44,890 bases of DNA, taken from contig MGPH01000060.1 in NCBI GenBank assembly GCA_001797365.1, positions 1 to 44,890 on the forward strand, in the 5' to 3' direction. Below the pieces are notes generated by a model, which was not told the origin of the DNA, searched no databases, and saw only the letters and a list, made by a program, of their open reading frames with translations. Below, in pieces: positions 1 through 44,890 of the stretch. How positions within the stretch are numbered: the first letter of the stretch is position 1; each line of letters begins with the position of its first letter. Both the position numbers and the translations under genes were made by a program. Source of the DNA: Deltaproteobacteria bacterium GWA2_45_12 (GTDB lineage: Bacteria; UBA10199).

Positions 1-2
1 GG

Positions 3-134
3 AGTTTGAAGCCATTTATTGGAAAACAAAAACTAACGACTGCAACCCCCATCTCAACTTCTGACGCCAACTCTCCAGTTGACGGGGCGCAGTCCATCTC
101 GAACCATCTAACTAAATTTTTCAGAAGCTCTTAA
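3..134 (+). CDS. C-terminal end of a truncated upstream gene (uncertain)
   Basis: Reading frame 3 is open from the window edge to a TAA at 132-134 and encodes about 43 residues ending in HLTKFFRSS. The other two plus frames close earlier. It may be the tail of a gene that begins outside the window. The piece is too short to identify, and chance openness over this length is quite possible. Confidence 0.3.
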   Translation, partial: SLKPFIGKQKLTTATPISTSDANSPVDGAQSISNHLTKFFRSS

Positions 135-238
135 GAAAAAAAACCTTTCTCATTTTTAGAGGCATTTCATAAATTCCCATTCTGAGAATATAAATTATTT
201 GTAAGATACTGTTTTAAAACAATAAAATGGGGGCTTTT

Positions 239-256
239 TTGGCATTTAACTTGCTT
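239..256 (+). promoter_or_regulatory. sigma-54-type -24/-12 promoter candidate
   Basis: The sequence TTGGCATTTAACTTGCTT has GG at 241-242 and GC at 253-254 separated by exactly 10 bases. This matches the sigma-54 layout (TGGCA-N-TTGC) and lies about 25 bases before the lipoprotein start. No activator site or rpoN is seen in the window, so the call rests on the motif alone. Confidence 0.45.
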
Positions 257-279
257 ATGAACTAAAGGCGTAGCTATTT

Positions 280-600
280 ATGAAAAACTTCTTAAAAAAC
301 ATATTTCAGAACAAGCTTAACTACTTTACAGGACTAAAAGTTTTATTCGTGATTTTTTTGACCGGCTGTGGAGGGGACGGAGCTTCAACAAGCTTTCCTC
401 CCAATCAATTAGAAAACCAAAGTGTAAGTAATTTAGCCAGACCCCCGGAAAGTTCGTTTGCAACTTCACCTCTTTACCAGGGAGTTATTATTGTGGGAGC
501 GGGCAGCTTGCAAGGAGAGGCTTCATCATCCCAATACAAGGCAAAAAGCCCCTCTTTAGAATTTGGAAAAGAAAGAATCGTTCATGCAAAAAATCCTTAA
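280..600 (+). CDS. small predicted lipoprotein
   Basis: This 106-residue protein has a basic N-terminus, a hydrophobic stretch at about residues 17-27 and a lipobox LTGC, with the Cys at residue 30. It is therefore predicted to be lipidated and membrane anchored. The mature part (about 76 residues) is rich in Ser, Pro and Gly and matches no family I recognise. Its end overlaps the next gene by 17 bases if that gene starts at the ATG at 584, which suggests co-transcription and coupling. The sigma-54-like element just upstream would drive both genes. The function is unknown; an accessory role for the exported protein encoded next to it is an inference. Confidence 0.7.
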   Translation: MKNFLKNIFQNKLNYFTGLKVLFVIFLTGCGGDGASTSFPPNQLENQSVSNLARPPESSFATSPLYQGVIIVGAGSLQGEASSSQYKAKSPSLEFGKERIVHAKNP

Positions 601-2956
601 ATATAAAAAGTGGATTCTCACTTTCATACTGAGCATCTTCATAAACGGGCTTACATTTTTTTCAGCGTGGGCTGATAAAGATTCATTTCCTGTGCAAGGC
701 TTTATTGTGGACAAAGATACGGAAACTCCCCTTGAGGGAAGTTTTGAAGTCACCTTTAATTTCTATGATGGATGCGATTCATCCAACCCTATTTTCAGCG
801 TTATCGAAGATCTCCCCTTCACCGCAGGAATCTTTGCAGCCAAAGTTCTTTTTTCACCGTCCCAGGTGACCATGATTGATAACTCTGAAAAACTGTGCTT
901 GGGCACCCAAATTGGGGATGACGATGAATTAAGCCCGCGTCTTGAATTTTTTTCAACACCCTATGCCAAGGTGGCTGACCGTGCCGATTTAGCCGACTTT
1001 GCCAATGTAGCCGGCACAGCCCTTAGCTTATCTGATTCCGCGCTGGGGCAAGGGCTTGTTTCAAGCAATGGCGTCATCACATTAAATACCTCCAACTCAA
1101 TGAATTGGACCGGCAATCAAAACTATGCATCTCAAGTTCTCATCACCAAACCTCCGCTTTCAGATCAGCCGGCAAGCGCCTCACTTCGTGTTAATGCCGC
1201 TTCCGAAGGTGCGAATAATGGCAGTTTGTTTTTGCTACAAGAAGCGGGAGCTGACCGTTTTAAAGTGGACAAAGAAGGAGATGTTACCATTGGGGGCACC
1301 CTTACCGTGACAGGAGGGATTCAAGGCGCAGGAGACATTAACAGCGTCACCGCAGGAAATGGGTTAAACGGCGGAGGAAATGATGGGGATGTCACTCTTT
1401 CCTTAAATGAAGCCCTAAATCCCACATGGACGGGAAACCATCTTTTCCAAGCAGACGTGAATTTTGAATCAAATGCTCAATTTTCCTTCAACAACAACGA
1501 AAATCTTTCAGTCAATGCCTCGGTTTTATCCGATACCGATGTCAACATGATCTCGGGAATCATGACCCACAATTTTAACGATACCACCACACAACGCCTT
1601 TTATTTTTGCAAAACGCCGACGATGCCCAGCCGGCTTTTGGAAACATGGAAGCCCTTATGGCTCTTGATAATGCCGACGTTAACGAAAGTGTTGACAATG
1701 CCATCCAGATCTCTTCAAGCGGAGGTTCGGGTTTTACCAATTTCTTGGATACTTCCACTATTGACATTACCGGCTTGGGAGGAATTGCAGGAATTACTTC
1801 CATGAACTTTGATAACGTCTCCGGCTTAACCAATTGTACCGCTTTGGAAACCGATAATTTAGGAAATGTTCAGTGCGGCAGTGCCGGCACAGGAGACATT
1901 ACAGGCATCGCCACTTCCGCTGGAAGTGGTTTAAGCGGTGGAGCCAACTCAGGAGAGGTGGATCTTCAGGTCAATGTAGACAATACAAGCATTGAGGTCA
2001 GCGGCAACGCACTACGCATCAAAGATAGCGGTGTCACAGATTCCAAGATCAACACTGTTTCTGCAGGCAAGATTACCGGAACAATCAATGCCGATAATTT
2101 ACCGGATGATGCAAACACCTCTTCTCTTTTGTTTGCCGGTGGGGCCAATGGCAACCCAACCTATCGTTTGATTACCGATGATGACATCCCAAACAATATC
2201 ACTGTTAATTTGGCAGCGCAGGCGACAAGTTTAGGTGCGAATGGATCTAATTGTTCGGAGGGTGAATTGGCTGCCGGTGTAAATGCCAGCGGTGCAGCCG
2301 AAGACTGTACTCCCGTTGTTTCAGAAATAGAAGAAGAAGGAAGTTCGTTACCCTCGCAAACAACACTTAATTTTTTGGGTGAAGCCGTCACCGCCAGCAA
2401 CAATCCGGGAAATGATTCAACAGATATTATTGTCAACGCCCCCGTCATCAAAAATAGGAATTTTAATACCGTTGACGTCACCAATTCCGTTGCTGAAACC
2501 GTTATTTATTCTTATGAAGTTCCCGCAAATCTCCTGCAAACCTCAAGTGGATTGCATGTTTCTCTGGCAGGCACTTACCTTAATAATACAGCGGCCAACA
2601 GAACAATGCGCATCCGGATCAAGTTAGGGGGAGTTACTCTTTACGATGACACATCCGGTAATATCGCCACTTCAGCAACCCGAAGAGTCTTTAATTTTGA
2701 CATCAATCTTTTCAATACAGGATCCACCGATAACCAGAAACTCTTTGGCCGGATGCTCGTGGGCCCGGTTGGTACCCCTGCGGTAGGTCGGGGAGATTTA
2801 AGTTCAGCAGCAGCGATTATCAATGCCCCTATTTATGCCACAGGAAGCGTTGGCACTTTATCGGAACAAACTCTTTATGTGACGGTGGTTCACAGTGCCG
2901 CCCATGCCAACTTAAGCCTTACAAAGGAAATCGCGCTTGCGGAATTCATTCCTTAA
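584..2956 (+). CDS. exported fibre-like surface protein
   Basis: This protein has about 790 residues. I chose the ATG at 584 over an in-frame TTG at 563 because it begins directly with a Sec signal peptide (basic start, hydrophobic core, cleavage after FFSAWA). The N-terminal 110 residues resemble the domain found at the start of many large exported bacterial proteins, with motifs such as SPRLEFFSTPYAKVAD. The middle carries repeated Gly-rich motifs (AGNGLNGGGNDGD, SGLSGGANSGE) typical of phage-tail-fibre and adhesin-like stalks. The C-terminal 150 residues (VAETVIYSYEVPANLL) look like a beta-rich fibre head. The likely location is the cell surface or outside the cell. The receptor or ligand cannot be predicted. 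Confidence 0.82.
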   Translation: MQKILKYKKWILTFILSIFINGLTFFSAWADKDSFPVQGFIVDKDTETPLEGSFEVTFNFYDGCDSSNPIFSVIEDLPFTAGIFAAKVLFSPSQVTMIDNSEKLCLGTQIGDDDELSPRLEFFSTPYAKVADRADLADFANVAGTALSLSDSALGQGLVSSNGVITLNTSNSMNWTGNQNYASQVLITKPPLSDQPASASLRVNAASEGANNGSLFLLQEAGADRFKVDKEGDVTIGGTLTVTGGIQGAGDINSVTAGNGLNGGGNDGDVTLSLNEALNPTWTGNHLFQADVNFESNAQFSFNNNENLSVNASVLSDTDVNMISGIMTHNFNDTTTQRLLFLQNADDAQPAFGNMEALMALDNADVNESVDNAIQISSSGGSGFTNFLDTSTIDITGLGGIAGITSMNFDNVSGLTNCTALETDNLGNVQCGSAGTGDITGIATSAGSGLSGGANSGEVDLQVNVDNTSIEVSGNALRIKDSGVTDSKINTVSAGKITGTINADNLPDDANTSSLLFAGGANGNPTYRLITDDDIPNNITVNLAAQATSLGANGSNCSEGELAAGVNASGAAEDCTPVVSEIEEEGSSLPSQTTLNFLGEAVTASNNPGNDSTDIIVNAPVIKNRNFNTVDVTNSVAETVIYSYEVPANLLQTSSGLHVSLAGTYLNNTAANRTMRIRIKLGGVTLYDDTSGNIATSATRRVFNFDINLFNTGSTDNQKLFGRMLVGPVGTPAVGRGDLSSAAAIINAPIYATGSVGTLSEQTLYVTVVHSAAHANLSLTKEIALAEFIP

Positions 2957-2995
2957 AACATTTTTCCAACAAAACATTTTTTAAATAATCAATTT

Positions 2996-3015
2996 ATTAT
3001 GATGAACATCATAAT
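2996..3015. promoter_or_regulatory. perfect palindrome upstream of cytochrome gene
   Basis: ATTATGATGAACATCATAAT is a perfect inverted repeat with 9-base arms and a 2-base centre. It lies 40 bases after the surface-protein stop and 84 bases before the cytochrome start. The size and symmetry suit a dimeric repressor or activator site. No T-tract follows, so a terminator is less likely. Confidence 0.4.
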
Positions 3016-3098
3016 GCCCCCTATGGCATTCCCCCTATTAAACTTGCTTGATTTTTAGTCCCGTTTTAGTACATGTAAAAAAACAAGGAGAGTTTTAT

Positions 3099-3437
3099 AT
3101 GAAACAAAAAATAATCACCTTTTTAATCTTAACCCTTTTTATTGCTGCCCCCCTTAAGGTCTTTAGTGCCGACCCAACAGCCGGGCAAGCCAAATACCAG
3201 ATGTTTTGCGTAACCTGCCATGGCGCTTCAGGAATGGGGGATGGGCCAGGTGCTGTAGCCTTAAATCCAAAACCGAGAAATTTAAAAATTACAACAAAAA
3301 CCGATGCTGAAATGAAAAACGTCATCAAGAATGGTGGAGCCGCTGCCGGCCTTGCGGTTACAATGCCTGCCTGGGGAGCCATGATTCCCGATGCCGACAT
3401 TGATAATATTATCGCCTATATTCGTAGCTTGAAATAA
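3099..3437 (+). CDS. small periplasmic cytochrome c (class I)
   Basis: This 112-residue protein has a Sec signal peptide (residues 1-23, ending KVFSA) and one haem c site, CVTCH at residues 37-41. A probable distal Met ligand sits in TMPAWG (Met89), and the end DNIIAYIRSL is typical of cytochrome c family helices. I used the ATG at 3099 because AAGGAG lies just before it; an upstream TTG would spoil the signal peptide. It should carry electrons in the periplasm to or from an unknown partner, since no oxidase or dehydrogenase gene is adjacent. A perfect palindrome upstream may control it. Confidence 0.93.
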   Translation: MKQKIITFLILTLFIAAPLKVFSADPTAGQAKYQMFCVTCHGASGMGDGPGAVALNPKPRNLKITTKTDAEMKNVIKNGGAAAGLAVTMPAWGAMIPDADIDNIIAYIRSLK

Positions 3438-3458
3438 TTTCTCTATGGAGCATCGGCT

Positions 3459-3923
3459 TCATGGCCGATTCTCCATCATTTCACAAACGATATCAAAATG
3501 GGTTTTCAGTACGGGTTGAACAGACAGGCGGGATCCTTTCTTGGTCACCATCATTGCCTTTAATTTTGGATTCTTTTTTATATCCTCTAAGGAAACAAAT
3601 TTTTTGAATTTTTTCACAAAGGCAAGATCGACCATGAACCATGTGGGGTCTTCAGGGTTAGATGTCGGATCAAAATGCTTGTCCCGATGGTCCCAGGCGG
3701 TAAAATCAGGGTAACCCTCCCTGCAAATCTTTGCCAAACCAGCGATACCGGAAGGATCGGCATTGGAATGATAAAAGAGAACAAGATCCCCCTTCTTCAT
3801 CTGATCCCGCATAAAATTACGGGCCTGGTAATTGCGAACCCCACTCCAAAAAGTTTTCTTATCCCGGGCCAAATCGTCAATGGAATAGCTGGTAGGTTCT
3901 GATTTCATGAGCCAGTATTGCAT
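3459..3923 (-). CDS. EVE domain-containing protein
   Basis: This 154-residue protein is almost entirely an EVE domain. The N-terminal pattern YWLMKSEP followed by WSGVRNYQARNFMRDQMKKG and FYHSN is characteristic. EVE domains share the PUA/YTH-type fold and bind modified nucleic-acid bases; the exact ligand is not established for most bacterial members. The length equals a complete stand-alone EVE protein. The gene is convergent with the cytochrome gene and follows the exonuclease gene on the same strand, so a link with nucleic-acid processing is plausible but inferred. Confidence 0.93.
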   Translation of the reverse strand: MQYWLMKSEPTSYSIDDLARDKKTFWSGVRNYQARNFMRDQMKKGDLVLFYHSNADPSGIAGLAKICREGYPDFTAWDHRDKHFDPTSNPEDPTWFMVDLAFVKKFKKFVSLEDIKKNPKLKAMMVTKKGSRLSVQPVLKTHFDIVCEMMENRP

Positions 3924-3930
3924 ATTTTTT

Positions 3931-3978
3931 CGTTACTCGCGGACTCGCGTATTACGAGCCACGAGCCCTCGAGCAACG
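3931..3978. repeat. intergenic palindromic repeat
   Basis: Two 17-base arms, starting CGTTACTCG and ending CGAGCAACG, pair at about 14 of 17 positions around a loop rich in CTCG/CGAG words. It fills the gap between the exonuclease and EVE genes. No T-tract marks it as a terminator. Confidence 0.55.
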
Positions 3979-3983
3979 TGAAA

Positions 3984-4769
3984 TTATTCCTCCGGTTTCC
4001 ATTCCCCAAAATGCGCCAAATAATCATAGAAAAATCCTTCTTCTTTTTGTTTTCTTTCTAATATTTCCTTGGCGGCAAGAACTAGTTCCTGCTCCCTTTC
4101 CAGGGTTATCTCCCCAATCATCACGCGTGTACGCAAAAAAACAAAATAAGTGTCCATGGCATCACCCAAACAATAATCTTCGATACGAAATAATTCCCCC
4201 TGTTCAAAAAGTTCCTGAACCATGTCTCCCTTCACATTTATTTTACCGGGCTTGCCCAAGAGTTTTGAAAACATGTTCAACCCGCCCATGAAGCGGATCG
4301 CTCCGTGATTGGTTAAAAAATCGTGCAAATCAATGTGATGTTCATCATTAAACCGATAACGCGCCCCAAATTTGACAAAATGTTTTTTATGAATGGTAAG
4401 CCCCAACTGAAAGGCCCATAGTTCCATCAAACGGATGTCATAACCCTTGCCATTAAAATCAACCAAACAGGGTTGTTTGGCATAAACATCCCAAAAAGCA
4501 GTAACTAAAGATCTTACTGTGCGAGGCACATCTCCCAAAAGCCCGACACGTGAAATAGAAAAATCCTCAGCAACGGCCACAGCCGCAATGCACACGGGCT
4601 TATGAAAAGACGGATTCACAAAAGTGCGATCTTCTTTAAGCAATTCTTGCAGATGCTTTTGATAAGCTTCTTCATCACTTAAATTTTCAGCGGGAAAAAG
4701 GACTTTATTAAGGAGGGGTTTATTTATGACTGATTCAATGTCATAAACAAGATATTTAAAAGTATTCAT
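3984..4769 (-). CDS. PolB-like 3'-5' exonuclease
   Basis: This 261-residue protein resembles the predicted 3'-5' exonucleases related to the PolB proofreading domain (DnaQ/RNase H-like fold). Exo I is YDIES with Asp10 and Glu12. Exo II is FNGKGYD with Asn106 and Asp111. HIDLHDF provides Asp148 and Asp150. Exo III is DYCLGDAMDTY with Tyr199 and Asp203. All acidic metal ligands appear present, so activity is expected. There is no polymerase domain, as is usual for this stand-alone family. The cellular role is unknown; DNA repair or RNA trimming are possibilities. It may be co-transcribed with the EVE gene downstream. Confidence 0.88.
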   Translation of the reverse strand: MNTFKYLVYDIESVINKPLLNKVLFPAENLSDEEAYQKHLQELLKEDRTFVNPSFHKPVCIAAVAVAEDFSISRVGLLGDVPRTVRSLVTAFWDVYAKQPCLVDFNGKGYDIRLMELWAFQLGLTIHKKHFVKFGARYRFNDEHHIDLHDFLTNHGAIRFMGGLNMFSKLLGKPGKINVKGDMVQELFEQGELFRIEDYCLGDAMDTYFVFLRTRVMIGEITLEREQELVLAAKEILERKQKEEGFFYDYLAHFGEWKPEE

Positions 4770-4824
4770 AAGTTGAAATGACTAATATAGGAATAAAAGA
4801 ATAACAATTTCTTTATGTGCCAAA

Positions 4825-4893
4825 GTACGGATGTACGGATGTTATTAAAGCATTCTTAAACATCAGCACTTCAGCACGGCCGTACATCCGCAC
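4825..4893. repeat. intergenic palindromic repeat with iterated words
   Basis: Arms GTACGGATGTACGG (4825-4838) and CCGTACATCCGCAC (4880-4893) are inverted copies with one mismatch. The interval contains iterated GTACGGATGT and AGCACTTCAGCAC words. It sits between the divergent exonuclease and permease genes. Confidence 0.55.
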
Positions 4894-4912
4894 AATACCC
4901 CCCCAATGTTTC

Positions 4913-4941
4913 TTGACTCAAAACACAATTTAAGCAAAATA
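4913..4941 (+). promoter_or_regulatory. possible promoter for the permease gene
   Basis: A TTGACT box at 4913-4918 is a good -35 match, but the region 17 bases later (AAAATA) is a poor -10. It is the best candidate in the leader, and the start codon has no clear Shine-Dalgarno sequence. Confidence 0.3.
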
Positions 4942-4958
4942 AACCCTTCCCATTACAC

Positions 4959-6794
4959 ATGGAAAAAATATTTCTAATTGCTTTCAATATCATTCTTGTC
5001 TCTGCCGCTTTTTATCTTTTTTCAAAACGGAGTCTCTTAAGTTATGTTTCTGGAGGTAAATGGTGGCTCACTTGGCTGTCAATAGGGGTCATTTGCCTCA
5101 TGGATGAATTGACCAGTATTTTTTACGCGCCAAGTGAAGCTTGGCGTTCCCTTGGATTTGCGGCCATCATCTTCATTCCTCTCACAAGCATTTTTATCCG
5201 CTACCTGACTACACGCATGGTGGAGATTGCTGAAATTCTGGATGCACATAATCTCAAGGGAGGTGGGGTTTATAATTTTTCCTATCTTGTGCTTGGGCCT
5301 GTTATTTCCTTTGTGGCCGTCGCTTCCATTTTCATTGTTTATGTACTGACAGCCGCCATTTCAGCCGTAAGTGCCGTAGAAAATGCCTCCTCTTATTTAA
5401 ATATGGCTCCGACAGTCAAAATAGGTCTGGAAATCGGAATTATTTGGCTGGTGGCTATCTTAAACATATCCGGAATCCACAACAATGCACGTGTCACTTT
5501 TATCATTTTTCTCTTCACAATGGTTGTTTTCCTGAATTTGATTGTTGCGAGCTTTTTTAATTTTTCAGCTTTAAACTGGGATACCATCAGTCAAAGCGCC
5601 ATTACAACATTTTCAACAACCACGAATCATGGCTTTTTTAATGGGTTTTTCTACCTGGTAGCCGGCCTTTCCAGTTGCATCCTCGCCTATTCAGGAGTTG
5701 AATCCGTTCTCCAGACAGCAACTCTGGTTGAAAGCTGGCGCGCAATAGCCAAGTCCTATCTTTTTTTGTCATTGTCAGTTGGCATCATCACCCCGCTTGT
5801 CACAGTGCTCGTCCTTTCTACACCTGGCATTGATTTTTCAGCCCATCAAACCGACTTAATCGTCCATTATGCCAACTTTAGTTTTGGTCCCGTGTTTGCC
5901 GTATTCGTCATTATTGTGGCTAGCCTTACCCTTCTTATGGCTATCAATACGGCATTTGTAGCTGGAAGCGAACTCATCGAACGCGTATCCCATCGTTACA
6001 ATTTTAACTGGATTATCAAACCAAACCGATTGGCTTCTCTTTACCGCGTCCATATTGGAAGTGCCATTTTCTTTTCACTGGTTGTCATCTTTACACAGGG
6101 CAAACAACACTCTCTGGCTCATATGTATGCCATTGGACTGTTGGCATCATTTATGATTCAACTGATGTCTCTCCTGATTTATCGTTATGCCAAAGGAACC
6201 AAGGAAGTTCTTTCTTATAATGTAAGCCGGACAGGAACTTTTTTTCTTTTTATTTTCATTACAAGTTCATTCATTTATTTGTCTTACCATCGTCCTGAAG
6301 GTTTTTTTCTGTGGTTTGCCACAACAATTGCTTTTTTATTGATAGGGATTTATGGGACAAAAAGACGTGCTCCTGAATTGAGGGAAGTCAAACGCGGCGA
6401 AACACCCATGGATCTTATTTTTTATATCGCCGAATCGGATGAAAAAAACGTGCACATCCATTTCAAGCGTCCTTTTGACACTCCCCAGGAAAAAACTTAT
6501 GATCGGGCTGTTTTCATCACTTTTTATTCCCCACGACAACCCATTCCTGACCGCAGTGGGGAAAGTCATTTCCGCATTCCCTTCAAACGAGCCAACATTC
6601 ATCACAATACCTTGGCTATATTGGAACTTCTGCAATACGAACTTCCCGATAAAAACATCACCGTTCATTTCGGATGGCCCACTTCGTCGTGGTTTGACCG
6701 TATTTCCATTGGCGTCATGGTTTTCCAGTTGCTGCACCTTCCAAAAATGTTCCCTAAAATCAATTTCAAGATAGAAAATTTCAAGATGCACTAA
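4959..6794 (+). CDS. APC-superfamily permease with soluble C-terminal domain
   Basis: This 611-residue protein has about 12 hydrophobic segments over the first 470 residues. The motif GGGVYNFSYLVLGP, near residue 102, is typical of amino-acid/polyamine/organocation transporters. Residues from about 475 to the end form a hydrophilic domain (start KRRAPELREVKRGE) that is predicted to be cytoplasmic and that I do not recognise. Most family members are proton- or sodium-coupled importers or exchangers of amino acids, but the substrate cannot be read from sequence. It is followed by the SDR and ubiD genes on the same strand with a 49-base gap, so it could be in one transcript with them. Confidence 0.83.
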   Translation: MEKIFLIAFNIILVSAAFYLFSKRSLLSYVSGGKWWLTWLSIGVICLMDELTSIFYAPSEAWRSLGFAAIIFIPLTSIFIRYLTTRMVEIAEILDAHNLKGGGVYNFSYLVLGPVISFVAVASIFIVYVLTAAISAVSAVENASSYLNMAPTVKIGLEIGIIWLVAILNISGIHNNARVTFIIFLFTMVVFLNLIVASFFNFSALNWDTISQSAITTFSTTTNHGFFNGFFYLVAGLSSCILAYSGVESVLQTATLVESWRAIAKSYLFLSLSVGIITPLVTVLVLSTPGIDFSAHQTDLIVHYANFSFGPVFAVFVIIVASLTLLMAINTAFVAGSELIERVSHRYNFNWIIKPNRLASLYRVHIGSAIFFSLVVIFTQGKQHSLAHMYAIGLLASFMIQLMSLLIYRYAKGTKEVLSYNVSRTGTFFLFIFITSSFIYLSYHRPEGFFLWFATTIAFLLIGIYGTKRRAPELREVKRGETPMDLIFYIAESDEKNVHIHFKRPFDTPQEKTYDRAVFITFYSPRQPIPDRSGESHFRIPFKRANIHHNTLAILELLQYELPDKNITVHFGWPTSSWFDRISIGVMVFQLLHLPKMFPKINFKIENFKMH

Positions 6795-6843
6795 CGCACG
6801 ATCTTCTCGACGATTTATTTTATGTGCGTTATATAAACGGTCT

Positions 6844-7668
6844 ATGTCTCTTGCCGGAAAAACATTTCTTATCACAGGCGCCACGGGGGGCATGGGGCGC
6901 GCCGTAACCCAAGCTCTTCTTGAAAAAAAAGCCCATGTCATTCTTGTTTCAAAAGATGAGAAAAAGCTTTTAGATCTAAAACGAGAATTAAATACCCGAT
7001 TTCCCCAATCCGCCATCACGGTTCGTGCCTGTGATGTTTCCCAAACACAAGAAGTGAATCAATCGATTCATGAAATTTTAAAAGAACACCCTTCCCTCGA
7101 CGGTCTGGTGACTTTAGCCGGTTACAACAAGAATTATGCCGAAATCAGCGAATGGCTTCCCAGCCCCCATCACATTCAGACTTTGGAAAACATCATCCAG
7201 ACGGATTTGTTGGGAACTGCCCGTTTTGTTTTCCATCTTGAACCGCTCTTTAGGGCCCGGAAAAAGGGAATCATTATTTCCATGGCCGCCATTACCGTGC
7301 TTGAAACCTGGGCCCAGGATCTTCTGTTTCAAATGGCCAAGGCGGGCGTAAAAAAAATGGTTGAGTCCATCGCGGCCCAGCATGCACGCGATGGGGTCAC
7401 TGGCGTTTCCATCTTCGGCTTGGCACCGGGAAACGTGTTTAACCCAACCACTTACGGGGGCATGACGGCATCCCGACGCCTTCAGGCAGATGCCGAGGGT
7501 TGGCTTGATTCAAAAATGCATATCGCTCCCATCCTAGAAGGTCTATTGTCCGAAAAACTAAAAATAAAAAGTGGGACGACTTTGAGGCTTAATCTGGAAA
7601 ATGTCGCCAAATTGTTTTGCGAAATGAATATGGATTATGTCCCTTTTACTCCTCCGGAAAACAGGTAA
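6844..7668 (+). CDS. SDR-family protein lacking the catalytic Tyr
   Basis: This 274-residue protein has the Rossmann dinucleotide-binding motif TGATGGMG (residues 11-18), so it should bind NAD(P). The active site is unusual: the YxxxK motif reads FQMAK, with Phe162 in place of Tyr and Lys166 kept. The residue 13 positions before it, where the catalytic Ser normally lies, is Ala149; the nearest Ser is 146. The codon is TTT, not a marginal base call between Tyr and Phe by eye. Such proteins may be inactive as oxidoreductases or may work by a variant mechanism. The gene ends 6 bases before ubiD, strongly suggesting co-expression and a related role. Confidence 0.85.
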   Translation: MSLAGKTFLITGATGGMGRAVTQALLEKKAHVILVSKDEKKLLDLKRELNTRFPQSAITVRACDVSQTQEVNQSIHEILKEHPSLDGLVTLAGYNKNYAEISEWLPSPHHIQTLENIIQTDLLGTARFVFHLEPLFRARKKGIIISMAAITVLETWAQDLLFQMAKAGVKKMVESIAAQHARDGVTGVSIFGLAPGNVFNPTTYGGMTASRRLQADAEGWLDSKMHIAPILEGLLSEKLKIKSGTTLRLNLENVAKLFCEMNMDYVPFTPPENR

Positions 7669-7674
7669 ATCATC

Positions 7675-9522
7675 ATGGGATACAAAAATCTTCAGCAATG
7701 CGTCATTGATCTAGAAAAACACAAACAGCTCGTCCGCATAAAAAATGAGATTGATCCCCACCTTGAAGCAGGGATGATTCAACGCCGCGTCTTCCAGGCC
7801 GGTGGCCCCGCCCTTTTATTTGAAAATGTCAAAGGAACCCCCTTTCCCATGTTGGCCAATTTGTTTGGGACCATGGAACGCACACGTTTTTTATTTCGTG
7901 ACACACTGGATACTGTGGGGGAATTCATCCGGCTTAAAATTGACCCTTCCCTGGCCTTGAAAAAACCGTGGCGTTTGGGAGGGCTTGCCTTAAAGGGGCT
8001 TCACTTAAAACCTAAAATGGTGCGTTTTGGGCCGGTCATGGAATGCGAAACCACTTTAAGCCAGCTTCCCCAACTTGTCAGCTGGCCCAAGGATGGCGGG
8101 GCTTTCATCACACTTCCGCAAGTTTATACGGAATCAGTCAAAAATCCCGGCTGGATGCATTCAAACCTTGGCATGTACCGGGTTCAAGTTTCAGGGAACC
8201 AATACAAACCCGATGAAGAGCTGGGGCTGCATTATCAAATTCATCGGGGCATTGGAGTGCATCACGATGAGGCTATCAAGGCAAATCAGCCATTTCGGGT
8301 GAATATTTTTGTGGGTGGATCCCCGTCCATGACTTTGGCCGCGGTGATGCCCCTGCCTGAAGGAATGCCCGAGATCACCTTTGCCGGGCTTTTGTCAGGA
8401 CAGCGCATTCCGTTGATTGAATCGGAACATCACCTTCCCCTTTATGCTGAAGCAGACTTCTGTATTACCGGCACCGTTATTCCCAATAAACTTCTCCCTG
8501 AAGGTCCCTTTGGAGATCACTTGGGTTATTACAGTTTGCAACACAATTATCCCGTGCTTCGGGTTGAAAAAGTTTTTCATCGAAAAAATGCCATCTGGCC
8601 CTTTACAACGGTGGGTCGCCCCCCCCAGGAAGACACCCATTTCGGAGCTTTCATTCACGAACTCACCGGTCCACTCATCCCACACGTACTTCCGGGGGTT
8701 AAAGAAGTTCATGCGGTAGACGCTGCCGGTGTACACCCCTTGCTTTTAGCCATTGGCAGTGAACGCTACACCCCTTATTTGAAGGAAAAACGTCCGCAAG
8801 AAATCTTAACCCAGGCCAATGCCATCTTGGGCCAGGGGCAGCTTTCGTTGGCCAAATATCTTTTCATGACAGCTCATGAAGATAATCCTGCCCTTTCCTG
8901 CCATGATATTCTGGCTTACTTCACTCACTTCTTAAAAATTGTGGATTGGTCCCGCGATATTCATTTTCAAACATGCACGACCATCGACACACTCGATTAT
9001 TCGGGGTTTGCTTTAAACGAAGGGTCAAAAGTGGTTTTAGCGGCTCACGGCCCTTTTCTTCGTGAGCTGACAAACAAGATTCCTGAAAACTTGAAACTAC
9101 CGGATCCTTTTAAAAACCCGCGCATCGGCATGCCCGGAATTTTGGTGATCGAAGGGCCAAAAATAATTGAAAAACAACATGGAAATCGATCTGAAATACT
9201 CAAATTATGTAATGACCTCTCCTCCCATGAAGCGGCGTCCCTTATCAAACTTCCATTGATTATTGTGGTCGATGATAGTTCTTTTACTGCCCGTAATCTT
9301 AATAACCTATTGTGGACCACTTTCATCCGTTCCAATCCAGCTTCTGATATTTACGGAATCGATTCTTTTACTGAAAACAAGCACTGGGGTTGCCGGGGAA
9401 GCCTTGTTATTGATGCCCGCCTAAAACCCCAACAGCCCCCCCCTTTGGAAGAAGATCCTCTCGTTCAAAAAAAGGTGGATACCATGGGAGCCCCTGGCGG
9501 CCCGCTCCATGGGATTATTTAG
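7675..9522 (+). CDS. UbiD-family prenyl-FMN-dependent decarboxylase
   Basis: This 615-residue protein is longer than E. coli UbiD (497) but similar in size to other long UbiD-family enzymes. Family marks include NLGMYR (Asn164, Arg169) for cofactor and metal binding and PEGPFGDHLGYY with the conserved Glu276. These enzymes use prenylated FMN to decarboxylate aromatic or unsaturated acids, for example in ubiquinone or menaquinone synthesis. The partner prenyltransferase UbiX is not in the window. The close coupling with a divergent SDR gene may point to a specialised substrate; quinone synthesis remains the default guess. Confidence 0.92.
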   Translation: MGYKNLQQCVIDLEKHKQLVRIKNEIDPHLEAGMIQRRVFQAGGPALLFENVKGTPFPMLANLFGTMERTRFLFRDTLDTVGEFIRLKIDPSLALKKPWRLGGLALKGLHLKPKMVRFGPVMECETTLSQLPQLVSWPKDGGAFITLPQVYTESVKNPGWMHSNLGMYRVQVSGNQYKPDEELGLHYQIHRGIGVHHDEAIKANQPFRVNIFVGGSPSMTLAAVMPLPEGMPEITFAGLLSGQRIPLIESEHHLPLYAEADFCITGTVIPNKLLPEGPFGDHLGYYSLQHNYPVLRVEKVFHRKNAIWPFTTVGRPPQEDTHFGAFIHELTGPLIPHVLPGVKEVHAVDAAGVHPLLLAIGSERYTPYLKEKRPQEILTQANAILGQGQLSLAKYLFMTAHEDNPALSCHDILAYFTHFLKIVDWSRDIHFQTCTTIDTLDYSGFALNEGSKVVLAAHGPFLRELTNKIPENLKLPDPFKNPRIGMPGILVIEGPKIIEKQHGNRSEILKLCNDLSSHEAASLIKLPLIIVVDDSSFTARNLNNLLWTTFIRSNPASDIYGIDSFTENKHWGCRGSLVIDARLKPQQPPPLEEDPLVQKKVDTMGAPGGPLHGII

Positions 9523-9631
9523 CCCAAAACAACAGAAGGAACCTCAAGGAACTTCGAAAAAAAATTCATCCCTTTTTTAAGTTTTTGACTTGAAAACTTG
9601 GTTTTCGCATGAGACAACGCGCTAGTTTTAA

Positions 9632-9705
<74 letters not shown>

Positions 9706-9708
9706 CAA

Positions 9709-9770
9709 GGTACCAGGTTTCCGCCAAAGGCGGACCCGCCTCTGGCGGGCAAGTCCTGGAGGGCCCACAA
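9709..9770 (+). repeat. tandem copy of tRNA 3' end split by a palindrome
   Basis: The last 32 bases of the tRNA region (9677-9708) are repeated immediately downstream. Bases 9709-9720 match 9677-9688 with two changes, and 9750-9770 match 9688-9708 exactly over 21 bases. Between them lies a 29-base double hairpin, 9721-9749 (CCGCCAAAGGCGG then CCCGCCTCTGGCGGG). The same palindrome type occurs inside uvrC. The copy is not a functional tRNA. Confidence 0.82.
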
Positions 9771-9772
9771 AC

Positions 9773-11215
9773 CTAGCTGACTACCGTTTTCAAAAAAGCC
9801 TTCACCAACAAATAGACGCTCAAGAACTTTTCCTTTAGTCCCAAGGGGGCCTTTGTTATTAAATGCCCTTCCCGATACACAGCCACCGGTTTTTCCAAAA
9901 CATGGATGTCAGCAAAGGGATCACCCAAAACAACAACCATATCCGCTTTGCGCCCCACCTGAATGGAACCTGCCTGGTTTTCAATTCCCAAAAAACGGGC
10001 GGCATTTTGGGTCAACATGTTTAAAACATCCTTGTTTGAAAGCCCGGCCTTTTTTAATTCCCTTATCTCTTCAAACGAATTGAATGCTGTATTAAAACAA
10101 AAAGGGGCATCAGTCCCAAAAGCAAAAGGAATGCCGGCTTCTTTCCACGCCTGAATGTTCTTCTGCAAGATACGGTGCTTTTGTTGGGCAAGATTCTTTT
10201 TGATCCCCTCTTCATCAACTAAAGAGGAAGGAAAAGAATCGCCCGAGTTTTTGTAATCGTTTAAATAAAGCTGCCACTGATCCCACTGTTTTTTAGAAAC
10301 TTGATCCCTCCATCCGTACATTTGATCCAAATCATTTTCAGGAACATCCCATGCGTTTTTCCAAACCCACACTGTGGGAATCACCGGCATGTTTTTTTGG
10401 GCCATGGCATTCAAGGTTTTTTCATCCAAAAGCTCATGGCTTCCATGAAGGATGCCATCCGCATTTGAACCAAGAGCCAAGGCATACCCCTGACGTGTCA
10501 AAGCGTGGGCAAAAAATTTTTTACCTTGATGATGAACTTGATCGATGAAACTTTTTAAGTTTTCTTCTGAATAAAAAGGAAGTTCCTTTCCCCCAAAGCT
10601 TACTTCCTGCATCCCCATTTTAATATAATCCACCTGCCATCGTTTCAAATCATCTAAAAGCCGGGGGTCATTGATAAAACGCACAGCCCCCACTTTCTTT
10701 GCTTCGCTAGGAATCCAGTTTTCCGGATACCCTCCGGGAATAGTCACAATGGGACCGGCAATCAAAAGCCGTGGGCCAAGATCCACCCTTTTTGAAAATA
10801 ATGTTTTATAAGAAACGACTAGATCGGGCCAACTGCCCATATCAGCGACTGTCGTAAATCCGGATTGTAAAACTTGCCGGGCATTTGTCAGCGGCGTGGT
10901 GGGAACAAAACCTTTCCCGGGTTTGCATGAAGGAGGGTTAAGCAAATGGATATGGGCATTAATCAATCCAGGGATAAGAACCCCTGATTGGTAATGGACA
11001 ACAGGGTCGGTTGGTAAAGCCGGAAGGTTTTGAGCAATGACATCAATGATACCCTGGGAATTTACATGAATGGAAACTGTTTGAACCTGGGCTGAAACCC
11101 CATCCCAAACAGGCATCGGGGCCATCCAGAATGAAGTTAAAGTTTTAGGTGAGGAACAGGATGATAAAAGTCCAATTACTATTAATAATAATGTGGACCT
11201 AAATGAAGGGTGCAT
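9773..11215 (-). CDS. lipoprotein amidohydrolase (imidazolonepropionase-like)
   Basis: This 480-residue protein starts with a lipoprotein signal (LLSSC, Cys20), so it is predicted to be tethered to a membrane, facing the periplasm. The amidohydrolase metal site is complete: HIH (His88, His90), Lys199 in YIKM as likely carboxylated bridge, His237, His257 and Asp369 in FGTDAPF. The C-terminal IQVGRKADMVVV is also typical of the superfamily. Relatives hydrolyse cyclic amides or peptides such as Xaa-Pro dipeptides; the substrate is unknown. It lies 36 bases behind rpoD on the same strand, and its ATG lies inside a copy of a palindromic half-repeat. Confidence 0.9.
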   Translation of the reverse strand: MHPSFRSTLLLIVIGLLSSCSSPKTLTSFWMAPMPVWDGVSAQVQTVSIHVNSQGIIDVIAQNLPALPTDPVVHYQSGVLIPGLINAHIHLLNPPSCKPGKGFVPTTPLTNARQVLQSGFTTVADMGSWPDLVVSYKTLFSKRVDLGPRLLIAGPIVTIPGGYPENWIPSEAKKVGAVRFINDPRLLDDLKRWQVDYIKMGMQEVSFGGKELPFYSEENLKSFIDQVHHQGKKFFAHALTRQGYALALGSNADGILHGSHELLDEKTLNAMAQKNMPVIPTVWVWKNAWDVPENDLDQMYGWRDQVSKKQWDQWQLYLNDYKNSGDSFPSSLVDEEGIKKNLAQQKHRILQKNIQAWKEAGIPFAFGTDAPFCFNTAFNSFEEIRELKKAGLSNKDVLNMLTQNAARFLGIENQAGSIQVGRKADMVVVLGDPFADIHVLEKPVAVYREGHLITKAPLGLKEKFLSVYLLVKAFLKTVVS

Positions 11216-11238
11216 GGTTCGAGAGCCTCACCATGTCC
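11213..11238 (-). repeat. family A half-repeat covering a start codon
   Basis: On the minus strand this reads GGACATGGTGAG, then CTCTCGAACCATG. It is the right half of the compound palindrome seen complete at 28053 and 14904. The final ATG is the amidohydrolase start, and GGTGAGG within it could act as its ribosome binding site. Confidence 0.75.
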
Positions 11239-11251
11239 GTGAAACTATCCA

Positions 11252-13066
11252 TCACCAATCCACAAAACTTTTGAGTTTCTTGGAACGACTGGGATGGCGC
11301 AATTTGCGAAGGGCCTTGGCTTCAATTTGGCGAATACGTTCACGAGTCACCGAAAAATCACGTCCCACTTCTTCAAGAGTGTGGTCGGAACGTTCCCCGA
11401 TACCAAAACGCATGCGCAATACTTTTTCTTCACGGGGAGTAAGGGTGGACAAAACCATTTTGGTTTGATCTCCCAAATTAAAATTGATGGCGGCATCCCC
11501 CGGGCTGGCAATGGATTTGTCTTCGATAAAATCACCCAAGTGGGAGTCTTCCTCTTCACCAATGGGGGTTTCAAGAGAGATGGGTTCCTTGGCAATGCGC
11601 AAAACCTTACGGACTTTTTCCAGTGGCATTTCCATTTTTTCGGCAATTTCTTCCGGTGTGGGTTCGCGTCCTTTTTCCTGAACCAGATAACGCGAGGTAC
11701 GGACAAGCTTGTTGATGGTTTCGATCATGTGAACGGGAATACGAATGGTGCGAGCCTGGTCGGCAATGGCGCGTGTAATGGCCTGGCGAATCCACCATGT
11801 GGCATAAGTGGAAAATTTATAACCACGACGATACTCAAATTTATCAACCGCTTTCATCAAACCGATGTTTCCTTCCTGAATCAGATCCAGAAACTGCAAT
11901 CCACGGTTGGTGTATTTTTTGGCGATGCTGACCACCAAACGCAAATTGGCTTCAACCAAATCACCCTTGGCACGATCGGCTTCCGATTCCGAATAACGCA
12001 TTTCACGATAAGTGCGTTTAAGCTCGGAAACATTGGCCTCGTAACCGTTTTCAATCTTGCGCATCAACTTGGCCGCTTCCTGGATCTTTTCACATTGCTC
12101 CATCACTTCCTGCTTGCCAAGCTTGGACTGTTGCACAATTTTACGCTGCAAATAGGGCGATGTCTTGATTTTCTTGGCAATGGGAACAGCTTCGTCGGCT
12201 TCAAGGTCAAGTTTTAAGCGGATATGGGTGATCGTTTTTTCATAGCCTTCCACTTCTTCGATCACATCTTTCAAGCGATTAATGATGCTGTTGATGGTGT
12301 CGCGATTCATGTTGATTTCGCGCAACAAACTGATCATCTTTGACTGGCATTCCAGCTTCTTCTCATCCAAAACCTTTTTATTGGCTTCACGTAATCTCTG
12401 GCTTCGTGATTTCAAATCGAATTTTTTATATTCCTTCATGTGGGCCATGACCTGCCCCACCAGCTTTAAAATACGCACACGGTGACCTTCTTCCATGTGG
12501 GTGGTATCCACACCTGCTTCATGGGCTGCTTCCATTTCATCTAATTCTTTAATGACATCAAAGACCCGGATGTGGCCTTTATGCAACTTGGTATGAAGAT
12601 CTTCAATGCTCTGACGTCCCACAGCAGAGGCAAGAATAATCTGCAAGACATGGTCTTCCCACTTTTCAATACGCTTGGCGATAAGGACTTCGCCTTCGCG
12701 TGTTAAAAGCGGTACCTGCCCCATTTTCCTTAAATAGAGCCTGACTGGGTCATTGGACCTGACACTGGTATCAACTTCAGCCACGACCTCTTCACCATCA
12801 TCATCATCCTTGGCATCTTTTTTGGTTCCGTCATCGTCTTTTTTCTTTTGTTTGGCGTCATCTTCAGACTCAACAACCTCGATATTTAATTCGTCAAAAA
12901 CGGCTAATACTTCATCTAAAGACTGGGCTGAGACAAGATGGGAAGGCAGGGCACTGTTGATATCATCAAAAGTAAGAAACCCTTTTTCCTTTCCCTTGTC
13001 GATAAGGGTCTGGATATCTTTGCGATCGATGGATTTCTCTTTTTCTTTTGTTGCAGGTTTAGCCAT
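11252..13066 (-). CDS. rpoD: primary sigma factor RpoD (sigma-70)
   Basis: This 604-residue protein is close in length to E. coli RpoD (613). The N-terminus carries a region 1.1 domain (about residues 10-65) followed by an acidic, Lys-rich linker. Region 1.2 is [19 protein letters not shown]. Regions 2.3-2.4 include [18 protein letters not shown] for -10 recognition and melting. Region 4.2 contains the helix-turn-helix [20 protein letters not shown] for -35 recognition. A non-conserved region sits between 1.2 and 2, as in proteobacterial primary sigmas. It begins 22 bases after dnaG, the classical macromolecular-synthesis operon order. It directs RNA polymerase to housekeeping promoters. Confidence 0.98.
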
Positions 13067-13088
13067 GAAAAAATTACCTCTTAAAAAA

Positions 13089-14873
13089 TTAGACCGCTGT
13101 TGGTTCTCCCAAACTTTTCAAGGTACGCACCACCTCTGTCTTTTGGGACAAAAGCTGGTTTAAAAGCTGGGGATCCTTTTTTATTTCAGCCAGATGAATT
13201 TCGCCTGTCAGTGTTTGAAGGTGCCCCTTTAATCTTTGAATCTTCATGCGATAGAGACAATCCTGAACCATTTGCAAAACCTCATTTTCAGGAACATCAA
13301 ACAAATCACTTAAAGCCAAACCCGATAGAATACGCGCCTTATCATCGGCTGCATCGCTTAAAAGTTGCTTCCAGGAAAGCCCCGCCCCACTCCGGTAAAA
13401 CGTCACCGACTTCTGGAACAAATCTCTTATAAAACCATCTTCAATATTTTGAAATACGTCTTCGTTTAATGTGTCATCAATAAGTTGGGGATAGGTGACA
13501 TAAAGCCCGAACAGAATTCTTTCAAGTGAAATTTTTTCCTGTTTTTCCACTTTTGAAAAACCCCTTGTTCGGGAAGGGTTTTCGGATCGTTTTAATGTCG
13601 AGAGAAAATCTGAATTTGACCCCAAAAAATGAGCCAATTTCGTTTTATAGGCCTGGCGTTCCACCGTGGATGAAAGCTGGTCAATAAAAGGAATAATTTT
13701 TTCGACCTGCTCCGCTTTTTGAGAGGGTGTTGTGCCTCCTTGCGAAAGGTGGTGAATGACAAGCCAATCCATGGCCATGGGGGCTTCACTCACAAGTTTG
13801 GTCATGGCGGCACTTCCATGACGACGCACAAACGAGTCCGGATCTTCACCCGGCGGCAACATGACCACACGCGGATGATGCCCTTCAGCTAACAAGATGG
13901 GCAAAGCCCGCATGAAAGCCTTAAATCCTGCCGCATCCCCATCAAACATCAAAATGAAACGATCGACAAAGCGGGCCAGAAATTGCACCTGCATCTGGGT
14001 GAGGGCTGTCCCTAAGGGGGCCACTGCATTGGTTAAGCCCTCCTGATGAAGCCTGATGACATCCACATTGCCTTCAACCAGAATAAGTTCCCTTGTTTTA
14101 CGCAAAGCTTCCTTGGCCTGAAAAAGTCCGTAAACCACACTTCCCTTGTGATAAATGGGGGATTCAGCCGAGTTGATGTATTTTGGCTCCTCATTTTCTT
14201 TTGAGTCATTCAAGCGCCGGCCACTAAACCCGAGAACACGACCTTCGCTATCGATAATGGGAAACATGAGGCGATGACGAAAAAAATCATAAGTCGACGA
14301 GCCATCCTTGCGGGCCCTCACAAGACCCAATTTTAAGGCGGCCTCAAGAGGCACGTTTTTGCTTTTTAAAAATTGGGAGAGCCCATCCCAAGCGTCTGTT
14401 GACGAACCCAGCATGAATTTTTGGATGGTCTCCGGGCTAATATCCCGTTTGGCCAAATAAGTACTGGCCTGTCTTCCCTGGGAAGTTTTAAAAATTTCGG
14501 CAAAATACCAAGCCGCATAACGGTTGATTTTGTAAAAAATATCTTTTTCTTTATGTTGGGAAGAGATTCCCTCTTCGGTTTTCAAAATAATACCCACCCT
14601 CTGAGCCAATTTTTGGGCGGCTTCAGGGAAAGTGAGATTTTCCAGCTTCATCAAAAACTTGAAGGCATTCCCCCCTTCGGCACAACCAAAGCAATGGAAT
14701 ATCCCCTTGGAAGGGCTCACCATGAAGGACGGAGTTTTTTCCTGATGAAAGGGGCACAGGCCTTTAAAGTCTTTGCCTGCCTTTTTAAGGACAAGATAAT
14801 CCCCGATAAGGCTTGCAATATCGATACGCTGCAAAATTTCGTCGAGGGTTTCTTGGGGAATAAGTGATGCCAC
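13089..14873 (-). CDS. dnaG: DNA primase DnaG
   Basis: This 594-residue primase has the usual three parts. The N-terminal zinc finger uses Cys40, His43, Cys61 and Cys64 (CPFH, HCFGC). The central TOPRIM catalytic core has [13 protein letters not shown] and MFDGDAAG with the conserved Glu and Asp metal ligands. The C-terminal region after about residue 440 should contact the DnaB helicase and is poorly conserved. The enzyme makes RNA primers at the replication fork. It is directly followed by rpoD. A complete compound palindromic repeat lies just upstream of its start. Confidence 0.98.
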
Positions 14874-14903
14874 TTTAAAAATCCTTTACTACAATTTAGA
14901 AAG

Positions 14904-15012
14904 CATGGTTCGACGAAGCTCACCATGTCCAATACAGGACACCCTGCCTGCCCGCCTCTGGAGGGAGCTCCGTCCCGCATACGGGATCCCGCTACGCGGT
15001 GATCGAAGGGTC
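14904..15012 (-). repeat. family A compound palindromic repeat
   Basis: On the minus strand, a left half runs from GACCCTTCGATC to CAGGGTGTCC and contains inner palindromes (CCGCGTAGCGG, CCCGTATGCGGG). After a 6-base spacer comes the right half, GGACATGGTGAGC to GTCGAACCATG (14930-14904). It fills most of the space upstream of dnaG. An inner stretch (CCCGCCTCTGGAGGG) resembles the palindrome next to the tRNA. Confidence 0.8.
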
Positions 15013-15036
15013 ACTCGCTATTCTATGATATGGACC

Positions 15037-15357
15037 CTACAATATTTCCGCCAAACGTGCCAGCCCGCGACTTTGAGCAATTTCTTTGGCGGTCTGGCCA
15101 TTTTGGTCGCGCACAGAAAGATCACCGCCTTTGAAAACAAGTTTTTGCGCCAAACTTATTTTTTCATCTTCACTGGCCTGGTCACGATAGGTCACTAATA
15201 AAATCAAGACCGTACGTCCGAGCAAATCTTTTAAATTAACCTCGGCTCCCGATGTTAAAAGAGCGTCAACGAGTTCCGGGCTTTTGAATAAAACAGCCTC
15301 CATCCGGGTGATTCTTGTAAACCCATTCAGATAATTTTTTAGAGTCATCATCTTCAA
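15037..15357 (-). CDS. ankyrin-repeat reading frame, possibly fused to the preceding frame
   Basis: This frame encodes up to 106 residues with ankyrin-like repeats (SPELVDALLTSGAEVNLKD, then AQKLVFKGGDLSVRDQNG). Ankyrin repeats mediate protein-protein contacts. Its 5' 92 bases overlap the 3' end of the membrane-protein frame, in a frame shifted by +1. Its first 20 residues look unlike ankyrin sequence and no convincing ribosome binding site is seen. The simplest reading is that both frames once formed one membrane-anchored ankyrin protein. A true overlapping gene pair, a programmed shift or an assembly indel (an A6 run occurs in the overlap) are alternatives. Confidence 0.5.
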   Translation of the reverse strand: MKMMTLKNYLNGFTRITRMEAVLFKSPELVDALLTSGAEVNLKDLLGRTVLILLVTYRDQASEDEKISLAQKLVFKGGDLSVRDQNGQTAKEIAQSRGLARLAEIL

Positions 15358-15733
15358 CCATCATGAATTCCACTCCACCAAGCAGATAAAGCTTAAATCC
15401 ATGGACGCCCAACCAAGTTCCGCCAATAAGAAAGGCAAAAAGGGTGAAAGCTTTTAAAGGATGAATCTTACAAAAGCTTAAAAAATCATTAAAACGGGAG
15501 AAAACACCAAACACAAATGTAAGGACAACAAAAAAGAGTGCACTCAACAAAATCCCGCCCCATTCTTTGGGAGGTATTATGGGTGTCATTCCCCTAAACT
15601 TAACGGCTAAATTTAAATCAAAAAAATTGTTCAAGCCACCCATCCCAAAAATATAAAAAGCCGCCATCAAAGAAAAAACGGCACATAGATTCCAGAAAAC
15701 CTGAAAAAATGATTTTTTTGAATGGGGTGACAT
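15266..15733 (-). CDS. small membrane protein, N-terminal part of a split gene
   Basis: This frame encodes 155 residues with three hydrophobic segments (about residues 10-32, 60-82 and 93-117), so it is predicted to be an inner-membrane protein. I recognise no family. The last 30 residues, after the acidic stretch VEDDDSKKLSEW, overlap the ankyrin frame and look unstructured (CFIQKPGTR). A shift into the +1 frame in the overlap would join it to about 85 residues of ankyrin repeats. It lies downstream of the giant gene and upstream of dnaG, all on the minus strand. Confidence 0.55.
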   Translation of the reverse strand: MSPHSKKSFFQVFWNLCAVFSLMAAFYIFGMGGLNNFFDLNLAVKFRGMTPIIPPKEWGGILLSALFFVVLTFVFGVFSRFNDFLSFCKIHPLKAFTLFAFLIGGTWLGVHGFKLYLLGGVEFMMVEDDDSKKLSEWVYKNHPDGGCFIQKPGTR

Positions 15734-15800
15734 AGAGATTTACCTGTGGGCTACCTTTCACACAAAAAAAAAGAAGAATCCAGTTTGGAAAAATAGGAAA

Positions 15801-18800
15801 CTACCGAAACACCCGAACCCCGGATAATGAACGTAATCCCGAACTAAGCGGAGGAGCAAACCTGAGACCAAAATTTCTTGATAACGATGAAACTCTCGAT
15901 CTTCTGATGCGAGGCACAGAAGTTGGAGTTGCCCTTTGTTGCTTTTGTTCTCTGGCCGGTTTTTCTGCAACATCTGGACAAACAGAAATGGGGGGAACTT
16001 CAAAGGCCTGTGCCACTTTTAATTTGTCCACTTCTCCACCGTTTTTTAAAGCACGATCTCCTAACGGTCGCGGAGGTCTGGAAGCTCTCTCTGTCCGCGC
16101 TCGAGATGTTCTCCTTCTCCCCGCAGGAGGCCGGGGAAGTTGTGCCGCCCACGCCGCCACGTTTACCAAAAGCCTTTCAAGCCCCGGGCCTTCTTTGCCG
16201 TCCTGCGTATATTTTTCCATTTGATCCAGTTTTAAATAATGGATCGCCCCCAACAAAACACCTACATCAGCATGGCGCGCTTGTGTATGAGACAGAGCCT
16301 CCAACAAACCACGCCCCATAGGGTCATGCTTAAAAGCTTCAACGGTTAATTCGGGAACCGATTCAAAAAGCAGTGAAGCCCCCGCGCGTTGGGTCAAAAA
16401 GTTTTCATCATTGGGGAGAAGTTTGCGGCCACTAAAAGCCTTCGTTTCATGATAGTGGGCCAACCCCTTTTGGGTGGCATCGCCAAATAAATCACTTTCA
16501 CTGGCAAACTCCATCCAACCATAGGGAACCAAATCACTAGCCTGCCCCCCATTCAAACTTTTCATGACCACGCGCACACGCCCGCCCGGACTGTCTTGCA
16601 CCACATCTAAAACAAGGCGATTTCCTGTTTTTTGGTCACGCCACTGGTTGGGAATATCTGTGGGCAAAAAATCTGTTCCCCAAGGAAAATATTCCCCGGC
16701 ATCCAGTTCTTCCTCATAAACATTTCCCGGGGCCACCTTAAGACACCCTTTCGCATCTTTCCATACATACAAGCGTATACGGGCAAAATCCGTTGAGCTT
16801 TTGGCCACCACGGCAGTTCCATCAATCCCTTCTCCTCGGGCCAAGGCAGGCACTAAAGAAACAACTTCAGCCTCCTTGGGAATCCCGTAATTCCTGAATA
16901 AATCATCACGTGAAAGCGCAATCATATCCCAGGCCGCTGCAGAAGGTTTTTCTTTGGAATAACGCCCCCCTTCTATTTTGTGCATATGATAAACAAAGGA
17001 ACGCGGCGCCTTGGAAAGCTGGTCCAGATTGGACGGGATGTTACGAACAAGAATATTGCCATCGGGATGGATGATCATGACCCTGGAGTTTTTACCGGTC
17101 GATACTTCTTCTAAAAGATACACGGGATCGGTCATTTCCTTTTTGAATTGGGTCACGTAATAGGCCGGAGCTTCTTCCCCTTCCCTGAAAAGACCCAATT
17201 TGTCTTCCACAGGACGTAAACCATAAATATGATGCTCATGGTTTCCATTCCCCATCTCCTCGGTTACGGAAACCAAATCCAGCGCCCCCCCCCGCCAGCC
17301 TTCCCTAAAATTAAGAGGGGCTTTTTCATCCAGGTCAAAAAGTTGGGTAAGAATGCGGATAGTCGCGGGCGAATACCCTCCTTGCATGGTCTCATTTGCA
17401 TGATCCTCATTCTTTTGCCCATTGGCAGGTTTTCCTTCAAAACCAAACAAGGGTCGCAGGGCTGAATTGTAACACAGGGATTGCGTCAATCTGAATCGAA
17501 CATCCCTTTCGTCCGATTCATCCACCTTTATTCTTAGATCAAGATTGATCCTATCCCCTTCCATTTCCTGGCTCATGAAAACATCTTCGGCTTGCAGAGC
17601 ATAAATTTGACCAGGATTGCGGGGATTCTGGATATAAACAAGAACGGTGTTATCGACTGTTTCCCCCTTGTTACAATCAGCCACATATTTAAAATTTTGA
17701 CCTTTAGAGAGGGGCTTCATCAAAATCTGGAAAACAACCTGCAAACCATTGGAATAGCCGAAAAAGGTCATCCAGCGTCTTTTTTCTGATTTTGAACCTG
17801 TGTAAACCTGGGTCCAAAAGGTGGGCTGGTCGGGGATCAAAACAATCTTCTCCAAATCAACAGTGCTCAGAAGCTGTTCTTTGGTTGAAGAATCTTCCGA
17901 GGCAACGTCTACAAGCTTTGCCGTTTCAAGAAGGGTTCCTCCCCAAGTGGAAGGAGGGGCAACAGGCGGCGGGCTTTCTGTTTCCAAAACCACTCTTATC
18001 GTATCATCATAGGCATATTCGGCCTGTTTCTCATTTCTTGTTTTTTCCGGACGAAGCTCGTAATCGGCACTAACACCGGCGGCGTTCATGACCGCCTCAT
18101 GTGAAAATCGTTCTTCCATCTCAAGATCTCTTAAGACTTTGTCAAAAAGGCTTAAAGAATAGCGATTTCCCCGGGGTGTTTGGAAAATCCATTCCCATTG
18201 TTGGCTTACCTCAACAAATTTTAACGGAGTCTCGATTCCATCTTTCACTAAAACCGCTGCGTCCATTTCCATTTGGCGCGTAAGCGGGTGGTATAGAAGA
18301 CCCCTAAGGTGGGCCGTCACAATGCGCCCTTCTTCCCGGCCTACAAGGGTGTAAGAAAGAGGGATGGGCTCTTTTGCATCACGGCTTTCACTGGAATCAA
18401 GAAAAACCCTGAAAGAATTCGACCAAATCAGGCGCCGGCTTGTTTCATCGGCCAGGGTTTTTGCCCTTTGGCGTAATTGTTTCAAATCGGAAACCCCCGC
18501 CTCACTTATTACAACAAGCGAGAAAGGATTTTTGCCACTGGCCACAACGCCCAAATAAAAGGGAGTATTTCCTCTTTCGAGTGAAAAGATGCGCCACCAA
18601 CCCTTGGGTCGGTAATAACGGACATCCTCGCCCAAGGCCTCCCAGTGTTCTTCTCCGGCAGCTCTTACCTGGATGGGATTTTCTTTATCCGGTGACAAAA
18701 CAAAGCCATTTAAGCGACGATCCGTATCCGCCAATTCTGAAGGGTCCCTAAATCTGACAGGAAGTGAGATTTCATGGCCTGACTCCACACTCCGGACAAC

Positions 18801-21800
18801 AATTCTAAAAGATTTTGAAGAACGTTCTTCCCATATCTGTTGGGGAGTTTTATGTTCCCTAAAAGCACAGTCCAAAACATCACGCACCTCTTGCTGGGAA
18901 CCCGCTGTCATGGGAAACAAATCCCCCGGCGCAATAAGATCATGCGCTTGAAGGGGAGCTGCAATTCCATCTAAAAAACAAGCTTCAGCGTTTCCTTCCT
19001 CGCCATGGGCCAACAGCTCCTCCAATTTTCCACGTTGCCCGTCTGTCAAGGACACCATGGTTTTAACAGGGGGCTTTAAATCTTTTTCGTTGGTGGGGAC
19101 CAATCTAACTTCACCGTCTTCTGTTTTTACCACAAGAACTTGCCCAGTCTCTAATTTGGCATCAAAAGGTTTCCCCAAAAGACCCATCAAAAAGGCAAGG
19201 GGTTCCACATCCGATTTAAAAACAGTCAGAAATCCTTCCTGTTCCTTCAAAAACAGCCTCAATTCTTCCCCACTAGAAAATACAAAATGGAGATATTTTC
19301 CATCGATGTCATGTAAAGCCTCATCAGGTTTTAGTTGCGCAACAAGTTTTTCTTCTTCAACGAGATCAAAATGAAGCGAACCTATCCGGCCAACAGGATA
19401 GGAAAGAACTTCTCCGGGTTGAGGGCGCCGGGCCAAGTCAATAGAAGGAGCAGGAGCCATTCCATGGCTCTCAAACCAGGCACGTACTTGGGGAGGAAAC
19501 GACAATTCCAAACCAACGGACAAATCTTCCTCTTCACGAGAAAGGGGAGATAAAAGAGAAGATGTTTTCAGGTCGAGTCCATCACTTAAGTGCTCGGTTC
19601 TTTCGATGGGCCAACTAAGCAGACGCCCCTTGGCCTGAGGAGCCTTTGAAAAACGGAAAACAAAATTCATCCAGCGATTATTAACTCTTGCCACAAGCCT
19701 GACAGAGGCCCCTTGGGATATTTTTTGGCCCGGCTCAAAAATTCTTCCATCACACCAGGCCTGCCAGGTTTCTCCTTGTTCTTCGACAGAAAGAGGGTTC
19801 CCGTTCATGACAAAACCATCATTTACAAAATGGGAAAATCGCCCTTTTTCAAAAACAGAACGAACGTCCATGGCAAGGCTGAAAAAAGAAAATTTTGAGG
19901 GGAGCCCCACTTTCACTCGTTCCCCGTGCTCATAATGCCCGGTAATATCCTGGGGCCACTGGGTCAAGGGCCATTCCTGCTGAGCCATATAATCGGCATA
20001 TATCCCACGGATATTTTCAAGCTGCCGCCAAACAGCCAAGGCTGTTCGATGGGTGTAGGGAAAAGAAACCACTCCATCCACAAATTCCAGATCTTCCACT
20101 CTTGTACTCAAATAGTGGATAAGCGACCGAGCCCGTGCCCCATTTGCTTTCAAGAAAACGACACGATCTATTTCATTAACCTCGGCACATAAAACCGGTT
20201 TACCCCACTCATCTTCCAAAAATTTTCCCAAGCCGGATTCCCGGTCCCATCCTAAAACATAAGTCCCGCCCACTTTTTGTAATTTGAAAGAACCTTGGGG
20301 CCCATTCTCATCTAAAGGGTCCAGAACAGAAACATCACCCCTGTTTCTTAATTTATCCCCTACGCTCGTTGGCTTCGGGGACGAGCCTTGCTGGGTCAAA
20401 ACCCTGTCCGGCCTTAGGCGGACGGAATCTTGGGTCCAGGGCTTGCCCTGGGGTGCATACCATTGATAGAAACGACATGAACCGCTTAAGCGAACCAGCA
20501 CCAAACCCAAATCGGGTGCCCCAACCGTTTCCAACTGGAGAGTCATACTGTCATTACGCAAAACAAGGGGCCTCCCATCAACAGGAGTTAACGAAAGACG
20601 GCGAACACTGGGGCTGGATATCTGTCTGAATTCTTCGGCAAGTTTAACAATATCACCGGATCTGTTTTCAAAAGCCTTCTTTGAAGGATTTGAAAGAACA
20701 TGATGCTGATAGGATGCCCATTGATTGATAACACGTTCGGCCCGGTCTTCCTGCCCCTCAGGCACATTCAGCAAAACGCGCCACCCCTCTTTTATGTTTT
20801 GGCGCTCGGGGATTGCCCAGTCCGTACCCTCTTTGAGCAAGGCCCCTAATTTTTTCCAGGCATTATCATCATCATCATGCAAAACACCCAAGCTAAGCGT
20901 GCGGGCACTTGCCTCAAAAGTCGCATCGAACTGGGGAAGATAGAATCGTGCCGGAGAACTTCCTTCTTGGGGTTGTAAGCTGAAATTTTTTCCTTCACGT
21001 TTCAAGAGAACCTTGCCCCAACCAGCATCGCCTATGGGAGTAAGCTCATAAATGGACGTCGCCCCTTCATCACGACGCACCCCTCTGTAAACAACGGGAA
21101 CCACACCTTCCCCCCATTGAATGCTCACCCGAATTTTTAAGTTGCGTGCAAACAGTTGTGTCAAAGAAGGGGTTGCACCCGTATCCTCTTTAATTTGTAG
21201 AGGATAAGAGGTTCGAGATTCTTCAAAAGCTTCGGGCAAAAACCACCTTATCCCATCCCCCTGTTCTTTTACTTCCAAGACATTGGGCCGATTGGGTTTG
21301 AGGTTATTAAAATTCTGAACGGCCGCCTGAACTAGAAAAAGGCTGGCCTGATGGTCCTCCTCCCAACATAAGGGTCTGTGAGTTCTTAAAACAGTTTCCT
21401 TAAATCCTTCCAAAGCATCCACCAATTGATGAATAAAACCCCAACTTAAATTGTCCCCAAAAATAAGACGGGAAAAATAGGATGGATCTCCTTCATTTTC
21501 TGTTCTGGTTGAAGCAAATCCCATGGCTTCAAAAATACGTTTTGCCTGAGAAGTGAGTTTTTTTTCTGGATCATTGGAAATTTCTAGAAGAAGAATGCGT
21601 CCTTTTCCTGCATTTTCTTTCCAATACAATACCATCCTGGGGCCAAAAGCCACTCTCTCAAGAAAATCCCTTAAGGGAGACTTTTCCGGCTTTAAAACCC
21701 AGGCATCGTTTACATAAACAAGACGAAGATCTCCTTGCATGTTTCCGTGGGCATTGAGAGGTTTAAGCAATCGATCTGTTTCTTGGGCTGTTATTTCATA

Positions 21801-23702
21801 TCGGATAATGGCCGACTGGGGGCTGCCCCATTTCACATCCATATAAAAAGGAGGATGACCTTGGGCATCAAGTCCCGTCAGAACATTTCCATGCCCATCA
21901 ACAACACGGCTCCATAAACCAACGGGTTCCATGCACGTTTGACTCCATCCCAAGGAATCAGTGGGCTTATTTCCGTTTAAACGAAAAGAAAGAGGAAGTT
22001 TGGCATTAAATAACGCTACTCGCTGGCGCATCCCTACATGCAACGGCTCCACAAGGACGAGATCTTCATATTCAGAAGGTTTATAAATAAAACTCGTTTT
22101 TTCAACACTCACTTGAGATTGTCTCAAGGGAGAAAGGCCCTCTTTTTTTAAAATTTCCAAAAAAGACTTTAAGGGCTCATCGACACTCCTTTCAGAAAAC
22201 CCAGCCAGGCTTAAGAGATTTTGAATATAGGGGTCATGATCCACTTGAAGTGTTTGATCAGAAACTACATGGGAATGGGTGCCTTCTTTTAAATGAGCCA
22301 GATAAAGCTGCCCCTCTTTTTCAAATAACAAGACAATCCCATTCTGGGGGATGGTCGTACAAACAAGATATTTATCCCCTTGGTCATAAAAAATTCCCGG
22401 ATGATCATCAGGTAAGTTTTGGAACCATCCCAGACTGAAAGGTTCTCCTTCTTCAGGGTAAAGGGGAACAAAGCCAATGCTTCCACCCTCCATAGAACTT
22501 TCCCCCCGTGGGTCCAATTCAAAACCAGCAAGAACATTTTCTTGGCTTAGCTTAAATAGCGTTTTTCTCCCTTCCCCATCGCTTAAAATATGGGCTCCAA
22601 GAAAACTCTCCCCTTCAAAAACAGGATTGATATCATCATTGGCCAACATGGCTGAAACAGGAAAACTCTCAATCCCTTGTACCATTTTCAGCGATATTGC
22701 CCCTTTCCCCTCCTTTGCCAAAAGAACAAATTGATTATAACGCCAGGGATGAGTTTGGCGTTCTATCCACCCAAAACAAAGAAAACTGCCATTCCAAATA
22801 AGGGCACGCAAATAATTACAGTCATCGGACGATTCTTGATTTACAAGAAAAAGAATACGGATATCAGGGGTCGCCCTGCCCGGATAGGTATAAGTAAAAA
22901 GATTGGGAGTATCTAAAGGAAGGGCCAGGAGCCAGGCCTGCATTTTTTGATGATCAAGAATGCATTGATGCATCTTATCGACAGTACCTGGATCAACATC
23001 CACATGATAACGGGGAACACCCTGGCGATCCAAAGAATCCAGCACAATTCCTTGATTATCAAAACCCACCCGCATTTGGTTTGATCCAATGCTTGCCTCA
23101 CACCCCCGGGCTAGCTCATCAAATCCCGGGAAAAAACCCTGGAGTCTTTCTCTAGGTGGGGTAAGTTCAGAATCGTGGATCTCCCGCGATGAATATTTTA
23201 AGGTGCCCAGAATCTTCTCACATATTTGTTGTTCCTTGGGATCATCCCACCTGAAAGAAATAAAATGCCAAGCATTCAGATGATCTCTGATCGCTACAGA
23301 CACAATGGAAGGATTATCTTTACATCCCAAAACAACGGCTTTAGACCGAGCGTCACCGTGTTTTACAAAAAAAACATTGGGATGATCTTCAGCTAATTTA
23401 TTTAATTTATTTTCAAAAGCCTTTTGCAAAACCATTCCCCGATTTCTCCCGTCCGGATACAAAGGTGGTAAGGCACTATGAAGGGGATTTACAAGCCTTG
23501 CGGGACGCTCTGGCCTTCTCCCCGCAACTAGTTTTCTTAAAGTTTCCAAGGTGTCACGACCTTGCGAAAAGCCACCTGTTTTTATTTGAAAAACATTAAG
23601 ATCTTCAGCCGTGATCTGACGACTGGAAGAAGGAGGATCGGAAAACCCTAAAACCCCCCAAAAATGGCGCGTTTGCGCCTCTGTTAAACCTGGAATAGCC
23701 AT
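15801..23702 (-). CDS. giant protein of unknown function (2,633 residues)
   Basis: A single open frame of 7.9 kb encodes 2,633 residues, far too long to be chance. There is no signal peptide, lipobox or obvious membrane span, and no catalytic motif I recognise. The bulk is a mix of charged and aromatic beta-prone stretches, and motifs such as GNVLTGLDAQG and GIVLDSLDRQG recur loosely, suggesting repeated modules of some hundreds of residues. A Pro-rich segment (SPPPVAPPSTWGG) lies near residue 1900. The last 130 residues are Arg-, Pro- and Ser-rich and strongly basic, ending LRSLSGVRVFR. A palindromic insertion encodes about residues 1082-1115. Cytoplasmic scaffold, unusual secreted toxin and structural protein are all possible. 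Confidence 0.85.
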   Translation of the reverse strand: MAIPGLTEAQTRHFWGVLGFSDPPSSSRQITAEDLNVFQIKTGGFSQGRDTLETLRKLVAGRRPERPARLVNPLHSALPPLYPDGRNRGMVLQKAFENKLNKLAEDHPNVFFVKHGDARSKAVVLGCKDNPSIVSVAIRDHLNAWHFISFRWDDPKEQQICEKILGTLKYSSREIHDSELTPPRERLQGFFPGFDELARGCEASIGSNQMRVGFDNQGIVLDSLDRQGVPRYHVDVDPGTVDKMHQCILDHQKMQAWLLALPLDTPNLFTYTYPGRATPDIRILFLVNQESSDDCNYLRALIWNGSFLCFGWIERQTHPWRYNQFVLLAKEGKGAISLKMVQGIESFPVSAMLANDDINPVFEGESFLGAHILSDGEGRKTLFKLSQENVLAGFELDPRGESSMEGGSIGFVPLYPEEGEPFSLGWFQNLPDDHPGIFYDQGDKYLVCTTIPQNGIVLLFEKEGQLYLAHLKEGTHSHVVSDQTLQVDHDPYIQNLLSLAGFSERSVDEPLKSFLEILKKEGLSPLRQSQVSVEKTSFIYKPSEYEDLVLVEPLHVGMRQRVALFNAKLPLSFRLNGNKPTDSLGWSQTCMEPVGLWSRVVDGHGNVLTGLDAQGHPPFYMDVKWGSPQSAIIRYEITAQETDRLLKPLNAHGNMQGDLRLVYVNDAWVLKPEKSPLRDFLERVAFGPRMVLYWKENAGKGRILLLEISNDPEKKLTSQAKRIFEAMGFASTRTENEGDPSYFSRLIFGDNLSWGFIHQLVDALEGFKETVLRTHRPLCWEEDHQASLFLVQAAVQNFNNLKPNRPNVLEVKEQGDGIRWFLPEAFEESRTSYPLQIKEDTGATPSLTQLFARNLKIRVSIQWGEGVVPVVYRGVRRDEGATSIYELTPIGDAGWGKVLLKREGKNFSLQPQEGSSPARFYLPQFDATFEASARTLSLGVLHDDDDNAWKKLGALLKEGTDWAIPERQNIKEGWRVLLNVPEGQEDRAERVINQWASYQHHVLSNPSKKAFENRSGDIVKLAEEFRQISSPSVRRLSLTPVDGRPLVLRNDSMTLQLETVGAPDLGLVLVRLSGSCRFYQWYAPQGKPWTQDSVRLRPDRVLTQQGSSPKPTSVGDKLRNRGDVSVLDPLDENGPQGSFKLQKVGGTYVLGWDRESGLGKFLEDEWGKPVLCAEVNEIDRVVFLKANGARARSLIHYLSTRVEDLEFVDGVVSFPYTHRTALAVWRQLENIRGIYADYMAQQEWPLTQWPQDITGHYEHGERVKVGLPSKFSFFSLAMDVRSVFEKGRFSHFVNDGFVMNGNPLSVEEQGETWQAWCDGRIFEPGQKISQGASVRLVARVNNRWMNFVFRFSKAPQAKGRLLSWPIERTEHLSDGLDLKTSSLLSPLSREEEDLSVGLELSFPPQVRAWFESHGMAPAPSIDLARRPQPGEVLSYPVGRIGSLHFDLVEEEKLVAQLKPDEALHDIDGKYLHFVFSSGEELRLFLKEQEGFLTVFKSDVEPLAFLMGLLGKPFDAKLETGQVLVVKTEDGEVRLVPTNEKDLKPPVKTMVSLTDGQRGKLEELLAHGEEGNAEACFLDGIAAPLQAHDLIAPGDLFPMTAGSQQEVRDVLDCAFREHKTPQQIWEERSSKSFRIVVRSVESGHEISLPVRFRDPSELADTDRRLNGFVLSPDKENPIQVRAAGEEHWEALGEDVRYYRPKGWWRIFSLERGNTPFYLGVVASGKNPFSLVVISEAGVSDLKQLRQRAKTLADETSRRLIWSNSFRVFLDSSESRDAKEPIPLSYTLVGREEGRIVTAHLRGLLYHPLTRQMEMDAAVLVKDGIETPLKFVEVSQQWEWIFQTPRGNRYSLSLFDKVLRDLEMEERFSHEAVMNAAGVSADYELRPEKTRNEKQAEYAYDDTIRVVLETESPPPVAPPSTWGGTLLETAKLVDVASEDSSTKEQLLSTVDLEKIVLIPDQPTFWTQVYTGSKSEKRRWMTFFGYSNGLQVVFQILMKPLSKGQNFKYVADCNKGETVDNTVLVYIQNPRNPGQIYALQAEDVFMSQEMEGDRINLDLRIKVDESDERDVRFRLTQSLCYNSALRPLFGFEGKPANGQKNEDHANETMQGGYSPATIRILTQLFDLDEKAPLNFREGWRGGALDLVSVTEEMGNGNHEHHIYGLRPVEDKLGLFREGEEAPAYYVTQFKKEMTDPVYLLEEVSTGKNSRVMIIHPDGNILVRNIPSNLDQLSKAPRSFVYHMHKIEGGRYSKEKPSAAAWDMIALSRDDLFRNYGIPKEAEVVSLVPALARGEGIDGTAVVAKSSTDFARIRLYVWKDAKGCLKVAPGNVYEEELDAGEYFPWGTDFLPTDIPNQWRDQKTGNRLVLDVVQDSPGGRVRVVMKSLNGGQASDLVPYGWMEFASESDLFGDATQKGLAHYHETKAFSGRKLLPNDENFLTQRAGASLLFESVPELTVEAFKHDPMGRGLLEALSHTQARHADVGVLLGAIHYLKLDQMEKYTQDGKEGPGLERLLVNVAAWAAQLPRPPAGRRRTSRARTERASRPPRPLGDRALKNGGEVDKLKVAQAFEVPPISVCPDVAEKPAREQKQQRATPTSVPRIRRSRVSSLSRNFGLRFAPPLSSGLRSLSGVRVFR
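20357..20456. repeat. palindromic repeat cluster inside the giant gene
   Basis: Within the coding frame lie GTCCGGCCTTAGGCGGAC (an inverted repeat with one extra base) and CCAGGGCTTGCCCTGG (perfect). A GC-rich segment GCTTCGGGGACGAGC is next to them. The encoded residues (QDSVRLRPDRVLTQQGSS region) are polar and low in aromatic residues, unlike the surroundings. The frame stays open across it. Confidence 0.5.
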
Positions 23703-23815
23703 AATAATTGAATGGCCTCTTATCGGCTTCTACTCGGGGAGGTTGCTAAAAAACTCTTAAGACTTAAAGAAATAAGAGTTGATTCTTATTAATTTATAAA
23801 ATATCCTCAACACAA

Positions 23816-25147
23816 ATGCGTATATTATTAAATTTAAAATTATACAATAATATTAATATTTTAACTGATGATCCAGCCATCATAAATGAGGCTAATTTAT
23901 GGGGAAAAGAATGTATATTTAATTATTCCTCAATACCAATGAGGATATTTGACACACCTTTTGCCACCATTTCTCTTTTGTATGGCCCCCGACAAGTAGG
24001 AAAAACCTCCAGCCTTAAACTCTACTTAAGCCAGGTTCAGGATTCTGAAACTCTTATTTATACCGACTGCTCCGTCATGCTGGACAAAAAAGACCTCTAT
24101 GAGCATCTTTCCAGCAGCATTCAGGGAAGGTCCACAATCGTATTGGATGAAGTTCAATCCGTACATGATTGGCACTTGGCCCTGCGCACGCTTTACTCCG
24201 AAGGGAAATTGTCCCAATCCCGCATTTGGTGTACAGGAAGTGAGGCCCGCTACCTGCTTGAAAGCGGCGAAAGACTTCCGGGCCGAAAAGGAGAAGGTAA
24301 AAATATTTTTTTGAGGCCCTGGAATTTCAGGGAATTTGTCGATTTTTTTTATCCTCATTTAGCAACACCCTATCAGGGTCTTCACTTTCATCATTTAAAT
24401 CAAAATTGGCTGAATGATCAAAAAATCAATTGGGAAAAACCATGGAACGAATATTTAAAAACGGGGGGCATTCCGCAAGTCGTTGGTTATTACAAACAAA
24501 AAGGGCACATCCCCGATCATGTCTGGCATGTATATCGGGATTGGATTTTGGGAACTTGGTCAAAGGTCAGAACCCCTGAACGATCGCTTATGGCAGTTTC
24601 CAAACGCTTGATCACAACTATGAACAGCCGCATCGATTATGAAGTCTTAAAAAAAGGAACCGATATCCAAAGCGCTAACACGGTCAAAACCTTGATCGAC
24701 ATGCAGGAAGACCATTTTTCCATAAGAACACTTCCTAAATTTGACATCCACAAAAAGGAGTTCGTCCCTTCCAAACAGAAAAAAATGTATCCACTCGATC
24801 CCTTTGTCGCACAGATATTTGCTTCCATCGGATTTAATGTCAGACGAACTTTTGATGAAAGCCTTCCCCAGATGAAACTGGATGAATGCGCCTTTCTGGC
24901 ACAAACCTTAAGATATGCCGATGATATTCAGGCGAGCTATTTATATAGTCAGACTTCAAAAGCGGAGATCGATTTCCATTTCGACAACTGTTGTTTTGAA
25001 CTCAAATCACAAGGCCTTCCCTCCAAAAAACAAGGCGAATTACTCAAGATGTGTCCCCAAAATTTCGTGATTCAAAAAGACAAACTACCCTTAATGGCCT
25101 ATCTGGTTGCAGAAAAAAGATATCTTGGTGAAACTAATGTTAGTTAG
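23816..25147 (+). CDS. AAA ATPase with C-terminal DUF4143-type domain
   Basis: This protein has 443 residues. Walker A is GPRQVGKT (residues 57-64) and Walker B is TIVLDEVQSV with Asp111 and Glu112. LRPWNFREFV around residue 180 is a family hallmark, and the C-terminal part contains AEIDFHF followed by CFELKSQG, a PD-(D/E)XK-like arrangement seen in the DUF4143 region. This ATPase family is widespread and its biological role is mostly unknown. The first 40 codons are very AT-rich; Met42 is an alternative start and would leave the domain intact. It is divergent from the giant gene across a 113-base AT-rich gap. Confidence 0.9.
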   Translation: MRILLNLKLYNNINILTDDPAIINEANLWGKECIFNYSSIPMRIFDTPFATISLLYGPRQVGKTSSLKLYLSQVQDSETLIYTDCSVMLDKKDLYEHLSSSIQGRSTIVLDEVQSVHDWHLALRTLYSEGKLSQSRIWCTGSEARYLLESGERLPGRKGEGKNIFLRPWNFREFVDFFYPHLATPYQGLHFHHLNQNWLNDQKINWEKPWNEYLKTGGIPQVVGYYKQKGHIPDHVWHVYRDWILGTWSKVRTPERSLMAVSKRLITTMNSRIDYEVLKKGTDIQSANTVKTLIDMQEDHFSIRTLPKFDIHKKEFVPSKQKKMYPLDPFVAQIFASIGFNVRRTFDESLPQMKLDECAFLAQTLRYADDIQASYLYSQTSKAEIDFHFDNCCFELKSQGLPSKKQGELLKMCPQNFVIQKDKLPLMAYLVAEKRYLGETNVS

Positions 25148-25190
25148 AAAAAAGGTAACTGGTCAACACTTCTCAAAATCAAAAGAAATT

Positions 25191-25334
25191 GGACATGCCC
25201 CGTCCCGCAAACGGGACCCCGCTACGCGGTGGTCGAACCATGATTCTTGATATAAATGAGTAAATATTGTCCAAGAATGACCCTTCGATCACCGCGTAGC
25301 GGGACCCCGTATGCGGGGCAAGCTCAGGGTGTCC
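25191..25334. repeat. large inverted repeat made of two family A halves
   Basis: GGACATG at 25191 to TCGAACCATG at 25242 is a right-half element, and GACCCTTCGATC at 25279 to CAGGGTGTCC at 25334 is a left-half element. They share an inverted core (CCGCTACGCGGTG / CACCGCGTAGCGG) and flanking arms ATTCTTG / CAAGAAT. The order is the opposite of the usual left-right arrangement. It lies downstream of the ATPase gene and could fold into a long hairpin. Confidence 0.8.
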
Positions 25335-25543
25335 ATTTTTTTGTATTTTGTTGAAAGTGCTAACTAGTTAGTGCCTGTCGGGAAACTCCCCTAAGTTTTT
25401 TGTGATTTGACCAAATGAAAACCTGCCTTCAGAGAAAATTAATCGAGAACGAGGGTCGATGGTGGAAGAAAAATTTAGATTGCTTTTATATTCCATTAGC
25501 TTAGTAGGAGCAAATTGCGGTTTTAACACTTAAGGAGGATTGT

Positions 25544-25798
25544 ATGGCTATTTCATCTGTGAGTTTGAATTTCCCGGTTTTAAGCCAAGCCCTTTTGGGG
25601 GGTGTTCATGGTGGGGGATCTGTTGTTGTCCGGGCGAGTAAATACGATTACTACGAAGTGGTAAAGGGGGATTCCTTGAGTAAAATCGCCAAAAGAATTT
25701 ACAGTACGGTTCCCTATCTGGCGAAGTTGAATCGTATTTCAGCACCTCACCAGATTCAAGTGGGACAAACTCTCAAAATTCCAGCTCGCGATTTTTAA
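25544..25798 (+). CDS. small LysM-domain protein, first copy
   Basis: This 84-residue protein has a strong ribosome binding site (AAGGAGG) ahead of the ATG. Residues 37-80 form a LysM domain (YYEVVKGDSLSKIAKRIY ... IQVGQTLKI), which binds peptidoglycan or chitin-like glycans. There is no classical signal peptide. Instead the first 25 residues (starting MAISSVSLNFPVLSQALLGG) form a tag shared with the next gene and end in a Gly-rich turn GGG. The two genes are 25 bases apart and are tandem paralogues inside the transposon-like segment. How the protein reaches peptidoglycan is unclear. Confidence 0.82.
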   Translation: MAISSVSLNFPVLSQALLGGVHGGGSVVVRASKYDYYEVVKGDSLSKIAKRIYSTVPYLAKLNRISAPHQIQVGQTLKIPARDF

Positions 25799-25823
25799 CT
25801 CAAGCCTCATTTTTGGAGGACTT

Positions 25824-26099
25824 ATGCCTATTTCTTCAGTGAATTTAAATGCACCCATTCTTTCAAATGCTTTCTTGGATGGTTTTTATGGCGGGGGACC
25901 TCCGGGCGTAAAGCGAGAAACTAGCTACGATACTTACCAAGTCAAAACCGGGGATTGTTTGATTGCCATTGCAAAAAAATTCGGTACCTCGGCTGCTTAT
26001 TTGGCAGAACTCAATAAACTTCCCAATCCTGATCTGATCAAAGCGGGACAAATCCTCAAAACTTCAGAGAGGCATTACTTGACTATCATGGTTCCCTGA
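25824..26099 (+). CDS. small LysM-domain protein, second copy
   Basis: This 91-residue paralogue of the preceding gene has GGAGG before its ATG. Its N-terminal tag (MPISSVNLNAPILSNAFLDG) matches that of the first copy over about 25 residues, again followed by GGG. The LysM domain covers about residues 38-81 (TYQVKTGDCLIAIAKKF ... IKAGQILKT). The C-terminus has 10 extra residues ending TIMVP. It lacks a Sec signal. Conservation of the tag as well as the LysM domain suggests that the tag has a function such as targeting. Confidence 0.82.
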   Translation: MPISSVNLNAPILSNAFLDGFYGGGPPGVKRETSYDTYQVKTGDCLIAIAKKFGTSAAYLAELNKLPNPDLIKAGQILKTSERHYLTIMVP

Positions 26100-26140
26100 A
26101 GTTTTCCAATTCAGGGTGCGACTTTGCTCACCATGTTCCT

Positions 26141-26244
26141 GTAGGGACGATCCTTGTGATCGCCCTCTCCTACATTGACCCAATTTGATGGTTTTCGCGG
26201 ACATGGGCGAATATCGGGTTGGGCGAACACCAGGTTCGTCCCTC
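26141..26244. repeat. pair of inverted repeats with TAGGGACGA-type ends
   Basis: The sequence 26141-26173 begins GTAGGGACGATCCTTGTGAT and continues CGCCC; 26221-26244 (GGGCGAACACCAGGTTCGTC then CCTC) is a related inverted copy. Both match the same hairpin pattern AGGGACGA-N-TCGCCC. They lie in the tail of the cassette. A GC-rich, gene-free stretch of unknown origin follows to 26415. Confidence 0.55.
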
Positions 26245-26497
26245 GTGGCGGGGATGGGCCGAAGAATCACAAGACATTGAGCGCGAAAAAGATCGTAAAC
26301 GGGATATTTCGCAAGGGCAAGGAGTTGTTGGTCGGGTTGGGACGGAATACGGTTCTCAAGGTCCGCCGGGAGCGCGCGTTGTCGGAAGCGTCGATAGCGA
26401 CGATCAGATGAACCCAGTTTCCCGACAGGTACTAGTTACGAAAAAAGTAAAAACTGGACGATAGATAAAAGAGCTGTTTATATTGCAAAAAATTGTT

Positions 26498-26545
26498 GTA
26501 AGGGCGTTTTGTGCCAAAGGCATCCCTTCGGGACAAAACACCCCT
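26498..26545. repeat. family C palindrome, copy 1, upstream of mpl
   Basis: GTAAGGGCGTTTTGTGCC, a short centre, then CGGGACAAAACACCCC form a hairpin with near-complementary arms. The copy at 28155-28204 is the same element in inverse orientation. This copy ends 8 bases before the mpl ATG. Confidence 0.78.
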
Positions 26546-26552
26546 CCCCGAC

Positions 26553-28085
26553 ATGACCTATATTCCTCAAAACATTCATCACATTCACCTCACCGCCATT
26601 TGCGGCACGGGCATGGGTTCGCTTGCGGGGCTGCTTGTAAAACGTGGTTTTAAGGTAACCGGGTCGGACCAAAATACTTACCCCCCCATGAGCACTCAGC
26701 TTGAAAATTTGGGAATCAAACTTTTTACTGGTTACAAACCTGAAAATTTAAACCCCAAACCCGATTTAGTCATTGTGGGGAATGCCATTCCCAAAACAAA
26801 TCCTGAAGCCGAAGAGATCTTACGCCAAAATATCCCCTACACCTCGATGGCGGCGGCGCTTTCGCATTTTTTCATCACAGGCAAAGAATCGATTGTTATT
26901 TCAGGAACTCATGGAAAAACAACAACAACGGCATTACTTTCTCATTTGTTGGTTGAGCTAAGTGCGGGACCTTCTTATTTGATTGGAGGCATTTTGCAGG
27001 AAGATCTTCCCAATCATGCGTGGAATGAAAAAGGAAAGTATTTTGTGGTCGAAGGCGATGAATATGACACGGCTTTTTTCGATAAGGGTCCCAAGTTTTG
27101 GCACTATCAACCCCATCACACCATCATCACCTCCCTTGAATTCGATCATGCCGATATTTATCGCGACCTCGATCATTTGTGTTCTTCATTTGAAAAACTG
27201 ATTGAAAAAATAAATCCGAAGGGATTTCTGCTTTACTGCAATCATTATCCGCGGCTTTGTGAGCTGGTTAAAAAGTCAAATGTAAAAACAGAATCGTATG
27301 GCTTAAAGGAAGGAAATTGGAGCGCAAGTAACTTCCAAAGCGAGCAACCCTTCGACGATGCTTCGACTGGCTCAGCACATCGGCTCAGGGTGTCCGATTC
27401 TGGACATGGTAAGCCCCGTCGAACCATTCAACCATACTCTACTTTCACTGTCCTCTATCGAGGTCAACGTGAGGGATTGCTCCATTCCCCCCTCATGGGA
27501 GACCATAATATCCAAAATGTCCTAGCCGCTTACGCCCTCCTTCGTCATTTGGGTTTTGGCCATCAAAAAATTTCAGAAGCTCTCCAAAGTTTTAAGGGAG
27601 TCAAACGCCGCCAGGAAATACGGGGCACAATCAACAATATTATTGTCATGGATGATTTCGCCCACCACCCCACGGCTGTGCGCGAAACCATTGCAGCCGT
27701 TAAAAAACGTTTTCCCAAGCACACACTCTGGGCCATCTTTGAGCCGCGCTCCAACTCATCTAAACGAAATATTTTTCAGAAAGATTATGGGGAATGCTTT
27801 ACGGGAGCAGATCAAGTCATTATGGCCGATGTTTTCATGCCCGAAAAAGTAAAAGACGGACACGTTTTGGATGTCGATACCGTCGTAAAAGATGTAAACA
27901 GCCAGGGCATCAAAGCCCAACACATTTCAGGAGTGGAAAACATTGTGACCCATCTTGCCTTGCACACCAAACCTGACTCCATTGTTTTGATCATGAGTAA
28001 CGGCGGTTTTGGGGGCATTCACGAAAAATTGCTTAAAGCGTTATTGCAGAGTGACCCTTCGAGAGCCTCAGGGTGTCCCAACTAA
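26553..28085 (+). CDS. mpl: UDP-MurNAc:murein tripeptide ligase Mpl, with repeat-encoded segments
   Basis: This 510-residue Mur-ligase-fold enzyme re-attaches L-Ala-gamma-D-Glu-mDAP tripeptide to UDP-MurNAc in the cytoplasm. The N-terminal motif ICGTGMGSLAG replaces the usual ICGTFMG, the ATP loop is SGTHGKTTTT, and GDEYDTAFFDKGPKF and GDHNIQNVLAAYALL are typical of Mpl. I chose the ATG at 26553 because a GTG at 26511 lies inside a palindromic repeat. E. coli Mpl has 457 residues. Part of the excess is a polar insert (around PFDDASTGSAHRLRVSDSG) encoded by a family A repeat. The last residues (SDPSRASGCPN) and the stop codon come from a second family A repeat. The core looks intact. Confidence 0.93.
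   Translation: MTYIPQNIHHIHLTAICGTGMGSLAGLLVKRGFKVTGSDQNTYPPMSTQLENLGIKLFTGYKPENLNPKPDLVIVGNAIPKTNPEAEEILRQNIPYTSMAAALSHFFITGKESIVISGTHGKTTTTALLSHLLVELSAGPSYLIGGILQEDLPNHAWNEKGKYFVVEGDEYDTAFFDKGPKFWHYQPHHTIITSLEFDHADIYRDLDHLCSSFEKLIEKINPKGFLLYCNHYPRLCELVKKSNVKTESYGLKEGNWSASNFQSEQPFDDASTGSAHRLRVSDSGHGKPRRTIQPYSTFTVLYRGQREGLLHSPLMGDHNIQNVLAAYALLRHLGFGHQKISEALQSFKGVKRRQEIRGTINNIIVMDDFAHHPTAVRETIAAVKKRFPKHTLWAIFEPRSNSSKRNIFQKDYGECFTGADQVIMADVFMPEKVKDGHVLDVDTVVKDVNSQGIKAQHISGVENIVTHLALHTKPDSIVLIMSNGGFGGIHEKLLKALLQSDPSRASGCPN
27347..27428 (+). repeat. family A compound repeat inserted in frame in mpl
   Basis: The left half runs from ACCCTTCGACG to CAGGGTGTCC (27347-27395), the spacer is GATTCT, and the right half runs from GGACATGGT to GTCGAACCATT (27402-27428). 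It matches the intergenic copies at 28053 and 14904. The mpl frame is kept open through the whole element. Confidence 0.8.
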
Positions 28086-28119
28086 GCTATAGTGGACATG
28101 GTGAGGTTCTCGAACCATG
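28053..28119 (+). repeat. family A compound repeat at the mpl stop
   Basis: The left half runs from GACCCTTCGAGAG to CAGGGTGTCC (28053-28078). The 15-base spacer carries the mpl stop TAA at 28083-28085. The right half runs from GGACATGGTGAG to CTCGAACCATG (28094-28119). This is the cleanest copy of the family in the window. Confidence 0.85.
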
Positions 28120-28154
28120 AACTCGAGTTTGTTAGAGATCCCCTTAAGAGACTT

Positions 28155-28204
28155 GTAGGAGCGTATCGTCCCGAAGGGATGCCTTTGACACAATACGCCC
28201 TTAC
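28155..28204. repeat. family C palindrome, copy 2, downstream of mpl
   Basis: This is the reverse-oriented match to 26498-26545: GTAGGAGCGTATCGTCCCGA, then AGGGATGCCTTTG, then ACACAATACGCCCTTAC. The central 17 bases are nearly identical in both copies. Together they bracket mpl as an inverted pair. Confidence 0.78.
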
Positions 28205-28256
28205 TTCTTCCCAAACAGTTGAAGAATTTATTGAATTCCTCTAATCTTGGCCCTTC

Positions 28257-31200
28257 ATGCACAAACCTGCTCCAAAATGGCTGAAGTTACTTATCACACT
28301 GGCGGCCTTGTTTGGGTTCATGGTTTTTTTATTTCATTTTCTTTTCAATTCAAACTGGTTTCAGCAATGGGCCATTGGAACTGCCAATCGGGTTATTGGC
28401 ATCCATGTCAAATCCGAAGCTTTGCGATTTAATGCCCTCACCGGCCGCTTTGAAGGCAAAAACCTCGTTGTCAAAATACCCAAGGCCGAAAGCACCATTG
28501 AAGTCAGTTCCTTCAAACTCATTTTCAATCCATGGTCAGTCCTCCTTCGAAAAGTGGAACTCTTTGATGCCAAGGCCAGTGGCATTAAAATTAATTTGGG
28601 GAAAATATCCCAAGCCAAAACCTCCCCCAATCCCAAAACCCCCGTCCATATTCGCAAAATACTGGATACCATCGTTCTAGATAAGGCCCATCTTGGTGAC
28701 ATCACCTTTGTTTTTCCCGATGGCAGCCGTTTGTATTTTGGAGAAATGAAATTATCGGCCACCAAACCATTCCTTTTTTACAAAAAAGCCTATTCCATCA
28801 ATTGGAAAAACATCATTGCCAAAACACAAAAAATGGATGTCTTCGCCGACAGCGTCAGTGCCAATGGTTCGTTTAACCTTCCCTTAGATGAAAAGACGGG
28901 AAAACTATCCCCAAAGATTGACGGAGATCTTCAGTTCAAAAAACTCTTGCTGGCCGTTTCCAAAACCCCCACACCCTGGAATAAATCCCAAGGGTGGGAT
29001 GATTCGCTCATTCCTCTTCTTTCATCCAAATATGGCCTCCCAATTCCTGAAGACAAGACCTATGCCTATTTTGACAAAATCCATCTCCCCTTTTACGTTG
29101 GAGATGATTCCATCCGCCTAAGACAGGGGCTTATCAAGGCCTTTGGCGGTCAGGCCCACTTAAGTGCTTCATGGGAAAAAGAAACCCAAAAAACAAAATG
29201 GGTCATTTTTAATTCAGACTCTTTCAAATTCAAACATCTTCCCTTTGGCAAGGCCAACATAAAAAACGCCTTTGGACAGGCCAGGCTCACTTTTAAGGGG
29301 GAAGGCAGTTTTAAAAAAATAAACGAGAACAAGCTTGAAAGTGTTCTTTCAATCGAATTTTTAGACAACCAATTTTCTCCGGATGCCGGTGACTTGAATT
29401 TGGGTTCCCATTTGAATATGAAGCAAGGAAAAATCGAAATTCCGGATTTAAACCTTAAAATCGGTTCCAAACTTCTCAAAGCGAGTGGCCATATCAGCTT
29501 GCCGGAAAAAAACATCCAACTCGCCCTGAAAAGTGACCCCCTTGACCTTAAAAGCATTCTTCACCTTTTCTCGAAAATCGACATGCCGGGAGACATTTCG
29601 GCAGAGGGAAACATGCGCGGAGCCTTATCAAACCCGGAAGTGGATCTGAATATAACCTCAAGTGGCTTTGCCTATGAAAGTCTTTTTGCAGGCACTTTTC
29701 AGGGGGGGCTTAAAATCAGGGACAAGAAACTTTCTTTGTCAGGGGTAAGTAATTTAGGAGAAGGCCACGGGTCTCTTAATTTGGATATTAAAGAAGTGTT
29801 CCGTTCTTCATTGCAGGTTTTTGACCTGAAGACAGAATTTGTTTCCATGCCGGCCAATCTTGTTTTGAAAACCCCCGTGTTCCAGGGTATTTTAGATGGC
29901 CACTTTTCATTGCACAAAGAAAAAGGGGATTATAAAGGTCAGGGCCTGGCCACCCTTTCAAAGGTAACCTGGTATGGTGTTCCTTTCGAAAAAATTTCAG
30001 CCAAACTGGACATGGGAAACAACACTTTCAATCTGCTCAATTCCCAAATTGTTTTTGAGAACCAGGAAGTTTTTACAAATACAAAACCCTTTGCCTTTAC
30101 TTTCGACAAAAATGGTTACACCTTCAACGGGCCTGTCTTTAAAAACGTCGATCTCCAAGGGACCTTTCTCAATATAAAACCCGAAATGCTGCACATGGAA
30201 ATATCAGCCACCCAGGCCGATCTTTCATTTGTGGAAGCTGTTTTTCCATTTAAGGTGGACACCATCATGGCTTCCGCAAAAGCCACTGTTGACTATGCCT
30301 TAAAAAGCCCCCTTGATTCAGAAGCCCAGATTGATCTTTTGGCGCTGCACATAGAAGGAGAGGAAAAATCAATCCATCTCAATTCAAAAACCTCCCTGCA
30401 TTACAAAGACAAGATTCTTGATTTTTCTCCAACATCCACCCTTCTGGGAAAGGGAGGCTTAAGGCTTGAAGGACCTTTGGGGATGGAAGGAAATTCCAAT
30501 TTAAAAATAAAGGGGCAGATCGATTTTCATCAAGCCAGTGAAATTCACTCACAACTTGTCGAAGGAGAAGGCCTGGCCGATGTGGATCTTACCTGGAAGG
30601 AAAGCCTCTTTCATCCTGAATTTTTTGGCACCCTTAAACTGGACAAGGCCACTTTGCTTTTCAGGAATTTGCGTTCAGAAATAAGTGAGGCCCATGGAAC
30701 CATTTTATTGGAAGGCCCCCGTTACCAGTTCAACAATGTCCGTTTTAACTATGATGATAGCCCGGCCCTGTTAAATGGCTGGGTTGTCTTGGAAAAACAG
30801 GAACTCGCATCTGATAACAATAACGCCCCTGTGTCTGTCATTACCTCTGCCAACCTGAATTTTAGGGCAGAAGAGCTTTCCATGAACAGGGAAGACCAAT
30901 GGCATATTCTTGCCGACACAAATGTTCACTTAAGCGGCAGTTTGGCAAGCACACTCAAATTATCAGGAAGTTTAAATATCGTGGATGGTCTGTACTATAA
31001 AGACTATTCCGTTTCTCAGTTCATTTTCAAACCAGTGGGAATTGTTTATAAAGAAGAAGAGACCTTCCCCCAAATATTCAAAGAAACCCAATTTGATCTG
31101 AATATTAAAAGCCCCGGTGAATTTCTTATCAAAAATAACCTGGCCGAACTCACATTGGTGACTAACCTGCATTTGACAGGCACAGGAACATTTCCGCAAT

Positions 31201-31802
31201 TGACGGGGTCGATTAATATTAATGGGGGCATCATTCGTGCTTTGGGGATCAATTTTGAAGATGCCACCGGCTTTGCCAATTTCACCCAAAAAGGAAGCTT
31301 GAAGCCCTATATGGAAATGAGGGCCACCCGAAACATACGCGATGTCGAGGTTTATGCACGTATTCGGGGGCCTGCGGATAATCTTGAACTTACCTTGGAA
31401 TCAACCCCGGCCTTAAACCAGAACGACATCATTTCCCTGATTGCCTACGGGCAAACGCCCGACGAATTATCCAACGAAAAGAGAAACCTTTTTTCAAGGG
31501 CCGCCCTTACCTCGCAAGTGGCCAGCGCACTGCAGGCGCCCCTTTCCAAGGCCACACATTTGGATATCGTCAAGGTGGAAACCGACTACACAGAAAATTC
31601 CTCCTCCTTTTCCCGTTTTGCCATTGGCAAACAATTATCCGAACGTGTGGCCATTACTGTCAATACCGATCTGGAAGTTGAAACGGCTTCTCAAGGATTG
31701 GGGCTTGAATATTTGATTACTGATAATTTACTGATCAAAGGAAGCAAGGATACAGGAAGTCGCTATCGTTTTGATTTAACCTGGCGTATGGAGGCCTATT
31801 GA
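28257..31802 (+). CDS. tamB: TamB-like translocation and assembly protein
   Basis: This 1,181-residue protein has one N-terminal membrane anchor (about residues 8-31) followed by a long beta-rich periplasmic region with AsmA/DUF490 character. The C-terminal about 300 residues carry the TamB domain, with LTGSININGGIIRALGINFE, LESTPALNQNDIISLIAYGQ and a final GLGLEYLITDNLLIKGS. TamB-type proteins span the periplasm and act in outer-membrane protein assembly and lipid transport. The stop overlaps the start of the Omp85 gene (TTGA), so the two are translationally coupled. The protein is somewhat shorter than E. coli TamB (1,259). Confidence 0.88.
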   Translation: MHKPAPKWLKLLITLAALFGFMVFLFHFLFNSNWFQQWAIGTANRVIGIHVKSEALRFNALTGRFEGKNLVVKIPKAESTIEVSSFKLIFNPWSVLLRKVELFDAKASGIKINLGKISQAKTSPNPKTPVHIRKILDTIVLDKAHLGDITFVFPDGSRLYFGEMKLSATKPFLFYKKAYSINWKNIIAKTQKMDVFADSVSANGSFNLPLDEKTGKLSPKIDGDLQFKKLLLAVSKTPTPWNKSQGWDDSLIPLLSSKYGLPIPEDKTYAYFDKIHLPFYVGDDSIRLRQGLIKAFGGQAHLSASWEKETQKTKWVIFNSDSFKFKHLPFGKANIKNAFGQARLTFKGEGSFKKINENKLESVLSIEFLDNQFSPDAGDLNLGSHLNMKQGKIEIPDLNLKIGSKLLKASGHISLPEKNIQLALKSDPLDLKSILHLFSKIDMPGDISAEGNMRGALSNPEVDLNITSSGFAYESLFAGTFQGGLKIRDKKLSLSGVSNLGEGHGSLNLDIKEVFRSSLQVFDLKTEFVSMPANLVLKTPVFQGILDGHFSLHKEKGDYKGQGLATLSKVTWYGVPFEKISAKLDMGNNTFNLLNSQIVFENQEVFTNTKPFAFTFDKNGYTFNGPVFKNVDLQGTFLNIKPEMLHMEISATQADLSFVEAVFPFKVDTIMASAKATVDYALKSPLDSEAQIDLLALHIEGEEKSIHLNSKTSLHYKDKILDFSPTSTLLGKGGLRLEGPLGMEGNSNLKIKGQIDFHQASEIHSQLVEGEGLADVDLTWKESLFHPEFFGTLKLDKATLLFRNLRSEISEAHGTILLEGPRYQFNNVRFNYDDSPALLNGWVVLEKQELASDNNNAPVSVITSANLNFRAEELSMNREDQWHILADTNVHLSGSLASTLKLSGSLNIVDGLYYKDYSVSQFIFKPVGIVYKEEETFPQIFKETQFDLNIKSPGEFLIKNNLAELTLVTNLHLTGTGTFPQLTGSININGGIIRALGINFEDATGFANFTQKGSLKPYMEMRATRNIRDVEVYARIRGPADNLELTLESTPALNQNDIISLIAYGQTPDELSNEKRNLFSRAALTSQVASALQAPLSKATHLDIVKVETDYTENSSSFSRFAIGKQLSERVAITVNTDLEVETASQGLGLEYLITDNLLIKGSKDTGSRYRFDLTWRMEAY

Positions 31803-34495
31803 AAAGAGCAATTTATTTTCTTTTGCTTTTAGTTCTTAGCATCATCCCGCTTTGGACATCGCTTGCGGCCAAAATGCCCACTATTGGTGTGATTGTGTGG
31901 CACTTGGATCTTTATCGGCTAAAAGAAACCGAAGTGAAGAACCTTGTTCCTATAGAAAAGGGGCAATCTTTTACTGAGGAACTACTAGCAAGCACAGAAA
32001 AGGATCTCATCTCCTCGGCCCTTTTTGAAAAAGTTGAAATTACCCAAAAAAAAAGTGGAAATACGATCAATCTAGACATTTACCTGAAAGAAGCCCAAGT
32101 CATTCGTGCCATCACCGTCAAGGGACAGCTCCCTTTCTTGGAGAAGAAAATTTTGCGCATCAGTTCCCTTCAACCGGGAGAACCCTTTGATTTTTCAAAA
32201 ATGGAGGAAAGCCGGAGGCGTATCGTTCTTTTTTACCAAAAATATGGTTATTACGGCACCAAGGTTAACATCACCCCTTTTAAACGGGAAAAAACCAATG
32301 TCATCGATCTTAAAATTGATATCAAGCGTGGATATACTTATCACTTGGGTCGGGTAAGCGTCTCGGGGAATACAGCGTTTACTGAAAACAGGTTGAAAAA
32401 CATCGTTTATGGACCTTCCATTTTCAGACCCTCTTTGGTCCGCAAACAAATCAAAAAGATTGAAGCCCTCTATTTAAAACACGGTTATGTGCGCGCCAAG
32501 GCGAAAATAGAGCGTTTTGCCTATAATCCCGTCACAAAAAAAGTGGACGTATTCATAAAGATTAACGAAAGAAAAAAACTGGATCTGCATTTTTCCGGAA
32601 ACCGTCTCATCAAAAACCAGACCCTCAAAAAACACACAAGCTTTTTTAAAGAGCACGGCTATGACCGTTTCAGCATTGAACGAAGTGGGAAAAGAATTTT
32701 ACAATTTTATCGCCTTAATGGTTTCTTTTTTTCCGAAATAGAAACACTGGTTGAAAATGATGAAAAAGAAATCGACGTCACCTTTAACATTCATGAGGGC
32801 CCCCGCACACGCCTTGGGCACTTAAACATTGAAGGTAACAAAAAATTAAGTGATAAAAAATTGAATGCCGTCATGGAGAACAAAAAACACACCCTGACCC
32901 AACAGGGGTTCTTCTACTTGCCCTCCATTGCCGACGATCTTTCAAAAATAAAAAACTATTATCATGACGAAGGTTATCTCGATGTCGAGATCGAGGGTTT
33001 TAATTCTTTTTTTAATACTTACAAAGATACAGCGACTCTGAACATCGACCTTACCGAAGGTAAGGCCTATAAAATAAATTCCATTCTTTTTGAAGGAAAC
33101 TCCAAAATCTCAACTGCCAAACTGCTTGATCGTATTTTAATAAAAAAGGGGAAAGTGCTGACAAAAGAAGATCTTGAAAGATCAAAAAACAGGCTTTTAA
33201 GTTTTTATGACAAAAATGGGTTCATTTACTCCCAAATCGAAACCACTATTAACAAAGATCCGGACAAACCTGAGGTCACTCTCATCTTTAATATCAGTGA
33301 AGAAGCCCCCTGCAAAGTGGGAGAAGTGATCATTCATGGAAATTATGAAACAAAATTGAAAACCATCCACGACACACTCAAAATAAAATCCGGGGATGTT
33401 TATTCAAATAAAAAGATGCTCGATGCCCAGCTTAACTTGAAAAGGCTCGGCATTTTTGATTTTGTCAACATAACGCCCATCGGTGTGGAACAGGAAAAAG
33501 ACGTCATCGATCTGGTTGTCAATCTTCAGGAAAGAAAAACCATCACCCTGGATTTTCAGGTGGGTTATGACAGCGATAAATTGGGTTCGGGACAGATTCT
33601 TTTTACCAAACGGAACCTCTTCGGTCAGGGAAAACAGTTCCAGTTTCGCGGTGTCGGCGGCTTTGAATTAAACCGTGGTGAAGTAACATTTCTCGTACCA
33701 CGAATTTTTGGGGCCAGCTGGAATTTGGTCAATCAATATTTCATAGAGTATGAGGATGATGAAAATTTCAACGCCATGTCCTATGGCGGTTTTGTCGGGA
33801 CAGTCAAAAGATTCGGTTCGGACTGGACCCTCTTCCTAAAACTCCAGATTTCACACTTCAATATTTTTGAAGACACCAGCAATAGCTCGGCCCTTGGGGG
33901 AAATCTCTTTGACAATACCTTTTCTGAACCAAGTGTGGCCGTCGGTTATGATACCCGCAACAATATCGCAGATCCAACCAAAGGCCTCTACGCGCTGGTT
34001 TCAACCGAATTCGATACGGACCTGGCCGATCCTTCCAATAATTTTAATATTTCCAAATTCAATCTTGCCAACTATTTAAGCATTTCAAAAAAGCTGACCC
34101 TGGTGAACAATTTCAGGCTTGGCAAGCTTTTTAAAATCCGCGATTCAGAACACATCCCTGCCAACAAGCTTTTTTTCATGGGGGGAAACGATACAATCCG
34201 CGGCTTTGATGAAGACGCCGTCAAGGATGAGGGTGGAACCACTTCGTTAATTTATAACGGTGAATTACAGTATCAATTGTTTAATTCGTTCAAACTGGCT
34301 GGTTTTGTTGATATAGGCAGCCTCACCGACTCTTTTGATGAAATGGACAGCGATTCCTTCAGGGAATCGGCAGGCGTTGGCCTTCGTTATATCACCCCCA
34401 TCGGCCCCATCCGGCTTGACTATGGTTTTGTGCTTGATAAAAGGGAGACCGAAAATGGACAACGCTTCCATTTTTCATTTGGGTATTATTTTTAA
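31799..34495 (+). CDS. Omp85-family outer-membrane assembly protein with seven POTRA-like domains
   Basis: This 898-residue protein starts at a TTG overlapping the tamB stop, with GGAGG well placed before it. A signal peptide (residues 1-23, ending TSLAA) is followed by seven POTRA-like repeats by my count, up to about residue 585. A 16-strand-type beta-barrel comes next. The barrel carries GGNDTIRGF (the Omp85 loop-6 motif) and ends GYYF with a terminal Phe. BamA has five POTRAs and TamA has three, so this is an extended member. Coupling to tamB suggests a TamA-like partner role, but it could serve as the BamA of this organism. Confidence 0.92.
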   Translation: MKRAIYFLLLLVLSIIPLWTSLAAKMPTIGVIVWHLDLYRLKETEVKNLVPIEKGQSFTEELLASTEKDLISSALFEKVEITQKKSGNTINLDIYLKEAQVIRAITVKGQLPFLEKKILRISSLQPGEPFDFSKMEESRRRIVLFYQKYGYYGTKVNITPFKREKTNVIDLKIDIKRGYTYHLGRVSVSGNTAFTENRLKNIVYGPSIFRPSLVRKQIKKIEALYLKHGYVRAKAKIERFAYNPVTKKVDVFIKINERKKLDLHFSGNRLIKNQTLKKHTSFFKEHGYDRFSIERSGKRILQFYRLNGFFFSEIETLVENDEKEIDVTFNIHEGPRTRLGHLNIEGNKKLSDKKLNAVMENKKHTLTQQGFFYLPSIADDLSKIKNYYHDEGYLDVEIEGFNSFFNTYKDTATLNIDLTEGKAYKINSILFEGNSKISTAKLLDRILIKKGKVLTKEDLERSKNRLLSFYDKNGFIYSQIETTINKDPDKPEVTLIFNISEEAPCKVGEVIIHGNYETKLKTIHDTLKIKSGDVYSNKKMLDAQLNLKRLGIFDFVNITPIGVEQEKDVIDLVVNLQERKTITLDFQVGYDSDKLGSGQILFTKRNLFGQGKQFQFRGVGGFELNRGEVTFLVPRIFGASWNLVNQYFIEYEDDENFNAMSYGGFVGTVKRFGSDWTLFLKLQISHFNIFEDTSNSSALGGNLFDNTFSEPSVAVGYDTRNNIADPTKGLYALVSTEFDTDLADPSNNFNISKFNLANYLSISKKLTLVNNFRLGKLFKIRDSEHIPANKLFFMGGNDTIRGFDEDAVKDEGGTTSLIYNGELQYQLFNSFKLAGFVDIGSLTDSFDEMDSDSFRESAGVGLRYITPIGPIRLDYGFVLDKRETENGQRFHFSFGYYF

Positions 34496-34499
34496 TCCG

Positions 34500-34559
34500 T
34501 ATGGGCGCTGCTTGCCGCGCCCATACACGGCAAATAGAGGGCGCAGCAAGCGGCGCCCG
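34500..34559. repeat. palindromic repeats between omp85 and thioesterase genes
   Basis: TATGGGCGCTGCTTGCCGCG followed by CCCATA is a near-perfect palindrome. A second, GGGCGCAGCAAGCGGCGCCC, follows after 13 bases. They lie in the 71-base gap and end just before the thioesterase start. Confidence 0.7.
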
Positions 34560-34566
34560 AAAAATC

Positions 34567-34971
34567 ATGAAATCCACCACCGAAATAAACGTGCGTTTCT
34601 CCGACTGCGATCCCATGGGGCATGTCAACAACGCCAATTACTTCACCTATATGGAGCAGGCCCGTGTCGTCTTTTTTAAGAACTTTTATGATCTTCCAAC
34701 GGAAGGACATGTGGGCCCTGAAACCTTTCCCTTTATCCTTGCCGAAATTTCCTGCCGGTTTCTAAAACCGGTTTTCGTCGACCAAAACCTGGTCGTTCAT
34801 TTAAGAGTAAGCGAAGTTAAAAATTCGAGTTTCTTTTTTGAATATGAATTAAAAGAAAAAAGTACCGGCGACCTGGCGGCTACAGGCAAATCAGCCCAGG
34901 TGTATTATGATTATAAAATCGGGAAACCCATGCCCTTGCCAAAGGAATTTAGGGAAAAATTATTGCGGTAA
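34567..34971 (+). CDS. acyl-CoA thioesterase, 4HBT/YbgC-like
   Basis: This 134-residue single hotdog-fold protein carries the family motif RFSDCDPMGHVNNANYFTYM; the Asp in the DPMGHVNN stretch is the usual catalytic residue. Such enzymes hydrolyse acyl-CoA or acyl-ACP thioesters in the cytoplasm, and YbgC-type members associate with envelope functions. I placed the start at the ATG at 34567 because the upstream extension is repeat sequence. No clear ribosome binding site precedes it. It could be read through from the omp85 gene. Confidence 0.88.
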   Translation: MKSTTEINVRFSDCDPMGHVNNANYFTYMEQARVVFFKNFYDLPTEGHVGPETFPFILAEISCRFLKPVFVDQNLVVHLRVSEVKNSSFFFEYELKEKSTGDLAATGKSAQVYYDYKIGKPMPLPKEFREKLLR

Positions 34972-34973
34972 CT

Positions 34974-35040
34974 CTGGTCCCTGAGCGGAGTCGAAGGGCT
35001 GGCCACCTCGACTCCGCTCGGTGACCAGCCAACGCCCCTA
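34974..35040. repeat. family E palindrome that ends uvrC
   Basis: CTGGTCCCTGAGCGGAGTCG and its inverse CGACTCCGCTCGGTGACCAG form long arms around a short loop, followed by CCAACGCCCCTA. On the minus strand the last three bases are TAG, the stop codon of uvrC. It is related to the repeat at 38846-38934. Confidence 0.75.
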
Positions 35041-36759
35041 CATTTTATTGCGCAACAACCGGTGATATTTAATGGCAAAACGATGGGCTTCATCACGGAT
35101 TCTTTGGAGCAACATGAGTTCCGGCGAACCACTTCTTAGCTTGAGCGGATTTTTTCTTCCGGGAATGTAAATTTCATCCTCGGCCCTTCCACTCCACGCA
35201 CTCTTGGAACGCGCTCCCTGCCTTTTTCCCTTGGCAATGCCGATAACAGGAACCTGCTCATGCCCAAGCTCCTTTAAGACCTGTAGCGCCACGCCCAATT
35301 GCCCTTTCCCTCCATCCATCATGATGAGATTTGGGAGTACATTGTCTAAATCCCCCCTACCCCCCTTGTTTTCTGCCAGAGGCAGATCCGCCTTTGGCGG
35401 AAAAGGGGGAATGAGGGGGATTTTAAACCTTCTTCCCAATACCTCCCTCATCATCAAATAATCATTGGGTTCTGCCGGAGCCTGCATTTTATAATGCCTG
35501 TAAAGATTTTTATCCGCCTTCCCCTCAACAAAAACAACACGGGACGCCGTGGCATGTTTTCCTGAAATATGGGAAACATCATAACATTCGATGCGGTGTG
35601 GAATTTCAGCCATTCCCAAAACATCCTTGACACCGGATAGAATCTCATCTGTTTCCCTATTTTTTTTCACCCATTTCCCGAATTGGGATTCGGCATTCCT
35701 GCATGCCAATTCGATCATTTCTTTTTTGTCCCCTTTTTTTGGCGAACGGATGGAAATATTTTTTTCCTTCTTTTCCGATAAAATTTCCTGAAGAGCCCCC
35801 ATATCCTCCGGGAGAGGGCTTGCCAAAATTTCATCGGGAATAAAAACATCCCCAAGATAGTATTGTTTTAAAAAAGCCTCCATCACATCAGAAGGCTCAT
35901 CTAACACATCCATGGAAATGGCCCGTGAATCGACAAGAGATCCTTCCCTTACATGCAAAAGGGCCACAATACCCTTAGCTCCTTCACTATAAAGACAAAC
36001 AATATCCTGCTCTCTGGCCCCATGGTGTACGACATGCTGTTTTTCAAGTGTGCTGGAGATGTGGGACATAAGATCACGCAGACGCGCCGCCTCTTCAAAA
36101 TCCGTCGTTTCTGAAGCCGATTCCATTTTTGATTTCAATTCATCTAATAATTGATCGTTCCTGCCTTCCAGAAAAAGACGCACTTGATCTATTTGCCTTT
36201 GGTATTCCTCCTTGCTTACGTACCCCACACAGGGTGCACTACAGCGTTTGATCTGATATTCCAGACACGGCCTGGACCTGTTGGAGAACTCGTGATCAGA
36301 ACAGGTACGCAACATGAAATACCTATAAATAAATTCAGTCGTTTGCCGGCATGCATCGGCACTTGAATAGGGCCCAAAATAAAGGGCCCCGTCTTTTTTT
36401 ATTTTGCGTGTGACTGTAAGGCTTGGAAAGGGATGCCCCACATTTATCTTCAGACTGACATAGGACTTGTCATCTTTGAGGAAAATATTGTACCGGGGTT
36501 TGTGTTTTTTGATGAGGCTGTTTTCCAAAAGGAGGGCTTCTTTTTCTGTGCCCGTGATCAAATAATCAATATCAGTCACCCTCTTCATCAAGAACTCAAT
36601 CTGGTAACGGGCAAGGGCTTCTTTCCCAAAATACTGCTTTACGCGTGCCCTAATATTTTTGGCTTTGCCGACATAAATGATTTTTCCCCCTTCGTTCTTC
36701 ATCAAATACACACCGGGGAAAATGGGGAACTCGGAGATTTTATTAACAAGAGAATTCAT
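35038..36759 (-). CDS. uvrC: excinuclease subunit UvrC, C-terminally truncated and with an insertion
   Basis: This 573-residue protein has the N-terminal GIY-YIG nuclease (FPGVYLMKN, KIIYVGKAKN), a Cys cluster (CLEYQIKRCSAPCVGY), a UVR domain (FEEAARLRDLM) and the RNase H-like nuclease with its Asp/Asp/His residues (ECYDVSHISG, MMDGGKGQL, DEAHRFAIKYH). UvrC makes both incisions in nucleotide excision repair. Two oddities stand out: about 25 residues (IPPFPPKADLPLAENKGGRG) in a variable loop are encoded by a palindrome, and the protein stops at the point where UvrC normally continues into its (HhH)2 DNA-binding domain. The TAG stop belongs to another palindrome. uvrB lies 31 bases upstream. 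Confidence 0.95.
   Translation of the reverse strand: MNSLVNKISEFPIFPGVYLMKNEGGKIIYVGKAKNIRARVKQYFGKEALARYQIEFLMKRVTDIDYLITGTEKEALLLENSLIKKHKPRYNIFLKDDKSYVSLKINVGHPFPSLTVTRKIKKDGALYFGPYSSADACRQTTEFIYRYFMLRTCSDHEFSNRSRPCLEYQIKRCSAPCVGYVSKEEYQRQIDQVRLFLEGRNDQLLDELKSKMESASETTDFEEAARLRDLMSHISSTLEKQHVVHHGAREQDIVCLYSEGAKGIVALLHVREGSLVDSRAISMDVLDEPSDVMEAFLKQYYLGDVFIPDEILASPLPEDMGALQEILSEKKEKNISIRSPKKGDKKEMIELACRNAESQFGKWVKKNRETDEILSGVKDVLGMAEIPHRIECYDVSHISGKHATASRVVFVEGKADKNLYRHYKMQAPAEPNDYLMMREVLGRRFKIPLIPPFPPKADLPLAENKGGRGDLDNVLPNLIMMDGGKGQLGVALQVLKELGHEQVPVIGIAKGKRQGARSKSAWSGRAEDEIYIPGRKNPLKLRSGSPELMLLQRIRDEAHRFAIKYHRLLRNKM
35347..35425. repeat. palindromic element inserted in frame in uvrC
   Basis: Outer arms TAAATCCCCCCTACCCCCCTT and AAGGGGGAATGAGGGGGATTTTA-type sequence surround an inner double hairpin, CTGCCAGAGGCAG then CCGCCTTTGGCGG. 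The inner part matches the palindrome next to the tRNA (9721-9749) in inverse orientation. The uvrC frame remains open through it. Confidence 0.8.
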
Positions 36760-36765
36760 GGGTGT

Positions 36766-36794
36766 GTAGGGACCCCGCGGTGCGGGGTCCCTAC
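36766..36794. repeat. perfect hairpin between uvrB and uvrC
   Basis: GTAGGGACCCCGC, loop GGT, GCGGGGTCCCTAC: a perfect 13-base stem. On the minus strand the first TAG of the hairpin is the uvrB stop codon. With no T-tract it need not terminate transcription. Confidence 0.8.
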
Positions 36795-38785
36795 TCTATA
36801 CCAAACTTCAGTTCGATCTTTTTTAATCTTTCTATTTCATCACGGATTTGAGCCGCCTCTTCAAATTGAAGTTCCTTGGCCAGTTTTTTCATTTCCTTTT
36901 TTAACTCTTCAACACGATCAGGAATTTTATACAGCGCCACCTCCCCCCCCATAGCCTCAGGCAATTCAGGAGTGACATAGTCGGCATTAGCGACAACCAA
37001 TGAATCACGGATGGCTTTGATGATTGTTTGCGGTGTGATGCCGTTCTTTTTATTGTAAACTTCCTGGATTTCCCGTCGACGCTGGGTTTCCCCCATGGCT
37101 TTTTGAAGGGACGCCGTCATTTTGTCGGCATAGCAAATCACTTTCCCATGCACATTACGTGCGGCTCTCCCAAATGTCTGAATGAGTGATCTTTCCGATC
37201 TTAAAAAACCTTCCTTGTCGGCATCCAAAATGGCCACCAGGGAAACTTCGGGCAAATCAAGCCCTTCACGTAAAAGATTAATCCCCACCAGCACATCAAA
37301 TTTTCCAAGACGCAGGTCACGCAAAATTTCCATTCGCTCCAGGGTTTCCACCTCTGAGTGCAAATATTTAACGCGCACCCCTTTTTCCAAATAATATTTC
37401 GTCAAATTTTCAGACATGCGTTTGGTAAGCGTGGTCACTAATACCCGCTCCCCTTGACCAGTGACAATTTCTATTTCCTTTAAAAGGTCATCCACCTGAC
37501 TTTCAACCGGTTTGACGACAATAACAGGGTCTAAAAGACCCGTCGGGCGCACCACTTGCTGGGCGACTCTCCCCTTGCTTTTTTCCAATTCGTAAGGGCC
37601 AGGGGTCGCTGAAACATAAACAACCTGGTCCGTCATTTTCTCAAATTCTTCAAATTTGAGAGGACGGTTATCAAGGGCGGAAGGAAGTCTGAACCCATAT
37701 TCCACAAGGGTCATCTTGCGGGAACGATCTCCTTGATACATTCCCCCAATTTGCGGAACCGTAATATGCGATTCATCGATGATTAAAAGATAGTCCTTGG
37801 GAAAATATTCCAACAGTGTCGGCGGCGGCACTCCAGGAGTGCGGCCCGTCAAATGGCGCGAATAATTTTCAATCCCCTTGCAAAAACCGATTTCTTCGAT
37901 CATTTCCAAATCATAACGAGTGCGCTGGTCGATGCGCTGGGCTTCCAGCAGCTTGTTTGTTCGCTGAAAATGCAGAATCCTTTCTTGCAATTCTTCCTTA
38001 ATGGCCAAGGCAGCCCGCTTTAATTCTGATTCGGGAGTCACGAAATGGGAACCGGGATAAATAGCCACACGGTCCAGCTTTTCCAATTTGGTTCCACGCA
38101 AAGGATCAATGACATAGACTTCTTCCACTTCATCCCCAAAAAATTCCATGCGAATGGCTTTTGCATCTTCGTAAGCGGGAAAAATCTCCACCACATCCCC
38201 GCGCACCCTGAATGTTCCCCGATGAAAATCGACATCGTTTCTTTCATACTGAATCTCAATAAGCTTTGCCAAAATGGCATCGCGGGCCACACTCATTCCT
38301 TTTTTGATGTCCACAAGCATCCCATAATAAGCTTGGGGCGAACCCAAACCATAAATACAGGAAACCGACGCCACAATGATCACATCGCGCCGTTCAAGAA
38401 GAGAATGCGTGGCCGCATGGCGCAATTTGTCGATATCTTCGTTAATGGCCGAATCTTTTTCTATGTAAGTGTCGGTACGAGGCATATAGGCCTCGGGTTG
38501 GTAATAATCGTAATAACTGACAAAATATTCGACGGCATTATGCGGAAAAAGTTCCTTGAATTCGGAATACAACTGGGCGGCAAGTGTTTTGTTGGGCGCC
38601 ATCACCAAGGTGGGCTTTTGTACCTGATTGATAACATGAGCCATCGTATAGGTTTTTCCCGAACCGGTAACTCCCAAAAGAGTCTGGTGTTTTAATTTGT
38701 TTTGAATTCCTTGGGCAAGCTGTTTGATGGCTTGGGGCTGGTCCCCCGTGGGACTATAAGAAGAAGTCAATTTAAACAAACTCAT
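36791..38785 (-). CDS. uvrB: excinuclease subunit UvrB
   Basis: This 664-residue protein is full length for UvrB. Walker A is GVTGSGKT, the beta-hairpin region is [21 protein letters not shown], Walker B is IDESH, and the helicase motif [16 protein letters not shown] and the C-terminal UVR domain ([20 protein letters not shown]) are present. It loads onto damaged DNA after UvrA and recruits UvrC. The gene begins just upstream of uvrC on the same strand, an arrangement suggesting co-transcription. Its stop codon is part of the hairpin that separates the two genes, but the protein itself looks complete. Confidence 0.98.
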
Positions 38786-38845
38786 GAAAGTAAATCTAAC
38801 AAAGAGGGTAAAAACAACAAGGAGGAATTAAGAGAAATCAAGGGA

Positions 38846-38934
38846 GCGGCATTTCGACTCCGCTCAATGACCGCTAAAAAATGCTCCCCGAATGGAGTGG
38901 TCCCCGAGCGGAGTCGAGGGGTCGAGGGGCGGCT
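38846..38934. repeat. family E palindromic repeats upstream of uvrB
   Basis: The segment contains TTTCGACTCCGCTCAATGAC and the inverse-type CCCCGAGCGGAGTCGAGGGG, plus smaller inverted words. It fills the space between the phosphatidyltransferase stop and the uvrB leader. It shares the CGACTCCGCTC core with 34974-35040. Confidence 0.7.
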
Positions 38935-39705
38935 CTAGCAGGATTGATCCAGCATTTTCATCACATTCTTCATACGATTAAGGGAAGTCACCCATGTCAT
39001 CAGGGCGACAAGAAAAAGGGGGAGAACATACAATGCTTCCGTTGTTAACAAGGGAAAATAGTGGGAAAGCATCCAAGAAAAAACAGGCGAAAAAACGGCC
39101 CCCACTCCCAAATAAACGATACGTTCCGGTCGCTGCATCGAACCACCATTGTAACGTGCGTTCATTTCATCTCCTTTGGCCTTGGTATAACTAACCATAA
39201 ACGATCCCAACAAGGCCATCACGGCAATCCATAAAACAAGGCTTTCACGATAATAAAAAATGAGCCCGGCAAAAACAGCCCCTTCGGAAACGCGATCCAT
39301 GATCGAATCAAAATAGGCTCCCGATTTTGTTTCCTTGTTGGTTAGCCTGGCCACTTTTCCGTCAAACATGTCAAAGGAGGCGCCCCAAATCATGCACCAG
39401 CCTCCCAAACCAAAATGCCCCAAAGAAAAAAAGAGGCCCGACAAAACACCAATAAAAGTACCCAGACAGGTGATTTGGTTGGGAGTAATGTGAAAACGGA
39501 TAAAAAAACGAATGATGGGATCGGTAAGCCAAAACCAGTATTCACGCATCCAGCGATTCAAAAACTTGGAAGCGTGACGTTCCTGAATTTCTTGGGTGAC
39601 TCCCTTTTTGCGATAAATGGGGCGAAACGCCAAAACGGTGCAAAGCATGAAAGCATTAAACACAAAAAGGGGAATCAAGGATATCCATGGTGAATTCCAA
39701 TTCAT
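38935..39705 (-). CDS. CDP-alcohol phosphatidyltransferase family protein
   Basis: This protein has about 256 residues. The family motif is complete: Asp112, Asp115-Gly116, Ala119-Arg120, Gly129, Asp133 and Asp137 (DMFDGKVAR ... GAYFDSIMD). Several membrane segments surround it. Such enzymes join a CDP-diacylglycerol or CDP-linked head group to an alcohol in phospholipid synthesis; which alcohol is not evident. I prefer the ATG at 39705, but an in-frame TTG at 39726 would add seven residues and overlap the small upstream frame. The stop abuts a palindromic repeat. Confidence 0.88.
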   Translation of the reverse strand: MNWNSPWISLIPLFVFNAFMLCTVLAFRPIYRKKGVTQEIQERHASKFLNRWMREYWFWLTDPIIRFFIRFHITPNQITCLGTFIGVLSGLFFSLGHFGLGGWCMIWGASFDMFDGKVARLTNKETKSGAYFDSIMDRVSEGAVFAGLIFYYRESLVLWIAVMALLGSFMVSYTKAKGDEMNARYNGGSMQRPERIVYLGVGAVFSPVFSWMLSHYFPLLTTEALYVLPLFLVALMTWVTSLNRMKNVMKMLDQSC

Positions 39706-39706
39706 A

Positions 39707-39922
39707 TCAAACTTCAAAAGATACAACAGATTGAGCCTGGCTTAGTTGGTAAGGAACATCGCTCATCTTTGCATCTTTGGCTGCTGCTGCGGCGTTATAT
39801 TGGGGTTTATGGAACCACATACCAGCTACAAACATAAGAAGCCATGTATCTTTTTTGCGTTCGTGCCCCTGGCCATCATTCCCTCCAAAGGATCCCCCAC
39901 TCTGCTTGTCAAATTTTTGCAT
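39707..39922 (-). CDS. small hypothetical protein (uncertain)
   Basis: This 71-residue frame lies between the phosphatidyltransferase and carbonic-anhydrase-like genes, where no other gene is seen. It has a Gly/Asp-rich start, a short hydrophobic patch (TWLLMFVAGMWF) and an Ala run (NAAAAAKDAK). No Shine-Dalgarno sequence is evident. The tight fit between neighbours supports it, while composition and the missing ribosome site argue for caution. Confidence 0.38.
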   Translation of the reverse strand: MQKFDKQSGGSFGGNDGQGHERKKDTWLLMFVAGMWFHKPQYNAAAAAKDAKMSDVPYQLSQAQSVVSFEV

Positions 39923-39938
39923 GAGGTGATATTTTCAT

Positions 39939-40478
39939 TCATGATTTTCTATCCCCCTCTTCCCCATACTTTTTTGCCAATTGGGCATAATGAGCCGCCG
40001 ATAAGCGTAGAAATTTTTTTTCAGCCGCTGTTAGAGGCCGGGTTACTTTGGCAGGCGAGCCCCATGCCAAATGCCCCCTGGGAATAATTGTTCCCGGGGT
40101 CACAAGACTTCCCGCACCGATCATGCATTCTTCCTCAATGACAGCACCGTCTAAAATAATGCTTCCAATGCCGATAAGGCATCTGTCCTTAATGGTGCAA
40201 CCATGCAAAACCACCCGATGACCCACAGTAACTTCATCCCCGATAACCGTGGGGGCAGGCTTGGGGGCATCCCGATTGGTCACATGCACCATACATAAAT
40301 CCTGAATGTTTGTTTTTTTGCCAATGCGGATTGTATTGACGTCCCCCCGCACCACCGTTTGAAACCAGATAGAAGAGCCCTCCCCTATTTCAACATCGCC
40401 AATCACACAGGCTTGGGGAGCCACAAAACAAGAGGCATGAATTTTGGGTTGAATAGAATCAAAAGAAAAGAGACTCAT
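39939..40478 (-). CDS. gamma-carbonic-anhydrase-like hexapeptide-repeat protein
   Basis: This protein has about 179 residues from the ATG at 40478; an upstream in-frame start adds six. Left-handed beta-helix repeats fill residues 20-140. The three zinc-ligand His of gamma carbonic anhydrases are present (His65 in MVHVTN, His87 and His92 in VGHRVVLHGC), with Arg44 and Asp46 in VRGD. It resembles YrdA/PaaY-type proteins. These form trimers with metal at the interfaces; carbonic anhydrase activity varies and is not proven for most. It is likely cytoplasmic. Confidence 0.92.
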   Translation of the reverse strand: MSLFSFDSIQPKIHASCFVAPQACVIGDVEIGEGSSIWFQTVVRGDVNTIRIGKKTNIQDLCMVHVTNRDAPKPAPTVIGDEVTVGHRVVLHGCTIKDRCLIGIGSIILDGAVIEEECMIGAGSLVTPGTIIPRGHLAWGSPAKVTRPLTAAEKKFLRLSAAHYAQLAKKYGEEGDRKS

Positions 40479-40532
40479 AGCCAAGATGGAAATCATAAAA
40501 AACCCGGGGAAGCAAACACAAAATACGATTTT

Positions 40533-40958
40533 TTATGTTTTAAGAGCGGACACACGCTGAACATGCTTACGATAAAGGAGTCTTCCTCCAACAATAGCTA
40601 TTATTCCTCCACCAATATCGGCCAGCCAATCCCAAAAAGAAACTTCACGCCCGGGCACAAAAGATTGGTGGTATTCATCTCCAAGAGCCAACACTCCTAT
40701 GAGCAAGAGCGTATAAAGCCAGGAACGTTTCGACCAATGATGATAATAGCGTTCCCAGATCACCGAACGCATGACAAACAAGCCGAGCATGCCAAACTCA
40801 AAAAAGTGCAGCAGTTTATCAAAACCTTCAAAAAGGTGGGGTATGTTTAAAGATTCGGGAGGTTGGCTTGATAAATAAAAAATGAGCCCATAAAAACAAA
40901 CCACAGGGGCCCACAAAAGAATGATATTCTGTCGTAAAAAATAACGAAAGTGACGCAT
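40533..40958 (-). CDS. VanZ-like membrane protein
   Basis: This protein has about 141 residues with four hydrophobic segments. The patterns YLSSQPPESL, DKLLHFFEFGMLG and LGDEYHQSFVPGREVSFWDWLAD are characteristic of the VanZ-like family, whose members include a teicoplanin-resistance accessory protein but mostly have unknown roles. The ATG at 40958 overlaps the stop of the preceding gene (TGATG), indicating coupling; a GTG one codon earlier also fits. It is predicted to be in the inner membrane. Confidence 0.9.
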   Translation of the reverse strand: MRHFRYFLRQNIILLWAPVVCFYGLIFYLSSQPPESLNIPHLFEGFDKLLHFFEFGMLGLFVMRSVIWERYYHHWSKRSWLYTLLLIGVLALGDEYHQSFVPGREVSFWDWLADIGGGIIAIVGGRLLYRKHVQRVSALKT

Positions 40959-41458
40959 CACATTTTGTATTTTCCAAAATCTTCAGGGGCCAGACTTTCC
41001 AGAATTTCCGTCCATTTTTGTTCTTTTACTTTTCCCTCATCCATTTCTTTTGAAAGATCGATGCGACGGGATTTTTCCATGACTGTTTTGTTCACAAAAA
41101 TGGGGGCTCGTGTCCTTAAAGCCATGGCAATGGCATCGGAGGGGCGGCTATCGATGACAAAACTGTGTGTGGCATGTGAAAGATAGATTTGTGCAAAAAA
41201 CGTATTGTCGGCCAAATCAACAATTTCGATCTTGTCAACATGGGCCTCAAGCTCGGCTAAAATATGGCACATCAGATCGTGGGTCATGGGGCGTGAAAGC
41301 TGAACTTTTTCAAGCTCGGTGGCAATGGCGGAGGCTTCAATAAGACCGACCCAAATGGGAAGAGCCATTGTTTCCTGCTCGTCTTTAAGAATGATGATGG
41401 GCATGTTGGTAAACGGGTCGATGGTCAGCCCCGTTACCTTCATTTTGATAAGTTCCAT
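40958..41458 (-). CDS. bifunctional nuclease family protein (DUF151)
   Basis: This 166-residue protein has the DUF151 core (MPIIILKDEQETMALPIWVG, then SRPSDAIAMALRTRAPIFV) and a UVR-like charged tail. Family members have been reported as bifunctional nucleases, and bacterial homologues are broadly conserved with unsettled function. Its ribosome binding site (GGAGAG) and first 74 bases lie inside the 3' end of miaB, so expression is coupled to miaB. The stop overlaps the VanZ-like gene. Confidence 0.9.
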   Translation of the reverse strand: MELIKMKVTGLTIDPFTNMPIIILKDEQETMALPIWVGLIEASAIATELEKVQLSRPMTHDLMCHILAELEAHVDKIEIVDLADNTFFAQIYLSHATHSFVIDSRPSDAIAMALRTRAPIFVNKTVMEKSRRIDLSKEMDEGKVKEQKWTEILESLAPEDFGKYKM

Positions 41459-42806
41459 GATCTAACTCTCCTAAAAGTGAATGCGGGTTTGTGTGGTTGA
41501 TGACAACCTGCCTTAAATTCCCAATCAAATGATCCGCATTTTTAATCAAAGATAAATCATTCGTTTTAAAATGAACAATTTTGTTTGTGGGAGTTCTCCC
41601 CATCCATGCCTGACCAAGCACATCCCACGTTTCCACAAGCACTTCCTGTCTTGTTCCCAAAAACCGGATATTATTTTCTCGCGAAACTTGGCGTTGCTTT
41701 TCCAAAAGAAGGTTTAAACGCCTGTTTTTTTCTTCTGTAGAGATATCATCCCCAAGTTTGATAGCACTTGTATAAGGCCTTGGCGAGTAAACAAATGAAT
41801 AACTCAAATCAAAACCGGCTTCTTCAACTAGCGAAAGGGTTTGTTTGAAATCATCTTCCGTTTCACCAGGAAACCCGACAATAATATCTGTCGTCAGTGA
41901 AATGCCTGGCCGGACCTTTTTTAATTTTGAAACGATTTCCAAATACTGTCCGCGTGTGTATTGGCGGCCCATGGCTTCCAAAATCTTGGTGGAGCCTGAT
42001 TGCACGGGCAAATGGAAGTGGGGACACAAATTGGGAAGGCTTGCAAATTTTTCAATAAGGTCATCCCCCACATCCTTGGGATGGGATGTGGTAAACCGCA
42101 AGCGTTCGATTTTGGTTTGCGTGGCGATTTTTTCCAAAAGACCGGAAAATTTCAATTCATCCGTATCTTTAATCCCATATGAATTCACGTTTTGTCCAAG
42201 AAGGGTCACTTCCCTTACTCCCATATCAACCAGCATGCTCACTTCACGAAGAATCTCATCACTGGGGCGCGAAACTTCGCGCCCACGCACATAGGGGACA
42301 ATGCAAAAGGCGCACACATTATCACACCCTTTTTGAATGTTGACAAAAGCACGGACGCGGTTTTCATCTTCGGCAACCAGATTCACAAAATCAAAATCCT
42401 TGCGCGTGTGCAAACGGGTATTCATCAGATGAGCCGGAAAGAGGCTTCCTTTTTTAAGGCGCACTTCTTCTAACATGCTTGGCAAGCTTGAAATGGCATC
42501 GGGACCAAAAACCAGATCGAGATAAGGAAACCGCTTAAACAAATTCCCCTTTTCCTGTTGAGCCACACAGCCTGAAAGCCCCACGACTAATTGGGGGTTA
42601 TTTTCAATATAGGGTTTTAGTTTCCCCAACTCACTATAAACCTTGTGGACTGACTTTTCGCGAATGCTGCAGGTGACAAACAGAATAAAATCAGCTTGAA
42701 GGGGGTCTTCGGTTTTTCCATATCCCAAACGGGACAAAATCCCCCCCATTTGAAGCGAATCTTGCTCGTTCATTTGGCAGCCGTATGTTTTGATGAAAGC
42801 TTTCAT
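41385..42806 (-). CDS. miaB: tRNA-2-methylthio-N6-dimethylallyladenosine synthase MiaB
   Basis: This protein has 473 residues from the ATG at 42806. The N-terminal methylthiotransferase domain has Cys10, Cys46 and Cys80 for one iron-sulfur cluster. The radical-SAM site is Cys161, Cys165 and Cys168 (CDNVCAFC), and a TRAM domain closes the protein. It adds the methylthio group to i6A37 of tRNAs reading U-starting codons. MiaB proteins usually end near SLLGEL; here about 21 further residues (DHGTYQNEGNG ... AHHHS) run across the start of the next gene. A palindromic repeat begins 4 bases before the ATG, and an in-frame TTG inside it could add 14 repeat-encoded residues. Confidence 0.95.
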   Translation of the reverse strand: MKAFIKTYGCQMNEQDSLQMGGILSRLGYGKTEDPLQADFILFVTCSIREKSVHKVYSELGKLKPYIENNPQLVVGLSGCVAQQEKGNLFKRFPYLDLVFGPDAISSLPSMLEEVRLKKGSLFPAHLMNTRLHTRKDFDFVNLVAEDENRVRAFVNIQKGCDNVCAFCIVPYVRGREVSRPSDEILREVSMLVDMGVREVTLLGQNVNSYGIKDTDELKFSGLLEKIATQTKIERLRFTTSHPKDVGDDLIEKFASLPNLCPHFHLPVQSGSTKILEAMGRQYTRGQYLEIVSKLKKVRPGISLTTDIIVGFPGETEDDFKQTLSLVEEAGFDLSYSFVYSPRPYTSAIKLGDDISTEEKNRRLNLLLEKQRQVSRENNIRFLGTRQEVLVETWDVLGQAWMGRTPTNKIVHFKTNDLSLIKNADHLIGNLRQVVINHTNPHSLLGELDHGTYQNEGNGADHRPVYQHAHHHS

Positions 42807-42810
42807 AAAT

Positions 42811-42843
42811 GAGTCGCTAGTAGACCCCGAATTACTAGCGACT
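42811..42843. repeat. palindrome abutting the miaB start
   Basis: GAGTCGCTAGTA and TTACTAGCGACT form inverted arms around ACCCCGAA-type loop sequence, followed by an iterated GCTAGT-like word. It touches the miaB start region and leaves no room for a separate Shine-Dalgarno sequence. Confidence 0.65.
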
Positions 42844-42887
42844 AGCAACTAAATGAAGGGATAATCAAGAAAGAAAATAGGAAACAG

Positions 42888-43235
42888 CTAGACGGTTTCG
42901 TCTACTTTAAGGTTCCCCACAATACGTTCAACTTCCTGCCCCATGTCCACCTCCCCCATGACATCATTAAAACCATCATCCGAAAAATATTCTTCGGCGC
43001 GCTGTTGAAAACGACCTGCATGACGAAGGTCGTGCTTGATGGTTTCAACATAATTGTCGGGGTGTTTCTTCATGATGAAATCGATATATTTGTTCAAACT
43101 TTGGGCGGCCTTCTTCTTTTGTTTTTCGCGGATTTTACGGCAGTTTTTAAGATAGTGAAGACGGCAATACCCCATGGTGGTTTGCTCGTTTTTGCAGGCA
43201 TCTTCTTTACAAAGCTTAATGGCGCGTTTTGTCAT
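42888..43235 (-). CDS. small Cys/His protein, probably zinc binding
   Basis: This 115-residue basic protein begins with a compact set of possible zinc ligands: Cys9, Cys14, Cys24 and His27 (LCKEDACK ... GYCRLHY). A Lys-rich helix (KIREKQKKKAAQ) and an acidic C-terminal third follow. I do not recognise the family. The charge pattern suits nucleic-acid or protein binding, but that is inference. It is separated from the upstream Ala-rich gene by a hairpin that may be a terminator. Confidence 0.75.
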   Translation of the reverse strand: MTKRAIKLCKEDACKNEQTTMGYCRLHYLKNCRKIREKQKKKAAQSLNKYIDFIMKKHPDNYVETIKHDLRHAGRFQQRAEEYFSDDGFNDVMGEVDMGQEVERIVGNLKVDETV

Positions 43236-43250
43236 GCAGAAGGTATTGAA

Positions 43251-43273
43251 AAGCCCTTAAATTATAAGGGCTT
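43251..43273 (-). terminator. probable intrinsic terminator
   Basis: AAGCCCTTA and TAAGGGCTT form a perfect 9-base stem with a 5-base loop. On the minus strand the stem ends GGGCTTTT, a short T-tract. It sits after the Ala/Gly-rich gene and before the zinc-protein gene, both on the minus strand. Confidence 0.5.
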
Positions 43274-43345
43274 AAACTTAGGACTCTTTTTGTTGTAAAG
43301 AAGAAGGTAAAAAATGTCAAGAAAGGATCACAAAAAATCTCTTTT

Positions 43346-43867
43346 TTAAGCAAGCTTGGTTTGACGTTCCAGCCTCGATGGATCTTCTAATACGTCTGAA
43401 TTGTACATGAGTGTTGAAGCGCTTGCGGGCCCTTTGCCTTTTTTCTCTCTATCAACACCTTCTGGTTCGGCTTTTATTGCAACAGGGCCATTGGCTCCTT
43501 CTGGAGTTTTTCGATTCGCTTGAGCTTCTGCAAGAATATTTGGTTGAGGCACTGGATCCGGTTTTTTAGCTTCTTTAATACCCCCTGCGGCTCCACTGGC
43601 GATGGCACTTGCCCCACTGGCTGTATCCCCGGCAAAAATTTCAATAAGACCGGAAACCACACCGACCACCGCACCCGCAATGGGGTTAATAGCTGTAGCG
43701 ATCGTAGCACCGGCCTCCGTCGCATGACGGTTATTCGCCGCTTCTTGCTCATTTTTAGCAACTTGGGCTGCCGCCTTTTTATTCTGTTCATCAATCCATG
43801 CCTGCTCATTAAAATCCGGCTGAGCGGGTTGATTTTGATTGGATGCTCCGGGTACTGTTACTGGCAT
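43346..43867 (-). CDS. Ala/Gly-rich protein of unknown function
   Basis: This protein has 173 residues from the ATG at 43867, which has AGGAGAT ahead of it; an upstream in-frame start adds 12 unlikely residues. The N-terminal third is Gln/Asn/Ala-rich and helical in character. Residues about 51-97 form a small-residue hydrophobic stretch (NPIAGAVVGVVSGLIEIF, then GASAIASGAAGG) resembling a glycine-zipper membrane segment. The C-terminal half is Pro/Lys/Glu-rich and probably disordered. There is no signal peptide. Pore-like or membrane-associated roles are possible, but I recognise no family. Confidence 0.72.
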   Translation of the reverse strand: MPVTVPGASNQNQPAQPDFNEQAWIDEQNKKAAAQVAKNEQEAANNRHATEAGATIATAINPIAGAVVGVVSGLIEIFAGDTASGASAIASGAAGGIKEAKKPDPVPQPNILAEAQANRKTPEGANGPVAIKAEPEGVDREKKGKGPASASTLMYNSDVLEDPSRLERQTKLA

Positions 43868-44008
43868 AAAATATCTCCTTCCACAGATATTATCGGGAAA
43901 CAAACCGCCCAGAGTTGCTTTTTGTTTACTTATTTTTTATTTAATAATTTCAAACGGTTAGAAACGATAAATTGGGGGGCGGACACCCAAACTCGTCTTA
44001 CCCACATA

Positions 44009-44755
44009 TCAAACCAATTTTTTCCAGGAATTCATATCCAGTTTAGACTCAATATTCGTTCCTTCAGGCAATGGATCCATGAGCTGAACAAAGGCTGTGG
44101 AATTTTCTAAATTACGTGGAAAAACAGCCAAGCATTTCTTTCCTCCCTGAACGGATAGATAAAGAACACCTTGAATGCCAGCATTTTCTACAATTTGACC
44201 AAGAATTTGGGAATTTGCTGGAATATCATATTGCATTGGGAAAATGCGCCAATTTGGCTCCAATAAACTCTTCTTTAGTTCCGAAAGATTTTTGATTGTC
44301 CTGGGCTTCTGCAGCTTCAAAATCTTTGCCGTTGTCTCTACGTACTTGGGAAATTTAATTTTCTTAATCAGTTCAAAATAGTCTCGCAAGTTTTCCATGT
44401 GTGTCAAATCCAGAACCATCTCCAATTGCCCTTGTACCCGCACAAGGCTGTAGGAATCTGGGTTAGTCAAACTGAAATCTAAAGCATCCAATCCTTTTTG
44501 CTGTGGCTTTTTCCCAAAAACTTCTTTTAATGCGGTCTCCGCATCTTCTCCTAGATACAACGCCGGAAAAGCTGGAAAACGGTTTGGGTCTATATCCCCA
44601 ATATTGAATCGACCTCCCGCATCAGTCAAAGTACTCCCTTCGGCAGAAAGGGGTTTAAGCGCCCAACGATACTTTACAACTCGGCTCCAATTATCGAATT
44701 TGAAATTGAGGGAGGACCTCTTTCTTAGAGAATCCTTTAGTTGGTCCAGAATCAA
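44009..44755 (-). CDS. RES-domain protein
   Basis: This 248-residue protein has the RES pattern: an Arg-rich start (VVKYRWA), GGRFN (residues 47-51), ALYL (65-68) and a conserved Glu (Glu78 in ETALKEVFG), with a C-terminal GVLYLSVQGGKK strand. RES proteins include toxins that degrade NAD+, usually paired with an Xre-type antitoxin. No antitoxin gene is visible within the window on either side, so this could be a solitary RES protein with another role. A putative insertion-sequence end lies 48 bases upstream of its start. Confidence 0.82.
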   Translation of the reverse strand: MILDQLKDSLRKRSSLNFKFDNWSRVVKYRWALKPLSAEGSTLTDAGGRFNIGDIDPNRFPAFPALYLGEDAETALKEVFGKKPQQKGLDALDFSLTNPDSYSLVRVQGQLEMVLDLTHMENLRDYFELIKKIKFPKYVETTAKILKLQKPRTIKNLSELKKSLLEPNWRIFPMQYDIPANSQILGQIVENAGIQGVLYLSVQGGKKCLAVFPRNLENSTAFVQLMDPLPEGTNIESKLDMNSWKKLV

Positions 44756-44803
44756 CTTTCTTGAAAACGCAAGGCTGAAATAATGTAGGTGCCAATACTC
44801 TAG

Positions 44804-44890
44804 GAGCCTGTCGGGGAAACATTTTTAGTAATTCATGATCGGCAACAGCCCCGGTTTTTGATATAAGGAGGCATGAAAACATTTAAACCG
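44804..44890 (+). mobile_element. left end of a probable insertion sequence, cut by window edge
   Basis: GAGCCTGTCGGGGAAAC at 44804-44820 closely matches the terminal inverted repeat of the 25.4-26.4 kb cassette (GTGCCTGTCGGGAAACT). A start codon with a strong ribosome site follows about 50 bases later, as in a transposase leader. The right end lies outside the window. Confidence 0.5.
44873..44890 (+). CDS. start of a gene, possibly a transposase (partial)
   Basis: Only six codons (MKTFKP) are visible, but AAGGAGG directly precedes the ATG. Transposases of the IS1182 type often begin with a similar FKPY-like motif, and an inverted-repeat-like end lies just upstream. Too little sequence is present for more than a tentative call. 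Confidence 0.45.

Follow-up and report, generated by a model that had tools for sequence, protein, structure and literature searches.

The GTAG and CGTC REPs are short repeats that form heterodimers, supply stop codons to genes and include in-frame copies coding for 20-30 residues (Di Nocera et al. 2013, PMC3733652); the mobilising activity of the CGTC REPs is reported as unknown, with no linked transposase (PMC3733652). The Rickettsia palindromic elements RPE-1 to RPE-7 lie in frame in housekeeping genes, at solvent-exposed places and at orthologous sites, with different elements found close together (PMC3767692). Prokaryotic MITEs and other small mobile sequences are described as non-autonomous and located both between and within genes (PMC10969869, PMC2229807).

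In this article, we analyze a repeat found in a stretch of 44,890 nucleotides (referred to as the window), which is contig C60 of a genome of 2.46 Mb in 68 contigs. The repeat resembles the GTAG and CGTC REPs (PMC3733652) in its short tagged hairpins, which are arranged as inverted pairs and frequently join units of unlike stem into heterodimers. Like them, it occupies mainly intergenic positions and the vicinity of 3' ends, provides stop codons and has some copies within genes; as with the CGTC REPs, which lack a linked transposase, no RAYT transposase was found linked to it. It differs from them in carrying extra palindromes in loops and spacers, in the tag and tail described below, and in its host, which belongs to an uncultured group. 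With the Rickettsia palindromic elements (PMC3767692) it shares in-frame entry into housekeeping genes at exposed places and orthologous sites, and the proximity of different elements to one another, but its sequence and host are different and its coding copies are rare, whereas RPE-1 to RPE-3 often occur in genes. It is like the MITEs (PMC10969869, PMC2229807) in being a non-autonomous repeat present inside and outside genes and unlike them in that a constant target-site duplication is absent around 29 dimers of its family.

We conclude that a segment of the mpl gene is very probably an inserted palindromic repeat of REP type, one of many dispersed and non-autonomous copies, composed of inverted hairpins with inward GGAC tags and two kinds of stem. 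The phenomenon of in-frame palindromic repeats is already known; the family, the host group and the observation in thiD appear to be new. With this case, palindromic repeats inserted in frame are documented in an uncultured group and for a REP-type family with a tag outside the two described superfamilies.

The repeat element inside mpl

The product of mpl is UDP-N-acetylmuramate:L-alanyl-gamma-D-glutamyl-meso-diaminopimelate ligase, an enzyme of cell-wall recycling. It matches NCBIfam TIGR01081 (E 3.3e-113, slightly below the cut-off) and the Mur ligase domains of Pfam, and its best structural match is the solved Mpl 3hn7. The gene and the element have the following parts:

26553..28085, forward strand: mpl coding sequence, 510 aa, frame intact
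27345..27428, forward strand: in-frame insertion in mpl, 84 nt or 28 residues, delimited by homologue alignment and excision arithmetic
27347-27427, forward strand: repeat element, 81 nt, in frame
27347..27395, forward strand: left hairpin unit, ACCCTTCGAC...CTCAGGGTGTCC, CCC/GGG stem, tag GTCC
27356..27382, forward strand: third hairpin, CGATGCTTCGACTGGCTCAGCACATCG, inside the left unit's loop
27396..27401, forward strand: spacer between the tags, GATTCT
27402..27427, forward strand: right hairpin unit, GGACATGGTAAGCCCCGTCGAACCAT, TGG/CCA stem, tag GGAC

The original prediction of an in-frame element of about 82 bases inside mpl was borne out by an element of 81 nt that has many copies in the genome and is absent from homologues. 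A copy of CAACC on either side (27345-27349 and 27429-27433) leaves the exact ends of the insertion uncertain by at most 5 nt. Removal of exactly 84 nt between the CAACC copies leaves an open frame and a protein of homologue length, and restores NFQSEQPYSTFTVLY. The third, nested hairpin is also present in an intergenic copy on contig C37. Since the assembly is a draft of 68 contigs with many repeat copies, a copy might have been misjoined into mpl, but we regard such an artefact as highly improbable: the frame is open, the insertion is an exact multiple of three, excision gives the homologue length, the sequences on both sides of the element belong to a single Mpl protein, and two separate genomes share a comparable insertion in thiD. 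As a separate observation, mpl is bracketed by a 48-nt inverted repeat (88%) at 26498-26545 and 28157-28204, which is a different palindrome.

Comparison with homologues and predicted structure

Between fixed anchors, the window Mpl has 35 residues, compared to 7 in 26 of 29 Mpl proteins taken from relatives and from genomes farther away, and to 16, 13 and 6 in the other three. When 80 further homologues are added, giving 110 proteins with the window Mpl included, the segment measures 65 residues in the window Mpl; its most common length is 38, and the second-longest segment, at 51, itself contains an insert. The 28 residues have no counterpart in the 109 homologues, which supports the proposal that the insertion followed divergence from them; the comparison genomes are none closer than the same order, and a near-identical empty site is not among them. 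These results confirmed that a DNA repeat accounts for the extra 28 residues absent in homologues. The solved Mpl 3hn7 has ~60 residues at the segment (counted by eye from the alignment) without the repeat; therefore, length alone is not unique, and the place tolerates variation in length.

The AlphaFold model of Mpl (38 sequences) has a mean pLDDT of 90.4, with values <50 only at residues 267-287 and the last four, and its fold agrees with solved Mpl and MurC. In the model, the insert forms a loop that joins strand 256-264 to strand 295-302. The 28-residue insert is thus predicted to be a disordered surface loop that leaves the enzyme core intact. Alignments and the model also support the expectation that the element encodes a polar stretch close to where the middle and C-terminal domains meet. 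Most likely, the 28 residues have no function in Mpl and represent a tolerated scar, although their neutrality is something we infer.

Anatomy and folding of the repeat family

The unit consensus is GGAC-A[TGG or CCC]T-GAGC-loop-GTCGA-A[CCA or GGG]T. A dimer consists of one CCC-stem and one TGG-stem unit with tags inward, and its GTCC and GGAC tags are able to pair with each other. The spacer sequence varies from dimer to dimer, and the loops or spacers of other copies contain other palindromes, for example GTAAGGGCAATTCATGAATTGCCCTTAC. A relaxed scan found the TGG/CCA stem 54 times, the CCC/GGG stem 35 times and the cross-combination of these two stems not once; the GGAC tag is carried by 84 scanned units with the two main stems.

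Over 30 distinct units, 99.6% of cells are paired, four stem pairs have changes on both sides, and the covariation score is reached by no shuffle. Judged from these aligned units, compensatory stem changes support the hairpin fold of the family. The mpl copy on its own gains no extra stability over shuffled sequences, either as DNA or as RNA (z -1.46 and -0.84). Because this fold does not exceed shuffles, the palindromic nature of the copy, as originally proposed, rests on covariation in the family, which does carry the palindrome, and does not follow from the mpl copy taken alone.

At 34974-35028 and 38840-38926, the window has related hairpins whose core is GAGCGGAGTCGA and whose tag is of TGGTC type; they are apparently the same hairpin with yet another tag. 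The search for RNA families in the window matched one tRNA and nothing else.

Copies in the window and in the genome

Besides the element in mpl, copies in the window include the following:

11214..11238, reverse strand: single TGG/CCA unit with an amidohydrolase gene on one side and a sigma-70 gene on the other
14905..15012, reverse strand: dimer between genes, whose left unit encloses another palindrome
25197..25334, forward strand: repeat copy between genes, with nested palindromes in both halves
28054..28118, forward strand: second complete dimer, whose left unit codes for the Mpl C-terminus and whose spacer provides the stop

Two copies had initially been described as intergenic. The one at 14905-15012 does lie between genes, but the other (28053-28119) overlaps the 3' end of mpl. 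The 28054-28118 dimer starts within the gene, its left unit codes for residues SDPSRASGCPN, and the stop codon TAA (28083-28085) comes from its spacer; homologous Mpl proteins stop about ten residues before the end of the window Mpl. This dimer folds better than shuffles (z -3.36). A parallel is found on contig C11, where the ScpB gene terminates as ...ESDPST* inside another repeat copy.

Copies were gathered by pattern matching, by which the counts are possibly too low. The proposed genome-wide count gave 44 matches to the right-half pattern and 33 to the left-half pattern, nearly all outside genes, with 0 matches to the reversed-pattern controls; complete dimers, in which both halves are separated by a spacer of 4-34 bases, number 23. 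The length of the Mpl segment is variable, as it might be if ordinary loop expansion, with no mobile repeat, had produced a resemblance by chance; yet the halves, their order, their orientation and the tags match dozens of copies where the reversed controls match none, and these copy counts refute such an explanation, which we consider to have next to no probability. Among 85 unit copies inspected, the clearly internal, in-frame ones are confined to the mpl dimer and the pair in thiD; the remainder occupy leaders, the ends of genes or intergenic DNA. Few long open reading frames run across other copies, and most of these merely lengthen a leader or a tail or are located opposite a genuine gene. 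In this genome, it is exceptional for the repeat to insert into coding sequence.

Several further observations concern particular copies in this genome. Five loci (L001, L003, L005, L008, L108) contain a dimer subfamily with long outer inverted arms, GGTACCTCTAAAAACT...AGTTTTTAGAGGTACC, which resembles a small transposon with terminal repeats, and four (L047, L062, L098, L107) contain a further group in which the outer arms end near TTGACAAAGTCCCAATTC / GAATTGGGACTTTGTCAACA. Two dimers lie in the atp operon (L096 on C62, at ~846 and 1501-1546), upstream of atpH-like and atpA-like genes that were named by eye. The short contig C33 (L041) codes for a PIN/TRAM-like membrane protein that, judged by eye, seems foreign to the bin and is possibly a contamination.

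Family assignment and distribution

The repeat has the short hairpin units, the many dispersed copies mostly outside genes and the inverted dimers of units with different stems that characterize REPs. Its tag is GGAC, unlike the GTAG of the GTAG-tagged REPs and the terminal CGTC, TGTC or CCTC of the CGTC-tagged REPs, and in place of the unpaired tail near CCA of the latter, the bases 3' of the hairpin are mostly G/C-A-A/C. The repeat is best filed as REP-type, with a tag outside the described GTAG and CGTC superfamilies. The likeness to the Rickettsia elements, put forward in the original prediction, is fair with respect to behaviour: insertions are in frame and leave protein genes (mpl, thiD) unbroken. 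Membership among the RPEs does not follow from this: the anatomy is that of REP dimers located mostly between genes, and coding insertion is not a frequent site, being limited among the 85 units to the dimer in mpl and the pair in thiD. At the protein level, Mpl had no RPE-type family match in NCBIfam or Pfam. A literature search for the repeat core sequences found none, an absence that is no proof of novelty.

Among 46 genomes of the phylum, which are the identical set to those of the class, dimers number 23 in this genome, 6 in G033, 3 in G038 and 1 each in G010 and G007. A dimer match in G028 lacked the flanking unit sequence and was set aside as a seemingly chance match.

A shared in-frame dimer in thiD

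The window dimer family is found in frame at one site of thiD in G033 (contig C8) and G038 (contig C82), two genera of one family; the thiD product matches Pfam Phos_pyr_kin. The site is 23 and 31 residues long in G033 and G038, respectively, versus 3-4 residues in 26 of 27 other homologues and 10 in one. The thiD gene of G038 has an additional 24-nt in-frame insert in one loop. One old insertion common to G033 and G038 is the favoured reading of these sequences because the position is shared and the spacer is partly shared.

In this one orthologous pair, 14 of the 15 same-residue codons in the arms are identical, compared to 49% in the flanks (bootstrap p 1.5e-5), and the dimer spacer has diverged between the two genomes. 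The likeness of the arms could result from hairpin selection, from gene conversion or from a later independent insertion. The frozen arms suggest that it is the nucleic acid, not the peptide, that is maintained or homogenised, and the shared site offers a direct test of which of the two intragenic repeats are kept for. We tentatively propose, as an idea that may well prove wrong, that the arms of the family are under nucleic-acid constraint or active homogenisation even in protein genes, so that copies lying in frame would stay alive as repeats from genus to genus instead of decaying as scars. Another reading is that selection keeps the arms for a role of the hairpin in mRNA or DNA, such as translation pausing, mRNA stability or a binding site for a chromosomal protein. 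The thiD codons with their diverged spacer and the family-wide stem covariation would fit such a role, but the former come from a single pair of orthologs whose arms gene conversion or later insertion would also keep alike, and the mpl copy, with its extra hairpin, is not unusually stable; we consider this role unlikely.

Recurrent insertions in Mpl of relatives

Further inserts were found in the same Mpl segment of relatives, which was examined because of the mpl finding, and the recurrence hence gives no unbiased frequency. The Mpl of G011 carries WIPGQARDD, coded by a CGTC-type REP (CGTCATCCC...GGGATCCA on the other strand); the pattern of this REP has 150 matches in that genome and 0 in controls, and the match at C3:76485-76511 is the mpl copy. 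The Mpl of G004 carries VIPAPARGGSASGGKAGIHS, coded by a nested form of CGTC-type REP with 88 genome matches and 0 in controls. REP-type insertion in one segment of Mpl is thus observed in three genomes and by two families, which adds a case of unrelated REP families striking the same segment of one enzyme. An in-frame perfect palindrome, GGCGAGGCCCTGCCTCGCC, in the same segment of mpl in G003 occurs as a single copy in its genome and was therefore not counted as a repeat family.

The frame kept in the window Mpl and the other inserts in the same segment of two relatives might be taken to mean that the inserted peptide has been recruited for Mpl function, for example regulation or partner binding. 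The inserts share no sequence, though, the segment is predicted to be disordered and most homologues are empty there, and we find recruitment of the peptide very unlikely.

Mobilisation

For the preferred reading, insertion of a dispersed REP-type repeat, some mobilising activity on the hairpins would have put a copy into mpl, at a landing site that would already have been variable in length. The copy would then have survived by being in frame and stop-free in that frame, in a flexible loop between two strands. Mobilisation by a RAYT was rejected on the absence of any repeat unit from the flanks of 32 Y1-transposase loci (3 in this genome and 29 sampled from the class). The 5-nt CAACC pair of mpl was considered as a target-site duplication and likewise rejected, as it has no pattern in other dimers. 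One Y1-transposase gene of this genome (L042, C24:30466-30627) contains repeated in-frame RAGHD-type segments, and the gene is flanked by GTAGGGGC...GCCCCTAC palindromes.
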